Shown in pieces: positions 1 to 60,660 of a stretch of 60,660 nucleotides of DNA (the stretch's first letter is position 1; each line of letters begins with the position of its first letter). Position numbers and translations under genes: made by a program. Location: positions 1 to 60,660 of IMG/VR virus record IMGVR_UViG_3300046313_000786; one strand, written 5' to 3'. This DNA is from a virus. The notes under the pieces were generated by a model that worked only from the letters and a program-made list of their open reading frames with translations, was not told the DNA's origin and searched no databases.

Positions 1-230
1 ATTCCAAGCGTTTGTGAACCAGATGCTATTGCATCAACCACACCAGATGGTGGTAGCACAGCAGCATTGCGCTGCTGTGGTTGGTTATATGATGAACGAT
101 TATCGTATGCAGTTGACGCAGGAGTTGGTTGCCTACGCGGTGCTTGCACACCGTCTACAGAGGTTTGGGCATTGGGGTTGTTGAGGATGGTCTCGAGCAA
201 CGAGCCTGACGGAAGTAATTTAATACCCAT
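1..230 (-). CDS. Partial unknown gene, N-terminal 76 residues
   Basis: An open reading frame starts at an ATG at 228-230 on the minus strand and runs off the left edge of the window. It begins MGIKLLPSGSLLETILNN and continues with a Pro/Gln/Ala/Ser-rich low-complexity stretch. It begins two bases after the stop of the nucleotidyltransferase upstream on the same strand, so the two are probably co-transcribed from the late promoter at 883-890. I do not recognise the family. Being in a late transcription unit suggests a virion or assembly role, but that is inference. Confidence 0.6.
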   Translation of the reverse strand, partial: MGIKLLPSGSLLETILNNPNAQTSVDGVQAPRRQPTPASTAYDNRSSYNQPQQRNAAVLPPSGVVDAIASGSQTLG

Positions 231-232
231 GG

Positions 233-856
233 TTATTCCAACCCCATTCGATTACGCAACAATTCAAATAATGAAGCTGCTTGTCGTTGTGGTTGTCCAG
301 TAATTACCGTGAACGACTTGATGTCGTTATCTGCAACAGCTTGTCGTGCTTTGGTACTCGATGCGAGTGAAGCTGGATCATCAGCATCTGTACGGGATAA
401 AGATCTCACATCAGGGGGAGTTTTTTGGTAATCAACATCAAATATTTTAGAAGATAAATCACGATACTTATCAACGCGATCCTCACCACAGACGAGCAGG
501 TCAAGATCTCCACCCGTCTCCTTGACATTAACTAGTGCTTGAAAAGCATTTGCCGTAACCATCACTTCGACAGTTGGGTACACTGATTCTATTAGTTGCT
601 TGCGTTCAGCTCCTGTTAACAATCTGTCGGTGGTGTTCAATCCACCTACATCGACAACTGCCACAACTGGAACTAGGTCACGTTGCTTACACGCAATCAA
701 CAGTTGATTGATCATTTTTTTATGACCTATTGTCAATGGTGAAAATTTACCAATCACCATCCCGATAGCTGGCGGTGTGGGGTCATCAATGCTCCCACGC
801 TCCTCTCGGAGTGACTCCTGTATCGCTTGCTTTGATAAGTAAAATGCTTTAAACAT
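233..856 (-). CDS. Cytidylyltransferase-like nucleotidyltransferase
   Basis: 207 residues. Residues 36-47 (GKFSPLTIGHKK) carry the T/HxGH nucleotide-binding motif of the cytidylyltransferase/NMN adenylyltransferase superfamily, and residues 166-171 (SSTKAR) match the C-terminal (I)SSTxxR motif. Such enzymes transfer a nucleotidyl group from NTP to a phosphorylated substrate, for example in NAD salvage or sugar activation; the substrate cannot be told here. The first 30 residues are an extra N-terminal segment before the Rossmann-like core. A late-type promoter (ATAAATAC, minus strand 883-890) lies 27 bases upstream of the start, so it is probably expressed late, which is odd for a metabolic enzyme and may mean a virion-associated or assembly role. 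Confidence 0.75.
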   Translation of the reverse strand: MFKAFYLSKQAIQESLREERGSIDDPTPPAIGMVIGKFSPLTIGHKKMINQLLIACKQRDLVPVVAVVDVGGLNTTDRLLTGAERKQLIESVYPTVEVMVTANAFQALVNVKETGGDLDLLVCGEDRVDKYRDLSSKIFDVDYQKTPPDVRSLSRTDADDPASLASSTKARQAVADNDIKSFTVITGQPQRQAASLFELLRNRMGLE

Positions 857-882
857 TGGAGGGTAGATAGGTACTCGATTGT

Positions 883-890
883 GTATTTAT
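883..890 (-). promoter_or_regulatory. Late promoter, ATAAATAC
   Basis: T4-type late promoter core on the minus strand, 27 bases ahead of the nucleotidyltransferase start at 856. The same core recurs ahead of most late genes in this window. Confidence 0.6.
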
Positions 891-952
891 CTGTGCAACG
901 TTGTCAACAACGTTGCAAACTGGTAACTTTAATTGGTACTGTTCAAACAAAT

Positions 953-1525
953 ATGGCAAAAAAATCTACAAAAGCACCAGCAATTGCATCAATTGAAACG
1001 ATCATTGACGACATTCCCGATGAAGTTATTGCAGAGATCATCGATGCACCAGTTGTCGAAGAGGTAGTTCAAGTTGTAGACATCGGAGCTCTCGAAAAGC
1101 CTGGTGTATACGTAACCAACAAAGCTCTACTAGCAGAATTCAAACGTAGTCGGGAAAAGGGCGAAATGACCACTGAACTTGCTAAGATGGTCATGTTAAT
1201 ATGCGAGCGGTATGCTCGACGTGGTAGTTATGCTAGTTATACATACAACGAAGACCTACAAAGTTTTGCATTAATGAATCTTGTGAAGTCGTGGAAGAGC
1301 TTCAATCCTGAAAAATCACAAAATCCTTTTGCTTATTTCACTAGTTGCATTCACAACTCGTTCTTGCAATATCTCAATCAAGAGCGCAAACATCGCAATA
1401 TTCGCGACGCTCTGCTCGTAGAAAATGGACTTGACCCTTCGTATACCTACACAGGCTCATACAAATACGATGGTGACAAGACTGATAGCTCTACAGAATC
1501 CACAACCGATGAAAAAGCCGAATAA
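953..1525 (+). CDS. 55: Late-transcription sigma factor (T4 gp55 type)
   Basis: 190 residues from the ATG at 953; an upstream in-frame ATG at 881 would add 24 residues without family resemblance, so it is not preferred. The sequence has an acidic N-terminal tail, then a conserved sigma core including AYFTSCIHNSFLQYLNQE and a basic stretch after it (KHRNIRDALL), typical of gp55. gp55 binds host RNA polymerase and recognises the minimal late promoter TATAAATA, normally with the sliding clamp gp45 and co-activator gp33 (neither seen in this window). Its presence fits the many TAAATA-type promoters listed here. Its 3' end lies close to or overlaps gp47, as in an early or middle replication/recombination operon. 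Confidence 0.9.
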   Translation: MAKKSTKAPAIASIETIIDDIPDEVIAEIIDAPVVEEVVQVVDIGALEKPGVYVTNKALLAEFKRSREKGEMTTELAKMVMLICERYARRGSYASYTYNEDLQSFALMNLVKSWKSFNPEKSQNPFAYFTSCIHNSFLQYLNQERKHRNIRDALLVENGLDPSYTYTGSYKYDGDKTDSSTESTTDEKAE

Positions 1526-1538
1526 ACAACTCAATAAG

Positions 1539-2579
1539 ATGCTGATTTTTACCGACTATCACGTCGGTAAATCTCGCGACCTGTTTTACACTTCCGTTAC
1601 CAATGATTATATGGATTGGTTCTGCGACCTTGCACAGAATACTCCAGGCATTGACAGTATTGGATTTTTAGGAGACTGGCACGAGTCTCGTAGTCACCTG
1701 CATGTCGACACGATGAACCTAACATACCGTCTAACCAAACGTCTCAACGACCTTGGTTTGCCAGTGTATTTTGTCGTTGGTAATCACGACCTGTTCAATA
1801 AACACAATCGGGACTTACACAGTTGCGTGTTTCTAAACCTGCTTGATAACTTCATCGTCATCGACCAGCCCATGATTCGACCAGAATTTGATGGTGGTGC
1901 GTTGTTTTCACCTTTTTTGTTCCATGAAGAATATGATACACAGTTGTTGAATCAGAAATCCCAACACTTACTTGGCCACTTCGAGTTTAAAGACTTTGTC
2001 ATAACTGGGTATAACACAAAAATGGAGTCTGGTCCCGATTGCACACAACTATCAGACTACAAAAAGATTTTATCTGGACACTTCCACAAGCGACAGAAGA
2101 CGCGTAATGTTGAATATATTGGTAACACATTTAGTACATCGTTTGCAGATGCGAATGATACTCAACGTGGTGCTTGCGTATACGAGTTTGATAAGGCAAA
2201 AACTACTTACATCAATTGGACTGATGGACCACAGTACATCAAAACAACTCTATCAGACCTATCCGACGGCAAGGTAAATGCAACACTAACTCCAAAAACA
2301 TTCGTACGATGCATTGCAGATACGAAGATCACATACGAAGAGCATTCTATGTTGAAGGACACCTTCCTGAAACAGTACGGGGTTCGATCCATATCAATCG
2401 AAGAGGATAAGGTGGCTGCAAAAGCGATTCTGTCAGAAACACTACCAGGCATTACACAGGATGAGTTGGCAAAATCCACCACCGATGAACTTGTACACAA
2501 AATGTTGAGCCAACTTTCTGTAGATGGTATAAACAGTAAGACGCTTGTCGAACTGTATAAGGCTTTGGGTAAATCGTAA
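1539..2579 (+). CDS. 47: Recombination nuclease subunit, Mre11/SbcD-like (gp47)
   Basis: 346 residues, close to T4 gp47. Calcineurin-like phosphoesterase motifs are visible: DYH at residues 6-8, GDWHE at 45-49, GNHD at 81-84 and GHFH near 180. With gp46 it forms the Mre11-Rad50-type complex that resects DNA ends for phage recombination-dependent replication. I take the ATG at 1539 because it puts the first metal-binding motif right at the N terminus as in homologues; an in-frame ATG at 1509, overlapping the end of gp55, is an alternative. gp46 follows after three bases. Confidence 0.93.
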   Translation: MLIFTDYHVGKSRDLFYTSVTNDYMDWFCDLAQNTPGIDSIGFLGDWHESRSHLHVDTMNLTYRLTKRLNDLGLPVYFVVGNHDLFNKHNRDLHSCVFLNLLDNFIVIDQPMIRPEFDGGALFSPFLFHEEYDTQLLNQKSQHLLGHFEFKDFVITGYNTKMESGPDCTQLSDYKKILSGHFHKRQKTRNVEYIGNTFSTSFADANDTQRGACVYEFDKAKTTYINWTDGPQYIKTTLSDLSDGKVNATLTPKTFVRCIADTKITYEEHSMLKDTFLKQYGVRSISIEEDKVAAKAILSETLPGITQDELAKSTTDELVHKMLSQLSVDGINSKTLVELYKALGKS

Positions 2580-2582
2580 AAC

Positions 2583-4340
2583 ATGCTTAAAATAAAACAA
2601 ATCTCATTTCGTAATTTTCGCTCGTACGGTAAAGTCGACACTGTAGTAAATTTTGAAACCCCTGGCACTACGCTACTAACAGGAAAAAATGATGATGGTG
2701 GAACGACGAATGGGCACGGTAAAACTTCCATTTTATTTGCACTCACGTGGTTGCTGTATGATAAGGTTATTGACTCCATCAACAAAGATGAATTGATAAA
2801 CAACACAAATAAAGTTGACATGCATGGTGAGGTTTCGTTTTCAGTCAAGAATGATGAAGTCGTTGTAAAGCGGTGGCGCAAAAGTGGCAAAGGCAATCGC
2901 GACAATGGTGCAGCATTGTTTATCAATGGTATTGATGTTACTCCAGCTGGGAATGATAAAATTAATCTAAAAATTCAGGAGTTGATTGGAATTGACTTTG
3001 AGTTATTTTCACGAATTGTTGTGTACAGCGCATCAAACAAGAGTTTCTTCGACTTACCATCAACATCTCATTACGAATCTAACCAAACTGACATGGTTGA
3101 GCAGTTATTTAATTTGCAAATGTTATCCGAGCGGGCAGTTGCACTCAAAGCACAAATAAAAACTACTGAAACAGATCTAATTACTCAAAAAAAGCTAATT
3201 GAACAAGCAGAGAAACAATTAGAGTCGCATTCTACGCTCGTCAATAAGACAGAACAGCGAAAGGGCATCTGGGAACAGAATCGCTTGAATGAAATGAGTG
3301 CGATTGAAGCTGACTTAGATTTGATTACTCACGTCAATTTTGATGAGGAAAAGAAGTATCACGATACAATAACTGAGTGTGTAGCTACACGGAAGGAGTT
3401 GCTTGGTGAGAAGCGAGTACATGAAAATGTACACAACACACTAACTCGTCAAGTGAAAGAGTTGAAAAGTGAAGTGGCGAGTCTTTCTGATTCAACCTGC
3501 CCATATTGCGAGCAAGAGTTTGCGGGCGCAGCAGATAAACGCAAACAGGTACAAGAGCAACTGGTTAAATTTACCGCTCAGTTAGAATCCATTACAACCG
3601 AGATTGCAGAATGTAACACTCAGATTGCAACACTAGATCGACTAACGAAAAACACACTTGCAAAAACTACTGTCAATGATTTTGATCACCTCGTTGAATT
3701 AAAAGCAACCCACAATGATCTGGTAGCAAAACTAACTCAACTTAAAGAGCAATTTAATCCACACACCGAGACTCTACAAGAATTGATTGATGCAAAACCA
3801 ATTGTTCCAGATTTTAATTCAATCAACACACTAACAACGCTAAACGAACACCAACAGTTCTTGTTAAAGCTATTAACAAAAAAAGATTCTTTCCTTCGTA
3901 AAGCATTGCTATACAAAAACATTCCACTGTTGAATGAACGAATGTCTTTCTACCTCGAAAGCCTTGGTTTACCACACACTGTAGAATTTACTCCAGCATT
4001 GACAGCTAACATCACACAATTCGGACGTGAACTATCGTTTGGCAGTCTAAGCAATGGACAAAAGGCTCGTGTAAATTTTGCTCTGTCGTTAGCATTCGGA
4101 GACTTATTGCAAGAGATTCACCAAAAGATTAATATTCAACTTTTTGACGAGGTATTAGACATAGGACTAGATGCACATGGTGTGTCATCTGCATCGCGAC
4201 TACTAAAACAAAAAGCTCGTAAAGAGGGGTTAGCTATTTTTATGATCACTCACAGGGATGAACTTGCGAATGCGTTTGATAACCAACTAATCGTGCGGCA
4301 AAAAGATGGTTTTTCTTACATTGAAACAACTAAAGTGTAG
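2583..4340 (+). CDS. 46: Recombination nuclease subunit, Rad50/SbcC-like ATPase (gp46)
   Basis: 585 residues. The Walker A region is at residues 34-49, ending GHGKTS; there is a long coiled coil with a zinc-hook CPYC at 306-309; an ABC signature (LSNGQKAR) near 488-495; and a Walker B (LFDEVLD) near 519. This is the standard SMC-like architecture of gp46, the ATPase partner of gp47. ATP binding controls DNA-end access of the nuclease. It sits in an operon of gp55-gp47-gp46 and ends three bases before the stop of the converging minus-strand nuclease. Confidence 0.95.
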   Translation: MLKIKQISFRNFRSYGKVDTVVNFETPGTTLLTGKNDDGGTTNGHGKTSILFALTWLLYDKVIDSINKDELINNTNKVDMHGEVSFSVKNDEVVVKRWRKSGKGNRDNGAALFINGIDVTPAGNDKINLKIQELIGIDFELFSRIVVYSASNKSFFDLPSTSHYESNQTDMVEQLFNLQMLSERAVALKAQIKTTETDLITQKKLIEQAEKQLESHSTLVNKTEQRKGIWEQNRLNEMSAIEADLDLITHVNFDEEKKYHDTITECVATRKELLGEKRVHENVHNTLTRQVKELKSEVASLSDSTCPYCEQEFAGAADKRKQVQEQLVKFTAQLESITTEIAECNTQIATLDRLTKNTLAKTTVNDFDHLVELKATHNDLVAKLTQLKEQFNPHTETLQELIDAKPIVPDFNSINTLTTLNEHQQFLLKLLTKKDSFLRKALLYKNIPLLNERMSFYLESLGLPHTVEFTPALTANITQFGRELSFGSLSNGQKARVNFALSLAFGDLLQEIHQKINIQLFDEVLDIGLDAHGVSSASRLLKQKARKEGLAIFMITHRDELANAFDNQLIVRQKDGFSYIETTKV

Positions 4341-4343
4341 GTG

Positions 4344-4838
4344 CTAACTAAAGAACTCAGTATCTGACAAAGTTAGCAGGTCTTCCAGTGTGTAAATGTA
4401 GTTTGATTTATATACCAATCGAACAGGAATCGTAGAATATAACTGCTTAACAATGGCTAACTCTCGAACACTATTGTATTTTACGATCAATAGTGGAGAT
4501 TTACCGGATTTTGCACTATCCTGTTCAACCTGACTCAACCATCCATCCCATTGCTTAACTTCTCCTGATACGATTGCAGTAAACGTTGGGGGAGTTTTGT
4601 AGTGTTTACACTCAATTGAGAATTTGAAATTAACTGGACACAACAAATCTCCAAAATTGGCATGATCCGTGTCATGTGTATCCGTACGAGTTTTATTGCC
4701 GCCGCCAAAAAACGCACCACTATCTGGATTTCTCCGAAAAGATGTTGAGATTCCAGTTAACGCCGCAAATCGAGCGGAAAACATTGTAGAAATCTTTCGT
4801 TCGAACGTAGATCCTTTATTTTTCGAGTTTATACTCAT
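4344..4838 (-). CDS. PDDEXK nuclease, Holliday-junction-resolvase-like
   Basis: 164 residues from the ATG at 4838. This start has a GGAG nine bases upstream and a late promoter (GTAAATAC, minus 4861-4868) 23 bases upstream; a longer in-frame ORF reaches 4949 but would include that promoter. Visible catalytic pattern: E13 in KGSTFER, D64 in FGDLLCP, and E76-x-K78 in SIECKHY, the layout of archaeal Hjc-like and other PDDEXK enzymes. T4 itself uses the unrelated gp49 to resolve junctions before packaging, so this may be the functional replacement; that is inference. It is convergent with gp46. Confidence 0.7.
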   Translation of the reverse strand: MSINSKNKGSTFERKISTMFSARFAALTGISTSFRRNPDSGAFFGGGNKTRTDTHDTDHANFGDLLCPVNFKFSIECKHYKTPPTFTAIVSGEVKQWDGWLSQVEQDSAKSGKSPLLIVKYNSVRELAIVKQLYSTIPVRLVYKSNYIYTLEDLLTLSDTEFFS

Positions 4839-4860
4839 TTCTCGTAGCTCCAGTGTTTTT

Positions 4861-4868
4861 GTATTTAC
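4861..4868 (-). promoter_or_regulatory. Late promoter, GTAAATAC
   Basis: Late-type core on the minus strand, 23 bases ahead of the nuclease start at 4838; it supports that start over the longer ORF. Confidence 0.6.
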
Positions 4869-5025
4869 GAAATGTGTACCTGCAGTTAGCCCCCAAAAGG
4901 GTATACTAATCAAACTTGATTGCACTAGCACATGTTCAGTTGTCAACACAATTATGTTAATGTAGGTTGAACTATCTGAAACAGCACTCGTGTGTTAACC
5001 CTATAATGTTAGCGATATGAGAGGT

Positions 5026-5077
5026 TGTACTAAATAGCGGTCAGTTGATTCAAATTTCATGACCGCTATTTAGTACA
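5026..5077. repeat. Perfect 18-bp inverted repeat containing two facing TAAATAG cores
   Basis: Left arm TGTACTAAATAGCGGTCA at 5026-5043, right arm its exact reverse complement at 5060-5077, spacer of 16 bases. Each arm contains CTAAATAG, the late-promoter-like core, so one core reads rightward and one leftward, facing each other. It lacks a T-run directly after the right arm, so it is not a clear terminator. It lies in a roughly 330-base stretch (4839-5167) in which I see no other gene. It could be a protein-binding site, a bidirectional promoter element or a replication or recombination site. Confidence 0.7.
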
Positions 5078-5167
5078 TCTTTAGTACACATTTTTAAATA
5101 ACATCATCAGTTTGTTGGTACCGTACAAACCTTCTTATTGCCTTAGTACTTGTGACAATTTGGACAT

Positions 5168-5569
5168 TCAAGAAGTCTGCGACATCGTTAATGGCGAGGC
5201 AGCTTTCAGGTGATGATCGTGTAACCGTGTGAAATAGAACGGCTGCATCGCAGGAGAATATCCTGTTGCAGGAGCTTTGTGAATGAGCTCGTAAAACCCT
5301 TCAAAGACACCTGTAAACTCAGATAGCAACAGTGACCGACCTGTCCCCAGGCGGTGGTAAACAACTGACCTATCTGATGCAGCAGTGCGCAATGTACTGA
5401 ACTTAACTGCAAAAATTTCACAAGTAATTATCGCTCTTCTCTTTTTACATCTCCTCTTTACCCTTATTCTGACAATCTTGTATAACTGGCAATTCTGCTC
5501 GGCCTGCACCCAATGGTCGATAGGGGGGATATCGATGCCTTTGAAAACCAAATGCACACTAAGTCCCAT
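5168..5569 (-). CDS. Possible small unknown gene, GC-richer than neighbours
   Basis: 133-residue ORF beginning MGLSVHLVFKGIDIPPIDHW, with a strongly basic middle (KRRCKKRR near residue 38) and a plausible globular C-terminal half. A late-like TTAAATAC is on the minus strand at 5614-5621, 45 bases upstream. The start lies in a 10-bp tandem duplication (5562-5581). It appears GC-richer than its neighbours and uses AGA/AGG codons more freely than they do, hinting at recent acquisition. There is no clear ribosome binding site. A shorter plus-strand ORF (5385-5573) covers part of the region and is judged less likely. No family recognised. Confidence 0.4.
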   Translation of the reverse strand: MGLSVHLVFKGIDIPPIDHWVQAEQNCQLYKIVRIRVKRRCKKRRAIITCEIFAVKFSTLRTAASDRSVVYHRLGTGRSLLLSEFTGVFEGFYELIHKAPATGYSPAMQPFYFTRLHDHHLKAASPLTMSQTS

Positions 5570-5613
5570 CTAGTCCCATCTAGTTAAAGTACTAATTCTG
5601 CTGTGATTAGACT

Positions 5614-5621
5614 GTATTTAA
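5614..5621 (-). promoter_or_regulatory. Weak late-promoter-like TTAAATAC
   Basis: Minus-strand TTAAATAC, 45 bases upstream of the possible gene at 5168-5569. Its first base differs from the usual C/G/A, so it is a weaker candidate than the others. Confidence 0.3.
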
Positions 5622-5677
5622 AATTGCTCTAATAGAGTTCTTATTAGTTTGCTTGATGTGAAGTGCGAATATTATGA

Positions 5678-5724
5678 GGTTGTGCAACAACCGAAGTAAT
5701 ATGAGCAACTTGCACCGGAGGTGC
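5678..5724 (+). other. Two small hairpins directly before the gp25 promoter
   Basis: GGTTGT-GCA-ACAACC (5678-5692) and GCACC-GGA-GGTGC (5712-5724) are perfect small hairpins; the second directly abuts the late promoter at 5726. Neither has a T-run. Apart from these and the repeats noted, I see nothing in 5570-5725. Confidence 0.4.
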
Positions 5725-5725
5725 G

Positions 5726-5733
5726 ATAAATAG
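5726..5733 (+). promoter_or_regulatory. Late promoter of gp25, ATAAATAG
   Basis: Late core just upstream of gp25. Initiation would be expected around 5740, which favours the gp25 start at 5758 over the ATG at 5743. Confidence 0.6.
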
Positions 5734-5757
5734 TTAGTCTTAATGGATACCTGCCTA

Positions 5758-6126
5758 ATGCGTGCGCTATACAGAGGTTTTTCTCTTCACGAGTACCAGC
5801 GAAAAGGTACGACTAAAATAAATGACTTAGACCTAGTTAAGTTAAATCTTCTTACTCACATATACACGTCAAAAGGTGAGAGATTAGGTATGACTACGTT
5901 TGGTACACGAATTCCAGAATTATTATTTGAGCAGTTAGACCAACGTGCTATCAACGCAATTACAGAGGATTTGACCTACGTATTTGCATATGAGCCGCGT
6001 GTCAAATTAAACAGCATGAATGTAACACCAGTGTATGAACGTGGTGCCATCATAGTGGAAGCAGATCTGACCTACCTGGAATTGAATGTAAGTGAACCAT
6101 TTGTTTTGCAGCTCACATTTCAATAA
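5758..6126 (+). CDS. 25: Baseplate wedge subunit gp25
   Basis: 122 residues, beginning MRALYRGFSLHEYQRKG. It belongs to the gp25/lysozyme-like baseplate wedge family: GFS near the N terminus, then LLTHIYTSKGERLGM and FGTRIPELLFEQLD, which are the family hallmarks. gp25 forms with gp6 and gp53 the wedge core and contacts the sheath to trigger contraction. An in-frame ATG at 5743 would leave almost no leader from the late promoter at 5726-5733, so I prefer 5758. gp6 follows after 25 bases. Confidence 0.92.
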   Translation: MRALYRGFSLHEYQRKGTTKINDLDLVKLNLLTHIYTSKGERLGMTTFGTRIPELLFEQLDQRAINAITEDLTYVFAYEPRVKLNSMNVTPVYERGAIIVEADLTYLELNVSEPFVLQLTFQ

Positions 6127-6130
6127 ATAG
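6123..6130 (+). promoter_or_regulatory. Late promoter of gp6, ATAAATAG, overlapping the gp25 stop
   Basis: The core overlaps the gp25 stop codon and is followed directly by a small hairpin GACAT-TAG-ATGTC (6130-6142), which would lie at the start of the gp6 leader. Confidence 0.5.
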
Positions 6131-6151
6131 ACATTAGATGTCAACTTAGCC

Positions 6152-8905
6152 ATGATCAATCCTCCATCAACAAACTTTGCTGAGCAATGGGTAAAGCAAT
6201 ACACTCAGCTTAATAAAGCCATTTCTTACAAAGCGTTTGATTTCAATGGGATTAAGCAATCTCTTATTAATTACCTCCGTACCTATCACCCTGAGCATTT
6301 CAACAATTTGACTGAAACAGATGAATTACTTGCACTAATTGAGATGTTTGCATATGTGGGTGAGTTGTACGCCTATCGTGCTGATGTCAATACACAGGAA
6401 CATGTATTATCTGCTACAACACGCAAATCTAGTGCTATTCAGATAGCAAACATGCTTGGGTATACACCATCTAGACGAGTTGCAGCTGTTGGACTTGTGA
6501 AATTAACATCAATCTCAACAACTGAAACAATCACTGATGCGGATGGATCTAATTTAGCACGACGTGTAGTTAAGTGGGCTGACCAATCCAATGCTCGTTG
6601 GAAAGCACAGTTTGAATTAATTCTACGTCGCGTACTCAACACTACTACTGGGGTATTCTCCGATTCGGATAAAACTCAAGTTGAGAATATTACATTCGAG
6701 CGTTATGTTATGAATACAAAAGCACTTGTTGGTGGGGTATTCAAGTACACTACCACTGTTAATGGTGTATCTGTTCCTATGGAGCTTATCGGTACTCAGT
6801 TGCAATCTGGATCAATTGTAGAATTACCTCCGACTGGTGACCGACCTATTGATATACTATATGCAAATGACGGATTTGGAGATAACTCTCCATCGACTGG
6901 GTATATGTTTTTAACTAAGCAAGGTAACCTATCCTCTATCTCAACATCATTTAGTGGTAGTAGCGTCAATCTAACTCAACCAATTAATGCTGCTGGCATT
7001 AATGATACGGATGTTTGGTTAAATGCAGTAGACGCAGTTGGTGCTTTTAAAGCCGCGTGGTCTCAAGTCGATAACATTGCATATAATCAGTCTGTTGATG
7101 CGACGGTGTTTCAGGTTGTATCCCGAGAGAACGATCAAGTATCATTGGTGTTTGGTGATGGTAATTACTCTACCATTCCAAAGGGGGATTTTCAGATTTG
7201 GTACCGAACTAGTTTGGAGCTGGATGGGACTATTCCGATTAATGCTATTGCAAATACCCCACTTATTATGCAGTATGTTGACACGTATGGGAACAATCAA
7301 ACGTTGACGTGCACATTTTCGTTGCAATCCCCTATTGTTACTAGCTCGTCGTCTGAAACATTGGCAAAATTACAACAAGCTGTTCCGGGTGTATTTTATA
7401 CCCAAGATCGTATGGTTAACGCCCAAGATCATCAGAACTTTTTGTTGCAAGATCCTTCGGTTGTAAAAATTAAAGCAGTTAATCGTACATTTGCTGGACA
7501 CTCTAAGTATAGTAGTTGGCATGATGGTAGTGAAAGCTATGATAATGTTAAAATCTTCAGTGATGATGGAGTGCTGTATTTGGATGATAGTGTAACAACA
7601 CACGAATTCCTTAATACCAACAATTCAGTTTCTTACACAAACTTTGTATCGCAGGAGTTATCAACACTCCTACACTATCCGGAATTGTGGTCATATATCA
7701 CTAGACGTTTCACTGGTGCTGTAGTAACACCTCGCACATATTTCACACCAGCTGAGCAAACTGCAATTGCTGCAGCACTTCAAGGTCAAGCAATTGGTAG
7801 TGTTGTTGGTGTACATTGGAATAATGTGTCTTCGAATTGGTCAGTTATAACACAATCGGATAACACACACGACATTACAATTCGATTACTCAACACTGCC
7901 GCAGGGTGGTCTGTACAGACGTGTGTTAGTAAAGTAATGTTGTACAGCGCCTCAACGCGTTTTTGGCAGTACTCGTCTGTTTCTGGTATAGATTATGATA
8001 CAGTTAATCCAACGAATGACTTAATAACAATACTACAGGCCAACACAGATAGTACTAATAATTTACTTGCTGATACAATCCGTTTTAAAATTTCCAACAA
8101 TGTTGAATTACAACGTCTAATCCCATATCAAGCGAGTGTTGATTTACATCGTGTACAAATCACTGAGGCTGTAGGAAACGCGATACCACTTGCTGCGCTA
8201 TTTGGATCGACTTCTCCAACCTACGTATATTTTACACCGGATGGCTCTCCGACTACATCCACAGGAGTGGGTGCCGTGCGAAAAATCGGTCGATCTAGCC
8301 TTAACTTTTTATGGCAGCATTTTACTGATCAATTTGAGATCGTTAATCCTGCTCGTACCAATATTATAGATTTATATGTTGTAACAAAACAATACTACAC
8401 AGATTTTGTGCGCTGGCTTCAGCATACAAACGCGTCAAAACCTGTGTTACCTTCTGTCACGCAACTGGCTACTGCTTATTCAAAATACATGCAGAAAGCA
8501 ATGATGTCAGATGAGTTGGTTTTACGTCCTGGTAAGTTTAAGGTACTGTTTGGTCCTAGGGCAACTCCAACTCTACGAGCAACTATTCAGATTGTCCTCG
8601 CACCGGGATTACAAGCATCTAAGGATGCTGTAAAGCAAGATGTTGTAAATCTGGTTCGACAGTACTTTGATATTACCAATGTTGAGTTTGGCGACACTCT
8701 ATACTTTTCAAACCTAAGTGCATATTTGCAAAACAACAGCAAGTACACACTAGGATCGATATTACTTGTTCCACTGTACCCTGGGTATCAATTTGGAGAT
8801 TTGTACGAGTTGACTGCTGCACCAGATGAAATATTTGTGGCTGATATATCAGTCTCTGATGTGCAAATTGTTGATCAACTAACCTCAACTAACCTTCGGC
8901 AGTAA
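6152..8905 (+). CDS. 6: Baseplate wedge subunit gp6
   Basis: 917 residues, longer than T4 gp6 (660). The N terminus contains the conserved gp6/J-like region: FDFNGIKQSLINYLRTYHP, then ELLALIEMFAYVGELYAYRAD and LGYTPSRRVAA. This matches the gpJ-type fold shared by contractile tails. gp6 dimers form the inner ring of the baseplate and hold wedges together. The extra length is in the middle and the last 300 residues, where the C-terminal part (around residues 790-880) resembles the usual gp6 end domain. It is downstream of gp25, as in cyanophage-type wedge operons. Confidence 0.9.
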   Translation: MINPPSTNFAEQWVKQYTQLNKAISYKAFDFNGIKQSLINYLRTYHPEHFNNLTETDELLALIEMFAYVGELYAYRADVNTQEHVLSATTRKSSAIQIANMLGYTPSRRVAAVGLVKLTSISTTETITDADGSNLARRVVKWADQSNARWKAQFELILRRVLNTTTGVFSDSDKTQVENITFERYVMNTKALVGGVFKYTTTVNGVSVPMELIGTQLQSGSIVELPPTGDRPIDILYANDGFGDNSPSTGYMFLTKQGNLSSISTSFSGSSVNLTQPINAAGINDTDVWLNAVDAVGAFKAAWSQVDNIAYNQSVDATVFQVVSRENDQVSLVFGDGNYSTIPKGDFQIWYRTSLELDGTIPINAIANTPLIMQYVDTYGNNQTLTCTFSLQSPIVTSSSSETLAKLQQAVPGVFYTQDRMVNAQDHQNFLLQDPSVVKIKAVNRTFAGHSKYSSWHDGSESYDNVKIFSDDGVLYLDDSVTTHEFLNTNNSVSYTNFVSQELSTLLHYPELWSYITRRFTGAVVTPRTYFTPAEQTAIAAALQGQAIGSVVGVHWNNVSSNWSVITQSDNTHDITIRLLNTAAGWSVQTCVSKVMLYSASTRFWQYSSVSGIDYDTVNPTNDLITILQANTDSTNNLLADTIRFKISNNVELQRLIPYQASVDLHRVQITEAVGNAIPLAALFGSTSPTYVYFTPDGSPTTSTGVGAVRKIGRSSLNFLWQHFTDQFEIVNPARTNIIDLYVVTKQYYTDFVRWLQHTNASKPVLPSVTQLATAYSKYMQKAMMSDELVLRPGKFKVLFGPRATPTLRATIQIVLAPGLQASKDAVKQDVVNLVRQYFDITNVEFGDTLYFSNLSAYLQNNSKYTLGSILLVPLYPGYQFGDLYELTAAPDEIFVADISVSDVQIVDQLTSTNLRQ

Positions 8906-8917
8906 AGCGGCAAGCAA

Positions 8918-8940
8918 AGATAGTGCTAAATACACTATCT
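8918..8940 (+). promoter_or_regulatory. Late promoter CTAAATAC held in a perfect hairpin
   Basis: AGATAGTG (8918-8925) and CACTATCT (8933-8940) form an 8-bp perfect inverted repeat whose loop is exactly CTAAATA, the late promoter core. It lies 18-40 bases ahead of the giant baseplate gene. The stem has no T-run, so it is not a typical terminator. Confidence 0.65.
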
Positions 8941-8957
8941 AGCTCGACCACCACCTT

Positions 8958-11900
8958 ATGTTTGAAAAGTACGGAACAGATTACGCACATCCAGCACTTC
9001 AACTAAACGACCTGCTTCCGTCTGTTAATCAATCAGAAGCATCAAATAGCATTTTATCTACTTTGTTTCAGCGGTGGTTGACTAAGCCTAATCTAACCAC
9101 CGTTGCTGGAACCATTGGATTCTCACGTACTCCAATTGCTGGACTTATTCAAGAGGCGACACCACATCGTCAAGCCTATCAACTGCATCCGACATTCTAC
9201 TGCGAGCAAGGTGATCAAAAACGCGTTACGGACTGGAACGACATTCTTCGCAAACTTGCATTTACGGGTGTCGATCCGCTGAAATATGATCAATGGGGAA
9301 GCACAACAGCATTCGATTTCCGCCCTCCAATTGATTTTGATAAGTTTGTTAACTTCAGTAGTTATTACTGGGTAAATGAGGTCGATACTATCGAGCAGCC
9401 AAATTACATTACGATTGCACCTAATGCATCTCGTACCAACGACTGGTCGTATGATCCGGCCATCTCCCCAATGGTAGGTGGATGGGTTCACAAGAATGAT
9501 ATTGGGAATCGAATCGCATATGCTAAACAAGCGCAAGTACCAATCATTGAGTTTGATGACATTGAGATGTGTCAATGGTTCAAAGTCGTGCGCGTATGGA
9601 AGAAGTTTGATAGAACTACTAACACCTACTCTACCACATCTGAGCAACCAATATGGTCTACTGTCGATTATGTTCCAACAACGTTGAGTGTTGCTGACAC
9701 GATCGATACTGAGTGGGAGCTACTGAGTGAGACACTTGTACCAGTTGGATCCCCGCCAACCAACCCATTGATGCAGCAGTTGGTGCAATTGAAGTGTCAA
9801 TACATCAGCACTGATGTTATCAACAATACAGCTCGCTTTGAACTTCGTACAGCATTGATTGGTGGTGTTGTACAACAATACTTGCGTGGACAAAATGACA
9901 TCGTGGTATTTGCTGGAAGTGACAATGCACAGATAGTGAACTTTACAGAGGTCGAACACCCGTCTAGCAATCAATATGGTACGCAGATTGATATACCGTT
10001 AACTGCATTAAGTGGTGTTAACCACAGTGTATTATATGCATATGTTGGTGCACATAGTGCGCATGAAATTAGTCGCGGATTAGGTAAAAAATTAATAGCA
10101 CTTGCTGATGGATTTACATCGTTCACTCCTATGAGTGGTGCCAAACTAGCATCTGCACAATATCGTAGTTTGTATGAATATAAGTTGTTTAATCAACGAA
10201 AGCTATCCAAATACCAACTCCCGCTATTTAATCTATACACACTCAAACCAACAGGCACGCATGCGGAGCAAACTACAGCTGGTTATATATTGCGCTATAG
10301 TCAAGATGCTAGCACTCCTATTGATAGTCAATTAGGGCAACGTGTTGCAACGGCGTTGGGTGACGTATCGTTTACACTTGATTTAGTCAACAACGCGGGA
10401 GAACTCCTTACATATAAACGCAATGATGTGCAAGTTACAGCAGACTGTGATGCGCACTATACTATTTGGAGGGGTCAATTAACTGCTAGTGGTATCGATA
10501 CGCCTATTGTACACACTCATGTGTACGTAGATTCAACTCGCTCTCCTGTTGCAAAAACTGAACCTGGTGGTTGGGAGCCATCGCAACTACTAACATCTAA
10601 TCCACTACGCGAAACTCGCTCTCAATTTAAACTTAGTGAAGTAGTTAATCACTTTCAAAGGCTTGTACAAGGGTTACCTGGCACGATTACAATATCTGAC
10701 GATGGTGGGAATTATCTAGTTTCATCGTTATTAGCAGATGGCGTGTCTATACCAGCGCTTGTTGAATTTGTCGCTACCGAACTCGCGACATATCGATCGC
10801 AATTTGAACAACAAATTAAGATGCAGTTGTTTAGTGATAGTACTCTTCGTACAACTCCAACTACCCAAATTGCATCTATTGTTTACCAAACTCTGCGTGA
10901 CCACTCTCGTGTTGAAGGTGGTTCAAACTCGATATACGATGATACACTATCGTATGATGTTGATACGGATCTGGGATATCCAAGTTTTCCATTAACATTT
11001 GGTGTACTTGGGTTGGCAAATCTTGTTAACATTACCATAGAAGCAGATCGCAAGCTAAATCATGCAATTCTTACAACACATGATGACACTTCGTATAGCA
11101 CTACCATCACCCCACGAGAATATGCTACTATTGAGGCTGCTTTATCTACCAACATAGTTGTTGGTGCTAATCCAACTCCAACAGATAATTACTGCATTTG
11201 GCAAAAAAACACAACTGAATCATATCGTTTCGAATGTCATTATTTCTCTACATCTCCACCTGCTACTCCTACAATTAATGCAACGTGGTTTAATCCTACA
11301 ACTTCAACTGCATCATTGTGGACGGGATCACAGTGGCGTGGAATTTCTACAAGTGAGTTGTGGATAGCATTCGATGTGGTAGAGGTGTTGCTGACTGTAT
11401 TGAGTTACCAAGAGCGTGATATTGCTGCATTAATCACATCTCGTTCACCGAGCGCACTACCAGCTATACTTGACTTGCATGCAGTTGCTGCGACAGATAC
11501 TACTCAATACGGAGCATTGATCAAACGAGACTTCGAAGACTTTGCATTTCAGTATCAGCAGCGAGATTTAGCAGATCAGGCTGTTAGTCGCTTACTTGCA
11601 CCACCATCATCCACGAACCCATTTACGTGGAATTACGGTAGCATCTACCCATCCACACCTTCAGTATATCAGTTGTATCAACATATGTTTGGTACAACCC
11701 TCCCACACAAGTACCCTTGGAAAATGCAAGGCTACATCGATAAACCAGTGTGGTGGGATGTCGAGTATGCAGATACCACCGGTCAACGTCGTTGGTCTTC
11801 AGTTATGTGGACCAATATTGCCACTGGTACCATTCCTTATGGACGACTGCTCGCTAGTGGTGAAGTAGGTGCTAATATACCTGGACAATATTCAAACACT

Positions 11901-14900
11901 TACACTATTATCCCCGTTAACTGCACTTCTGTGACATACTACGGGTATGCTCCTGATGATTTGCTACCACCGTACCTCAATACTCAAGATCAAACATATG
12001 GTAATACACATCCGTTGCTACCATATGTACTGATTCCTGCACAAGTGACAGCAGCTTCTCCTGCGGTGCAAAATCCAACAGCAACACTTGGGCAGTATTT
12101 GATATTTCCAGTAATATACGCATCTGGTAGTTTTATTGAAAATATATGGAAGACATCACCAACTGTTGTTTCACGTCACCTACGGGCTGCGTATTCAACT
12201 GACCCCTTACACTTTGCCACGAGTGTACTCACTCGTGGATTTAATTCAATAGGAGGATTACGAGTCAACCCGATAACAAACAATGTATCACGCAACAGTG
12301 ATCCACTACATGGTGAGGGGGGTGCAACTGACCATTCGCTATTTGCAGCGTTAACGTTCCTATCCCGTCGTTCTAACTTTGCTGCATTGGATGTATCACC
12401 CCTCACTACGTGGAAATCGTGGTCGACTCGATTAACATATCAAACCAATGCATTGATCGTTCCTCAAACACTCAAAATATATCAAGATTGTTATGACCTC
12501 ACTGAATACTCAATCATTCTCAAAAAGAGTGAAAACATTCGTCGCATTCCATTCTCCAATATTATAATCACGTTAGCATCGATGGGTGATCCGTTAACAT
12601 CTATGGATCGTGGTGAAAACTGGACTTTTAAAATCGCATGTAGTGAAAACACTCCTACAATCCGTTACCGATACGCACCATTGCAGCAAGATTTTGTGTG
12701 GAATTCAACTAACAAGTTTTTCTCACTTAATGCAACTGAAGTATTTCGATGGGTAGACGGCGAAGCTGTGCAAATCACCAATCCTCCAACGTCTGTAACA
12801 TCTAATTTATTCTACATTAGTACCATCAAAGATGCGACTGGTAATGCAGTAAGTAACGCATTTGGATTATACGGATCGGCAGTAGATGCCGTTATGGGCG
12901 TAAAAGCTTTAGTTTTCGATGATATTTTTACCGGTCCAGTCGAATTCAGAACTGTTAAAGCAACGTTTACAGCGGGTGGTAGAGTATGGGAAACGGTTGA
13001 GGTTGATCGTCGCTCCCCTATTAAATTTAGTTTTACGGATAATATTACTATCACTGGTGTACAAACACTCATTGACTTTGTGGTTAGCTACACGGAGTAT
13101 ATGCAAGATGATGGTATTGTGATTAATGCTGGTACCAATCCTGTTCTCGATCCGGATACAGACGCAGCGATATCCTGGCAACAACAAATCACAAAAGCGG
13201 TTGATAGGATTTTCGCTTCGAATGGATTATCAATTAATGATTACAGACCTGTTTTTGTACCAGATGCAGACGGCAAACTCCGTCCACTTACAGCTGATCG
13301 CATGTATATTGATACGCCGTTTGTTGAAATCAACCCTTTCCGCAGTGCTGTGTATTTCAATACTCCTGATGGTGTTATTTGTGATTTCACACGTACTCCA
13401 TACACAAACGATCCCATGTCTCGAGCTGCAATATATGACGATACTGCTACCCCGATATCATCAACAGAGTTGATTCCTCTGCGCACGGACCGATTAACCT
13501 CTGTGGTATTCAATGATCAACAGCCTGCTCGTTCCATAACCATCAGTCAAGATACATCGCGTCGCATTGCCTTTGGTGAAGTATCGCTTGATTTTTATGA
13601 GCACGTCATTGTATTTGATCAACAAACATCCAATGGTCTGACAATTTTCGATCGTTTTTTCAATTTACAAAAAACATCACTAAACCTGGAAATGCAGAAG
13701 TCGACAGATTTTTACTATCGTCCTGTAATGGGTGGATTTGCTGTTACTGATGGGGGTACACTACCTAATTTCGAAACGATTGCTGAATATCAGCGTAATG
13801 ACTACGATGTTACAGAGAGTAATGAACTCGTTCAGTCGACGGTGGATAGTCGCCAAATGTTAGGTAAAGCACCTCTTTCATACTTCCAAAATATTCCAGT
13901 AACATCTAAAACCGAATTCCAATTCTGGCAACAGATGATTCGTGAAAAGGGTACAAAAGGTGCCATCAATGCATTCACGCGACATCAACTTTATGATGAA
14001 GTTAAGTATGATGAATTCTGGGCATGGAAGCTTGGCACATTTGGTGCTGTAACTCCACGTAAGCAAATCGAAATGGCACTGCAGGTTGGTGACGCTATCC
14101 ATACAGCAACCTCGTTTTACTTCTCCGCCACTACGCCACCAGTTTCATCTTTTGTTGTACAGCAGATTAAACCATTAAATCAGACACGCTGGGTTGATTT
14201 TCCTAATTACCTTGATCAAGTTGGACAAACTGGAGTATTGTTTGCCGATACTCGACAACACGTTATTGCATCGGGTGATGGAACGGGGTATTTTACCAGC
14301 CCAGGTGATAACTTTGTTAACATTGAATACAACACATCGACTACTATTACTCCCACGTGGGGGATAATCCCTACGGAAGATTACGAAGTGTTGAGCGCTC
14401 GCACTATACGGATTATTGGTGATGGATATGACTTATACAAGCAAAACGGATTCCGATTAACGGGCTTGATGCCTGCTTATGGTCAAATTTCTCCTATTCG
14501 AGTTGTCGACATTGACTCGAAAGTGGTAGTTAAGACAATGCCCGCTTGGGATCCAGCTAACAATATCCATACAACTGCAATTGCACATTTTGATTATTTG
14601 GTAGCAACTGACCCAGCATCATACAACAGAACCGCTTATAACTCAACTGGTTCAACGTGGGGTGTTCAGCAACTTGGCCAATATATGGTTCGCAGTACTT
14701 CATTGGTGTATAAACCATACTTCGATATTACAGCCTTCCCATTGTTGGATGATCGCACGCGATACTGGGGTCAACTCGCAGACGGGTACACACCAATCGC
14801 CTATCAGTGGGTGGAGTCTTCTACAATCCCTACAATTCAATCGATTGATGAACCACTCACCAGAAAGGTGAAGCGCAGTCGCGCTGACTCTAAAGTCACT

Positions 14901-16319
14901 ATCGTCGCTAGTACTTCCCCAACCACGTTCGTGTGCTCATCTCCGCTGCCATCGCAGTATCGTAACACAACACTGGTTAACTTATACAAACCAAGTGAAA
15001 TGATATCCAATGCGATGGATGCTTTAGTGGGTGTAGAGTATATGATCATGGACATCGATGCGACTCGCACGTCGTTTACGCTACTTGCCAATGGTACTAC
15101 TTTGGTGGTACCATTAGGCGCATCTGTTGCTGGGTTATTCATCGTGAGTACGTGGGATGATGTAGTTGTTACAGAAATACTACCACTTTCCCATACGTTT
15201 TACGTGCAAGCAGGCGCTGCAACTAACACGCTTCAACTACCTTGGACTAACATTGTAGGCGACACAACAATTACAACTACTGGTGAGTTGGTGAAGTTTG
15301 TTCTACACGACTTAACAACTCCAACCGCCGTTGTTAATATTGATGGTGTAGCAGCAGCCTTTAGTGTCACTGCTGCTGGCACTCTAACAGTGTATGATGA
15401 ATATAATCAACCATTCGATTTCAGCAATCGTTCACTATCTGTTGTAACCGTAATGTACTCTGAGTCTGCTGTAGCAGCAACAGGCAGACCAATGACATCA
15501 TCTTCTGACCTCGAGTATGTTGATATTGATGTACCATACGTGGAGTACACTCTCAGTGTTGACCAGTTGTCGGTAACCAAGTACTACTATTGGTCAGCAT
15601 CTCCAACTTCAAACTCGCCTATCAAGACCGTCTCACTATCAGCAGCTATTGCCGACTTGGTGTATCCTCAATCGAATGCATATATTGCAATTCACGCAGA
15701 TCGTCAACTACTAACAACTTGGGGGTTATATGGGATCCATCAACTGACATCTAAAGCACTAGCCATTGACATTGATGTTACAATGCGCGATCGATACATT
15801 GCACCATCAGTATCAAAAAACACAAATGAGCAGTGGGTACTATTTCGGGAGTATCAAGATGGGTATCCAAATCAACATATTTGGAACTCCATTGTTGCTA
15901 CTATCACCGGAACTCGTGTAGTGAATTCAACTTCGACGGTAATTATCCCATCACCAGACCGCGTGTCGTACGACTACTTGTATGATACGACATTGAGCTA
16001 CGGCACAGGGTTGACTCAATCTCTAATCTCACCAATACGCGCTCGTGAACTATTCCTTGAATTTTTCTCAACAACGAATCCGTTAATTGAGTCAACTTGG
16101 CACACATTGCTATCCAACAGTACGTGGTCTACTTTGGTAAATTCACTACGATATGCTGATGCATTAGATTATGTTTATACGTATTTGCCTCCAACCTTAT
16201 TAAATAGCTTTATATTTGTAATACTTCGTGAAGGTTTATACAGTGGTTATCATTACGATGGTCTCTTTAAAACTAGCTTCATTGCGTTGCAAACCTCGCA
16301 GAAAGTTGTGGTTGGATAA
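8958..16319 (+). CDS. Giant baseplate-region virion protein, gp7-position
   Basis: 2453 residues. The N terminus (about residues 25-140) resembles large virion structural proteins of marine T4-like phages: a segment of the type LFQRWLTKPNLTTVAGTIG, then LRKLAFTGVDPLKYDQWGS, FDFRPPIDFDKFVNF and SSYYWVNEVD. The rest is mostly beta-rich, Tyr/Trp/Thr-rich sequence without recognisable catalytic motifs or membrane segments. In T4 the gene after gp6 is gp7 (1032 residues), a wedge protein, and its position here suggests an equivalent structural role, but homology to gp7 cannot be shown by eye. It is the largest gene in the window and has its own late promoter. The next gene starts on the base after its stop. 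Confidence 0.8.
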   Translation: MFEKYGTDYAHPALQLNDLLPSVNQSEASNSILSTLFQRWLTKPNLTTVAGTIGFSRTPIAGLIQEATPHRQAYQLHPTFYCEQGDQKRVTDWNDILRKLAFTGVDPLKYDQWGSTTAFDFRPPIDFDKFVNFSSYYWVNEVDTIEQPNYITIAPNASRTNDWSYDPAISPMVGGWVHKNDIGNRIAYAKQAQVPIIEFDDIEMCQWFKVVRVWKKFDRTTNTYSTTSEQPIWSTVDYVPTTLSVADTIDTEWELLSETLVPVGSPPTNPLMQQLVQLKCQYISTDVINNTARFELRTALIGGVVQQYLRGQNDIVVFAGSDNAQIVNFTEVEHPSSNQYGTQIDIPLTALSGVNHSVLYAYVGAHSAHEISRGLGKKLIALADGFTSFTPMSGAKLASAQYRSLYEYKLFNQRKLSKYQLPLFNLYTLKPTGTHAEQTTAGYILRYSQDASTPIDSQLGQRVATALGDVSFTLDLVNNAGELLTYKRNDVQVTADCDAHYTIWRGQLTASGIDTPIVHTHVYVDSTRSPVAKTEPGGWEPSQLLTSNPLRETRSQFKLSEVVNHFQRLVQGLPGTITISDDGGNYLVSSLLADGVSIPALVEFVATELATYRSQFEQQIKMQLFSDSTLRTTPTTQIASIVYQTLRDHSRVEGGSNSIYDDTLSYDVDTDLGYPSFPLTFGVLGLANLVNITIEADRKLNHAILTTHDDTSYSTTITPREYATIEAALSTNIVVGANPTPTDNYCIWQKNTTESYRFECHYFSTSPPATPTINATWFNPTTSTASLWTGSQWRGISTSELWIAFDVVEVLLTVLSYQERDIAALITSRSPSALPAILDLHAVAATDTTQYGALIKRDFEDFAFQYQQRDLADQAVSRLLAPPSSTNPFTWNYGSIYPSTPSVYQLYQHMFGTTLPHKYPWKMQGYIDKPVWWDVEYADTTGQRRWSSVMWTNIATGTIPYGRLLASGEVGANIPGQYSNTYTIIPVNCTSVTYYGYAPDDLLPPYLNTQDQTYGNTHPLLPYVLIPAQVTAASPAVQNPTATLGQYLIFPVIYASGSFIENIWKTSPTVVSRHLRAAYSTDPLHFATSVLTRGFNSIGGLRVNPITNNVSRNSDPLHGEGGATDHSLFAALTFLSRRSNFAALDVSPLTTWKSWSTRLTYQTNALIVPQTLKIYQDCYDLTEYSIILKKSENIRRIPFSNIIITLASMGDPLTSMDRGENWTFKIACSENTPTIRYRYAPLQQDFVWNSTNKFFSLNATEVFRWVDGEAVQITNPPTSVTSNLFYISTIKDATGNAVSNAFGLYGSAVDAVMGVKALVFDDIFTGPVEFRTVKATFTAGGRVWETVEVDRRSPIKFSFTDNITITGVQTLIDFVVSYTEYMQDDGIVINAGTNPVLDPDTDAAISWQQQITKAVDRIFASNGLSINDYRPVFVPDADGKLRPLTADRMYIDTPFVEINPFRSAVYFNTPDGVICDFTRTPYTNDPMSRAAIYDDTATPISSTELIPLRTDRLTSVVFNDQQPARSITISQDTSRRIAFGEVSLDFYEHVIVFDQQTSNGLTIFDRFFNLQKTSLNLEMQKSTDFYYRPVMGGFAVTDGGTLPNFETIAEYQRNDYDVTESNELVQSTVDSRQMLGKAPLSYFQNIPVTSKTEFQFWQQMIREKGTKGAINAFTRHQLYDEVKYDEFWAWKLGTFGAVTPRKQIEMALQVGDAIHTATSFYFSATTPPVSSFVVQQIKPLNQTRWVDFPNYLDQVGQTGVLFADTRQHVIASGDGTGYFTSPGDNFVNIEYNTSTTITPTWGIIPTEDYEVLSARTIRIIGDGYDLYKQNGFRLTGLMPAYGQISPIRVVDIDSKVVVKTMPAWDPANNIHTTAIAHFDYLVATDPASYNRTAYNSTGSTWGVQQLGQYMVRSTSLVYKPYFDITAFPLLDDRTRYWGQLADGYTPIAYQWVESSTIPTIQSIDEPLTRKVKRSRADSKVTIVASTSPTTFVCSSPLPSQYRNTTLVNLYKPSEMISNAMDALVGVEYMIMDIDATRTSFTLLANGTTLVVPLGASVAGLFIVSTWDDVVVTEILPLSHTFYVQAGAATNTLQLPWTNIVGDTTITTTGELVKFVLHDLTTPTAVVNIDGVAAAFSVTAAGTLTVYDEYNQPFDFSNRSLSVVTVMYSESAVAATGRPMTSSSDLEYVDIDVPYVEYTLSVDQLSVTKYYYWSASPTSNSPIKTVSLSAAIADLVYPQSNAYIAIHADRQLLTTWGLYGIHQLTSKALAIDIDVTMRDRYIAPSVSKNTNEQWVLFREYQDGYPNQHIWNSIVATITGTRVVNSTSTVIIPSPDRVSYDYLYDTTLSYGTGLTQSLISPIRARELFLEFFSTTNPLIESTWHTLLSNSTWSTLVNSLRYADALDYVYTYLPPTLLNSFIFVILREGLYSGYHYDGLFKTSFIALQTSQKVVVG

Positions 16320-17036
16320 ATGAGTTCGTTTCTATTTTCACCCCTGTGTCTTGATCCGTTACAAGGCATATTAGACTTCACTGCAGATGTGAAGCCCTTT
16401 CATACTAAGGTCATTCAAGCAGGCATATCGCTATCATTCTTTGACGCGATGACGGTTGGGGTACGAGAGCAACTGCACAGTGACATCGAACAACTGTTTC
16501 ATTTGCATCGCGGAAATTGTAGCATTGAACCACTACCGTGTGTGAGTGATGGATTTGAAAGTGAAGTGTATGATGATGAAATTGGCTTTGAGCCGACTAT
16601 TCGGTACACTACCGCTGAGTTTCCAGTTGGCACACCAACTGTGGGAATGTTAAATTTTATAGGATTTAGCGCTAGGGGAAATCCTGTTTTTATTGTTCCC
16701 GAGGAGTGTGATATCCCACCCCCTGTGTGCCCTGATGGTTTTGAGATGTATGGGTATGACCAAGCTCTATTCGACAGTACGGATCCTGAATGTCTCGATA
16801 CATGCAACGGGGTGTATGCGGATTCAAGCTCGACACCTACTGCCCCTAATATAAATCGCTCGCCTACTACACTTGCATCGATGTTTATAGAATCGCTGCT
16901 TGTGGAAGATGAGCTAGGCGTACTACTGGAAGTCTATGGCTCGGAACAATATTCCACTATATACGGATACAATCCCACCACTGGGACGACAGAAGTTGTA
17001 TATGAATCTAATGGTGAACAGGTATATCTTGGATAA
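16320..17036 (+). CDS. Unknown virion-associated protein, baseplate operon
   Basis: 238 residues, begins directly after the stop of the giant gene, so it is probably translationally coupled to it. The N-terminal 60 residues include LDPLQGILDFTADVKPFHTKV, a segment I associate with small structural proteins following the giant protein in related phages. The middle has several cysteines (in CSIEPLPC, CDIPPPVC, CLDTC), which may bind metal or form a disulphide-rich patch. The C terminus is Tyr/Gly/Thr-rich. No catalytic motif. The position of T4 gp8 would be comparable, but I see no specific resemblance. Confidence 0.65.
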   Translation: MSSFLFSPLCLDPLQGILDFTADVKPFHTKVIQAGISLSFFDAMTVGVREQLHSDIEQLFHLHRGNCSIEPLPCVSDGFESEVYDDEIGFEPTIRYTTAEFPVGTPTVGMLNFIGFSARGNPVFIVPEECDIPPPVCPDGFEMYGYDQALFDSTDPECLDTCNGVYADSSSTPTAPNINRSPTTLASMFIESLLVEDELGVLLEVYGSEQYSTIYGYNPTTGTTEVVYESNGEQVYLG

Positions 17037-17039
17037 ACT

Positions 17040-17513
17040 ATGATTATTGAAGCATCTATTCAAGACCTTACCGCATCGACCAATAGTATTGATACGACTG
17101 CCAGACAACATACAGCCAATCAAGTGCAGATGCGGACTGGTTTTCAAACCATCAAGATGGGTGCTGATGTGGTGTTCCAGGGTGAAACCACAACGGGCCA
17201 CACGCCAAAGCTTCGCATAACTGGATTTGAGGTGTCTGAAAAACCAAATGCTGTGGAGGTTGTCACTGCAAGCGGTCCAATAAAAATTGAGCCTCTGTCA
17301 AAACAAGCGCAAGCATACGTTTCGTGTGACTGTGAGGATTTTGTGTTTCGTTTTGCTACCACCGACCAAGCACGTGGAGTGTTGTTTGGGAAGATAACTC
17401 ATCCATACATCCCCAAGACCGACAGAGCTACTCAAAACCTTGGTAAGATAGGGGTTTGCAAGCATTTAATTAAATTCGTAGATTTGCTAACCTCGCAAGG
17501 TGTACTAAAATAA
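17040..17513 (+). CDS. SWIM-type zinc-finger-like small protein
   Basis: 157 residues, three bases after the previous stop. Cysteines and a histidine are arranged as C96-x-C98 then C140-x-H142 (in SCDCED and GVCKHL), the CxC...CxH spacing of SWIM zinc-binding domains. SWIM domains mediate DNA or protein binding. The 41-residue gap between the pairs is long but within the range seen for SWIM. Why such a protein sits at the end of a baseplate operon is not clear; it may be a structural protein using zinc for folding. Confidence 0.6.
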   Translation: MIIEASIQDLTASTNSIDTTARQHTANQVQMRTGFQTIKMGADVVFQGETTTGHTPKLRITGFEVSEKPNAVEVVTASGPIKIEPLSKQAQAYVSCDCEDFVFRFATTDQARGVLFGKITHPYIPKTDRATQNLGKIGVCKHLIKFVDLLTSQGVLK

Positions 17514-17535
17514 CAACCCATCGAACATCTTTACG

Positions 17536-17543
17536 CTAAATAC
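17536..17543 (+). promoter_or_regulatory. Late promoter, CTAAATAC
   Basis: Core 31 bases ahead of the collagen-like fibre gene at 17574. Confidence 0.6.
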
Positions 17544-17573
17544 TTAACATCCTGAGCATTGCGTGGAGTTCAA

Positions 17574-20456
17574 ATGATTGTTAATTTTCGTCACGGTGTG
17601 GTGTCTGGAGCGTTAAATGCTTCCAATCAACCAACCTACTTGCAAATCGCTGGTACTGATGTTGGCATCAACGCGACGAATGTCCCTCTAGTACTAACAG
17701 TCGCACACCTCAACTCTAATTATTTGATTGCTGTTGAAAATACTATAACAGCTGCCTGGGTGGGTATTAGGTCGACAGTTACTACGTATTTGTATGTTGA
17801 TATAGACTTAACTACTGCTGCAATAACATATGGTTATACTACGGTTACGCCAATTCAACAAAGCTCTCGTCCGACAGCAGCAGTCAACGACCAACATTGG
17901 TTTGACACTTTACATAATTCAACATACGTTCGCAAAAATGGGGTCTGGGTTGAGAAAGCTCGACTCTTCATTGGATCCGTCTCTGGTTCAACCTTTACGT
18001 ATAAACCGTTTGGCTCTCAGATTCATATCACTGGGAATGAGTATCCTGCTGGTAAAATTGCTTTCGATCTCTCGGGTAAACCAATATCAAAGTCGACAGG
18101 CGAATTCTTCACAACGGAAGATTCGTTTTATGTTAATGGAACGATATCTGCTCCAAACGCATTTGGAACTCGGTTGCAGGTTGTAACCGCTGCTGAAGCG
18201 ATTACACCATATTCTGTCGTTCGATACAATACCTTCGATACAGTTAGATTGGCTCGATACGAAGACACGGACAACACGAGTCTGGGTATTGCTATGAACG
18301 GCGCTAATGTTGGCGAGCGTTTGAGCATTTTACCAAGTGGTATTATAAAAAACGCAGCTTGGAACTTTCCAGCTGTTAATGCGCCTGTTTACGTAGATAT
18401 TAACGGATTAATATCCATAACTGATCCTGTTCTCATAAACTCAGGGCGGGGGTATCAACCAATGGTGGGGCGTGTCATTGCAACAGACACCATTATATTT
18501 AACCCAACTCAGCATAGTGTAGCATCGTCCAACGCATCTATTGTTGGACCTAGTGGTCCGCGAGGCTCTGATGGCCTACAAGGTCCAGCTGGACCAGTAG
18601 GCCCGGTAGGTCCACAAGGCCCAGTAGGTCTACAAGGTCCAGCTGGACCAGTAGGCCCGGTAGGTCCACAAGGTCCGGTAGGTGCAGACTCTACAGTAGC
18701 AGGTCCGGTAGGTCCTGCTGGACCTGCTGGTGCAGCTTCTACGGTGGTAGGTCCGCAAGGTCCAATAGGTCCACAAGGTCCCGCAGGACCTACGGGGCCA
18801 CAAGGTCCAACTGGTGCAACTGGCGCTACTGGTGCAGACTCTACAGTAGCAGGTCCGGTAGGTCCCGCAGGACCCATGGGGCCACAAGGTCCTGCAGGAC
18901 CAGCAGGTGCAGACTCTACAGTAGCAGGTCCGGTAGGTCCAACTGGCGCAACAGGTGCAGACTCTACAGTAGCAGGTCCGGTAGGTCCAGCGGGTCCCAT
19001 GGGACCACAAGGTCCGGTAGGTCCAGCGGGTGCAAATTCAGTAGTAGCAGGTCCAACAGGTCCTATGGGACCACAGGGGCCTGCAGGCCAATCAATTATC
19101 GTTAAATCGAGTGGAATTGACCTCACTACAGCTGCAACATCTCTCAACTTTACAGGCTCGGGTGTTACCACGACTACCATCGGATCTGATGTTACAGTTG
19201 CAATTACTGGTAGTGCATATGCGCTTCAGCAAGCAACTTCCTCGATATTAGGTGGTGTAAAAGTCGATGGAAACACCATTGGAATTGATGGTAGTGGAGT
19301 ATTGTACCAAGTAAATCCTAGTGCAACAAATCTATCGAATATTACAGACTCGATAAATGTATACCTCAGTAGTAGTTCAGGTGCAGGAACCACATTAACT
19401 GCGGCAACGACAGTGAATGCTGGTGTGATGACAGCAGCAGACAAAACTAAGTTAGATGGCATTGCAATCAATGCAACAGCAAATGTTGGTACTGTAACGA
19501 GCGTTGCACTCAGTACAAACGCAGGTAGGTTAACAGTATCCAACTCCCCAATTACAGCCTCTGGCACCATTGCACTTGATCTTGCGACAACTACTGTAAC
19601 GGCAGGGTCGTATACAACTGCCAATATCACGGTTGATGCATACGGTCGTATAACGTCAGCAACCAGCGGTAGTGCCAGTGGGTCGGGATCTGTTACTTCA
19701 GTATCTCTAGTTACGGCAAATGGCGTATCCGGTTCAATTGCAACAGCAACGACTACTCCGGTAATTACATTGACACTAGGTGCGATTACGCCAACATCGG
19801 TGACAGCATCAGGTGCTGTAACAGGTTCAAATCTATCGGGGACCCATACTGGCACATCATCAGGCACCAATACCGGTGATCAAACGATAACACTATCGGG
19901 TGATATATCTGGCACAGGTACAGGTGCAATAGCAACTACGTTAGCTAACACCACAGTTACCGCAGGTTCATATACAGCAGCCAATATAACTGTTGATGGT
20001 AAGGGACGAATTACAGCAGCTTCGAGTGGAACAAGTGCTTCCAACTCTATTACGATGGTGTCTCGCGCAACAGCAGTTACGAGTAATGGCAGTGCTGGGT
20101 TTGTTAACTTTGTAGGGATAGGTACCCAAGCGCAAATTGACGCTATTACAGTTACAAATTCCGCTAACGTATTCACACTCTCCAACGTGCCTTCTGGATT
20201 TGTGCTGACAGGGATCACTGTTGGATATGCAGCCAACTTTAATCCGCAAGCAAATATTTCAATCGCATTCCCAGAACCTTTTGGTCATACTACACTTGAC
20301 ACCATTCAAGCGCCAGGCTTGATCACATACAACGAAGCATACATTGCAGGTACTAACACAGCGGTCAACATATCCATTACAGCAGCAGGTGTCATCACTG
20401 TGCAGAAGACCGGTCTCACACTAAATGCTGGTGGTCGCTTTAAAGTTATTATATAA
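17574..20456 (+). CDS. Tail fibre protein with collagen-like repeats
   Basis: 960 residues from the ATG at 17574, which has TGGAG nine bases upstream; an in-frame ATG at 17559 is less likely. Order of parts: an N-terminal globular region (to about residue 320) with the segment [20 protein letters not shown]; a Gly-X-Y collagen-like region of about 180 residues (18546-19090) rich in GPQGPAG and GPVGP and broken by repeated ADSTVAGP units; Thr/Ser/Gly-rich fibre repeats of the type [21 protein letters not shown]; and a C-terminal domain of about 130 residues. The C-terminal domain is shared with the next gene. Collagen-like and beta-helical repeats imply a trimeric fibre. It is probably a distal receptor-binding or decorating fibre. 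Confidence 0.85.
18546..19090 (+). repeat. Collagen-like Gly-X-Y repeat region
   Basis: About 180 codons of Gly-X-Y repeats within the fibre gene. At the DNA level a unit like GGTGCAGACTCTACAGTAGC recurs near 18681, 18831, 18906 and 18953, each time followed by AGGTCCGGTAGG, giving direct repeats that could expand or contract by recombination. Confidence 0.85.
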
Positions 20457-20468
20457 AGGAATCTAGCA

Positions 20469-21941
20469 ATGTCGGTTTATTTTAATGGTAAGGTAACGAT
20501 CCACGCTGTAGAAGATACATCTGGGGGTGCACAAACTAATTGGCGCATCCAATCTTCATTCGTTGATAATACAGGCCGATATCTCGGTGGTGATGTTGCA
20601 GTTGGTGATGTCATATTCGTTGACACTGGTGCTTTTGACACAGGCACCATTACGATGTATGAAATTACATCAGTAGTAGCGGCATCTTTTGATTCGTTTA
20701 CATTAGATGTGTTATATAGCACTTCCAATGCTAATCCAGCTGGAGCTCCTGATCTTAACGTTGCCATTGAGGTACCAGGTTTGGTTGCTCGCCGCTCTCC
20801 TAATCTGCAGTTATCAGCTCTAGCATCTCCAGGACTACAAACACTTCCTGATGTGTTTTTATCTGCAGTGAGTAATGATAATACTTTTCACATTGTAGAT
20901 AACATTGGTGGAGGTATTGCTAGTCTATCAGTTGCACAAGGGCAATCGGATGTAACTATAGTTCCAAATGTGGGACAGAGTGTAGCTATCCCAGGTGCCA
21001 CATTGACAACAGCTGGAGTCATGACAGCAGCTGACAAATACAAATTAAATAGTATTACGGCAAATGCGTCAGTATCCTCTGTAGCTGCAACTGGTGCCAA
21101 TGGCATTGTTGTTACAGGCTCTCCTATCACTAGCTCTGGTACTTTAGCGTTTAGTCTAAGCGCAATAACACCAACCTCTGTAACAGCAATCGGTGCAGTA
21201 TCTGGTTCGAATCTATCTGGCATTAACACTGGCGACCAAACAATAACATTATCTGGTGATGTATCTGGCACAGGCACAGGTGCAATAGCAACTACATTAA
21301 CTGATACCACGGTCACTGCAGGTTCTTACACAAACGCAACTATTACGGTTGATAGCAAGGGACGAATTACATCTGCTTCAACGGGAACAGCTAATATCGC
21401 ATTAACTTCAGCGGCTATTACTTCCGCGCTTGGGTTTACTCCATACGACTCTACAAACCCTGCTGATTATCAAACCTCTACACAAGTATCTGCTGCCCTT
21501 GCTGCTATTGCAGTCACCGCACCTACAACATTTAAATATGTTCAACGTAAGTTTACTATTGCTAATAATAGCATCAATGCTATTGTTGTAGTAACTGCAT
21601 ATGGTACGCAAGCTCTATTGGATCTAATTGTTGTTACGCAACTAAATGGTACAGTTGTACAAATTACAAACGTACCAACAGGGTTGCAACTGGTATCAAT
21701 TGTTGCTCACATCCCATCCAACTGGACCGCTTCTCCAAATTTTGCATTTAGATATCCAGAAATCTTTGGAGATACTACAGACATTAACATTGCGTTCCCA
21801 ATGATTTATAAGTTAAATGAGGCTGGCATTGGTGCGACATTTACAAATACAAATTATACCAATGTAGCTGGAATTGTTCAAATTCAGATGACAGGACTGG
21901 CAGCAAACGTTGGCTATAAGTGGAAAGTGACACTCCTATAA
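20469..21941 (+). CDS. Fibre protein, shares ends with neighbours
   Basis: 490 residues with AAAGGAAT eight bases before the start. The N-terminal 140 residues (VGDVIFVDTGAFDTGTITMYEI, then a VPGLVARR segment and NTFHIVDNI) resemble the N terminus of the following gene, suggesting a common attachment domain. The middle has the same Thr/Gly fibre repeats as the collagen-like gene, close to identical at the DNA level in places (21238-21310 versus 19881-19955). The C-terminal 130 residues end in a TGLAANVGYKWKVTLL-like motif that matches the end of the collagen-like fibre. Probably a trimeric fibre or adhesin paralogue. Confidence 0.8.
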   Translation: MSVYFNGKVTIHAVEDTSGGAQTNWRIQSSFVDNTGRYLGGDVAVGDVIFVDTGAFDTGTITMYEITSVVAASFDSFTLDVLYSTSNANPAGAPDLNVAIEVPGLVARRSPNLQLSALASPGLQTLPDVFLSAVSNDNTFHIVDNIGGGIASLSVAQGQSDVTIVPNVGQSVAIPGATLTTAGVMTAADKYKLNSITANASVSSVAATGANGIVVTGSPITSSGTLAFSLSAITPTSVTAIGAVSGSNLSGINTGDQTITLSGDVSGTGTGAIATTLTDTTVTAGSYTNATITVDSKGRITSASTGTANIALTSAAITSALGFTPYDSTNPADYQTSTQVSAALAAIAVTAPTTFKYVQRKFTIANNSINAIVVVTAYGTQALLDLIVVTQLNGTVVQITNVPTGLQLVSIVAHIPSNWTASPNFAFRYPEIFGDTTDINIAFPMIYKLNEAGIGATFTNTNYTNVAGIVQIQMTGLAANVGYKWKVTLL

Positions 21942-21983
21942 CCTAGGACCCAAACGAAATTTTCACAATTACCACGAACACTC

Positions 21984-22008
21984 GTAAATAAACCATTGGT
22001 TTATTTTT
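21984..22008 (+). terminator. Terminator hairpin carrying a late promoter core
   Basis: Stem AAATAAACC (21986-21994), loop ATT, stem GGTTTATTT (21998-22006), then further Ts: a plausible terminator for the gene at 20469. Its left arm overlaps GTAAATAA (21984-21991), a late-promoter-like core 31 bases ahead of the gene at 22023. Confidence 0.6.
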
Positions 22009-22022
22009 CATAGGGAGTGTGA

Positions 22023-23375
22023 ATGTCACTATCTGCTTTTCAAGCCGCAGTTATCGTCAACAGTGCTAGTGAGACGGTATATGGCTCAGGCAATTGGACA
22101 CTCGACCTCTCGATACGAGACTACGAGGGTGTTCACACAGCGATGGATACATCGGTTGGAGATGTTGTTATTCTCGACACTTCTGCTACCGATATCGGTA
22201 CACTATCTCGATACTTGATTACATCAATCACTTCAAAAACTCCATTTGGTGCGATTGTTCAAGTGCAGTATGAATCGAGTAATAACGCACCATCACCGGA
22301 TATTTCTGGGTATGATACCAACGAGCCTGGTCTCATAACTCGCAAGACTGTCAATTATAGTCTGTTGAACTTACCATCTCTATCCATTCAAGGGTTATCG
22401 GATAAGTTTGCATTCTACCTTATCAACTATATGTCGATTTCGATTGTTGATAATATAGTGGGTGGTACTGGAGGTGGCAATAGTGTTAAACCAGATTGGA
22501 CAGCGTTAAGCACTGATCCTGCTGGCATTCTAAACAAACCAATACTAGGGACCGCATCCCCGTTAGATGTCCCTGCATCGGGTGATGCTGCTACGACTCA
22601 AGTAGTACTTGGTAGTGACACACGTTTGGCGAGTCAAGTATTGACCAATCCAACTCCCACTCCTACCACAATTGGTGGCATTGTAGCTGGCACAACCTTT
22701 AATTCTCTGCCAGTTGAGACAGTTCTACAGAATCTACTGTACCCATATCAAGTACCAGCATTCACATCTTTTGGAATATCAGGACAAGCCACTCCACTAG
22801 AAGTAGGAGCATCTGTTGTAGGTGGTGTACGTTCATTTGCATGGACGACATCAAACTCTACCAATATTGGTGCTAATACAATATCGATCATTGACGTCAC
22901 AAACAGCAATGCAATATTAACCTCTAATGCTGCAAATACAGGATCTGCATCGCTCACGCTAACAGCCGTCACGAAAATAATAGCTACTACACATCAGTGG
23001 AAAATTCAAGCAACCAATACTCAATCTAATACACTGTCGAGTACGTATACAGTAACTTGGCAGTGGAGGCGATTCTATGGCGAGAGTGTTAATGTGACAC
23101 TCACTGCACTGGATGTACAGGCGTTGCGTATTAGTGCACTATCATCAACATTCGCTGGTACATACCCCTTTAGTGCAGGAGGCTATAAATATATTGCATA
23201 CCCGACAACATTCGGTACAGCAACGTCATTTAAAGATCAGAGTACTAATCTTGATGTGCCGTTTCAACCAATTCAAATAATCAGTATAACCAATGCTAAC
23301 GGCATTGCGACTAATTATAACGTACATCGAACCACAAATATTCTCGGTTCTGCGATTAATATTGTTGTCGCGTAA
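22023..23375 (+). CDS. Fibre protein with paralogous N terminus
   Basis: 450 residues with AGGGAGTGTGA just before the ATG. The N terminus parallels the gene before it (VGDVVILDTSATDIGTLSRYLI, EPGLITRK, SISIVDNI), so both probably dock to the same virion component. A short stretch PDWTALSTDPAGILNKP resembles the 'NKP' motifs of tail fibre connector regions. The C-terminal 250 residues, with a segment VSFAWTTSNS-like then an Ig-like beta pattern, differ from the other fibres. Probably an accessory tip or fibre. Confidence 0.75.
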   Translation: MSLSAFQAAVIVNSASETVYGSGNWTLDLSIRDYEGVHTAMDTSVGDVVILDTSATDIGTLSRYLITSITSKTPFGAIVQVQYESSNNAPSPDISGYDTNEPGLITRKTVNYSLLNLPSLSIQGLSDKFAFYLINYMSISIVDNIVGGTGGGNSVKPDWTALSTDPAGILNKPILGTASPLDVPASGDAATTQVVLGSDTRLASQVLTNPTPTPTTIGGIVAGTTFNSLPVETVLQNLLYPYQVPAFTSFGISGQATPLEVGASVVGGVRSFAWTTSNSTNIGANTISIIDVTNSNAILTSNAANTGSASLTLTAVTKIIATTHQWKIQATNTQSNTLSSTYTVTWQWRRFYGESVNVTLTALDVQALRISALSSTFAGTYPFSAGGYKYIAYPTTFGTATSFKDQSTNLDVPFQPIQIISITNANGIATNYNVHRTTNILGSAINIVVA

Positions 23376-23391
23376 CATAGGGTAACAAGAA

Positions 23392-24666
23392 ATGGCACTT
23401 ATTCCAGGTTCGGTACGTGTCGCGGGGTTCATTGCTCCGTCGGATAGTACTGATACGTATGCAGTAACAGACGAAACATACAACAGAGGTGGTTATCGCT
23501 CTGTTGCAGATGTTACTGCTCGAGATGCAATTACAGCAGATCGACGCAAAGAAGGTATGTTGGTTCGAGTGCTATCGACTGGTGATGTGTATGTCCTCGT
23601 CGGTGGTATCCTCAACACCAATTGGGCACTTTTTACCTCGATTAGTTCACAGTCCCTTCAGATTGCCGCAATCGCCGAAGGTGCAAATACCCCAAATCCA
23701 GGTACTCCAACAGTTGTATGGTCCTCAGTTGCAGGATCTTTACTTGTTTGGAATGGAACTGCTTGGGTATCTACCACCAGTGATCCTGACTTACAATCCC
23801 TAGCTAACCTTAACACAACCGGCATCTTAGTCCGATCTGCTCCTGGCACAATCGTCACTCGAGTTATAGCTGGTACTCCTGGTCAGGTGCAAGTTCTCAA
23901 TGGAGATGGCGTCTCCACTAGTCCAACTGTTGGACTAACGAACACGGGGGTAAATGCTGGCACTTACCCAAAGGTTACTGTCGATGCACAAGGTCGTGTA
24001 ACGGCTGGTTCATCGCTGACTGCAGCAGACATGCCTGTAGATTACCTCAATTTATACAGCGAAAACTTCACTAACGGTGGTATAGCCAACGCAACTGGTG
24101 CTAATTCAGTCGCACTTGGTGATGGTGCTACTGCAACAGCTGACGATTCTCTTGCGCTTGGCGCGCGAGCATCTGCTCAAGCTACAAACTCAATCGCAAT
24201 TGGCGAGTATTCAGTATCTCGACATTTGGGTGCAGTAATGCAAGCTGCAGGTCGATTTGTTGTTAGTGGTGATGCCCAAATAGGTAACTACCTCCTCAAG
24301 GGCGCTACGACTTCTAACATCCCACGCCAACTCTACCTAGATGGTCCAGCTGGTACTACTCCCCTCATTATTCCTAATAACAGTACATGGACGTACAAAA
24401 TTACCGTCACCGCCCATCGGACAGATGCCACTGATGGACATGCTGGATTTTTTATTAAGGGAGTCATATACAGAAGATCAGGTCCAGGTACAACTAGCTT
24501 TCAGGGCAATCCTGTCGTAGAGATTATTTCACAAAGCAATCCTTCATGGAGTATAAATACGACTGCTGATAATGTGAACGGTTGCTTAGCACTCACCGTT
24601 ACAGGCGAAACAGGGAAGACGATTCGCTGGTTAGCACACATTGAAACCGTAGAAATTACGGGCTAA
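23392..24666 (+). CDS. Fibre protein with YadA-like head repeats
   Basis: 424 residues with AGGGTAACAAGAA before the ATG. Residues around 235-275 read GANSVALGDGATATADDSLA and then LGARASAQATNSIAIG: consecutive SVALG/SLALG/SIAIG units are the head repeat of YadA-type trimeric adhesins (left-handed beta roll). The last about 140 residues form a domain shared with the genes at 24690 and 28998, ending WLAHIETVEITG. The N terminus (ADVTARDAITADRRKEGMLV) is a fibre attachment motif seen in other phage tail proteins. Likely a trimeric adhesin-like fibre. Confidence 0.78.
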   Translation: MALIPGSVRVAGFIAPSDSTDTYAVTDETYNRGGYRSVADVTARDAITADRRKEGMLVRVLSTGDVYVLVGGILNTNWALFTSISSQSLQIAAIAEGANTPNPGTPTVVWSSVAGSLLVWNGTAWVSTTSDPDLQSLANLNTTGILVRSAPGTIVTRVIAGTPGQVQVLNGDGVSTSPTVGLTNTGVNAGTYPKVTVDAQGRVTAGSSLTAADMPVDYLNLYSENFTNGGIANATGANSVALGDGATATADDSLALGARASAQATNSIAIGEYSVSRHLGAVMQAAGRFVVSGDAQIGNYLLKGATTSNIPRQLYLDGPAGTTPLIIPNNSTWTYKITVTAHRTDATDGHAGFFIKGVIYRRSGPGTTSFQGNPVVEIISQSNPSWSINTTADNVNGCLALTVTGETGKTIRWLAHIETVEITG

Positions 24667-24689
24667 AACTTTTACTTTAAAGGAAAACT

Positions 24690-27600
24690 ATGTTATTTAA
24701 TCACGACAGTGGCTTGATTCAAAGCGTTTTGACAATCGACACCACAGTTGCTCCGACCCTAGGCGGTAGCAACACACTACAAATCATCGGTACCGGTGCT
24801 TTGATTCTACCTGTTGGTACCACTCAGCAACGTCCTATTGGTGTTGCTGGTATGCAACGCTTCAACACCTCGACAACTCAACTAGAGTACTTTGATGGTA
24901 CCTCTTGGGTTCAAGGTGCTGATGGTACGGTATCTTCTGTAACAGTTACAGCAGATGGCACTACATTGAAAGTTAATGGTGGCGCATCTGCTGCTATCAC
25001 AACGGCTGGTACATTTGCATTGACGTTGGACCAAACTCTCGTTAATTTGGCAGCTTCCACCCCTCCAATCTCTGGTGGTTCGGTTGTTCGTCTCGCAGAT
25101 GATACGTTCATTTCTCGCGAATTGGTTGGAACTGCTCCTGTCATCGTTACAAACGGTGATGGCGTTGACGGTAATCCAACTGTTAGCGTAAATGCAGAAC
25201 TATCTGGCGTATCCACACTATCTACAATTGGTGGCGTGTTCCGCACGGGTACTGGTGCATATACAACAAAGACGTTCGCTAGATCTGGTGACATCACCAT
25301 CACTGAAGATGCTACTTCAGTGACCTTCGGCTACACCGCTTCCGGTGACTTAGCAGCTCTAACTGCATTGGGTAATGGCTTCGTTGTTAAAACAGGCACA
25401 AATACATATGCTGCAGGTTCGATTACAACATCTGGTGCTGAATTGTCTGTTACCGGCACAGCTACAGATCCAGTTATCACCTACACACCATCTGCAAATG
25501 TTGCTGCTGTTAATGCACTAACGGGTACTGGCTATGTCGTTCGTTTGGCTAATGGATCACTAGCAAGCCATTCTATCACTGGTACTACGGATACATCTAC
25601 TGGTTCTATCGTAGTTACAGATGGTGGTAGCGTAACTGGCACTTCTATTAGTTTTACTCCTGGCACTGAACTAAGTGGTTTAGCTGGACTATCCACACTA
25701 GGTTTGGTTGCTCGTACAGATGCTGGAACATATGTTCCAGTTACTCTAACACCTGCTACCTCCACAGCCGCTGGCGTTGTGACAATCACGAACGGTAACG
25801 GCAACGGCACTCCTACAATTGGCTTTACAGCTGGTACTGAACTAGCTGCTCTATCCACAAATACTGCTACTGGCTTAATCAGTCGCGATGGCGCTGGTGT
25901 ATACACTGGCAAAACAATCGTCGGACAAGGTTCAATTGTTGTTACGTACGGTACCGGTCTAGATGCTGGTAACATCAATGTTTCTTACACAGCTGGTGCA
26001 AACTTGGCTGCAATCGAAGGATTGGCTACATCCGGTTTGGTAACATTTAACAGCACCACAGGTGTGTTTGATGCGATTGAAGTAACTGGTACTGCTGGTA
26101 ATATTGTAGTGTCTGCTGGAGCAGTTGCTCCTGTAATCAACCTAGCATCTGTAACCCAAGCATCATCTGGTACTTTCTCTAAAGTTACATTGGATGGTTT
26201 CGGTCGTGTTACTGGTAATACTCCAGTTACTACTGCTGATATCACTGCTCTAGTTGACGCCACTTATGTAAATGCTGCTGGTGACTCTATGTCTGGTACG
26301 CTGGCAATGAATAACAATGTTATTACTGGTCTAGCTTCTCCTGTAGGTGCAACCGATGCGGTAACAAAAGGTTATGTTGATAGTCTAGCTGGTGGTTTGT
26401 CTTGGCAAGCTCCCGTTGACAGCGTTGGTACAGCTCTACCAGGTTCTGCAGCTCCTGGTGACCGTTTCTTGAACACTACTGACGGTAAAATCTACACCGC
26501 AACTGCAACTGACACTTGGAATGCTGGCGTTACACCTGCTGACGGTTATGCATTGTTTGATCGTGCAACAGAAACAGGTTACGTATTCTCTGGTACTGAT
26601 TGGGTTCAATTTACTGGCGCAGGTCAAATTGCAGCTGGTGTTGGCTTGTCACAATCTGGTAATGTACTATCTGTTAATATGGGTGCTGGTGTTGCTCAAC
26701 TACCATCTGATGAGATCGGTATTGATCTAGCTAACCCAACAGCTGGCGGCTTGCGTTTGCAAGTGTCTGGTGTTGATTCCACAGCTACAGCCGCCAAACT
26801 CGCTTTGGTGCTAAAGTCTGCTGGTGGTCTAACACAAGACGTTGATGGTTTGTATGTTCCTGCAGCTGGTATTACAAATGCAATGTTGGCAAACAGCCAA
26901 GTTACTCTAACAGGTAACACTGGTACTGATGCAGTTGCACTAGGCGAGACGGTTACAATCACTGGCGCAGGTGCTCTAAGCACAACCGTTGGTGCAAACA
27001 CATTGGAAGTTTCTGTTGCTACTGCTACTGAAGCAGCTCTAGGTGTTGCTAAGTTTGCTGCAGCTGACTTCACGGTTACAGCTGGTGAAGTTACAATTGA
27101 TGGTAAGCCACTAGCTAACGCTACTGACGTTACGATCACTTCTGTTGCAGAAGGTGACTTGTTAGTTTACAACAGCACAACATCTCAGTGGGAAAACGTT
27201 GCTCAAAGCACAATTGTTCCAGCAATCGGTATCGACGCTCTAACGGACGTTACTATCACTTCTGCTGCAACAGGTAATGTTCTACAGTATAACGGTACAA
27301 ACTGGGTTAATGTAACGACTACTGATGCTGGTCTACAGGCTGTTGATTCTGGCTTGAATAGCTTAGCTGCAATGACTGGTGCAGGTTTCGTGACAGCTTC
27401 TGCTGACGGTAACACATTCGTAACTCGCACACTAGTTGCTGGTTCTGGTGTTTCTATCTCTACATTAGACGGCTCTGCTAACCCAACAATTGCAAACACG
27501 GGTGTTCTATCTGTATCCACCTCTGGTACAGGTATCAGCGCTAACGTGAGTGCAACTGGTGATATTACAATCACAGGCAACGCAGTAACCTCTGTTACTC

Positions 27601-28865
27601 CTGGTACAGGCGTGTCTGCTTCTGTAACTGGTGGCGTTCTATCAGTTGCAAATACTGGTGTTGTTACCCTAGCTGGTACAACAGATCAAGTAATTGTTTC
27701 TAACACTGGTACAGCATACACTGTTAGTCTACCAACTTCAGTAACAATCGACTCAGCTCTAACCGTAACTGGTCTGGGTGCTAACAAGACTCTAGTAACT
27801 GGCGCAGCTGGTCTAGTATCTGGTGTCACTCTAACAGATGGTCAATTCCTAATTGGTGCAACTGGTGCAGCTCCTACTGCTGGTACAATCACTGCTGGTG
27901 CAGGTGTTACTGTAACAAATAGTGCAAATGGTATTTCCATCGCTATTACTGGTGGTGCTGCAGTAAACAGTGTTGCTGTTACGACAGCTTCTGCTGGTGC
28001 ACTAACAGTTACTGCTGGTGGTACTGCAGCTGCTCCGACATTTGCAATTGCTGCTGATGCTGGTTTGGAATCTCTAGCTGCTCTAGCAACTACCGGTATC
28101 GTTGTGCAAACCGCAGCTGATACGTTCGCGACCCGCACTTTAGTTGCTGGCACGGGCGTTAGCTTGGTTAATGATGCTGGCGTTGCTGGTGATATCACCA
28201 TCACCAACACTGGTGTGACTTCCGTTGCACTTGCGTTGCCAAGTATCTTCAACGTAACTGGTTCTCCAGTAACAACAACAGGTACGCTAACTGCTGCTCT
28301 AACATCACAAGCTGTTGGTACAGTATTTGCTGCTCCTGTGGTTGGTTCTGGTGCTCCAACGTTCCGTGCTCTGGCATACAGCGATCTACCAATTGCTTTG
28401 TATACAGAAAATACAACTCCTAAGACAGTTAACTTGACTGCAAATGTAGTGACACACACCTCTGGTGACTTCACAGCAGCTAATGATGCCGCTGCAATTG
28501 AAATGGTTCTACGCAACACAACAGCTAACGCTGGTGTTACTGAGCTATTCATTGACGGTGCAGCAGTTCAAGCAGCTCTGCCAGCTAATGCAGCATGGAA
28601 TTTCACTGTTCAAGTTATTGGTCGTGGAACAGGTGCATCTGCAGCATATCGTTTCGACGGTATCATCGCACGCGATGCTGTACCATCGTCAATCGCATTC
28701 ATTGGTGTACCATCTAAGTCTATCTTGGGTGAAACTAATATTGCTCTTGATGCTGCAGTTGTAGCTGACGCTTCAAGTGGTGCTCTAAAAGTTACCGTTA
28801 CTGGCGACGATGCAGTAGCAATGAAGTGGGTTGCTACAATCCGCGCAGCGCAAGTTATTGGTTAA
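24690..28865 (+). CDS. Large tail fibre protein, probably highly expressed
   Basis: 1391 residues with the strong binding site AAAGGAAAACT before the ATG. The N terminus has LPVGTTQQRPIGVAGMQRFN then TTQLEYFDGTSWVQ, shared with the gene at 28998. The middle holds many Thr/Val/Gly repeats, and near residue 530 is the classical fibre segment GDSMSGTLAMNNNVITGL followed by TDAVTKGYVDSLAG. The C-terminal 140 residues, ending MKWVATIRAAQVIG, match those of 23392 and 28998. Codons are markedly biased (GCT for Ala, CTA for Leu, CGT for Arg), like the capsid gene and unlike the other fibres, which suggests the protein is abundant in the virion. A strong terminator follows. Confidence 0.85.
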   Translation: MLFNHDSGLIQSVLTIDTTVAPTLGGSNTLQIIGTGALILPVGTTQQRPIGVAGMQRFNTSTTQLEYFDGTSWVQGADGTVSSVTVTADGTTLKVNGGASAAITTAGTFALTLDQTLVNLAASTPPISGGSVVRLADDTFISRELVGTAPVIVTNGDGVDGNPTVSVNAELSGVSTLSTIGGVFRTGTGAYTTKTFARSGDITITEDATSVTFGYTASGDLAALTALGNGFVVKTGTNTYAAGSITTSGAELSVTGTATDPVITYTPSANVAAVNALTGTGYVVRLANGSLASHSITGTTDTSTGSIVVTDGGSVTGTSISFTPGTELSGLAGLSTLGLVARTDAGTYVPVTLTPATSTAAGVVTITNGNGNGTPTIGFTAGTELAALSTNTATGLISRDGAGVYTGKTIVGQGSIVVTYGTGLDAGNINVSYTAGANLAAIEGLATSGLVTFNSTTGVFDAIEVTGTAGNIVVSAGAVAPVINLASVTQASSGTFSKVTLDGFGRVTGNTPVTTADITALVDATYVNAAGDSMSGTLAMNNNVITGLASPVGATDAVTKGYVDSLAGGLSWQAPVDSVGTALPGSAAPGDRFLNTTDGKIYTATATDTWNAGVTPADGYALFDRATETGYVFSGTDWVQFTGAGQIAAGVGLSQSGNVLSVNMGAGVAQLPSDEIGIDLANPTAGGLRLQVSGVDSTATAAKLALVLKSAGGLTQDVDGLYVPAAGITNAMLANSQVTLTGNTGTDAVALGETVTITGAGALSTTVGANTLEVSVATATEAALGVAKFAAADFTVTAGEVTIDGKPLANATDVTITSVAEGDLLVYNSTTSQWENVAQSTIVPAIGIDALTDVTITSAATGNVLQYNGTNWVNVTTTDAGLQAVDSGLNSLAAMTGAGFVTASADGNTFVTRTLVAGSGVSISTLDGSANPTIANTGVLSVSTSGTGISANVSATGDITITGNAVTSVTPGTGVSASVTGGVLSVANTGVVTLAGTTDQVIVSNTGTAYTVSLPTSVTIDSALTVTGLGANKTLVTGAAGLVSGVTLTDGQFLIGATGAAPTAGTITAGAGVTVTNSANGISIAITGGAAVNSVAVTTASAGALTVTAGGTAAAPTFAIAADAGLESLAALATTGIVVQTAADTFATRTLVAGTGVSLVNDAGVAGDITITNTGVTSVALALPSIFNVTGSPVTTTGTLTAALTSQAVGTVFAAPVVGSGAPTFRALAYSDLPIALYTENTTPKTVNLTANVVTHTSGDFTAANDAAAIEMVLRNTTANAGVTELFIDGAAVQAALPANAAWNFTVQVIGRGTGASAAYRFDGIIARDAVPSSIAFIGVPSKSILGETNIALDAAVVADASSGALKVTVTGDDAVAMKWVATIRAAQVIG

Positions 28866-28886
28866 TCAGTATTAACTTGAAAATAT

Positions 28887-28915
28887 AAAAAGAGCCTCTT
28901 CGGAGGCTCTTTTTT
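28887..28915 (+). terminator. Strong intrinsic terminator after the large fibre gene
   Basis: Perfect 12-bp stem AAAAAGAGCCTC/GAGGCTCTTTTT with a TTCG loop, followed by Ts. It ends the fibre operon. Confidence 0.9.
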
Positions 28916-28930
28916 CGTCCCTATTATTAA

Positions 28931-28950
28931 GTCCATTTAAGTCCATTTAA
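28931..28950 (+). repeat. 10-bp tandem direct repeat GTCCATTTAA
   Basis: GTCCATTTAA occurs twice in tandem at 28931-28940 and 28941-28950, followed by GTA, 18-37 bases ahead of the late promoter at 28968. One helical turn apart, it could be an operator, but no protein is known. Confidence 0.5.
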
Positions 28951-28967
28951 GTATTTCTACCCTAAAG

Positions 28968-28975
28968 ATAAATAA
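28968..28975 (+). promoter_or_regulatory. Late promoter, ATAAATAA
   Basis: Core 22 bases ahead of the fibre gene at 28998. Confidence 0.5.
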
Positions 28976-28997
28976 AATACATACAGTTAGCTTAGAC

Positions 28998-30545
28998 ATG
29001 AATTTTGATCACAGTTTAGAAAAAATCACACCCGATTTTACAAATATCCTTACAATCGGTGGTCAAGCGTTGGAGCTGCCATTTGGCAATACTAGTGCTC
29101 GCCCTGCGGGGGTCGTCTCTGGTGCGTTGCGCTATAACACAACATTGGGTCAATTGGAGTTTTTTGGTGCTACAACTTGGGAACCCATTGTATCGTCAGT
29201 GGCTGGCAATGTTAATGCAACAGCAACAAACGTAACTGGTACTATTGCGATTACCAATGGTGGTACTGGTCAAACTACTGTTGGTGCTGCGCTTACAGCA
29301 TTGCTACCACCCCAATCATCTGCAAGTGGTCAGTATTTAACTTCCAACGGATCGACAGCTTCATGGGCTAGCTTACCAAGTTTTGCTGACTCCATTTCTA
29401 TTGTTAGTGCAAATGGTGTTTCAGGTTCGATTGCAACGATATCTTCAACCGCCGCCATTACACTGACACTTGGCAACATCACACCAACCTCAGTCGCTGC
29501 AACAGGGCAAATAACAGGCGCTAACTTATCTGGTATTAACACTGGCGACGAGACTTCTACTACAATCAAATCCAAGTTGGGTGTTACCACATTAACCGGC
29601 AACAATACTGGAGACCAAACAATCACATTATCAGGTGACGTTGCGGGTTCTGGTACTGGGTTGCTTGATGTTGTGCTTGCGAATACGGGAGTAGTCCCAG
29701 GTACCTATACAAAAATAATCGTCGATGCAAAAGGTCGAGTAACAGCAGGTGCATCACTATCATCTAGTGACATCACGTCTGCATTGGGGTTCACTCCAAG
29801 CAATGCAGCAACATCTGATGCAAGAACATCATTCGATTATACACCTCAGCAAATAACACTGTCGGGAGACGTTACTGGTTCAGGTACAACAGCGATATTG
29901 GGTACTCTAGTCTCGATAGGTACAGCTGGCACCTATGTTAATGTGACGACTGATGAAAAAGGTCGTGTGATAGCCGGAGCATCGACTCAACATTGGAACA
30001 CAATTACATCTACACCAACCACTGTAGCTGGATATGGAATCACAAATGCAGTTACAAATTTAACTTCTACAACCGCTGCCGTCGCTACCGGCGTTGGCGC
30101 TGCAACGGCGGTATATGGTGCGATCGTTCGTGCAAGTGGAAATTTTTCAGTAGTCGGGGACGCACAGACGGGTGTATACGTTCTTCGCAATTATACAACA
30201 ACATCTGCACCGACAGAACTGTTCACAGACGGCTCATCTGCCCAAATTATACTACCAACAAATAGCGCATATACTTATTTTATGCAAGTGGTTGGCCGTC
30301 GCGTCGACTCTATCGGAAGCATTGGTAGTTGGGAAATTCGTGGCGCAATCAGTCGTGATGCTACAGCAGCATCTACTTCTTTTGCGGGTGGTGGTAGCAA
30401 AACTACACTCAGTCGTCCGACAAACTGGGATGTTGAGGTATTTGCTGACATTAACAGTGGTGCATTGACTGTCAAAGTAACAGGTGCTACTGGACAAACA
30501 ATTCGTTGGGTAGCAACTGTTATCACAACCGAGGTGATTGGTTAA
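28998..30545 (+). CDS. Fibre protein, paralogue of the large fibre
   Basis: 515 residues. The N terminus (LPFGNTSARPAGVVSGALRYN, then LGQLEFFGATTWEPI) is a version of that in the 1391-residue fibre; the middle has Thr/Gly repeats like those of the collagen-like fibre (AGSGTGLLDVVLANTGVVPG); and the last 140 residues, ending IRWVATVITTEVIG, are shared with 23392 and 24690. It looks like a shorter mosaic of the other fibre genes. It has its own late promoter after the strong terminator. Likely a fibre or adhesin. Confidence 0.8.
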   Translation: MNFDHSLEKITPDFTNILTIGGQALELPFGNTSARPAGVVSGALRYNTTLGQLEFFGATTWEPIVSSVAGNVNATATNVTGTIAITNGGTGQTTVGAALTALLPPQSSASGQYLTSNGSTASWASLPSFADSISIVSANGVSGSIATISSTAAITLTLGNITPTSVAATGQITGANLSGINTGDETSTTIKSKLGVTTLTGNNTGDQTITLSGDVAGSGTGLLDVVLANTGVVPGTYTKIIVDAKGRVTAGASLSSSDITSALGFTPSNAATSDARTSFDYTPQQITLSGDVTGSGTTAILGTLVSIGTAGTYVNVTTDEKGRVIAGASTQHWNTITSTPTTVAGYGITNAVTNLTSTTAAVATGVGAATAVYGAIVRASGNFSVVGDAQTGVYVLRNYTTTSAPTELFTDGSSAQIILPTNSAYTYFMQVVGRRVDSIGSIGSWEIRGAISRDATAASTSFAGGGSKTTLSRPTNWDVEVFADINSGALTVKVTGATGQTIRWVATVITTEVIG

Positions 30546-30747
30546 TACTTATTTTCTCGGTAACACTGATGTGATTCAAGGTAGTGTTGTTAATTTCCAT
30601 GATATAAAGGTACAAACCGGTTAATACTGATATTTGTACTTACTAACAATCGGTAGCAACACATCACCGGGGACACGTGATATACTAAGGCATATCTCAG
30701 TAAGTGGGTATGGTGTGGTTAGTGATATCTGAGTATAGTGGGTTACG
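30546..30747 (+). repeat. Intergenic stretch with an imperfect direct repeat
   Basis: No convincing gene. Two copies of a roughly 25-base element occur at 30692-30715 and 30725-30750: ATATCTCAGTA-AGTGGG... and ATATCTGAGTATAGTGGG..., each followed by a GGTG. They could be regulator-binding sites or the trace of a small duplication. Confidence 0.4.
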
Positions 30748-30864
30748 GTGAATTTACAGGCGAGCAATCTCATTGTGATGACTGACGCTGAGTTGTTGAC
30801 TTCTTACATAAATCAAATTAGTGCGTATAAACAGCAACTAAAAATTAACCAATCGCATAAATAA
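30748..30864 (+). CDS. Possible micro-ORF, 38 codons
   Basis: An ORF too short for usual gene calling starts at GTG 30748 (or ATG 30778) and reads VNLQASNLIVMTDAELLTSY, continuing with INQISAYKQQLKINQSHK. Its stop codon falls inside the ATAAATAA promoter core of the next gene. The sequence is helical and amphipathic in its second half. There is no strong ribosome binding site. It may be a leader peptide or chance. Confidence 0.3.
   Translation: MNLQASNLIVMTDAELLTSYINQISAYKQQLKINQSHK
30857..30864 (+). promoter_or_regulatory. Late promoter, ATAAATAA
   Basis: Core 28 bases ahead of the membrane-protein gene at 30893. Confidence 0.5.
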
Positions 30865-30892
30865 TTTCATCATTACTCCAGTACTCGTATCA

Positions 30893-31336
30893 ATGTATCA
30901 AATATCAACACTAATCCAACGCCTCGGCGATATTTTGTTACTATCTCTTCGACCAGTGCAACTAATACTTGCTGTATCTGCAATTGTTGTTACAATCTCT
31001 CTTGTAATCTCGTCTGTGATTCGCGACCCTGTAGTGGTGAATCTATATAGTTATGGTATTACTATACATGCGTGGGTAGCAGCAGTTGCTTTTTCTGCAT
31101 ACGCCGGATTGTCATTATATTGTAGTATGGTTGTTCGGCGTGCTGAATCAGATTCAGTCATTCGGTACACCACAACTATCACTGGCCTCGCGCTTTGGAC
31201 AATCGTATTTGCACTAGATGTGTTGCTTAATTTTACAACGTTGGTGGGGCTGCGCATCATTCCTATTTTTGCAGAAGGTTTGATCATTGCTCAATTGATG
31301 TCGGATGTTAGGTCCCAAGATCGGAGAGCGCTATGA
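30893..31336 (+). CDS. Small integral membrane protein, holin candidate
   Basis: 147 residues with four hydrophobic segments, at about residues 20-42, 58-80, 92-112 and 115-135. The N terminus is short, and the C-terminal end is charged (SDVRSQDRRAL). It overlaps the next gene by four bases (ATGA), a coupling typical of functionally linked small proteins. Position after the fibre operon and size are compatible with a holin, but four segments are unusual and no lysis enzyme is seen in the window, so this is tentative. Confidence 0.55.
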   Translation: MYQISTLIQRLGDILLLSLRPVQLILAVSAIVVTISLVISSVIRDPVVVNLYSYGITIHAWVAAVAFSAYAGLSLYCSMVVRRAESDSVIRYTTTITGLALWTIVFALDVLLNFTTLVGLRIIPIFAEGLIIAQLMSDVRSQDRRAL

Positions 31337-31701
31337 GCTTCAATGAAAGTGATCTTGTAACGTATGCTTCGGGGTTAGTGGCAGCAATTGGTGGTGGTAT
31401 ATTTGGATTACAAAAGGCGATGAAAATGTGGTCGTCAGACAAACGAGATATCTATAAGAATAATGTGGAGACGGACTTGTTCCAGCGATTGAGTGACGAG
31501 ACTAAACGTCTGCATGAACAAAATCAGACGCTATCCACCACAATTGAAAGCTTGCGTGTTGAACTTGGTAAGTTGCATGAAGAGATTACCAACTTACGCA
31601 TTGAAAACGTAACACTCCGTCAAGAAGTCTCAGCACTGCATGAGGAACTTGGGGAGTTCCGTCAAGATACTCGGTTCGGTAAAAATTACCCAAAATCTTA
31701 A
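31333..31701 (+). CDS. Membrane-anchored coiled-coil protein, possible spanin-like
   Basis: 122 residues. One N-terminal hydrophobic segment (VTYASGLVAAIGGGIFGLQ) is followed by a long heptad-like coiled coil (about residues 50-112; LSTTIESLRVELGKLHEEI, then LRIENVTLRQEVSALHEEL). Such an anchor-plus-coiled-coil layout is that of inner-membrane spanins, and of some uncharacterised phage membrane proteins. Translationally coupled by ATGA with the multi-span protein before it. No lipobox protein is seen nearby, so a spanin role is only a possibility. Confidence 0.55.
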   Translation: MSFNESDLVTYASGLVAAIGGGIFGLQKAMKMWSSDKRDIYKNNVETDLFQRLSDETKRLHEQNQTLSTTIESLRVELGKLHEEITNLRIENVTLRQEVSALHEELGEFRQDTRFGKNYPKS

Positions 31702-31724
31702 CCTATCCTTAGAGTTACATCGAG

Positions 31725-31754
31725 AAATAGGGCAGTAAATACTCTGCCCTATTT
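31725..31754 (+). terminator. Hairpin with a late promoter in its loop
   Basis: Perfect 11-bp stem AAATAGGGCAG (31725-31735) and CTGCCCTATTT (31744-31754). The loop is TAAATACT, so the late core GTAAATAC (31735-31742) lies across the loop. The hairpin could end the membrane-protein transcript while the promoter inside it starts the gp26 transcript. Confidence 0.65.
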
Positions 31755-31763
31755 GCTTTTCCT

Positions 31764-32612
31764 ATGCAACAAACTAATCCACTATTACGCACACTGCGCC
31801 TCCCGGGTGAGACAGTCGTACTGCCAAGCAAGGCACTGTTCTACAAAAATAGCGAAGTTGCTAATGAAGTGATTACCAGCGGCGGTGAAATCTATGTCCA
31901 GCCAATGACCACGTATGAAGAAATATTGATGAAGACTCCAGATATGCTATTCACTGGACAGGCGATTGTACAAACATTTGCACGGTGCATTCCGCAAATT
32001 TACAACCCATTAGAGCTACTCGCCGCTGATGTTGATTTTCTGCTAATCGTTCTTCGTAAAGTATCACTTGGTGCATCGCTAGTAATTACTTACGACCACG
32101 GTTGTGATAATAGCAAGCAGCATGAGTACTTGGTTGATATTAATAAATTTATCAGAGAGACAAAAAACGCAGATCCATCAACAGTGATGCAATCGTTCGA
32201 GCACACGCTCCCTAACGGGCAACACGTCACTATGCGTCCATATCGCCTCAAGGATGTGCTTAATATATCACAAGTAGCTGTCAACGAACCGATTGGTGAT
32301 GATGTCGACGACTTAACTCGAGCTGCATTTATATCTAAGTTACTGATTACAGGAACTCTACCAGCAATTGAATGTGTTACTGCTGACGGAGAGCCGATAC
32401 AGGAACCTGCTATGATCGTGGAGTGGTTGCAATCGTTACCTGTATTGTGGATTAAGGAATTGTCTAGTGTGATAGATCGTGCTAATAAATGGGGCGTTGA
32501 TCCAATGTCGTCAGTTGTGTGTAAAGACTGTGGTGAACAATTATCAGTGCAAGTTCCGCTGAACCCTCAAAGTTTTTTTACATCACCCTCCGATCTGGAA
32601 ACACTGAACTAA
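31764..32612 (+). CDS. 26: Baseplate hub protein gp26-like, possible tail chaperone
   Basis: 282 residues, longer than T4 gp26 (208). Its general character (LPSKALFYKN near the N terminus, EVYVQPMTTYEE-like core, LPALWI..-like C-terminal region) fits the T4 gp26 baseplate hub family, and the C terminus carries a zinc-ribbon half, CKDCG near residue 254. The reading frame ends ten residues after a run of seven Ts (32573-32579), from which the -1 frame leads without a stop into the next ORF (see that entry). Together with position just before the tape measure, this resembles the G/GT tail-assembly-chaperone arrangement. The promoter is in the hairpin at 31725-31754. Confidence 0.75.
   Translation: MQQTNPLLRTLRLPGETVVLPSKALFYKNSEVANEVITSGGEIYVQPMTTYEEILMKTPDMLFTGQAIVQTFARCIPQIYNPLELLAADVDFLLIVLRKVSLGASLVITYDHGCDNSKQHEYLVDINKFIRETKNADPSTVMQSFEHTLPNGQHVTMRPYRLKDVLNISQVAVNEPIGDDVDDLTRAAFISKLLITGTLPAIECVTADGEPIQEPAMIVEWLQSLPVLWIKELSSVIDRANKWGVDPMSSVVCKDCGEQLSVQVPLNPQSFFTSPSDLETLN
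32573..32579 (+). promoter_or_regulatory. Candidate programmed -1 frameshift site, T-TTT-TTT
   Basis: In the gp26-like frame the codons are AGT TTT TTT ACA, so seven Ts are read as T-TTT-TTT, a canonical X-XXY-YYZ slip heptamer. A -1 slip continues with 14 sense codons (no stop) into the ATG at 32621 and the whole 62-codon ORF. No obvious strong downstream stem was seen. Confidence 0.6.
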
Positions 32613-32620
32613 TCAAATCG

Positions 32621-32809
32621 ATGTTTGAGCGGTTGGAGGGGGAAGCTACACATTTACTCAATGAACTAATTGAACTTTCATATTTCATGCGAGGAGCGAT
32701 TACATACGATGCACTGATGGGCAAAACTTTCACCGAACGTCGAATGATTGGTGAATTTTTGTCCAGTCGACTGGAATCAGAGTCGCAAAAGGCAAGCCCA
32801 AACTATTGA
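32621..32809 (+). CDS. Small gp51-like protein, probably also a frameshift extension
   Basis: 62 residues: ELIELSYFMRGAITYDALMG near the middle, then RRMIGEFLSSRLESE. The motif 'YFMRGAITYD' and size recall T4 gp51, the hub assembly factor whose gene lies next to gene 26. It lies in the -1 frame relative to the gp26-like gene and begins nine bases after its stop, with no strong ribosome binding site of its own. That supports expression by frameshifting as a C-terminal extension, as with lambda GT. Whether the separate protein also exists is uncertain. Confidence 0.6.
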   Translation: MFERLEGEATHLLNELIELSYFMRGAITYDALMGKTFTERRMIGEFLSSRLESESQKASPNY

Positions 32810-32817
32810 CCCCATCG

Positions 32818-32825
32818 CTAAATAC
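32818..32825 (+). promoter_or_regulatory. Late promoter, CTAAATAC
   Basis: Core 22 bases ahead of the tape-measure gene. Confidence 0.6.
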
Positions 32826-32846
32826 TTACCACACAACCAATAACAA

Positions 32847-35474
32847 ATGGCAACAACCTCGCAAACACAAGGTAATACCCAGAGTACTTCACAGACTGGA
32901 GTATCCACTAACTCTCAAGGAGCTATCATCGACTCTGTAAACAATGGTTTGCGTGCAATGGTCATGGAGTTGGGTAAGCTTTCGGACACATTAATTGATG
33001 TCCGCAAAGAACAGGTGCAAAACTACAAGGCTGAAAAGCGACGCAATGAAGTGCTTGCCAGCGAGATCACTGGAATTTGGAAAACGCCACTGCGTGAGTT
33101 GAATAAAAGTATACGAGAATCGTCTAAATCAACAATCAGCGACACCGAGGCAACTGTCAAGCACGCTAAAGCTGTCGGCGAGGATAGTAAGGCGTTGGGA
33201 ACCTCAGCCACACAATCTCTTAAAGTAATCGACGCACGAAAGCGCGAAGAGCAGGCAATTAAAGATGCTGAGCGTATAAAGACTCTGTCAAAACGCAAAC
33301 TGCAAGCAGAGGTTGCTGTTCGTAGTACTTTACTAAAAACTCAAAACCGAGAGCTACTAGCTGCTACAAATCATTTGGAGGAATTATCCAAGCAAGTTGT
33401 CACAGCGTCTAAGGCAGGTAAAGTCGATGACGATCTTGCGAAAAGATATGCAGCATCTGCTGCAAAATTTCACACATTGAGTGATACAGCATCAGCAACC
33501 ACTAAGGGACTTGATACCTACAAAACTGCACTAACAGGTCACGTTAGTTTGTTAAAAGGCGCTACTTCTGCACTTGCTAGCTTCGCAAAAGGGCTTGCAT
33601 TTGGTCAGATGACAAAGAGGTTGTATGAGGAAGCACAATCTGCAAAAGTTACTGGTAATTATGCTAACTCCACTGATTTTATGTCAGGACAGGGCACTGC
33701 TCTTAGTATGGGGCTTGGTTCCCAAGCGTTCAACGAAATTACCGCATCTGCTCGTGCAGCATCATTAACAACGACCTCTGTTGGTGAATTTAATGACATA
33801 CTCAAACAGTCAACTAATAGTTTGCAAACCATCACTACCTCTCGTGAGGAAAGTGCACGACTGTCTGCTCAAGTATTGCAAGGTGCAGCAACCGCAGGTA
33901 TTAGTGCGAAAGTTGCTGCTACTCAAATGGATGAGTTGGCTACCAACGCGATGAAATTGTCGAAGATTACTGGGCAGTCGGCTACGGATATGATGAAACT
34001 ATCCGTAGCGATAACAGAAGATCGTGACCATCGTGAGACCATGTTGGGTTTGAATCAAGAAGAGCGAGCTAATTATGTAAAAAAACAGTCGCGAGATTTG
34101 TTGGAGTATAAGCTGCAAGGATACTCTCTCGAGCAAGCTCAAGAGTTGCAAAAGATCGCTATGCAAACTCGCACTCAGGGTATATCTGAACGCATAGGTA
34201 ATCAAGCTAAACAACAATCAGCTGGTAGTGTACTAGCTAATCTATACTCTGGTTCGGCAGGATCTGCCATCAGAGAAAATCTAAAAAAACAAGCTATCCT
34301 TGATGCAAGGGGTCGAACTGGATTGACCGGCGTGCAGAGTGATGAACTAGAAAAGCAGAAGAAAGAAAATGCAGCTGAACTCACTAGGTTGGAAGCACAA
34401 GCCTATCAAACACAACAGCTAACAGAGGTACAACGTGGGATACGAGCAGATCGGGTAAAACAGCTGCAAGAAGCGTCGGGAGTTGGTGCTGCTCAGTCTA
34501 AAATGGAAACTGCAGTGAATCCAGATACACTTGAAGCGAAGGTAGGCGAAACATCTCAAGGCGCAAAAGGCTCCCCACTTGATATTGCCACTACTCTTGC
34601 TGGATACGGCACGGCCCTTAAAGAAAATACAACGGCACTGTGGGCAGTGGCTGCAGCAGTAGCTGTGTATTCGGTTGTTAAAGGCGGACTTGGCATTTCT
34701 GATCTAATGTCAGCTGGTAAAGGTCGTTCCATTGCAGGAATAGGAAGGCGTGCTTCGAGGCGAGGCGCAGTAGCTGCAATCAGAGCAGGTCAGGTAGGTT
34801 CGGGGTTATTAACTGCATTCTCGACTGCAGGTAGCGCAGGACCAACAGCTGTGTCTGCTGCTGAAACTATTGCTAGAAGTAAAGGATTTTTAGCTGGCGC
34901 CCCAGGAGCCGGTACAGCTCTTACGGCCGGAAAGGGGTTGATAACTGCTGGTTCTCTTATCAAAGGGGTTACAGGTGGTTTGGGTGGGCTTGCTGGATAT
35001 GGTCTTGGCGTTGCGAGTGAAAAGGCTGGTGGATATGGCACTACTACAGGCACCTCGCTGAATCTCATGTCTAACATTGCTGAAGGAGCGGGGATGGGAA
35101 TGTTAGCGGGTCCTTGGGGCGCTTTAGCAGGTGGTGTTGCAGGTGCGGGTGTTACAGCATATAACTACTATAATTCTCCAACAGCCAAGTTGGCTCGACA
35201 AGAGCAGGATGCGAAGGAAAAGGCAGCCAAAGAATCTGCAGAACAGCAGAAGAAGCAAACGGAGATGAATAAGGATCGTGGTATCCGGTCGTCGTCCACT
35301 GATGATCTACAACGTGAGTTTTTTATGCTTGCTATCGAATTCTATCGTAATGCTGATCCACTGGCTGACAAAGAAACTCGAGCAAAACACGCCGAAGCTC
35401 TTCATCGTATTGCCTCTCACTCTAATCTCAATAATGCTGGATGGGCTGCAAGTGCAACCCAAACAGGTAGCTAA
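32847..35474 (+). CDS. Tape-measure protein
   Basis: 875 residues. The first 220 residues are highly charged and helical (KSIRESSKSTISDTEATVKH), the middle is a long alpha-helical, Ala/Gln/Ser-rich region with repeated heptads, and the last 250 residues contain Gly/Ala-rich hydrophobic stretches (around 595-620 and 700-770) compatible with membrane interaction during DNA entry. This composition, length, and the position after a chaperone-like pair are those of a tail tape-measure protein (T4 gp29 counterpart). It sets tail length. A charged C-terminal tail includes DDLQREFFMLAIEFYRN. Confidence 0.75.
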   Translation: MATTSQTQGNTQSTSQTGVSTNSQGAIIDSVNNGLRAMVMELGKLSDTLIDVRKEQVQNYKAEKRRNEVLASEITGIWKTPLRELNKSIRESSKSTISDTEATVKHAKAVGEDSKALGTSATQSLKVIDARKREEQAIKDAERIKTLSKRKLQAEVAVRSTLLKTQNRELLAATNHLEELSKQVVTASKAGKVDDDLAKRYAASAAKFHTLSDTASATTKGLDTYKTALTGHVSLLKGATSALASFAKGLAFGQMTKRLYEEAQSAKVTGNYANSTDFMSGQGTALSMGLGSQAFNEITASARAASLTTTSVGEFNDILKQSTNSLQTITTSREESARLSAQVLQGAATAGISAKVAATQMDELATNAMKLSKITGQSATDMMKLSVAITEDRDHRETMLGLNQEERANYVKKQSRDLLEYKLQGYSLEQAQELQKIAMQTRTQGISERIGNQAKQQSAGSVLANLYSGSAGSAIRENLKKQAILDARGRTGLTGVQSDELEKQKKENAAELTRLEAQAYQTQQLTEVQRGIRADRVKQLQEASGVGAAQSKMETAVNPDTLEAKVGETSQGAKGSPLDIATTLAGYGTALKENTTALWAVAAAVAVYSVVKGGLGISDLMSAGKGRSIAGIGRRASRRGAVAAIRAGQVGSGLLTAFSTAGSAGPTAVSAAETIARSKGFLAGAPGAGTALTAGKGLITAGSLIKGVTGGLGGLAGYGLGVASEKAGGYGTTTGTSLNLMSNIAEGAGMGMLAGPWGALAGGVAGAGVTAYNYYNSPTAKLARQEQDAKEKAAKESAEQQKKQTEMNKDRGIRSSSTDDLQREFFMLAIEFYRNADPLADKETRAKHAEALHRIASHSNLNNAGWAASATQTGS

Positions 35475-35491
35475 AATAGTTAACCATTGCC

Positions 35492-35510
35492 CCCACGTAC
35501 TAAATACTGG
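35492..35510 (+). promoter_or_regulatory. Late promoter CTAAATAC in a short imperfect hairpin
   Basis: CCCAcGTA and TACTGGG can pair around CTAAA with one bulged base; the late core is 35500-35507, 33 bases ahead of the portal gene. Confidence 0.5.
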
Positions 35511-35539
35511 GATATTAAAGTCAAAGAATACTGTTTCCA

Positions 35540-37168
35540 ATGGCAAAAACCGCTAAGTTCGCAGGGTACTTCAAACTCATCAATGCTGAACCAACTCCAG
35601 CAGAAATAACCGACAACGTAGCGTTTGATAGTGTTGCAGTTGGTAATATCACTGGTTGGTACTCAAATATTGTTACAGGCTCTGGCAATCGGACAGCAAA
35701 ATATTCCGAGTATGATCTAATGGACGCTGATATTGAAGTATCGCGAGCACTTGATGTTATTGCAGAAGAGATGTCTAGTGGGCGTGGCGCTGATTTGATC
35801 TCGATTGATGCTGAGGAGGATTCGTTAACTGAATCTGAACACGTTACTTTAAAAACTGCCCTTGGTCGGTGGAAGAAGAGTCAAGGACTCGATTCTAAAC
35901 TATTCGACATCGCTCGTCAACTTGTCAAGTACGGTGACGTATTCTTTAACAAACCTGAACCATTCAGCAAATGGGACTACATTCCACCGAAACAAGTAAC
36001 TGGTGCTTACGTTAACGAAAACAATGCATCTCAAGTGCTTGGTTTTGTTGTTAATGAAGGTTACAAGAATGCTCAACACGCGGGATACAATGTTGGGATC
36101 AAACAGCAGGAGTTAGTAATCAAGCCGGTTACCAAAATTATTCGTTTTACGTTAAATAACGATATGAGTGATGCAGCTCCGTTTGGCAAGTCGATTCTAG
36201 CGTCTGTGTACCGCGCGTATCAACAGAAAAAATTAATCGAAGATTCGATCATCATCTACCGTGTCCAGCGCGCTCCCGAAAAACGTGTGTTCTATATTGA
36301 CGTTGGTCGCATGCCCCCTAACCGTGCAAAGGCTTACTTACAACAAGTGAAAACGGAGATGCGTCAGCGTAGTATTCCTGCTCTCAATAATGGCAATGAA
36401 GCTACTGTTGACACGGTGTACGACCCTCAGGATATGATGGAAGACTTTTTCCTCGCAACAGGTGCTGAAGGTAAAGGTAGTAAGATTGAAGTATTGCCTG
36501 GTGGTCAGAACCTGGGTTCACTTGAGGATTTAAACTACTTTGCTGACAAACTCAATCAAGGTCTTCGTATCCCGACTTCGTGGGTGCGTGATACAGGATC
36601 TGGTCCAGCAGTAGTCAATGACGGCAAGTCTGGTGTTGCATTTATTCAGGAATTGCGTTTTGCAAAGTTCATTGAACGCCTGCAAGATCGATTGATTGCA
36701 ACTCTCGATACGGAGTTTAAACTTTTCTTAAAGAATGTTGGTATCCGTATTGATCAAGATGCATTCTTCTTGAAACTCCCCGAACCATCGAATTTTGAAT
36801 CATATCGTCAGGCAGCTAAGGACGCTGACTTACTCAATGTATTTGCAAGTACGACTAGCATTCCTCAAATGTCCCCTCGCTTCGCAATGAAACGATTCTT
36901 ACAGATGACGGAAGCTGAGTCTGCAGAAAACGAACGCTTGCTCCGTGAAGAGAAGGGTGTCGAACTCGATGACCCAATGTTGTTGATGAAGTTGTACCAA
37001 CCTGATGCTGTTGCTGAAGGTGGCGCAGGCATGGGTGGTGGAATTGATGTTGGTGGTGGAGGCGGAATGGGTGACCTAAGCCTCGATACTGAGGAGCCAC
37101 CTATTGATGACAATGCAGGTGGTGAAGAACCTCCACCTGCGGCAGAAGAACCACCTCCTCAGGTCTAG
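35540..37168 (+). CDS. 20: Portal vertex protein gp20
   Basis: 542 residues, in line with T4 gp20 (524). Recognised from the pattern SEYDLMDADIEVSRALDVI then SGRGADLISIDAE at the N terminus, SIIIYRVQRAPEKRVFYIDV in the middle and the long helical stem after it (GRMPPNRAKAYLQQVKTEM). It forms the dodecameric ring through which DNA enters, starts prohead assembly and binds the terminase and neck. The C terminus is Gly/Pro/Glu-rich and disordered. In T4, gp21, gp22 and gp23 follow; here a minus-strand glycosyltransferase intervenes before gp21. Confidence 0.93.
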   Translation: MAKTAKFAGYFKLINAEPTPAEITDNVAFDSVAVGNITGWYSNIVTGSGNRTAKYSEYDLMDADIEVSRALDVIAEEMSSGRGADLISIDAEEDSLTESEHVTLKTALGRWKKSQGLDSKLFDIARQLVKYGDVFFNKPEPFSKWDYIPPKQVTGAYVNENNASQVLGFVVNEGYKNAQHAGYNVGIKQQELVIKPVTKIIRFTLNNDMSDAAPFGKSILASVYRAYQQKKLIEDSIIIYRVQRAPEKRVFYIDVGRMPPNRAKAYLQQVKTEMRQRSIPALNNGNEATVDTVYDPQDMMEDFFLATGAEGKGSKIEVLPGGQNLGSLEDLNYFADKLNQGLRIPTSWVRDTGSGPAVVNDGKSGVAFIQELRFAKFIERLQDRLIATLDTEFKLFLKNVGIRIDQDAFFLKLPEPSNFESYRQAAKDADLLNVFASTTSIPQMSPRFAMKRFLQMTEAESAENERLLREEKGVELDDPMLLMKLYQPDAVAEGGAGMGGGIDVGGGGGMGDLSLDTEEPPIDDNAGGEEPPPAAEEPPPQV

Positions 37169-37175
37169 TCGGTAA

Positions 37176-37808
37176 TCACCACCAAGTACTTGCAAAGTGG
37201 TGAATTCCATATATCTGGTCAGGAGTTGAGTGTTGAATTCCAGTGAGAGATCTGGAAAAGAACGTGTTGCTTGGCAATAGTAGAACATCAGCATCTTTAA
37301 CACAATACGTTAAAAACATTGGTCCAGTGGAGTGAAGCACCACCATCCGTTTATCGTGGTATTGTTTAGTTGGGGGCCACATCAATTCGGAAGTAATGTG
37401 ATTGAATACTGTTGTATTTGGTGCAGCTGCCATAAATGCGTTGCTTACTAACGTTTTAACACCCATCCTACTAGCATCTACTGGATGCTCGGTAGCAAAC
37501 ACTTGGTCCGTAGTTAATAGATCGTCTATTGGTTTAATTGGTTCGATGTCTAAATCTGCATATACTCCACCAACTGTGTTCAATATCAAATACCTAGCTG
37601 CATCTACTCGTTGGATGTTGTAAGGATATTTGTTGTAAGTTGATATGAAGTTAGGATACTCTGTCTTAACAAACTCTAGAAGCATATCATCGGTCCACAA
37701 TTTGTACTGCCATGTAGGGTGGAGCCGCTTCCAATTATTCACAAACTCAGCAAATTCATCAGGTATTGAGTTAGTTTTCCAAAGTTGGTGAATTATTTTC
37801 GGTATCAT
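37176..37808 (-). CDS. Glycosyltransferase, DXD sugar-transferase family
   Basis: 210 residues from the ATG at 37808, with AGGTGGAG directly upstream; a GTG at 37814 is an alternative. Starts MIPKIIHQLWKT, the signature of OCH1/mannosyltransferase-like glycosyltransferases, and has GGVYADLDIEP with the D85-x-D87 metal and nucleotide-sugar binding motif. It likely transfers a sugar to a protein, DNA or cell-surface glycan. It lies between gp20 and gp21 on the opposite strand, driven by its own late promoter (minus 37835-37842) back to back with that of gp21: a moron-like insertion, possibly modifying the virion. Confidence 0.85.
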   Translation of the reverse strand: MIPKIIHQLWKTNSIPDEFAEFVNNWKRLHPTWQYKLWTDDMLLEFVKTEYPNFISTYNKYPYNIQRVDAARYLILNTVGGVYADLDIEPIKPIDDLLTTDQVFATEHPVDASRMGVKTLVSNAFMAAAPNTTVFNHITSELMWPPTKQYHDKRMVVLHSTGPMFLTYCVKDADVLLLPSNTFFSRSLTGIQHSTPDQIYGIHHFASTWW

Positions 37809-37834
37809 CTCCACCTACCTATGTGCACAGTCAG

Positions 37835-37850
37835 TTATTTACATAAATAC
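37835..37850. promoter_or_regulatory. Back-to-back divergent late promoters
   Basis: GTAAATAA on the minus strand (37835-37842) abuts ATAAATAC on the plus strand (37843-37850). The first lies 27 bases from the glycosyltransferase start, the second 24 bases from the gp21 start. Confidence 0.6.
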
Positions 37851-37874
37851 GATATACACTGTCTATTTTCCATT

Positions 37875-38516
37875 ATGAAAACCTCGTTCCTTCACGAAAT
37901 CTATACTCCCGACCAAGCTAACACAGTTGTCGAATCTTTTGTTGATGAAGCAACCGGTCGCCGCAACTGGTACCTCGAGGGGGTTTGCATGATGGGCGAT
38001 GCTGAGAACCGCAATAAACGTCGTTACCCTACTCAAGAAATCTCTCGTGCTGTTGAATCACTCCAAGAATCAATCAAAAACAAACAGTGCTTTGGTGAAC
38101 TCGACCACCCACTTGACTCCCGTATTGCAATCGAGTTGAAAAATGTTTCCCATATGTTTGAATCCCTCCGTATGGACGGTACCAACGCAGTCGGTCGCAT
38201 CAAGATTCTTGACACACCAATGGGCTCAATCGCTTCCAAGATTCTTGAAGGTGGTGGACGTCTTGGTGTATCCTCTCGTGGTACCGGTGATGTGATGGAA
38301 GGTGGCGTTGTTAAAAACTTCCAGTGCTCATGCATCGACTTGGTTGCTACACCATCTGCCCCAAACGCAATGCCAGCATCGATCTACGAAGCACTTCAAC
38401 AAGATGCACAGGGCCGCATGGTGCAAACTCTTGCAGAAGCATTGCAAGAAGACAAAGCAGCACAGAAGTACTTCGATACGGAAGTAACAAAGTTTTTGCG
38501 TAGCCTACTTGGTTAA
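37875..38516 (+). CDS. 21: Prohead core protease gp21
   Basis: 213 residues from the ATG at 37875; an in-frame upstream extension covers the promoter and is not expected. The family signature is visible: WYLEGVCMMGDAENRNKRRYP, then CFGELDHP with the catalytic histidine, and the serine context GRLGVSSRGTGD. It is a serine protease of the herpesvirus assemblin-like fold that cleaves scaffold and capsid proteins at (L/I)xE sites. gp23 here has such a site (LNE/SA). It contains its own likely cleavage site, TLAEAL, near the C terminus. Confidence 0.92.
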   Translation: MKTSFLHEIYTPDQANTVVESFVDEATGRRNWYLEGVCMMGDAENRNKRRYPTQEISRAVESLQESIKNKQCFGELDHPLDSRIAIELKNVSHMFESLRMDGTNAVGRIKILDTPMGSIASKILEGGGRLGVSSRGTGDVMEGGVVKNFQCSCIDLVATPSAPNAMPASIYEALQQDAQGRMVQTLAEALQEDKAAQKYFDTEVTKFLRSLLG

Positions 38517-38524
38517 TCACTGTC

Positions 38525-39100
38525 ATGGGACGGTTCGTCAACTATCTAATCGAATCTGCCAATGTACTTAGCGAGTTGGCACTGCCACAAAACAAGTGGG
38601 AGACGTTGTTATCGACATCTGATAAGCAAGAGGTTGGCAATGACCTAATCGATTTAGTCCGCAATGCATATTACAATACACCTGAGGGTAGTTTCGTGAA
38701 TAGCCTAAAAGACGTTATACCATCTGATTGGGAAGTGATTGATTGGGACGGCGATGCAAGCATCAATGCCACTGTATTCTTTCGTAAGCCTCGTAGTAAT
38801 GAAAACTGGCAAGGATGTAAAATACAAGGTCTGGGTCACGACGGTCAGCGACATTCCAAAGATCGCGCTACTGAGAAGATGGTTACCATGCTTGGTACCG
38901 TTGGATACTGGCTCGAGGGTAGTGATGCAATGCGAGCAGTGTTGATGAAAATGCAAGTACCTGTCGTATCAAACGAGCAGTTTTTACGGCAGTTGTTCAA
39001 CGACCCAGCACTAAAAATGATAGATCACAGCACGTACCAACGCAGCTTAGGTAATAAGATTATTACCGAATCTGTGTTTGGTAAGCCCGTACTGCGTTAA
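38525..39100 (+). CDS. Conserved phage protein of unknown function
   Basis: 191 residues, eight bases after gp21. The conserved centre, AYYNTPEGSFVNSLKDVIPS then DWEVIDWDGDASINATVFFR, followed by KIQGLGHDGQRHSKD and YWLEGSDAMR, is one I have met in marine T4-like phages; it is suggestive of an acyltransferase-like (GNAT) fold, but I would not assign a function. It contains LIES/LSEL near the N terminus and IITES near the C terminus, both of the (L/I)xE type cut by gp21, so it could be packaged in the prohead. Its stop overlaps the stop of the terminase C-terminal ORF on the other strand (39097-39100). Confidence 0.6.
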   Translation: MGRFVNYLIESANVLSELALPQNKWETLLSTSDKQEVGNDLIDLVRNAYYNTPEGSFVNSLKDVIPSDWEVIDWDGDASINATVFFRKPRSNENWQGCKIQGLGHDGQRHSKDRATEKMVTMLGTVGYWLEGSDAMRAVLMKMQVPVVSNEQFLRQLFNDPALKMIDHSTYQRSLGNKIITESVFGKPVLR

Positions 39101-40278
39101 AATATCATCGGCATTTCATCGTAGTCGTCGGTATCGTCAAACTCGTGTTTACTCTCTTCCGATTCTTCGACGGAGTACAACATATCAAACGCTGTTTCGT
39201 CATATGCAGCTAACTGTTTGACGACACGGCACGTTAGTATAGTAGCCATCACACAGTCGTCTGTTGCACCTTCTTTTGCTTTGTATGTACCACCTGTTAA
39301 TATAAAGTTCTTGATTTCGTGTACCAAATCACGGCTGTTGAGTTTTAGTACTCCACCTTCAACAAACTCTTTGAAAATCTTGCACCCAAGCGCTTTCGAC
39401 TTATTGCTTGTATTCAGTCCAATCTGACCGACCTCTGATACGAGCTCAACATTTTCTGGTAGAGCCTCATCGTTCGCAAATAGCGCTAACAAGCCTTCAC
39501 CAACGCCGTTATTCTCAACTGTAAAATATACCTGCCAACCAGCCTTATCAGCCTTCTCCCATATCCGTTTCAGGGCGATGTAAATATCACCAGTCTTCGA
39601 CTTGTTTGACCGCAGCTCCATCATCTGCTCCAACCCTGGGTATGAAAACACTTGGACTACGGTAAAATCTCGTTCTACACCCTTGCTTGGATCAACAGTT
39701 ACAATACACTGCCTATCGTACACTTTAGTCTCAACAGCCTCCTGCCGACTTGGGTTGTGCCACTGATTGTGTAAATTGTAGTTATTGACTTGTTGGGATG
39801 TTGATTGTTGATATTTTATCTGCTCCTGCTTTTCAAAATCCCGCCAGATCTTAACACCAAGCTCTTGTGATTTGTGTTCGTGTGTTTTTAGTTGAGCAGC
39901 CTTCATACTATCGATTAGCAGTGGATCGCTTGATAGCATTTCACAATTGTGGGATACGACCCCACTTGATACATACGCGTGAGATGTTGTGTGTATAATA
40001 TCATATACACGCTCTGGAATGTTTTGTTTAATTGACACGACTTGCTTGTTGCGTGGAATGCCATCGAGAATCATATTTGGTTTTATGCGTTTCGCGACTA
40101 TCTCCTTGCGTTTAACAAAACACCGATGGTCTGTTGTAACTGTTAAAGTGGTTGCATCTGTAAATGTTAGTACAACTGTTGGTTTTACTCCATTAAAAGA
40201 AATGCCTCCAAAGGGCTCAAACCCATTTGGTGTTAGTATTTTGTAGCTGAGCCTGTTATTGTGTAGAATTGGGGTCAT
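39097..40278 (-). CDS. 17: Terminase large subunit gp17, C-terminal fragment with C-intein
   Basis: 393 residues from the ATG at 40278, with AAGGTGG just upstream (a GTG at 40287 would be an alternative). Residues 1-111 are a C-intein beginning MTPILHNNRLSYKILTPNGF and ending GVVSHN, then the extein resumes at Cys112 (CEMLSSDP). The extein contains the nuclease domain: DPSKG with the first Asp, and the last Asp of DDCVMA. Joined to the middle fragment it would read ...WRQEFA-CEMLSS, exactly as in an uninterrupted gp17. It overlaps the end of the HNH endonuclease gene by 23 bases. Trans-splicing is required for a full protein. Confidence 0.85.
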   Translation of the reverse strand: MTPILHNNRLSYKILTPNGFEPFGGISFNGVKPTVVLTFTDATTLTVTTDHRCFVKRKEIVAKRIKPNMILDGIPRNKQVVSIKQNIPERVYDIIHTTSHAYVSSGVVSHNCEMLSSDPLLIDSMKAAQLKTHEHKSQELGVKIWRDFEKQEQIKYQQSTSQQVNNYNLHNQWHNPSRQEAVETKVYDRQCIVTVDPSKGVERDFTVVQVFSYPGLEQMMELRSNKSKTGDIYIALKRIWEKADKAGWQVYFTVENNGVGEGLLALFANDEALPENVELVSEVGQIGLNTSNKSKALGCKIFKEFVEGGVLKLNSRDLVHEIKNFILTGGTYKAKEGATDDCVMATILTCRVVKQLAAYDETAFDMLYSVEESEESKHEFDDTDDYDEMPMIF

Positions 40279-41170
40279 ATTTTCCACCTTTTGATATATT
40301 ATCTCTCCAAGGTAACATCTGCAGATTGTTTACAGCAGCGATTTCCTCAGGTGGAATATCATTACAAAAGCCATAAATCACAGGCATTATATGATCCAAA
40401 TGATATCCGTCTCCAGATGTTGCCCTTGTGTAGTTATTTGGATTAATTGTGTGCTTGTTGGAGCGGTAGTTGCGCTCGGTGAGAGTTCGAGCTGTATAAC
40501 TATATTGCTTCCATTCCGACAATAACTCAAATGGTACCACTTTACCTAACGCTTCTAGTTTTTTTCGTCGCTTCTGCCAAGTCTCAGATGTGGTAAAATC
40601 ATTCATCCATCTGCCACCAAACGCCTTCGTTAGATTATCTAAGAACTGCCGCCGCTGTTCATCAGTCCAGTTTTGTTTTGTATTGCTTATTTTTTCAGAG
40701 TTGTTGTATTTTTTATCACCGTACAACGCCTGACAAGTCAACTCTCGCTTTATTACTGACTTTTTGTATGAACCTCGTGCTGTACCAGTGGCTATTCTCT
40801 GTTGTTGGTGAAGATATTTTATTGCCTTTGGTGTATTCAGCTTTGCTTGTTTTATACTAGCAATGTGTTGGGTTTTTTGTTCGATGCTGCGTGACCTCAG
40901 CGCATCTCTTCGAGCGATTATTGTGCATTCGTCTGAACCACAGCAAGTCAAAAACTCCATTCTACTTCGACTAAACGAGTTTCTTGCACCACATGAGCAA
41001 AATGTAACTAATTCTGGATGCATCTTGTGTATAAGATCCGCATATGATGCAACATCGTTCGTAACAAGATGTCTTAAAAAATCACCATTCTTTCTGCAAT
41101 ATATTTCACCATCTATAGGGGATTTAATAAACACTCCAAGGTATGGATACCCTTCACTATATTCTATTGC
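40256..41170 (-). CDS. HNH homing endonuclease inserted in split intein 3
   Basis: 304 residues from the ATG at 41170; a GTG at 41185 would leave almost no leader from the perfect late promoter TATAAATA at 41196-41203 (minus). The N-terminal half has two CxC-type pairs (CSCGA, CCGSDEC), suggesting a zinc ribbon. The C-terminal part carries the HNH signature GYHLDHIMPV then NNLQMLPWRDNISKGGKYD. The same HNH layout appears in the two genes after gp23. It is a free-standing endonuclease that probably homes to the terminase locus; its gene lies between the intein halves and overlaps the C-half ORF by 23 bases. Confidence 0.8.
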   Translation of the reverse strand, partial: AIEYSEGYPYLGVFIKSPIDGEIYCRKNGDFLRHLVTNDVASYADLIHKMHPELVTFCSCGARNSFSRSRMEFLTCCGSDECTIIARRDALRSRSIEQKTQHIASIKQAKLNTPKAIKYLHQQQRIATGTARGSYKKSVIKRELTCQALYGDKKYNNSEKISNTKQNWTDEQRRQFLDNLTKAFGGRWMNDFTTSETWQKRRKKLEALGKVVPFELLSEWKQYSYTARTLTERNYRSNKHTINPNNYTRATSGDGYHLDHIMPVIYGFCNDIPPEEIAAVNNLQMLPWRDNISKGGKYDPNSTQ

Positions 41171-41195
41171 CATGAAAAATAACACTTGTTGCCAC

Positions 41196-41203
41196 TTATT
41201 TAT
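41196..41203 (-). promoter_or_regulatory. Perfect T4 late promoter TATAAATA for the HNH gene
   Basis: Minus-strand TATAAATA overlaps the stop of the middle terminase ORF and precedes the HNH endonuclease start by 25 bases. Confidence 0.6.
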
Positions 41204-42756
41204 ACCGAACTCTCAGTAAGTATGTTAAACAGAGTTTCCAGTGATATAGTATGTATTTTACCACTCTCATCCTGTACTGTTACTGTTTCGTCACTTTCGC
41301 AGCAAGCGAATTCTTGCCGCCATTTTAATTCCCCATTCTTTGCGATTTCTTGCTTCTTGAACGCTTCGGTACGACCCGGTACTTTATTCCATTTAATTGT
41401 TAGTGGCTTCATTCCATTAATACCTGCTACAGCACCTCGCCATAGTGTTGCAAATAAATCACTATCACCATTTGGTGTAGAGGTCATAAACAGTTTACCG
41501 CCAGTTGCTAGTGTAGGAGAAATTGATGCCCAGAATTCAGTCTGAATCATCGGCCGCACGAAAGCTGTTTCGTCGCAGTTTTTTGTAATAATGTTCCCAT
41601 TAACTAAAAATGAGTGATCGCCATTTTTTACCTCCACTAAATCGTACACCGCTGCTGTATCAATCGGTTGTACATCAGTTACAATCAGTTGAGTTGTGGT
41701 AGTGTCGATGCATTCCCATGCACGTAAATCTCTTGTTTGCTTGCGTTCACCACTTGTGAAAAAAGCGTGTTCAGCAGTAGCATCTACGTGGGTACCATCG
41801 GAAAGTGATATTCGAAATAATTGTTTATCGAGAGTTTTAAGTATACCACTAAAGCCGACCCAACCGTGGGGAGTCAAAACTTGATGTGTTGTATTTGCAT
41901 TAAATCCCTCACTAGCATTAATCCCAGTTGCGTGATACAAGTCGTGTAAAGAAATTGTCAATGCATCACCCACATCGCTTTCACGAACTGTTACCGTTGT
42001 ATCTCCACCAAGGCAATACAAAATTGAGAATGATCCGCCTCGACCAGTTGTTTCGGATGTTGCATCAGAAATAATGCGACTACCTGTTTCAAACTTCAAT
42101 GAAAGCTTATTCCAACCATCGTCTGTTACTCCAGGTTTTAAAAAGTCAGGAAGACTCTCGTACATGTATTTGATACGTGATATCATCTCACTTGAATTTT
42201 TGTGTTTATTACTTGTTATTAGTACAGTTTTATCTTTGTTGAAGATACTGAACCAAAACAAATACGCACAACTCGTCTCGCTGTTGTGTGATAAAATATC
42301 ATTAGTATAATACACGTGGTTTTCATCAGCTAATTCCAAATCGTACATTGACTCAGGAGGGCAGTCTATTTTTGTAACACTGATTACAGTTGCAATTCCG
42401 TTAATTGTTACAAGTTCGTCACCTAGCGCCAAATCTTTGGTAAACACTTCAGCTCCAGTACAATCAATCAAAAGGTGCTCGTCGGCACAATATATTTCGG
42501 AACCATTATTTAACTTAACACACCATACGTCGTACGGCACAGTTTTAAAGATGTGCTTAACGGGAGCAAATCCGGAAGGGGTGTTTACGAACAAATCGTC
42601 TGGTGCACCCCTCTCGACAAATTTGAGGACGTTGTTGTTATATATTGAACACAGAGCAGACTCGGTTTCGGAGAATAGTTCACCTATCGAAATATCAGAT
42701 GCATTTAAGCACCAATTGCGGAATGAAGATTTTAATTGTTTAAAAAGTGTAAACAT
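41200..42756 (-). CDS. 17: Terminase large subunit gp17, middle fragment with two intein parts and a mini-intein
   Basis: 518 residues from the ATG at 42756, which has TTGGAACA upstream; a 15-residue longer start at 42801 lies inside the endonuclease gene. Order: C-intein 1 (residues 1-158, ending ILSHN); extein (159-247) opening SETSCAYLFWFSIF with KTVLITSNKH; mini-intein 2 (248-393, from CLGGDTTV to IITKN); extein (394-484) opening CDETAFVRPM, with LFMTSTPNGDSD; and N-intein 3 (485-518). The extein parts hold the ATPase domain: Walker B ILY-CDETAF and coupling motif TSTPNG. Must be spliced in trans at both ends and in cis once. Confidence 0.85.
   Translation of the reverse strand: MFTLFKQLKSSFRNWCLNASDISIGELFSETESALCSIYNNNVLKFVERGAPDDLFVNTPSGFAPVKHIFKTVPYDVWCVKLNNGSEIYCADEHLLIDCTGAEVFTKDLALGDELVTINGIATVISVTKIDCPPESMYDLELADENHVYYTNDILSHNSETSCAYLFWFSIFNKDKTVLITSNKHKNSSEMISRIKYMYESLPDFLKPGVTDDGWNKLSLKFETGSRIISDATSETTGRGGSFSILYCLGGDTTVTVRESDVGDALTISLHDLYHATGINASEGFNANTTHQVLTPHGWVGFSGILKTLDKQLFRISLSDGTHVDATAEHAFFTSGERKQTRDLRAWECIDTTTTQLIVTDVQPIDTAAVYDLVEVKNGDHSFLVNGNIITKNCDETAFVRPMIQTEFWASISPTLATGGKLFMTSTPNGDSDLFATLWRGAVAGINGMKPLTIKWNKVPGRTEAFKKQEIAKNGELKWRQEFACCESDETVTVQDESGKIHTISLETLFNILTESSV
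41578..42015 (-). mobile_element. Mini-intein 2 in the Walker B motif
   Basis: 146 residues, contiguous. Splicing block A is CLGGDTTV at its start; block B-like DGTHVDATAEHAFF is near residue 73-86; block F-like YDLVEVKNGDHSFLVNG; ends IITKN before Cys+1. No endonuclease domain. The usual penultimate His is Lys (TKN). It interrupts gp17 between ILY and CDETAF, immediately before the Walker B Asp-Glu. Confidence 0.85.
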
Positions 42757-43742
42757 TGTTCCAATACTTGTTGAGGGGATTTTCTGAAGTCGTTTTCCCA
42801 AACGATATGTACTTTGTAACCTGCATCTGTGTAACCGTCTGCACGCTGTTTATCATTCTCCCATAGATGTGCTGCTGTTAATGGAGGGTTACTTTGTCTA
42901 ATAACATCACCCGCATTGTATTTTTTCGGATTAGCGTGAAAGTAATCTCCAAAAAACTCAATGATTTTTTTGCTGGTTGTATCAACGTAATCAGGTCTGA
43001 AAACCTTATGTGCTACCTTACCTTGTCGAACTACTTTCACAGTAATTGCCATTTCGCTATTGTGATATGCTGATCGCACACTATCCGACTTAGGTAACTG
43101 TGCAATCAAATCATTTGATATGTTAGACACACCTGTCTTCGCTCCGCTTTTTGTGAATGATTCGGACCACTTTTTTTGTCTAGCACACCACCGTGCATAG
43201 CCGTCTTCCTCACCGTACTTTTCAATGCACTTTTTTAAAGAGAACGTTCGTTGACGATCTGATTGTAGTTCGGTAGCTTGTTCAACATCACCATTAGTTC
43301 GTTGTAACCAGTAAGCGAGAGTTGTACTGGAGGGAATTTCGATCCGCTTTGCTGTTGCGTATGCTTTAACTTTTGCAATTCGCTCAGCAACTTCTTGCTC
43401 AGATAATCCTCGATATTTGATGAATTTAGGTGAGTGAGCAGAGTATTTGCCACCGTGTCCTTTAGATGGGTTTCGAGTAAGCGCACGAGTGGTTAACTGA
43501 TCGAGATAGTTCTTACACATTAGAGCAGTTTTATCGCAATTAAACTTTTCGTAGTATTGATCAGTTGTTAACACGTGAGCTGATTTTACGTGCTTGGATA
43601 ATTGAGAAGCCTTCAATCCACAGCATTTGCAAGTTACAAATTCAACTCCTTCAACTGCGTTCTGATATTTTTGATTGTTTGTCAACATTTTATGATGTTG
43701 GTTACTACGTGTTTGTCTTTCTTTACTATTCGAGGAATACAT
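42732..43742 (-). CDS. Vsr-like (EDxHD-type) homing endonuclease in split intein 1
   Basis: 336 residues from the ATG at 43742, with AAAGGA upstream. Starts with a C2H2-like zinc finger (CKCCGLKASQLSKHVKSAH); the middle has two helical DNA-contact-like repeats (around 125-200); the C-terminal catalytic part has IIEFFGDYFHANP followed by WENDKQRADGYTDAGYKVHI and WENDF, the very-short-patch-repair-like fold described for homing endonucleases of fractured intein genes. It overlaps the N fragment by 17 bases and the middle fragment by 25 bases. A late promoter (ATAAATAG, minus 43790-43797) precedes it. Confidence 0.82.
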   Translation of the reverse strand: MYSSNSKERQTRSNQHHKMLTNNQKYQNAVEGVEFVTCKCCGLKASQLSKHVKSAHVLTTDQYYEKFNCDKTALMCKNYLDQLTTRALTRNPSKGHGGKYSAHSPKFIKYRGLSEQEVAERIAKVKAYATAKRIEIPSSTTLAYWLQRTNGDVEQATELQSDRQRTFSLKKCIEKYGEEDGYARWCARQKKWSESFTKSGAKTGVSNISNDLIAQLPKSDSVRSAYHNSEMAITVKVVRQGKVAHKVFRPDYVDTTSKKIIEFFGDYFHANPKKYNAGDVIRQSNPPLTAAHLWENDKQRADGYTDAGYKVHIVWENDFRKSPQQVLEQCLHFLNN

Positions 43743-44088
43743 CTGTAAAATCCTTTGGAAAAAATAACCACAGCAATACTTGTTTAAATCTATTTATGGA
43801 TTTTTTCTGAACCCTCGTTAATCTGGTATTTGCTCTGGTGCATTTTCCAGATTGGCGTGGAAATAATGTAATTACGTCTTTATGGTTGTGATATGCGTCG
43901 ATTAGCTCAACTTGATAATCGTATAGATTGAACAGCGTTCGTCCTTTAACAGGATGTCGAACGTAGACGTAATTTTGAATGAAGTGAATTGGATCCTTAG
44001 CACATTTTGTGAACTCCCTCACCTGATCTGGTGTCATTTCAACACTAGTTGAGTTGCCCTTTTTTACATTGACGTTTTTCGTTGCCAT
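43726..44088 (-). CDS. 17: Terminase large subunit gp17, N-terminal fragment with N-intein
   Basis: 120 residues. The extein part (1-82) reads MTPDQVREFTKCAKDPIHFI in its middle, then GRTLFNLYDYQVELID and ends VITLFPRQSGK, the front half of the Walker A motif. The intein starts at Cys83 and runs to the stop at residue 120. Only about the first 21 intein residues (to FKQ) look native; the remaining 17 seem to read through sequence brought in with the endonuclease. Late promoter GTAAATAG is 25 bases upstream (minus 44113-44120). The mature protein assembled from all pieces would have 544 residues. Confidence 0.85.
   Translation of the reverse strand: MATKNVNVKKGNSTSVEMTPDQVREFTKCAKDPIHFIQNYVYVRHPVKGRTLFNLYDYQVELIDAYHNHKDVITLFPRQSGKCTRANTRLTRVQKKSINRFKQVLLWLFFPKDFTDVFLE
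43790..43797 (-). promoter_or_regulatory. Late promoter ATAAATAG inside the N-intein
   Basis: Minus-strand core within the N-intein coding sequence, 48 bases ahead of the endonuclease start. Confidence 0.5.
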
Positions 44089-44112
44089 TTGCTCGTACGC
44101 TGGAAGTAGCCA

Positions 44113-44120
44113 CTATTTAC
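44113..44120 (-). promoter_or_regulatory. Late promoter of the terminase, GTAAATAG
   Basis: Minus-strand core between the gp19 terminator and the start of the terminase N-terminal ORF at 44088. Confidence 0.6.
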
Positions 44121-44127
44121 GCCAATA

Positions 44128-44153
44128 AAAAGGGGGCTAAAAAGCCCCCTTTT
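44128..44153 (-). terminator. Terminator after gp19
   Basis: Perfect 11-bp stem AAAAGGGGGCT/AGCCCCCTTTT with a four-base loop, just after the gp19 stop on the minus strand. Confidence 0.85.
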
Positions 44154-44180
44154 GTAATTCACCTAGATGTTGTGTGTCGA

Positions 44181-44771
44181 TTAACCGCCAACGCCCTGGC
44201 CACCAAGTGCCATGTTATTCTTGACAGCGTTCGGGAAGCGTTGGAACATATGATCAACAGAAATTGTCAAATCGATTGTCAGTGCATCGGAGTTGGAGTA
44301 ATCGAGTTCAGACCCTTTGTAGTCCTTGATCATGCAACCTTCGTACGTCCACGTCTCCAGTACCAAGTCGTTGCCGTTTAGTAAGTCGAGAATGGTTGCA
44401 AACTTGTACATGCTACCTTCTTGGCTTGCTGCCAAGAATGGACCATCTGCTCCAACCACGTACTGTTGGCGTTGTAGCTGAGCTTGGATCACTTTACCAG
44501 CCGAGCTGCCAATATCATCGTCAAATGTGATGCTAAGATCACCAATCTTGTGCTTACCTAATACTTTCGATACAGAGTTGTAACGGTGCATTTCGTGTGT
44601 TTGAAATTCTAAATTTGGTCTAGTTAGCTTTTTTGCTTGCATAGATAATGGTGTTGTATTTTGCAATTCTCCGAACTGCAAAAATGTCACTCTCCATTTG
44701 TTTTGCTGTTTAGGTTGTAGAAAACCTGTTCCAACGTCTGGAAGTCCGCCAACTTGTGATAGTGTGCTCAT
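44181..44771 (-). CDS. 19: Tail tube protein gp19
   Basis: 196 residues (T4 gp19 has 163). The conserved core of the tube/Hcp-like family is visible: WRVTFLQF, LSMQAKKLTRPNLEF, GDLSITFDDDIGS and the LVLETWTYEGCMIKDY ending region with MFQRFPNAVKNN. It polymerises to form the inner tail tube. In T4 it lies next to gp18 and gp20; here it is on the minus strand, separated from the terminase by a strong terminator, and driven by its own late promoter 49 bases upstream. Confidence 0.9.
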   Translation of the reverse strand: MSTLSQVGGLPDVGTGFLQPKQQNKWRVTFLQFGELQNTTPLSMQAKKLTRPNLEFQTHEMHRYNSVSKVLGKHKIGDLSITFDDDIGSSAGKVIQAQLQRQQYVVGADGPFLAASQEGSMYKFATILDLLNGNDLVLETWTYEGCMIKDYKGSELDYSNSDALTIDLTISVDHMFQRFPNAVKNNMALGGQGVGG

Positions 44772-44812
44772 GTGTAAGCCTTTTATAAAAACGAGTATAT
44801 CCCTATTTATGC

Positions 44813-44820
44813 ACGCATAG
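44813..44820 (-). promoter_or_regulatory. Late promoter of gp19, ATAAATAG
   Basis: Minus-strand core upstream of gp19, divergent from the plus-strand promoter at 44846. Confidence 0.6.
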
Positions 44821-44829
44821 AGTTCCCGC

Positions 44830-44863
44830 GAATGATTCTTTCACACTAAATACTCAATCATTC
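44830..44863 (+). promoter_or_regulatory. Late promoter CTAAATAC between inverted repeats
   Basis: GAATGATT (44830-44837) and AATCATTC (44856-44863) form a perfect 8-bp inverted repeat around the core CTAAATAC (44846-44853), 33 bases ahead of the gene at 44886. Confidence 0.6.
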
Positions 44864-44885
44864 AATATCAATTTGAGGTTCAACT

Positions 44886-46118
44886 ATGACAAATACAGCT
44901 ATTCGCACGAAAAAAGAAGCCTTTCCCCACGACGTTGATCATATGCCAGGACGTAGTGGCGTTAATTTACCAGCGCATGATAGTCGAGATTTATTAAATA
45001 AATCTCGCACTAGCTACGGGAGCAAACGACAGTGGGATCAAGATGTCGCACGCGTCAATGCTGAACTCCTGGACGATCGGGCGGAATTTGTGACAGATGC
45101 CAACGGCTTTGTAGAAGTTTTGATTAATGGTGTGGCATTCGCGCGATGGTCCAGACGCAACGGGAATGGTGATATCGATATTAAAACTGCCCGTACACAA
45201 AGTGACGGATCGTTCACTGAAGCTACTAAGTCCCGGTCTCCTCGAATAGGAACCATTGCTTGGGAGCTAAAGCAACAGCGTGAAAGACTAGCTAGAGATC
45301 CTGAAGAAATAAAACGAATTGAAAAAATTGGCAACAATAATCACACAACAGCTAGCTATCATGGGGGCGTTGCAAAAATCATTCACAAAGAAAGTATGAA
45401 GGAATCTATCTTAACCGAAGCGCTCAATGAGTTGGGCAATGCACCCGATCGCTTGACCAACTACAATCCCTGGTTTGCCCCTAATCGAGCTATGGCTAGT
45501 AATAAAAGCGGCAAGTACTGTTTAACGCGCGACAATCCTCCCGTTCGCGGGAAAGGGTTTATGTGCTTCGGTGGTGAAAAGGATGCCATTGCTGCATGGA
45601 AGCGATTGACTAATAACGTTGGCGTGAAAATCGTTCGCGAGTCTGCGTTCCGTGAAGATGGTACCCCATTAAAAGAAGGTGAAGTATTGTTAGTTGATAC
45701 TTCCACACTATCCGAAGCAGTGGGTGACCAATACGCTGACCAACTTGCAGATCGTCTTCCACCTGGACTAGTTGATGAAGATGCGATTGCGGATCGTGCA
45801 TTTGAAATTGCGGAACGGGAGTTTGGTAGCAAGCAAGCTCGTCAGATGTTCGTATACGACCCTGATTTCCTTAGTGATCTTGTCTCTTCATACTTTGCAA
45901 GAGAAAACGCGAGTGAAGTACATGAAGCGGCTGGTGAAAAGAAATCAACCACAGCCCCCCGTAACTTTGTTGCTAAGAATGCAAAGATGGGTGGAGCGGG
46001 TAAGCATTCTGATCAAAAACGCGCTGCTAAACGGGGTGATACAAAGCACAAAGGTCGACTAGATGAACAAGCTATTGTGAAAGCTGATCTGTTAGCTCTC
46101 GTTAAACGCACCAAATAG
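44886..46118 (+). CDS. Unknown head-region protein, possible gp21 substrate
   Basis: 410 residues with TTGAGG before the ATG. A basic C-terminal segment GKHSDQKRAAKRGDTKHKG resembles ends of T4-type core/prohead proteins, and (L/I)xE motifs occur at SILTEA (about residue 176) and TLSEA (about 278), candidate gp21 cleavage sites. The central part has two further compact stretches (GKYCLTRDNPPVRGKGFMCF; DRAFEIAEREFGSKQA). No catalytic motif recognised. Position between gp19 and gp4 and the motifs point to an internal head protein; this is inference. Confidence 0.6.
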   Translation: MTNTAIRTKKEAFPHDVDHMPGRSGVNLPAHDSRDLLNKSRTSYGSKRQWDQDVARVNAELLDDRAEFVTDANGFVEVLINGVAFARWSRRNGNGDIDIKTARTQSDGSFTEATKSRSPRIGTIAWELKQQRERLARDPEEIKRIEKIGNNNHTTASYHGGVAKIIHKESMKESILTEALNELGNAPDRLTNYNPWFAPNRAMASNKSGKYCLTRDNPPVRGKGFMCFGGEKDAIAAWKRLTNNVGVKIVRESAFREDGTPLKEGEVLLVDTSTLSEAVGDQYADQLADRLPPGLVDEDAIADRAFEIAEREFGSKQARQMFVYDPDFLSDLVSSYFARENASEVHEAAGEKKSTTAPRNFVAKNAKMGGAGKHSDQKRAAKRGDTKHKGRLDEQAIVKADLLALVKRTK

Positions 46119-46136
46119 TCATAAGTCACTCACTAA

Positions 46137-46164
46137 CTAAATAGCCCCTACAATGGGGCTATTT
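46137..46164 (+). terminator. Terminator hairpin with a late promoter in its left arm
   Basis: Perfect 10-bp stem AAATAGCCCC (46139-46148) and GGGGCTATTT (46155-46164), loop TACAAT, followed by Ts. The left arm contains CTAAATAG (46137-46144), and gp4 starts at 46167, so initiation from this core would leave a leader of about 15 bases. Confidence 0.7.
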
Positions 46165-46166
46165 TT

Positions 46167-46595
46167 ATGTCGAAATATCATCAAGGTCGATATCGTCCAG
46201 CTAACCCACAAAAGTTTGAAGGTGATCTCAATAACATCATCTTTCGCTCGTCATGGGAGCTTCGGTGTCTTCAGTTTTTTGATAATAATCCGTCTATTAC
46301 CAAGGTGATGAGTGAAGAAATCAAAATCCCATACTTCAACCCAGTAAAGCGCAAGCCTGCAAACTACTACCCAGACTTCTACGTCGAGCTCACTGATAAA
46401 AACGGCAACAAACGTCGGGAATTGATTGAAGTAAAACCGAAATCTCAAGTAGACGAGCAAGTAAAAGAAAATACATATGCCAAATTACAGCGTGCAATAA
46501 ATTATGCTAAGTGGCAGGCTGCATGTGTATGGTGCAAGGAGCGTGATATAAATTTCCGAATCATAACAGAATCCCAAATTTTTGGAACAAAATAA
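46167..46595 (+). CDS. 4: Head completion protein gp4
   Basis: 142 residues, as in T4 gp4 (150). Visible PDDEXK-like nuclease pattern: FRSSWELRCLQFFDNNP at the N terminus, then NYYPDFYVEL (Asp) and ELIEVKPKSQ (Glu-x-Lys). Homologues of gp4 are head completion nuclease-like proteins that close the filled capsid before tail joining. It overlaps the next gene by one base, and is preceded by the terminator-promoter hairpin at 46137-46164. Confidence 0.9.
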   Translation: MSKYHQGRYRPANPQKFEGDLNNIIFRSSWELRCLQFFDNNPSITKVMSEEIKIPYFNPVKRKPANYYPDFYVELTDKNGNKRRELIEVKPKSQVDEQVKENTYAKLQRAINYAKWQAACVWCKERDINFRIITESQIFGTK

Positions 46596-47638
46596 TGAAA
46601 CTACATCAAGTGTTTACTATCGTTGAACAATACCTTCAAGCAGGGGGTTGGGACAGCCCCGCCACACAATCCACAGTTGTTACTCCGTCTGTTGTAAAGA
46701 AAGCTCTCGTCGTTACACAGAAATTTGCCGCCGACTTTAATCAGTGGCTAATCCAACAAGGCCATACGGAGCAAATCAAAATAGGTCACCCATTGGGTAG
46801 CAGCGCTTACCACGATGTTGATCCAGATGATAAGGTGTATGGCGACATCGATCTTCAAGTCATTGTTCCTGATATGGAAGGTATACATTCAGCAATGCAG
46901 AATCAGTGGAACCAATGGCAACAGCAGTTTGTTGACTCTGTTCAACCAGATTATGTCTTACTAGGTGGTGAGTCGAAACCTGGTCACCCAATTGTTAAAA
47001 TTGGGCCTGATCAATATGTGCAAGTTGATTTTATCTGGCACATTCAACGTAATGCAGAATGGGGTCGCTACCGTACGACACCAGAGCGTGGGTTGAAGGG
47101 GTTACTAAACGGTAATATGTTTTCTGTTCTCGGCGCCCTGCTTGATATGAGTATTCAACACGCTGGTGTTCAGTTGAAGGTCAATGACCAAGGTGAGCAC
47201 GTTTCATTTAGCACTCGCAAGAACACTTCTGTTCAAACAATATCAACATCACCAACATCATTCATTGTTGATATTCTATACTACGTTGCCTCCCAAGCTG
47301 GAATTAATCGAACACGCGTCAAAGTCGATCCTCAACTAAAATCTCATCCTGGTGTGAATACAAAAGACGTTAAGATCGCATTCCTTGCCGTAGGCATTAA
47401 AGGGCTTGCCAACAGCTTTGCACTAAATGATCTATACGGCAAGGGAATTCTCGACCAGTACCACTCATCTGATGAATTCTTACGAGCTTTCGTGCACGAA
47501 TATAGATCTAAAGTTGAAATCGAGATCGCAAGCAAGAAGCGAGACAAAGCATCAACCCCTGAGGCGATAGCTCGCGCCGAACAGGAAAAGCAAGTTATCC
47601 AGCAGGGGTTAGGTACTGTTATATCTTATTTCCACTAA
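46595..47638 (+). CDS. Polymerase-beta-type nucleotidyltransferase fold protein
   Basis: 347 residues. Residues 67-88 hold the fold's signature: LGSSAYHD, then D84-x-D86 in VYGDIDLQVIVP, and a third acidic residue near 145 (QVDFIWH). That is the GS...DxD...D pattern of DNA polymerase beta-like nucleotidyltransferases, which transfer nucleotides to proteins, RNA or small molecules. The substrate is unknown. It is coupled to gp4 (one-base overlap), so it is expressed late in the head operon; such enzymes in other phages are uncharacterised. Confidence 0.7.
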   Translation: MKLHQVFTIVEQYLQAGGWDSPATQSTVVTPSVVKKALVVTQKFAADFNQWLIQQGHTEQIKIGHPLGSSAYHDVDPDDKVYGDIDLQVIVPDMEGIHSAMQNQWNQWQQQFVDSVQPDYVLLGGESKPGHPIVKIGPDQYVQVDFIWHIQRNAEWGRYRTTPERGLKGLLNGNMFSVLGALLDMSIQHAGVQLKVNDQGEHVSFSTRKNTSVQTISTSPTSFIVDILYYVASQAGINRTRVKVDPQLKSHPGVNTKDVKIAFLAVGIKGLANSFALNDLYGKGILDQYHSSDEFLRAFVHEYRSKVEIEIASKKRDKASTPEAIARAEQEKQVIQQGLGTVISYFH

Positions 47639-47642
47639 ATAC
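47635..47642 (+). promoter_or_regulatory. Late promoter, CTAAATAC
   Basis: Core overlapping the stop of the nucleotidyltransferase gene, 21 bases ahead of the gene at 47664. Confidence 0.55.
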
Positions 47643-47663
47643 ATCATCCAACACTGAACTATT

Positions 47664-48908
47664 ATGGCACTCCTATCTCAACAACAATTAGACACGCTTC
47701 GTGCTAACTATGCTCGCATCGAACGTATTGATCCTGCGTCAGCTTCGTACCAATCTTTGATCGGTAAGTTAAATAAGTATCCACAGGAAGTTCTGCAACA
47801 ATTAGCAGGAGCGAATATCAAATTTCTATCCGGTCTAGCGCGCAATCGATTTAAGTCAACAACTGAAGATGCTTCCCCATCCAGCGTTCACTCTGACATT
47901 ATTAATCAACTTAAATCCGAAATCCGCCAAGTATCAACCATCACTGATGAACAAGCGTATAAACGTGTTGTTCGTCAACTATTGGTCCGTAAGCCTGTTA
48001 TTCCAGCAGCTCAAGTAGAACAGTTTACTCGCCGCTTCTTGCAAGCATATCCATACTCACAATATCGCATCGCTAAGAAAACTGGTGATATGCGCACATC
48101 CCAAGTCGCAGAACGCGATAATCGCGAAGATGATGAACACGGTGGCGGTCCAACTCCTTGGCAGAATCCTGACAAAGGCTGGAAAGGTGTTGTAGAAGGT
48201 AAAGAAGACAAAATTAAACAACTAAAGCAAGATTATGCCAATAAGCTCCGTTGGTCCAAAGAAACGAACGATCCTGCTCAACAGCGTCAGCATAGAATAG
48301 GCGCAGGTACGATCGCCAGTCATTTAAAGAAGCAGTACGGTATAGATGTTAATCAAGGTGTTACAGAAGCAGATGATGTAGAAGACTTTGATCAAACTAT
48401 TGATGCAACAGATGGAGAAGAAAACCCTCGTGATATTGAGAAAGAAGTTCCGTCTGAATTAGATCTCGATTGGATTAGTAAGTTTGACCTTGGTGAAATC
48501 AAAGAAGCAATCCAAAAGATCATTGACCACTTATCCGACACAGATGACGAAGAGCAGATTGAGCTACTCCGCAATGATATTCGCATCTTAGATAACCTCC
48601 ACGGCGCTCTTGGTAAGAAGGATAGTGCAGCAGTAGACAAATACTGGAAAATCGCTCAGGACTCAGGTTCACACGAGCACTTGCATCCAGAGTTTACAAA
48701 GCGTATGGGTGATGCTACCGCTCTTGTTAGTGTCAAAGAGGGTTATGTTGCAGAAACGGTAACATTTAAAGATAAAGCTAAGTGGGACAAGGCTGCCAAA
48801 CAGTATCGTGTCAAAGCAACCGGTAAATCCGAAACTGCGTTCTGCAAGGAAACTGGTGCTATGATGGGTCGTTGGGCTAGCGAAAAAGGTTGGCTAGAAT
48901 CCTGCTAA
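47664..48908 (+). CDS. Unknown head-region protein
   Basis: 414 residues. The sequence has a helical N-terminal half (QLDTLRANYARIER), a central GGGPTPWQNPDKGWKG segment, then a strongly acidic stretch (about 235-265) and a C-terminal segment KATGKSETAFCKETGAMMGR. No known domain. VTEADD is near residue 237 and VKEGYVAETVT near 355. The acidic, helical character is consistent with a scaffold-associated or internal head protein located upstream of gp16 and gp22, but I have no specific match. Confidence 0.55.
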   Translation: MALLSQQQLDTLRANYARIERIDPASASYQSLIGKLNKYPQEVLQQLAGANIKFLSGLARNRFKSTTEDASPSSVHSDIINQLKSEIRQVSTITDEQAYKRVVRQLLVRKPVIPAAQVEQFTRRFLQAYPYSQYRIAKKTGDMRTSQVAERDNREDDEHGGGPTPWQNPDKGWKGVVEGKEDKIKQLKQDYANKLRWSKETNDPAQQRQHRIGAGTIASHLKKQYGIDVNQGVTEADDVEDFDQTIDATDGEENPRDIEKEVPSELDLDWISKFDLGEIKEAIQKIIDHLSDTDDEEQIELLRNDIRILDNLHGALGKKDSAAVDKYWKIAQDSGSHEHLHPEFTKRMGDATALVSVKEGYVAETVTFKDKAKWDKAAKQYRVKATGKSETAFCKETGAMMGRWASEKGWLESC

Positions 48909-48930
48909 TCTAACCCCAAAGTTACCCTCC

Positions 48931-48980
48931 ACAGCTTGCACAGTAAATACTCTACCAAAGTGTATTGAAATGCAAGCTGT
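48931..48980 (+). promoter_or_regulatory. Late promoter GTAAATAC between 10-bp inverted repeats
   Basis: ACAGCTTGCA (48931-48940) and TGCAAGCTGT (48971-48980) are exact inverted repeats around a 30-base loop holding GTAAATAC (48943-48950). The start codon of gp16 (48970) sits at the base of the right arm. Confidence 0.6.
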
Positions 48981-49401
48981 AAATATTTCTAATCCGTTGG
49001 AGCACGTGTTTGATCTTGAACCAAACTCAACTCAGCGTTCAATCGTTGCTCCAACTCCTGTGGAAACCTTACCAACTGTTGCAACCGCAACGTATGACGC
49101 TAAGGACAACTCAATCGATACGGAGCTTGCTGCCGTTCAAGCTGAAGCAATGGCTGTCGCTAATGAAATGAAACAACAAATGGCGTTTGCTGATCCACGC
49201 GCTCTACCGAGAATGGGTGAGGTTGCTATCCAAGCGCTTGGTACAGCACTAGATGCCATTAAGCAAAAAGCCGACTTCAAAAAACACAAAGATAAACTAG
49301 CAGCATCGGGGGGGATCGACGCAGTCAATAATGTGACAAACAATACATTAATCATAGATCGCAGCGCCCTGTTGGATAAGATTATGGCTGGGGAACTATA
49401 G
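48970..49401 (+). CDS. 16: Terminase small subunit gp16
   Basis: 143 residues. Composition and layout fit T4-type gp16: a disordered start, a long helical centre (ELAAVQAEAMAVANEMKQQM then PRALPRMGEVAIQALGTALD), and a C terminus with NNVTNNTLIIDRSALLDKI, resembling the TVNNNTIFVGST-like end of gp16 homologues. It recognises phage DNA and stimulates gp17. Here it lies in the head operon and not next to gp17, unlike T4. A terminator-like palindrome follows. Confidence 0.72.
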   Translation: MQAVNISNPLEHVFDLEPNSTQRSIVAPTPVETLPTVATATYDAKDNSIDTELAAVQAEAMAVANEMKQQMAFADPRALPRMGEVAIQALGTALDAIKQKADFKKHKDKLAASGGIDAVNNVTNNTLIIDRSALLDKIMAGEL

Positions 49402-49409
49402 AGCCTGTA

Positions 49410-49432
49410 TGCAAAAAGGTACCTTTTTTGCA
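49410..49432 (+). terminator. Terminator-like palindrome after gp16
   Basis: TGCAAAAAGGT and ACCTTTTTTGCA are near-perfect inverted repeats with one extra T, ending in a T-run. Confidence 0.5.
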
Positions 49433-49450
49433 GGAGTTTGTCAAACTTTA

Positions 49451-49490
49451 ATAAATAAAGTAAATGAACTCGCACTGAGCGGGTAAATAC
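49451..49490 (+). promoter_or_regulatory. Two tandem late promoter cores before gp22
   Basis: ATAAATAA at 49451-49458 and GTAAATAC at 49483-49490, the latter 20 bases ahead of the gp22 start and matching the local consensus better. Confidence 0.55.
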
Positions 49491-49510
49491 ACGCAAAGGA
49501 CATTTAAAAA

Positions 49511-50470
49511 ATGGCAACCGAAATCTTACAAAAGCTACTCGAAAATGATGTTTTGACTGAAGACACTAAAGCTTCTATCAAGGCAGCTCTCGATACAGTT
49601 GTTCAAGAAGCCGCTGATAAAGCACGCGCAGAAGTTACTGAAGAGTTGACTGCTCGCTTTGCTGAAGACTTTGTTAAAGAGCGTGATACTCTAATCGAGT
49701 CTGTGGATGAAATGGTTACAAAGGCTGTTGAGGAATATGCAACATCTGCTGGCAAATCTCTACACGAGCACATTGAATCACATAAAGCCGACATCGAAGC
49801 ATTCCGTGACCTAGAAGCTGAACAAGCTGCTCGTCTGGTCGAAGCTCGTTCTGAACTTGTCGAATCAACCAAGACAGACATATTAACTCTAGTTGAAAAA
49901 TTAGATACATTTCTCGATATGGTGGTTGCTGAGGAGTTTGCTGAGATGCGCGAAGACTTAGTTGAATCTCAGCGTCAAGCAATGGGTTCTAAAATCTTTG
50001 AAGGCTTCCGTGCTGAATTTGAGCAATATTATGTTCAGTCTACTGGTATCGCTGGTAAGATTGATCAGCTTGCTGAGCAAGTTAAATCAACTGCAGCTGA
50101 AAACGCTGGTCTAAAAGAAAGCCTAGCAGCTGTAACACGTACAACAACAATGGCTACCGTTCTAGCACCACTAGAAGGTAAATCACGTCAAGTGATGGAA
50201 ACAATTCTAGCAACTGTCGCTACCGACAAATTGCAAGAAACATACGAGCGATTTATCGACCGTGTGATCAAGGAAGGTGCAACAGCACCGGATGCAGGGC
50301 AACAATCAGAGAAGGAAACAAAAGTACTAGCTGAGTCGAAAGTTGATCCCAAAACTGTAACGCTGAAGACAGGCGATACTGCCGCTAAAAAGTCCGTTGT
50401 GACTGAAAGCGCAGCTGGTCTATCGGATGCTGATAAGAAGCGCCTGCTACAGAGCGCGGGATTGATGTAA
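49511..50470 (+). CDS. 22: Prohead scaffold protein gp22
   Basis: 319 residues with AAAGGA before the ATG. Entirely helical, acidic, and rich in Glu/Ala/Thr, with heptad repeats (e.g. EELTARFAEDFVKERDTLIE) and a VLAESKVD segment that matches the gp21 site (L/I)xE. It forms the inner core on which gp23 assembles and is later cut into small peptides. It directly precedes gp23, as in T4. Confidence 0.88.
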   Translation: MATEILQKLLENDVLTEDTKASIKAALDTVVQEAADKARAEVTEELTARFAEDFVKERDTLIESVDEMVTKAVEEYATSAGKSLHEHIESHKADIEAFRDLEAEQAARLVEARSELVESTKTDILTLVEKLDTFLDMVVAEEFAEMREDLVESQRQAMGSKIFEGFRAEFEQYYVQSTGIAGKIDQLAEQVKSTAAENAGLKESLAAVTRTTTMATVLAPLEGKSRQVMETILATVATDKLQETYERFIDRVIKEGATAPDAGQQSEKETKVLAESKVDPKTVTLKTGDTAAKKSVVTESAAGLSDADKKRLLQSAGLM

Positions 50471-50506
50471 TATTTTTACACAACTCACTCACAAAGGAAA
50501 ATTGAA

Positions 50507-51829
50507 ATGAACTTATTTGAAAACTGGGGCGAAACGAAAGAAGTCCTATTAACTGGCCTATCCGGCGAAAAGCGTAAAGTTGTTGATACACTTTTGGAAA
50601 ACCAAAAGACTTACAACCTAAACGAGTCTGCAGCTAGCGGTTCTATCGCTGCTCAAGATATCGCTGGTTTCCGTAACATCTTGATCCCTATGATCCGTCG
50701 TATCATTCCTGGTACAATCGCAACTGAACTAGTTGGCGTTCAGCCAATGAAAGCTCCAGTTGGTATCGTGTACTCGATGCGTTACAAGTACAATGAGACT
50801 CTAGCAGCTCCTGGTACCGTAACAGCTGGTGAAGAAATGTTTGGTAATGCAGAGCCAGTGCGTCGTTACTACTCTGGCGCTACTGATGCAGCTGTTGCAG
50901 CTGGCGCTTCTGGTATCGATTCTGGTTCTGGTCAGCCAAACATCTCTGGTGTTCCATCTGGTCAAGGTTGGGGCGCTAATGCTGGTCACTCTGCACTAGA
51001 TGGCTGTACAACTGGTGGTTCTGGTGGTACAATGGAAGGTTCTGGCGGCCGTAAGGTTTCCCTAGAACTAGTATCTCAGGCTGTTGAATCCAAGAGCCGT
51101 AAATTGCAAACAGGTTGGACAATCGAAGCTATGCAAGATTTGAACAGCCAACACGGCATGAACATCGAAACAGAAATGACAACAGGTATGTCTGCTGAAA
51201 TCGTTCAAGAAATTGACAACGAAATCATCAGCGACTTGCTAGCACTAGCTGGTACTGTTGCAAACTGGGACGGCGCTCTACCATCCGCAGCTGGTTACTA
51301 TCGTCCAACATTCGGTGGCGATCGTTTTGCTCAATTGGGCATCTTGATCAACTACGTAGCGAATGAAATCGGTCGCAAGACACGTCGTGGCACTGCTAAC
51401 TTCATCGTTGTTTCTCCAATGATCGTTTCCATCCTTCAATCTGCTGCTAAGTCCGTCTTCGCACCAGCTATCGATGGTTCTTTCAAAGGTCCAAATAACA
51501 CAATGCTAGTTGGTACATTGAACGGCTCTATCAAGGTGTACTCTTACCTATGGAATCAAACTCAGGCAACTGATGTTGGTGGTACAGGTGATGATGAAAT
51601 CTTGGTTGGTTACAAAGGTGGAAATGGCGAGCAGGACGCAGGCTACTTCTACTGCCCATATGTTCCATTGATGTCTACTGGTGTGATCATGAATCCAGTG
51701 ACGATGCAGCCGGTAATGAGTTTGATGACTCGTTACGCAAAAGCTCAATTTACAAGCACCACAACCTCTTTGGGTAACAGTGCTGACTACTACGGCAAGA
51801 TCACTTGCTCTAACGTGTCGTTTGCTTAA
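50507..51829 (+). CDS. 23: Major capsid protein gp23
   Basis: 440 residues with AAAGGAAAATTGAA before the ATG. The N terminus ends in LNESA: cleavage after E40 by gp21 would give the mature protein starting SAASG. Family landmarks: AGFRNILIPMIRRIIPGTIA, GVQPMKAPVGIVYSMRY, and GGRKVSLELVSQAVESKSRK, then the MTTGMSAEIVQEIDNEI region. The HK97-like fold forms the capsid. Codon use is strongly biased, as expected for the most abundant protein. It shares this bias with the 1391-residue fibre. A terminator follows. Confidence 0.96.
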   Translation: MNLFENWGETKEVLLTGLSGEKRKVVDTLLENQKTYNLNESAASGSIAAQDIAGFRNILIPMIRRIIPGTIATELVGVQPMKAPVGIVYSMRYKYNETLAAPGTVTAGEEMFGNAEPVRRYYSGATDAAVAAGASGIDSGSGQPNISGVPSGQGWGANAGHSALDGCTTGGSGGTMEGSGGRKVSLELVSQAVESKSRKLQTGWTIEAMQDLNSQHGMNIETEMTTGMSAEIVQEIDNEIISDLLALAGTVANWDGALPSAAGYYRPTFGGDRFAQLGILINYVANEIGRKTRRGTANFIVVSPMIVSILQSAAKSVFAPAIDGSFKGPNNTMLVGTLNGSIKVYSYLWNQTQATDVGGTGDDEILVGYKGGNGEQDAGYFYCPYVPLMSTGVIMNPVTMQPVMSLMTRYAKAQFTSTTTSLGNSADYYGKITCSNVSFA

Positions 51830-51848
51830 TCGCTGACACCGCGTAAAC

Positions 51849-51875
51849 AAAGGGAGATTTCGGTCTCCCTTTTCT
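51849..51875 (+). terminator. Terminator after gp23
   Basis: Perfect 9-bp stem AAAGGGAGA/TCTCCCTTT with a TTTCGG loop, followed by TCTTT. The stretch to 52079 holds no gene I can see, but a minus-strand late promoter core at 52035. Confidence 0.85.
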
Positions 51876-52034
51876 TTATATGCTAGCTAATAGTGTTGCA
51901 TCCAACAATAAAATCCTATAAAATATGTAGACGATGTGAATTAAAAGTAATAGTTATTTAATCAACATTTACAAATGTCTACACACCACCCAATTGTATT
52001 CTTACCCTTGGTTTTTATATTATTACCTGACTAG

Positions 52035-52042
52035 TATTTATA
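52035..52042 (-). promoter_or_regulatory. Minus-strand TATAAATA with no gene
   Basis: A perfect late promoter core reading toward the 3' end of gp23, with no minus-strand gene nearby. It may give antisense RNA or be chance in AT-rich sequence. The site sits in the palindrome AGTATTTATACT. Confidence 0.35.
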
Positions 52043-52079
52043 CTAAGTACTACTACAAGAATCAACACTAGTATTAGCC

Positions 52080-53204
52080 ATGACTCGAAAATATGACAGA
52101 TATCCTAATTTACTCTGGTTTATTGAACAACAGCTTGATTACACCATATTAACATCTCCTGTACCGATGCCACTACTAACAACTACTCACCTGACAATAC
52201 GTTGCAATAAATGTGATACCATAAAAGAAGATTGTAAAATTTTGCGCTTAATTCATGTTAATGAGCATCATGGGACTAGGGGATGTTCAAATTGCCGAGA
52301 AATAGAGAAAAAAACCCAATCATCCATACGCACTCAAGAGTTGTTGGATAATATCAACCAAACATATAATGTTGAGTTGGTTGGATCTATACCGAAGAAT
52401 CGCGCGATACGAACCACATTCAAATCACATAGTTGTGGTCACGAGTTTTCTTCTACAATAGAAAACATACTCTTGCATGGCACTACGTTGTGTAAGAAGT
52501 GCTCCAAGCAAGTTCATAGTGACAAGCTACGAGTTGCTGCAAGACAAAAGCTTATATTAGATGTACAACATGATGCTGCTACGTATGCGGCATACGAACA
52601 TAGGGTGCGACTGATGACTGAATCTAACTGGAAGCAGTACAAACCCCTAATTAACCCACACAATTTATCGCGCACATCCTCGGCGTTAAAATCTGGTCAC
52701 CACCTTGATCACTTAATCTCTGTGCGATTAGGTTACCAGTTGCGATTGTCGCCAGATATTGTTAGTAGTGTTGAAAACCTAACAATGATTGATTGGAATG
52801 CAAATTTAAGTGCACGAGAGGATATCTCAATAAAGCTAAAACTTGTTCCACACTTGATTGACAATCTAACTGAATTAGTTACCAAATATAGTGATATATT
52901 GCAGCTGTCAGAGGTGGGGTGTGTATCTGCTACAGATCAGTATCAACAATCTGAGTACTTCCAACTATTTCCATATTTGGAACACAAAGCACCTGGCAGG
53001 ACAAAATTAAAAACTCACCAACAATTTGTAGATAATGTGCAATTGGTCCAACCTGATCTGACAGTAGTTGGGCGCTATGTCAATAGTTACACTAAACTAG
53101 CAATTCGTTGCAATAACGGTCATGTGTGGGATGGTAGACCCAATGGTATCCTTCATAAAGGTCACGGGTGTCCTGTGTGTGCTCGAACCAAAAAGCAAAA
53201 CTGA
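52080..53204 (+). CDS. HNH homing endonuclease with zinc ribbons, copy 1
   Basis: 374 residues. Two zinc-ribbon pairs in the N-terminal half (CNKCD...CSNC and CGHEF...CKKC), then the HNH segment HHLDHLISVRLGYQLRLSPD with ENLTMIDWNANLS, and a C-terminal ribbon CNNGHVW...GCPVCAR. The arrangement parallels the next gene and the HNH endonuclease inside split intein 3. It is a free-standing selfish endonuclease between the gp23 terminator and the GroES gene. No promoter was found on its own strand; expression may rely on transcription passing the gp23 terminator. Confidence 0.75.
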   Translation: MTRKYDRYPNLLWFIEQQLDYTILTSPVPMPLLTTTHLTIRCNKCDTIKEDCKILRLIHVNEHHGTRGCSNCREIEKKTQSSIRTQELLDNINQTYNVELVGSIPKNRAIRTTFKSHSCGHEFSSTIENILLHGTTLCKKCSKQVHSDKLRVAARQKLILDVQHDAATYAAYEHRVRLMTESNWKQYKPLINPHNLSRTSSALKSGHHLDHLISVRLGYQLRLSPDIVSSVENLTMIDWNANLSAREDISIKLKLVPHLIDNLTELVTKYSDILQLSEVGCVSATDQYQQSEYFQLFPYLEHKAPGRTKLKTHQQFVDNVQLVQPDLTVVGRYVNSYTKLAIRCNNGHVWDGRPNGILHKGHGCPVCARTKKQN

Positions 53205-53227
53205 ATAATAGTCAATATCGTTACCAC

Positions 53228-54361
53228 ATGCGAACAACAAATATAGCCAAATTGCAGCAAGTTGATGCGAATATTCGTGCATTCTTCACCTCTCTCAGGT
53301 ACCAACCTATTGATACTGATACACTCCTTCACACAGGAATGAGTATTGATATTCAATGTGAAGAATGTTCTGCAGTATTGCAACATCAGCGAATATCGAA
53401 GTTTCAATATATCTACAAGCATTATGGCACTCGTGCATGCCCAGCTTGCAAACTGATTTCACAAGATGTTGCACGAGTTCAGAGAATCCAGTCATTCATT
53501 ACTCAATTAGAGCAGGACACGTCGCTACGGTTAGTTGACCACAGTACACTCCCGCAATCAAATACAGACAAGCACTTGTATAAATCTACTATTTGTGGTC
53601 ACACATTTCTATCCACCATTGATAACATAAGAGCGAATAACCCAACCGTGTGCTCTGCTTGTTCTAGATTGCAGGCAAACAATAAGATTCGTGATACGTA
53701 CAAAGCCAAATCGATTGCAACAAAACTAGTAACTCCAACACTATCAGGATACGCGAAGGCTGTTCGATCCGTTACTGAATCAACATATCGTCAGCACAGG
53801 TTAGTAATTAACCCCAACAATCATCAGCGTAGCCACGCTAAACATAAAACCGGCTATCAACTTGACCACATCATTCCCGTTAGGTTAGGGTATGAACTTC
53901 GTTTATCGCCTGACATTATTGGAGGCATTGATAATCTACAGATGTTGGACTGGGAAACAAATATTAAAGTGCAGGAGTTTTTAGACAGGAAGATTCATTT
54001 AGTGCCAAATACCAAACAACAGCTGCACCAACTGTGTGTGCAATACCCTCACATTGCATTCGATGGAGCTAATATCACACTCGCTCGTGAGTATTTGGAG
54101 AGTGACTACTATTTAAATTTTCCGTTTTTGGAATTTACAGCATCAAATAAGAACAAGCGACTAACTCAACAACAATTCGTTGATAGAGTTGCAGTTAAAT
54201 CACCAACTATAGCAGTTATTGGTCATTATGTTAATAGTGTATCGAAAATAGAAGTGCAGTGTACTGTATGCAATCACTTCTGGGCAGGTTGGTCTGGAGA
54301 TTTAATGCGAGGTCACGGTTGCCCAGTATGTGCTCGATCTAAGAAAGTAAAAAATGTATAA
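53228..54361 (+). CDS. HNH homing endonuclease with zinc ribbons, copy 2
   Basis: 377 residues from the ATG at 53228, chosen because it falls after the preceding stop; an in-frame ATG at 53168 would overlap copy 1. Same layout as copy 1: N-terminal ribbons (CEECSAV...CPACK and CGHTF...CSACS), HNH segment YQLDHIIPVRLGYELRLSPD with DNLQMLDWETN, and a C-terminal ribbon (CTVCNHFWAG...GCPVCAR). The two are clearly paralogous but diverged throughout, so the duplication is not recent, or they arrived separately. It overlaps the next gene by eight bases. Confidence 0.75.
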   Translation: MRTTNIAKLQQVDANIRAFFTSLRYQPIDTDTLLHTGMSIDIQCEECSAVLQHQRISKFQYIYKHYGTRACPACKLISQDVARVQRIQSFITQLEQDTSLRLVDHSTLPQSNTDKHLYKSTICGHTFLSTIDNIRANNPTVCSACSRLQANNKIRDTYKAKSIATKLVTPTLSGYAKAVRSVTESTYRQHRLVINPNNHQRSHAKHKTGYQLDHIIPVRLGYELRLSPDIIGGIDNLQMLDWETNIKVQEFLDRKIHLVPNTKQQLHQLCVQYPHIAFDGANITLAREYLESDYYLNFPFLEFTASNKNKRLTQQQFVDRVAVKSPTIAVIGHYVNSVSKIEVQCTVCNHFWAGWSGDLMRGHGCPVCARSKKVKNV

Positions 54362-55664
54362 TCACACACTATCTCCTGATAATGCAGCATTGTTTGAAGC
54401 AATGCTGATATCCCTTACATCACCTCTTACACGGATGGTTGATAAACACTTAATCAAATGTGATGTTTGTGGTCACGAATTTACTGCAACACCAATATCT
54501 AAAGCAGCTAACTATAAAAAACACGGTGCAGGGGGGTGTCCAAAATGCACTGCAGCAAATCGGTCCGCTGCTTTAACTGGTAAGAAGTCTACAAAACCGT
54601 TTCAAGTATTTTGGGATCAACTCAGTTCCCGTCTCCAGGGGACTCCAGTCGACATCACTGCTGTAAAGCAATCGTATGAAATAACTCGATCGCAGAAAGT
54701 CCGAGTTGAGTGGAAGTGTTTAACAGATGCTACCCACTCAACTTGGATTACGACGATTGCGTCAGCAGTTGAGGGGCACGGGTGCCCAGAGTGTGGGAAA
54801 GCAAAATCTGCGCTATCACGACAGTTAATGGGAAAATCTTATAGATTAACAGCGGAATTGGGCAAAGAGCTCAAATCACCAATATTACTTGGCCCGAATA
54901 AATTACCATACATTGAACTACAAGATAGGCGCGTGTCTATTGTTAGTCTTGATGATGTTGCAGAAAGTAAGTTTGGGAAATACAAGCTACGAGACACCGC
55001 TGATATTGTATTTTTTGAGGACGAGTGGAAAACTAATAAACAACTATTAGTGAAAAAAATGGATCATATCCTCGGAGTATCAACAGTTCGGTCAATATAT
55101 GCGAGACAGTGTGTAGTACGATCGATATCGAATCAGGATACTAGAGAATTATTAAACGCTGCTCATGTACAGGGATTTGTAACTGCTCAGTATTGCTATG
55201 GGTTATTTTTTAACGATGAATTGTTGGCAGTACAAACATTCTCTGCCCCTCGAGTTCTTATGTCACAAGGTGCTGAACCAAATACATATGAACTGATCCG
55301 ATACGCAACGCGGGAAGATGTTCGAGTAGTTGGTGGAGCATCCAAATTACTAAAGGCATTTGTTGTAGAGCACTCTCCAAAGCTAATCTTTAGTCTAAGC
55401 GACAACAGATGGAGCGAAGGTAACCTATATCAACGATTGGGGTTTGTTAAGAAGGCTATTAACCCCCCTGATTATTTCTATATTGTTGATGGAGTACGCA
55501 AACACAGGTGGGGATTTCGCAAAGATAAGCTTCGCGATAATCCAAGTGTTAACTGGGATGCGACTCGTACTGAATATGATATGGTTCTCAACGATTTGCA
55601 TATCGATCGTGTGTGGGGCAAAGGGACAACTCGGTGGGATTTGGTGTTGCAACCTGTTGCATAA
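54354..55664 (+). CDS. Zinc-ribbon, nuclease-like and GNAT-like fusion protein
   Basis: 436 residues. N terminus: ribbons CDVCGHEF...GCPKC and CLTDATH...GCPECGK, close in style to the two HNH genes before it. Middle: a segment IVFFEDEWKTNKQLLVKKM then LGVSTVRSIYARQC, a pattern I recall from widespread phage proteins that resemble Vsr/PDDEXK-like endonucleases. C terminus: NAAHVQGFVTAQYCYGLFFN then LIRYATREDVRVVGGASKLL and LSDNRWSEGNLYQRLGFV, with a GNAT/Mom-like look. I read it as a probable homing-type endonuclease carrying an acyltransferase-like domain; no reaction is shown. Confidence 0.55.
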   Translation: MYNHTLSPDNAALFEAMLISLTSPLTRMVDKHLIKCDVCGHEFTATPISKAANYKKHGAGGCPKCTAANRSAALTGKKSTKPFQVFWDQLSSRLQGTPVDITAVKQSYEITRSQKVRVEWKCLTDATHSTWITTIASAVEGHGCPECGKAKSALSRQLMGKSYRLTAELGKELKSPILLGPNKLPYIELQDRRVSIVSLDDVAESKFGKYKLRDTADIVFFEDEWKTNKQLLVKKMDHILGVSTVRSIYARQCVVRSISNQDTRELLNAAHVQGFVTAQYCYGLFFNDELLAVQTFSAPRVLMSQGAEPNTYELIRYATREDVRVVGGASKLLKAFVVEHSPKLIFSLSDNRWSEGNLYQRLGFVKKAINPPDYFYIVDGVRKHRWGFRKDKLRDNPSVNWDATRTEYDMVLNDLHIDRVWGKGTTRWDLVLQPVA

Positions 55665-55705
55665 ATCTGTGACTATATATTTCACAACAATCAGACTCTT
55701 ATACT

Positions 55706-55993
55706 ATGCAAATCAAACCTCTCCACGACTTCGTTACTATTAAACCTGATGTGCCTGAAACCGTCTCAAGTGGTGGCATTGTACTGGTACAGAAGAAGCC
55801 AGAACAAGTTACAGAGACAGGTACGGTAGTAGAAGTGGGACCTGGTATTCACATTGATGGACGATTTGATGAGATGGTCATTAAGGCTGGTGACCGTGTT
55901 TTGTTTAACAAAGGGACTGGCCAAACCGTTACAGTTGATGGCCAGCAAGTATTATTTTTGAAACAGCGTGATGTGATGGGTATTTTGCGCTAA
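55706..55993 (+). CDS. GroES-like co-chaperonin
   Basis: 95 residues, full GroES length. Starts MQIKPLHDFVTIKPD; contains the mobile-loop region ETVSSGGIVLV, then GTVVEVGPGIHIDGR and KAGDRVLFNKGTGQTV, ending DVMGILR. T4 replaces host GroES by gp31 so that GroEL can fold gp23; here the protein is a recognisable GroES rather than a gp31 type. Location shortly after gp23 fits the same role in capsid folding. It converges with the minus-strand gene ending at 55990 (four-base overlap). Confidence 0.92.
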   Translation: MQIKPLHDFVTIKPDVPETVSSGGIVLVQKKPEQVTETGTVVEVGPGIHIDGRFDEMVIKAGDRVLFNKGTGQTVTVDGQQVLFLKQRDVMGILR

Positions 55994-56232
55994 TCTTTTC
56001 CAAGCAGTTCCCACTGCTGCTCATCGACGAAGTGCATCTGACCATCATCTTCGATTGATCTCCATTTAAGCTCTGGACACTCTGCGTGACGGAGCTTTAC
56101 TTTCATTGGCATAATGCAACCGCAGTTGGTACACATTTTCATAGTGCTGTTGAACTGTGGACACGCTTTGCACGTACTGTAGCGCTCTTGTGCTATTTGC
56201 ACGGTTGTAAACATGCTGCTGATTAGTGACAT
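55990..56232 (-). CDS. Small zinc-ribbon protein
   Basis: 80 residues. Two pairs of cysteines, in YSTCKACPQF and CTNCGCIMPMK, form a CxxC...CxxCxC zinc-ribbon pattern, with a further Cys-Pro in HAECPELKW. Related short proteins are common in T4-like phages without known function. Its ORF is separated by one base from the gene upstream on the same strand (56234-56515), forming a small operon with it. Confidence 0.65.
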   Translation of the reverse strand: MSLISSMFTTVQIAQERYSTCKACPQFNSTMKMCTNCGCIMPMKVKLRHAECPELKWRSIEDDGQMHFVDEQQWELLGKD

Positions 56233-56233
56233 A

Positions 56234-56515
56234 TTACACTATAGGTTGTACAACGCTTACAGGCATCTTATGGAGGTGCAATATTCCGTTAATTAGTGAA
56301 AATGCTGTTGATGATAATCCGTGTTGCATAATACCTAATTCTTCATCAGATAGTACTACACCAGTCGGCGTAACACGATAGTTGACGTGAAAGCGATCTA
56401 GTGCTTGTATCAGTGAGTTACCTGGATTAGTTGCATCAACGGCGTACCCAGTTGATTGCAGCACTTGAGTGCCACCCCCACAGCAGCTTGATTTATTGAT
56501 AAATGTGAATTTCAT
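56234..56515 (-). CDS. Small unknown protein
   Basis: 93 residues from the ATG at 56515, where the sequence begins MKFTFINKSSCCGGGTQVL; an in-frame ATG at 56557 would add 14 hydrophobic residues. The CC at residues 11-12 is followed by Gly-rich sequence; the rest is a compact alpha/beta-looking domain without motif. It lies between PhoH and the zinc-ribbon gene in one minus-strand group, so it is probably early or middle expressed. Start choice is uncertain: neither ATG has a clear binding site. Confidence 0.5.
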   Translation of the reverse strand: MKFTFINKSSCCGGGTQVLQSTGYAVDATNPGNSLIQALDRFHVNYRVTPTGVVLSDEELGIMQHGLSSTAFSLINGILHLHKMPVSVVQPIV

Positions 56516-56599
56516 ATTAAAATCTGGAAAAAATTGTATAACTAACAGCGATGGCATCTCGTTAGCAGACGCAGTTGTACCATCGCTGGCTGGCTTTGA

Positions 56600-57433
56600 T
56601 TAGAACCCAAATTCCTCGCAAGTTACTATCCAGTCTTTGGTCAGCGAGCTGCGAACTATATCATCAGGAGTGTAATAAACTTCACTAAAGTGTTTCATAG
56701 CTCTAGCAACTTTGATAAAATCTTGAAAGGCACTTTTATCTGTCTTGGAGTGGATCAAATCCGTCTGTCTAAAATCTCCACAGAAGATAACTTTTGACCG
56801 ATGTCCCACGCGAGTCATAAGGGTATATATTTCTGACCAATTAAAATTCTGAATTTCATCTGCGATGATAATAGAATCATCCAGTGAAATTCCTCGCAGT
56901 GCCATTGTTGATAGAAACCGTGCGTGTCCAGCTTCTTTCAATCTATCCCAAGCATCTGCACGTTTGAATAGCATCTGGCAAATCTCTTTATACGGAAGCT
57001 CAAATACCTCCATCTTTTCTTCCAAGCTACCAGGTAAAAATCCAACATCTCGTCCACTTTGTACTGAACTTCGAACCACTACTACCCGTTCAAAAGAGTT
57101 ATCTTTGCGGAGTACCTCTTCAATTGCTTTATACATTGGCATAGTTGTTTTTCCGGTTCCTGCAGATCCAAAACACCCTATGAAGTAATCTCCCCTATTA
57201 TACATTTCGACGAATTTTGCTTGGTTGTCAGTTAGAGGTGTCAGTGTAGTTAAATGATCTAATTTAAGTCTCAGAGCATTGCTAACTACAGGTTGATGCC
57301 GATTTCTCCGCTCTTCATTTTCTACCTGCTCTACTCGTCGTTCAAAACCAGATGGTCGAGTATCACTGTGCTCAACTGGGGCAATTTCATGTAAGAGAGC
57401 TGAGTGTTTTTGTCGTTTATTGCTTGATGCCAT
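56600..57433 (-). CDS. phoH: PhoH-like ATPase
   Basis: 277 residues. The P-loop GSAGTGKTT is at residues 89-97, and Walker B SIIIADEIQN near 185-194; between them, VVVVRSSVQSGRDVGFLPG is a family hallmark. The 60-residue N-terminal extension is charged. PhoH-like proteins are frequent in marine T4-like phages; RNA-helicase or nuclease-associated functions have been proposed, but the phage role is unsettled. No late promoter was seen upstream, so it is probably early or middle expressed. Confidence 0.9.
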   Translation of the reverse strand: MASSNKRQKHSALLHEIAPVEHSDTRPSGFERRVEQVENEERRNRHQPVVSNALRLKLDHLTTLTPLTDNQAKFVEMYNRGDYFIGCFGSAGTGKTTMPMYKAIEEVLRKDNSFERVVVVRSSVQSGRDVGFLPGSLEEKMEVFELPYKEICQMLFKRADAWDRLKEAGHARFLSTMALRGISLDDSIIIADEIQNFNWSEIYTLMTRVGHRSKVIFCGDFRQTDLIHSKTDKSAFQDFIKVARAMKHFSEVYYTPDDIVRSSLTKDWIVTCEEFGF

Positions 57434-57488
57434 GTGCGCGTTTCCAAATTTTGATTAAACAGTCTCTTTTATTATTCGACTGTTGCGT

Positions 57489-57944
57489 TTATGCTGAGGG
57501 TTTACTGAGATTTGGTTGAGGTGGTGGTAGAGTTGGTGGAGCCTCCTGTTGCTGCTGCGCCTGTTGTGTAGGCTTCTGCTGTGTATTCTTATCAATATCT
57601 ATGGCAAGTTGCTTGACGGTGATCGCCAACTCTCGCTTTGTGGTATCCGATCGAGTAGTCCAGTGGATGAGATTTTGCTCATTTTTTGCAAGCATAGATG
57701 GGGAACGTGTACCAAACTTTGCCACACGGTCTGCAGTTTCTTTTGAGGTTAGGTTCGATTTAATTTTCTCGAAATCACCAGGTTGTAGTTTCAGAACGTC
57801 ATGATATTTTGGATTAGCGAGAATCTGCAACCCAGTGATAATCGCAGCAATGCGTTTGAGTTGTTTTTCTTTGAGTTCTTCAATCCCACCTGACGTCATT
57901 GCATTGAGTAGTCTCGATAGGTATTGAGATGCGTTACTTGCCAT
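57489..57944 (-). CDS. Unknown helical protein with Gln/Pro-rich tail
   Basis: 151 residues. Helical from residue 1 to about 115 (LSRLLNAMTSGGIEELKEKQ, then LKRIAAIITGLQILANPKYH), then a low-complexity tail of Gln and Pro (QQKPTQQAQQQQEAPPTLPP). A perfect late promoter TATAAATA (minus 57966-57973) lies just upstream of the start, so it is late and may be structural. No family recognised. Confidence 0.65.
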   Translation of the reverse strand: MASNASQYLSRLLNAMTSGGIEELKEKQLKRIAAIITGLQILANPKYHDVLKLQPGDFEKIKSNLTSKETADRVAKFGTRSPSMLAKNEQNLIHWTTRSDTTKRELAITVKQLAIDIDKNTQQKPTQQAQQQQEAPPTLPPPQPNLSKPSA

Positions 57945-57965
57945 AGTGCCACGGAGTATTTGCAG

Positions 57966-57973
57966 TATTTATA
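57966..57973 (-). promoter_or_regulatory. Late promoter TATAAATA
   Basis: Perfect T4-type late core (followed by C), 22 bases ahead of the unknown helical gene at 57944 and directly after the Hsp20 terminator. Confidence 0.7.
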
Positions 57974-57981
57974 AACAAAGA

Positions 57982-58004
57982 AAGAGGAGCATTGTGCTCC
58001 TCTT
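57982..58004 (-). terminator. Terminator after the Hsp20 gene
   Basis: Perfect 10-bp stem AAGAGGAGCA/TGCTCCTCTT with a three-base loop, followed on the minus strand by TCTTTG; it lies five bases after the Hsp20 stop. Confidence 0.8.
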
Positions 58005-58008
58005 GTGA

Positions 58009-58476
58009 TTATGCTGTTAGCAGTTTATCGTGTAGCGATTTGGATGTGAGTTTTCCAATCGGTACTACCTTTGGTTTTTTAGCCTCCGGTACAATTCGAC
58101 TCACACCAATCGTTAACATTCCGTTTTCGAATGCTGCACCTACGACCTCCATATCCGCTTCAAGTTGCCAACGCCGCTCGAAGGCGCGTTGGCTGATGCC
58201 GCGATGGATGTACTGCAAATCCTTTGCATCTGTATCATCAGTCTGCTTTGCAGTTTTTACAATTAGTTGCAAGTCCTCGGTTGAAATTTCCACATCGTCT
58301 TGTGAATACCCAGCAAGAGCGAGTTGAATAACCCAGTTATCGTCCTTACGGATGATGTTTACAGGTGGGTAGTTACCGACAAAACGTCGCACTTCTGTTG
58401 AGCGTGCGTGTTCGATTTGATTTGCAATACGTTGGAAGTCGAGCAGAAATAGCCCAGCGATATCATTAGTAGTCAT
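58009..58476 (-). CDS. Small heat-shock protein (Hsp20/IbpA-like)
   Basis: 155 residues with ATAGGAG before the ATG. The alpha-crystallin domain is visible from about residue 35: YPPVNIIRKDDNWVIQLALA, GYSQDDVEISTEDLQL, RGISQRAFERRW (FxRxF-like) and the closing ENGMLTIGVSR. Phage Hsp20 homologues are found in marine T4-like phages, presumably protecting virion or host proteins during infection. With GroES nearby it forms a small chaperone cluster. It is followed by a strong terminator. Confidence 0.9.
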   Translation of the reverse strand: MTTNDIAGLFLLDFQRIANQIEHARSTEVRRFVGNYPPVNIIRKDDNWVIQLALAGYSQDDVEISTEDLQLIVKTAKQTDDTDAKDLQYIHRGISQRAFERRWQLEADMEVVGAAFENGMLTIGVSRIVPEAKKPKVVPIGKLTSKSLHDKLLTA

Positions 58477-58577
58477 TATTTTCTCCTATAGTAGCAAGTT
58501 TTGACTTTGTACGGACCCAAATAGGCATCCATACCTGTATATATTAGTACTCATCGAAGGGTGGCGTAAACTTTTCA

Positions 58578-58585
58578 CTAAATAC
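58578..58585 (+). promoter_or_regulatory. Late promoter, CTAAATAC
   Basis: Core 25 bases ahead of the open-ended structural gene at 58610, divergent from the Hsp20 gene. Confidence 0.6.
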
Positions 58586-58609
58586 TTAACAATTGCACTG
58601 TACACACTG

Positions 58610-60660
58610 ATGACATCGCAAACATTTTTTGACGCTCCTGGTGGCATTCGCCGCGAGGGTAATGAACAAACACTCACCTTCACTCGCACTTCCCCAACGA
58701 CTGGTACAGTATGTTGGACACCAGTCCCTCCGACTGGTCCGAGTTGTGGTACCCCAACTGGGCACTACGCTGGTGGTGTACTTGTTGGAAGTACGTCTCC
58801 GATCAGTCAGGGTGAAAAGCCTGCCAACGGCACATGCTGTTACACTGGCGATCCAACGTTATCAGCACAGTTGTTCGCAGGTGATATGCTAGGCAACGCG
58901 AAAGTATTGTGGAGTAGCAACACAGACACGAAGACTGGTTGTATTGACGTCACAGGGCTGGACGGTAATTGTGCTGCATACTACTTTGCATTTTTTGCGA
59001 TCGACAACACTTGCCAATATAATCAAGACGGCATTTACAGTTACTCTCAACCGTTGTCTACGTCTGTTATCCAATGTACGCAAGGCAGTCAATGTTTGTT
59101 TTCAAACGGTGCTCGTCCAACAGACCCGCTTGCACTGCAGACTCCAGGTGGTACTACTGATCCTGCTACTCAAACTTTCCCTATCCAAATCAACATTGAT
59201 GGTGTAACAACATCGTTGGTGCTACGTGGATCACAACTTACAACATATCAATCGCTTGTTGATGAACTCAATACAGCTTGGCAGCGTGCTGGGTCAACGC
59301 CGATCGAATCTGCTAATCCACCACACTATGGTGAGTTCGTTACCGTTGGTGGATCGTGGTATCAATTTGATGGCACCACATCTCGTCAAATCTTTCCGTT
59401 GGTGCGAGCAATAGATCCGCATGCGCCTACTGTAAATGATATCTGGGTCAATCGCGCGACTGGTGAATTGGTTGTGTGGAATGGTTCAATGTGGGTTATA
59501 CCTTCATCCCCTGTCATTCATTTTCCTCAAGATCCTACAATTGTAGGCTGCGATCAATTGTGGTATGATGGCAACACAGCACGTCGGTTCGATGGAGTTA
59601 CTTGGATTGATCAACTTACACACACGTCCGTCAATGACCCAGCAGCAACCCCTGCACTAACCTGCAATACATTTTGGCATCACGGTAACGTATTCAGTCG
59701 CTGGAATGATAAAGCACTTGCTTGGACTCAAGTGTCAGTATTATCATTCCCAACTGACCCATTGTTGGTACCTAATGGTACGATGTTATTCAATCCGATG
59801 ACATTAACATTGCAGCTGTGGAACGGGTTAATTTGGGTTAGTCAGCAGTTTGTGAATAGCACTACTACCCCCGTATCTCCTGTAGCAAATACGTTGTGGT
59901 TTAATCCGAGTGTGAATCTGTTATCTAAGTTTAATGGATTGACGTCTACTTGGGGTAACATTCAAGTCTCTATCGCTACTAAGCCAATCAATAATATATC
60001 TGTTGGTGAACTGTGGTTTAACACTACTACTTCGACCCTGCATGAGTACTCATCAAGTGGTTGGATTGATGTTACAGCAACGACACACACCTCTAGTATT
60101 GATCCCTCACTACCTGTTGTCATACCTCAGGGAGCGCTATGGAAGACAACATCACAGTGGTTTGTTCGCAGTGGCTCTATTTGGAGTGGGGTCGATGTTA
60201 TTGAAAGTTCAACTGATCCTCGTACATTGTCGTCGGGGTTTTGGTTTAACCCAATTACTGCTACGTGGTATCAACGTAATGGAGCATCTTGGAGCGTTGT
60301 GACTCCAACGTTTACGACCGCATATGATCCGGTAACTCCGCAACTAGGTGCAACATGGTTTAATGGCACTAGTTTATTCCAACAAACTACTCCGACAGCT
60401 TGGACGATGGTTCCATTCAGTACCACGCTAGTAGTTACGGCAACCGGCCAGCGGTGGTTGAATACTACGTCTGGTTCGATGTTTGTGTGGTCTGGTACTA
60501 CTTGGATGGAACAGCATCCTCCGTACATAGCTGCGTTCAATGCGAATAATGATATTGTAGTTACATCTGCAGTGTGCGGTGAACCATCATATATTGAGTT
60601 TACTGATGCTCCGATATTATTCTCATTACTGCGATTTACAGCCGCTCGTCCAACACCTGG
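58610..60660 (+). CDS. Virion fibre-like protein, open at the window end
   Basis: At least 683 codons with no stop before the end of the window. The N terminus reads FFDAPGGIRREGNEQTLTFT, then SPTTGTVCWTPVPPTG and YAGGVLVGSTSP with GEKPANGTCCY: an immunoglobulin/fibronectin-like domain that I recall from structural proteins of marine T4-like phages. From residue about 215 onward come about ten imperfect repeats of roughly 40-50 residues built on a W(F/Y)(N/D)...WNG..W pattern (e.g. LWYDGNTARRFDGVTWI, LWFNPSVNLLSKFNG), a carbohydrate-binding-like fibre repeat. Probably a long fibre or spike. Late promoter upstream. Confidence 0.8.
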   Translation, partial: MTSQTFFDAPGGIRREGNEQTLTFTRTSPTTGTVCWTPVPPTGPSCGTPTGHYAGGVLVGSTSPISQGEKPANGTCCYTGDPTLSAQLFAGDMLGNAKVLWSSNTDTKTGCIDVTGLDGNCAAYYFAFFAIDNTCQYNQDGIYSYSQPLSTSVIQCTQGSQCLFSNGARPTDPLALQTPGGTTDPATQTFPIQINIDGVTTSLVLRGSQLTTYQSLVDELNTAWQRAGSTPIESANPPHYGEFVTVGGSWYQFDGTTSRQIFPLVRAIDPHAPTVNDIWVNRATGELVVWNGSMWVIPSSPVIHFPQDPTIVGCDQLWYDGNTARRFDGVTWIDQLTHTSVNDPAATPALTCNTFWHHGNVFSRWNDKALAWTQVSVLSFPTDPLLVPNGTMLFNPMTLTLQLWNGLIWVSQQFVNSTTTPVSPVANTLWFNPSVNLLSKFNGLTSTWGNIQVSIATKPINNISVGELWFNTTTSTLHEYSSSGWIDVTATTHTSSIDPSLPVVIPQGALWKTTSQWFVRSGSIWSGVDVIESSTDPRTLSSGFWFNPITATWYQRNGASWSVVTPTFTTAYDPVTPQLGATWFNGTSLFQQTTPTAWTMVPFSTTLVVTATGQRWLNTTSGSMFVWSGTTWMEQHPPYIAAFNANNDIVVTSAVCGEPSYIEFTDAPILFSLLRFTAARPTP

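What the first reader, a model, noticed from the sequence alone, without database searches (positions are those of the whole stretch)
39097..44088. Terminase large subunit fractured into three genes by two split inteins, with a third, uninterrupted intein between
Seen in the sequence: three minus-strand ORFs hold consecutive parts of gp17. The N part ends with an intein start (Cys83). The middle part begins with an intein end (SHN before Ser), contains a complete 146-residue intein (CLGGDTTV...TKN before Cys), and ends with another intein start (CCESDETV). The last part begins with an intein end (SHN before Cys). Removing all intein parts gives a 544-residue gp17 with all motifs in frame. Established: genes broken by split inteins with an endonuclease gene between the halves were reported from marine metagenomes. 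To have two such breaks plus a cis intein in one terminase gene is, as far as I can recall, unusual. The virus must make three proteins and perform two trans-splicing and one cis-splicing reactions before it can package DNA.
Basis: partly seen in the sequence, partly recalled or inferred. Interest (0 to 1): 0.93.

Follow-up and report, generated by a model that had tools for sequence, protein, structure and literature searches.

The report
Terminase gene assembled from three pieces
A T4-like phage encodes its DNA-packaging motor as three separate proteins that must be welded together by two split inteins, with a third intein removed from the middle piece; related viruses break the same gene two or even three times at the same spots, so this is a recurring natural form of multi-piece protein assembly rather than a one-off.

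Summary
Confirmed. On the minus strand at 39097-44088, gp17 (large terminase, 544 aa after removal of inteins) lies in three ORFs. Junction a (Walker A, GK|S) and junction c (QEFA|C) carry split inteins with a homing-endonuclease gene between the halves; junction b (before Walker B, Y|CDE) carries a contiguous 146-aa intein. Four close relatives have uninterrupted gp17, giving exact empty sites at all three junctions. Exteins show the same purifying selection as intact relatives, so this is no relic. The three inteins come from separate lineages. A known kind (fractured genes, atypically split TerL inteins), new variant. Splicing itself is inferred, not shown.

The parts
43843..44088 (-). gp17 extein piece 1 (82 aa), N-terminus through Walker A ...PRQSGK
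   Evidence: PHROG terminase 2.6e-17; 82-87% identical to intact relatives
43726..43842 (-). N half of split intein a (38 aa, CTRANTRL...VFLE*): short beta segment plus helix-forming tail
   Evidence: Cys1 and Thr6 invariant in 9 relatives; tail aligned with FKKxLLKLxDKxxY consensus
43791..43797 (-). T4-type late-promoter-like motif (CATAAATA), about 50 nt upstream of HE1 start
   Evidence: enrichment test
42732..43742 (-). HE1, free-standing homing endonuclease gene (336 aa): Ros/MucR-type zinc finger N-terminal, VSR-like nuclease C-terminal
   Evidence: ROS_MUCR 3.1e-7; top fold match VSR 1vsr, weak E 0.014
42283..42756 (-). C half of split intein a (158 aa, MFTLFKQL...DILSHN)
42016..42282 (-). 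gp17 extein piece 2a (89 aa, SETSCAY...FSILY)
   Evidence: 98-99% identical to intact relatives
41578..42015 (-). contiguous intein b (146 aa, CLGGDTTV...IITKN), no endonuclease domain
   Evidence: sister of the split intein at the same site in L011
41305..41577 (-). gp17 extein piece 2b (91 aa, CDETAFV...RQEFA), Walker B region
41200..41304 (-). N half of split intein c (34 aa, CCESDETV...ESSV*)
41197..41204 (-). T4-type late-promoter-like motif TATAAATA, 31 nt upstream of HE2 start
   Evidence: enrichment test
40256..41173 (-). HE2, free-standing homing endonuclease gene (305 aa), HNH/endonuclease-VII-like
   Evidence: (phrog_1035 endonuclease VII 1.7e-5)
39946..40278 (-). C half of split intein c (111 aa, MTPILHNN...GVVSHN)
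   Evidence: (best solved match: consensus atypical split intein CatC)
39097..39945 (-). gp17 extein piece 3 (282 aa), nuclease domain
   Evidence: (Terminase_6C 2.1e-7)

Best explanation
The gp17 gene has been invaded independently at three conserved motifs by three unrelated inteins. Two invaders are units of IntN - endonuclease gene - IntC, which cut the reading frame into three ORFs; the third is a contiguous mini-intein. The phage makes three gp17 polypeptides. IntN-a pairs with IntC-a and IntN-c with IntC-c; each pair folds into a HINT domain and ligates its exteins in trans, while intein b excises in cis, giving a 544-aa gp17 able to package DNA. For intein a, pairing is helped by helical segments left on both halves, because the break lies in the loop of an inserted helical hairpin. 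The endonucleases spread each unit into gp17 genes with an empty site. Shown: anatomy, exact empty sites, separate lineages, purifying selection, recurrence, presence/absence of such a unit between two isolates of one species. Inferred: splicing, pairing specificity, the docking role of the helices, homing activity, promoter use.
For: Empty sites at all three junctions. Intein and terminase profiles. Extein pN/pS 0.14-0.15 against intact relatives, as between intact relatives (0.14-0.17). Tree of 89 inteins: 46 of 47 site-a inteins form one clade (100/100); window b sister of L011 b split (100/98); window c sister of L204 c contiguous (100/98). The three window inteins are only 24-27% identical to each other, consistent with orthogonal pairing. 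Hairpin: contiguous inteins L045 and L108 carry both helices in one chain; AlphaFold of L108 gives mean pLDDT 92.5 with helices 17-25, 27-34 and 51-63 between strands 7-11 and 66-70, and its best solved matches are inteins. Mobility: Vibrio phages VP-1 and BX-1, listed in one species, align at 98.2% and 95.6% on either side of a unit of about 1,070 bp present only in VP-1 at junction c. HE1 relatives among the split junctions sit only at site a, HE2 relatives at site c with one at b.
Against: No splicing assay or proteome was available. The record is a 60.7-kb metagenomic fragment, so an intact gp17 elsewhere is not formally excluded, and a mixture of strains in the assembly cannot be ruled out. 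The N half of intein a is divergent: no profile detects it, and only Cys1, Thr6 and one Lys are invariant among relatives. Intein b ends TKN rather than HN, as do its relatives L011 and L083. Helix amphipathicity in the window is not significant (fractions of shuffles as high 0.14 and 0.11).
Confidence: 0.86

Rival explanations
1. The locus is a dead relic: the fractured gp17 no longer gives protein, and an intact gp17 elsewhere in the incomplete genome does the work.
For: The record is an incomplete fragment, so a second copy cannot be excluded.
Against: Extein pN/pS equals that among intact relatives; no stop or frameshift in any extein or intein piece; close relatives show a single gp17; several isolated phages have fractured gp17 as the only detected copy.
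Confidence: 0.05
2. The pieces act as separately folded subunits without splicing, as for a genes-in-pieces enzyme.
For: A phage ribonucleotide reductase split by an endonuclease gene keeps function as separate peptides (cited in PMC10448857).
Against: The breaks lie inside Walker A (GK|S) and next to Walker B, where non-covalent assembly of the ATPase site is implausible; intein halves are kept at both ends; +1 nucleophiles Ser, Cys, Cys are present.
Confidence: 0.03
3. Assembly artefact or strain mixture: endonuclease insertions joined from different strains.
For: The window is a metagenome-derived virus record and raw reads are not available here.
Against: The same two-unit architecture occurs in 12 other non-redundant loci from other samples and single units in isolate genomes; overlaps between ORF ends and starts are compact and clean.
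Confidence: 0.04
4. The interruptions are removed at RNA level as group I or II introns.
For: Phage terL introns exist (ICP1, PMC10448857).
Against: No Rfam match anywhere in the window at gathering threshold; the interruptions encode intein halves and a contiguous open-frame intein.
Confidence: 0.01

Closest known systems
Fractured genes with split inteins and a free-standing endonuclease gene (Dassa et al. 2009, gkp095; text not held here, cited via PMC6892783, PMC8228797, PMC7090010)
   Same: Extein halves on separate ORFs, intein halves at the break, endonuclease gene between; HE1 is VSR-like, as I recall for the new endonuclease family of that paper.
   Different: Two such breaks plus a contiguous intein in one gene here; HE2 is HNH type.
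AceL-TerL, GOS-TerL and consensus Cat atypically split inteins (PMC11766414; PMC13014065; PDB 6dsl)
   Same: Intein c: phage TerL, +1 Cys, N half 34 aa and C half 111 aa against 25/104 (AceL) and 37/115 (GOS); best solved match of IntC-c is CatC.
   Different: In the window it is one of two split inteins of the same gene; sister sequence L204 is contiguous.
VidaL and PolB16 inteins (S1 split position, N halves of 16 and 15 aa; PMC13014065)
   Same: Intein a is also broken between its first strands and the next strand; VidaL is among the best fold matches of the L108 model.
   Different: Intein a carries an inserted helical hairpin at that position and is split in its loop, so the N half is 38 aa.
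Contiguous Walker-A TerL inteins of Ackermannviridae and Campylobacter phages
   Same: Same insertion site GK|S/T and same clade as intein a.
   Different: Contiguous, no hairpin in the rows aligned, no free-standing endonuclease.
Split inteins of phage DNA polymerase (MIJ3, PMC6892783; Aes123 PolB1)
   Same: Phage core gene broken by a split intein with HNH endonuclease gene between.
   Different: Other gene, one break.

Membership tests
Fractured gene with split intein | Consecutive parts of one protein on separate ORFs, contiguous in uninterrupted relatives | tested here: met
Fractured gene with split intein | Intein N half ends the upstream ORF and C half begins the downstream ORF | tested here: met
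   IntN-a and IntN-c too short for profiles, identified by alignment with relatives
Fractured gene with split intein | Endonuclease gene between halves | tested here: met
Fractured gene with split intein | Trans-splicing activity | not testable with these tools
   needs expression
AceL/GOS/Cat TerL atypically split intein (intein c) | N half about 25-37 aa and C half about 104-115 aa in TerL, Cys+1 | tested here: met
   34 + 111 aa, Cys+1 (published values from PMC11766414)
AceL/GOS/Cat TerL atypically split intein (intein c) | Sequence kinship to Cat/AceL | tested here: met
   CatC is the only credible solved match, E 0.0015; AceL and GOS sequences themselves were not aligned
AceL/GOS/Cat TerL atypically split intein (intein c) | Same insertion site in TerL | not tested
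   recalled only
S1 class split (VidaL, PolB16) for intein a | Split directly after the N-terminal beta strands with N half of 15-16 aa | tested here: not met
   position similar but within an inserted hairpin, N half 38 aa
T4-type terminase large subunit | ATPase with Walker A/B and RNase H-like nuclease | tested here: met
VSR-like (EDxHD) homing endonuclease (HE1) | VSR-like C-terminal fold | tested here: inconclusive
   top fold matches 1vsr and 1cw0 (probability 1.00 and 0.99) and I-Bth0305I 3r3p, but E 0.014 to 0.21 on a model of mean pLDDT 74
VSR-like (EDxHD) homing endonuclease (HE1) | Cleavage of the empty site | not testable with these tools
   needs cleavage assay

The most novel reading that the evidence does not exclude
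Phage terminases are a natural multi-piece protein-assembly system: inteins of independent lineages at three fixed sites convert repeatedly between contiguous and split forms, so that one essential protein can be encoded in up to four genes and put together by up to three mutually orthogonal trans-splicing reactions; in one lineage an inserted helical hairpin both tolerates the break and then serves as the docking interface of the halves.
Probability: 0.55. Interest if true: 0.82.

Novelty: new variant of a known kind. Interest (0 to 1): 0.74.

Why it matters
One essential protein made by two or three natural trans-splicing reactions is a native counterpart of engineered multi-segment protein ligation, and supplies sets of split inteins that evolved side by side in one gene and so should be mutually orthogonal. 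The many neighbouring split/contiguous pairs (window b against L011 b, window c against L204 c, L043 a against L108 a) let the birth and possible healing of split inteins be studied directly. The hairpin split site is a possible docking module for protein engineering. It also shows how far a selfish element can fragment a core viral gene without loss.

Tried and rejected
Pfam PF03237 search of the record found nothing, because the pieces are short. RNA introns: no Rfam hit. Scan with the C-half alignment A1 failed for lack of conserved stretches. Aligning whole inteins with isolated N halves misplaced the N halves; they were aligned apart. The late-promoter motif is not over-represented in the window as a whole; only its position before endonuclease genes is unusual (17 of 41 against 0.98 expected from random windows; 37 of 213 other large ORFs, Fisher p 0.0014). 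Idea that the N half of intein a is an ultra-short VidaL-like one: rejected once contiguous relatives showed the hairpin. Idea that the three inteins are copies of each other: rejected. Amphipathic helices in the window's own halves: not significant. Dassa et al. 2009 could not be read. No paper on a gene with two split inteins was found in the held library, which is incomplete. The C-terminal residues and catalytic details of intein b (TKN end) were not explained.
Full report
OBSERVATION. The window is itself a whole virus record of 60,660 bases, a T4-like fragment: portal, major head protein and tail tube are recognised. On the minus strand at 39097-44088, three ORFs hold gp17. In order: e1 (82 aa), IntN-a (38), gene HE1 (336), IntC-a (158), e2a (89), contiguous intein b (146), e2b (91), IntN-c (34), gene HE2 (305), IntC-c (111), e3 (282); the exteins add up to 544 aa. 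Intein and terminase profiles agree, and T4 gp17 structures match on sequence.

EMPTY SITES. IMG/VR loci L009, L013, L014 and L015 encode uninterrupted gp17 at 74-99% identity piece by piece; in them e1/e2a, e2a/e2b and e2b/e3 abut exactly. The junctions are therefore GK|S in Walker A (a), Y|CDE just before Walker B (b), and QEFA|C (c).

NOT A RELIC. Against intact relatives the window exteins have pN/pS 0.143-0.154; intact relatives against each other have 0.139-0.170. No piece holds a stop. No other gp17 is in the record, although the genome is incomplete. Complete genomes of isolated phages with fractured gp17 and only one detected gp17 place exist: Vibrio phages VP-1 and Va1 and Providencia phage PSTRCR_127 at junction c, Agrobacterium phage Atu_ph07 at junction a. 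Since such phages were propagated, fractured gp17 must be able to give a working terminase; this is inference from their isolation, not an assay.

RECURRENCE. I built profiles of the four extein pieces and classified each junction as intact, contiguous intein or split in all loci fetched. Of 161 non-redundant complete loci, 98 are intact; 13, the window included, are split at two or more sites. L084 is split at a, b and c, with all intein halves readable and endonuclease genes at b and c: gp17 in four genes. L083 is split at a and b. The window is the only split-contiguous-split case. L016 (same contig as L054) has a split at c, a C half with an HE1-like gene upstream at a, and another contiguous intein in between, but its contig starts too late to show e1. 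These counts come partly from a search that selected for site-a inteins. A census chosen by the nuclease domain only, hence not conditioned on the junctions, has 55 of 76 complete loci intact and one double split.

LINEAGES. A maximum-likelihood tree of 89 inteins puts 46 of 47 site-a inteins in one clade (100/100). Window b is sister of L011 b (100/98); window c is sister of L204 c (100/98). So the three window inteins were not copied from one another; they are 24-27% identical. Split and contiguous forms are interleaved: at least 17 changes of state on the tree. L011, a close relative of the window (84-99% in e1 and e2a), has the b intein split with a gene in the gap, where the window has it contiguous. 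Direction of change is not determined. About 34 of 86 split junctions lack a separate gene of 120 codons or more in the gap (some of these have the endonuclease fused to a half, as in VP-1 and Va1), so splits seem to outlive the endonuclease.

SITE-A SPLIT. The N half of the window's intein a, and those of L041, L043, L055, L064, L259 and L250, hold a short beta segment followed by a helix-like tail (consensus FKKxLLKLxDKxxY); the C halves start with another helix-like stretch (LKxxIxxWCL). Two contiguous members, L045 and L108, contain both in a row. AlphaFold of L108 (mean pLDDT 92.5, pTM 0.84) shows an intein fold with helices 17-25, 27-34 and 51-63 inserted between strands 7-11 and 66-70; best matches are gp41-1 and VidaL inteins. 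The split of the window maps to the loop between these helices. Published natural atypical split sites lie after strand beta2 (VidaL, PolB16) or after the first helix (AceL, GOS TerL) (PMC13014065). The split in an inserted hairpin is thus a further type. That the helices dock the halves is my inference.

ENDONUCLEASES AND EXPRESSION. HE1 has a Ros/MucR-like zinc finger and a C-terminal domain whose top fold matches are VSR and the homing endonuclease I-Bth0305I, with weak E-values. Among genes found in the gaps, all HE1 relatives are at site a and HE2 relatives at site c, with one at b. The motif [TC]ATAAATA lies within 80 nt upstream of 17 of 41 non-redundant endonuclease genes, against 0.98 expected from random windows and 37 of 213 for other large ORFs (Fisher p 0.0014); both window genes have it. 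This suggests that each unit brings a late promoter that also drives the downstream gp17 piece, but promoter activity is untested. The likely starts of HE1 (AAAGGATTTTACAG-ATG) and the last piece (AGGTGGAAAAT-ATG) have plausible ribosome-binding sites; the middle piece starts inside the end of HE1.

MOBILITY. Vibrio phages VP-1 and BX-1 are listed as the same species. Their DNA aligns at 98.2% up to junction c and 95.6% after it, while VP-1 has about 1,070 extra bases exactly there, holding IntN, a GIY-YIG-like endonuclease fused to it, and IntC. This is direct evidence that such a unit is gained or lost whole.

MECHANISM. Three polypeptides are made; two trans-splicing reactions and one cis-splicing reaction give gp17. 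Shown: anatomy, empty sites, selection, lineages, recurrence, presence/absence. Inferred: splicing, specificity, docking, homing.

KNOWN OR NEW. Fractured genes and TerL split inteins are known (Dassa et al. 2009; AceL-TerL, GOS-TerL and Cat, PMC11766414). I found no report of two or more split inteins in one gene in the held library, which is not exhaustive. I file it as a new variant of a known kind.

Noticed in passing
L084:358-5435: gp17 in four ORFs with split inteins at all three junctions; endonuclease genes at b and c, none at a; c gap gene looks GIY-YIG type.
   Followed up: partly
L250:5960-7096 (= L039): At junction a a large contiguous intein (ALDINTPIPTPTGW...MIPTHN) directly abuts the N half of the split intein (CVVGNTEVDV...): two inteins in tandem at one site, the second providing the first one's +1 residue.
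   Followed up: no
L003:5897-6966 against L005: Split-intein/endonuclease unit of about 1,070 bp present in Vibrio phage VP-1 and absent from BX-1 of the same species.
   Followed up: partly
window 52080-55664: Three further endonuclease genes in a row next to the major head protein gene (50507-51829); the first two have stretches related to HE2.
   Followed up: partly
L016:1794-2807, L041:7841-9121, L063:695-2005: A further insertion site inside the e2b region (IIMVS|C...HQ|TPYG in L016), downstream of Walker B.
   Followed up: no
L001:1726-2160, L094, L109, L114: A second intein site close to b (DE|C, after Walker B) distinct from the window's Y|CDE site.
   Followed up: no
L018:8815-9567, L044:207-452: Gene upstream of gp17 with partial similarity to the gp17 ATPase pieces.
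   Followed up: no
window 41305-41313: Residue before junction c is Ala where intact close relatives have Glu; other interrupted genes also vary here (Q, S, G, A).
   Followed up: no
window 37176-37814: Minus-strand gene with weak match to phrog_28262, glycosyltransferase-like by eye, between portal and next plus-strand gene.
   Followed up: no
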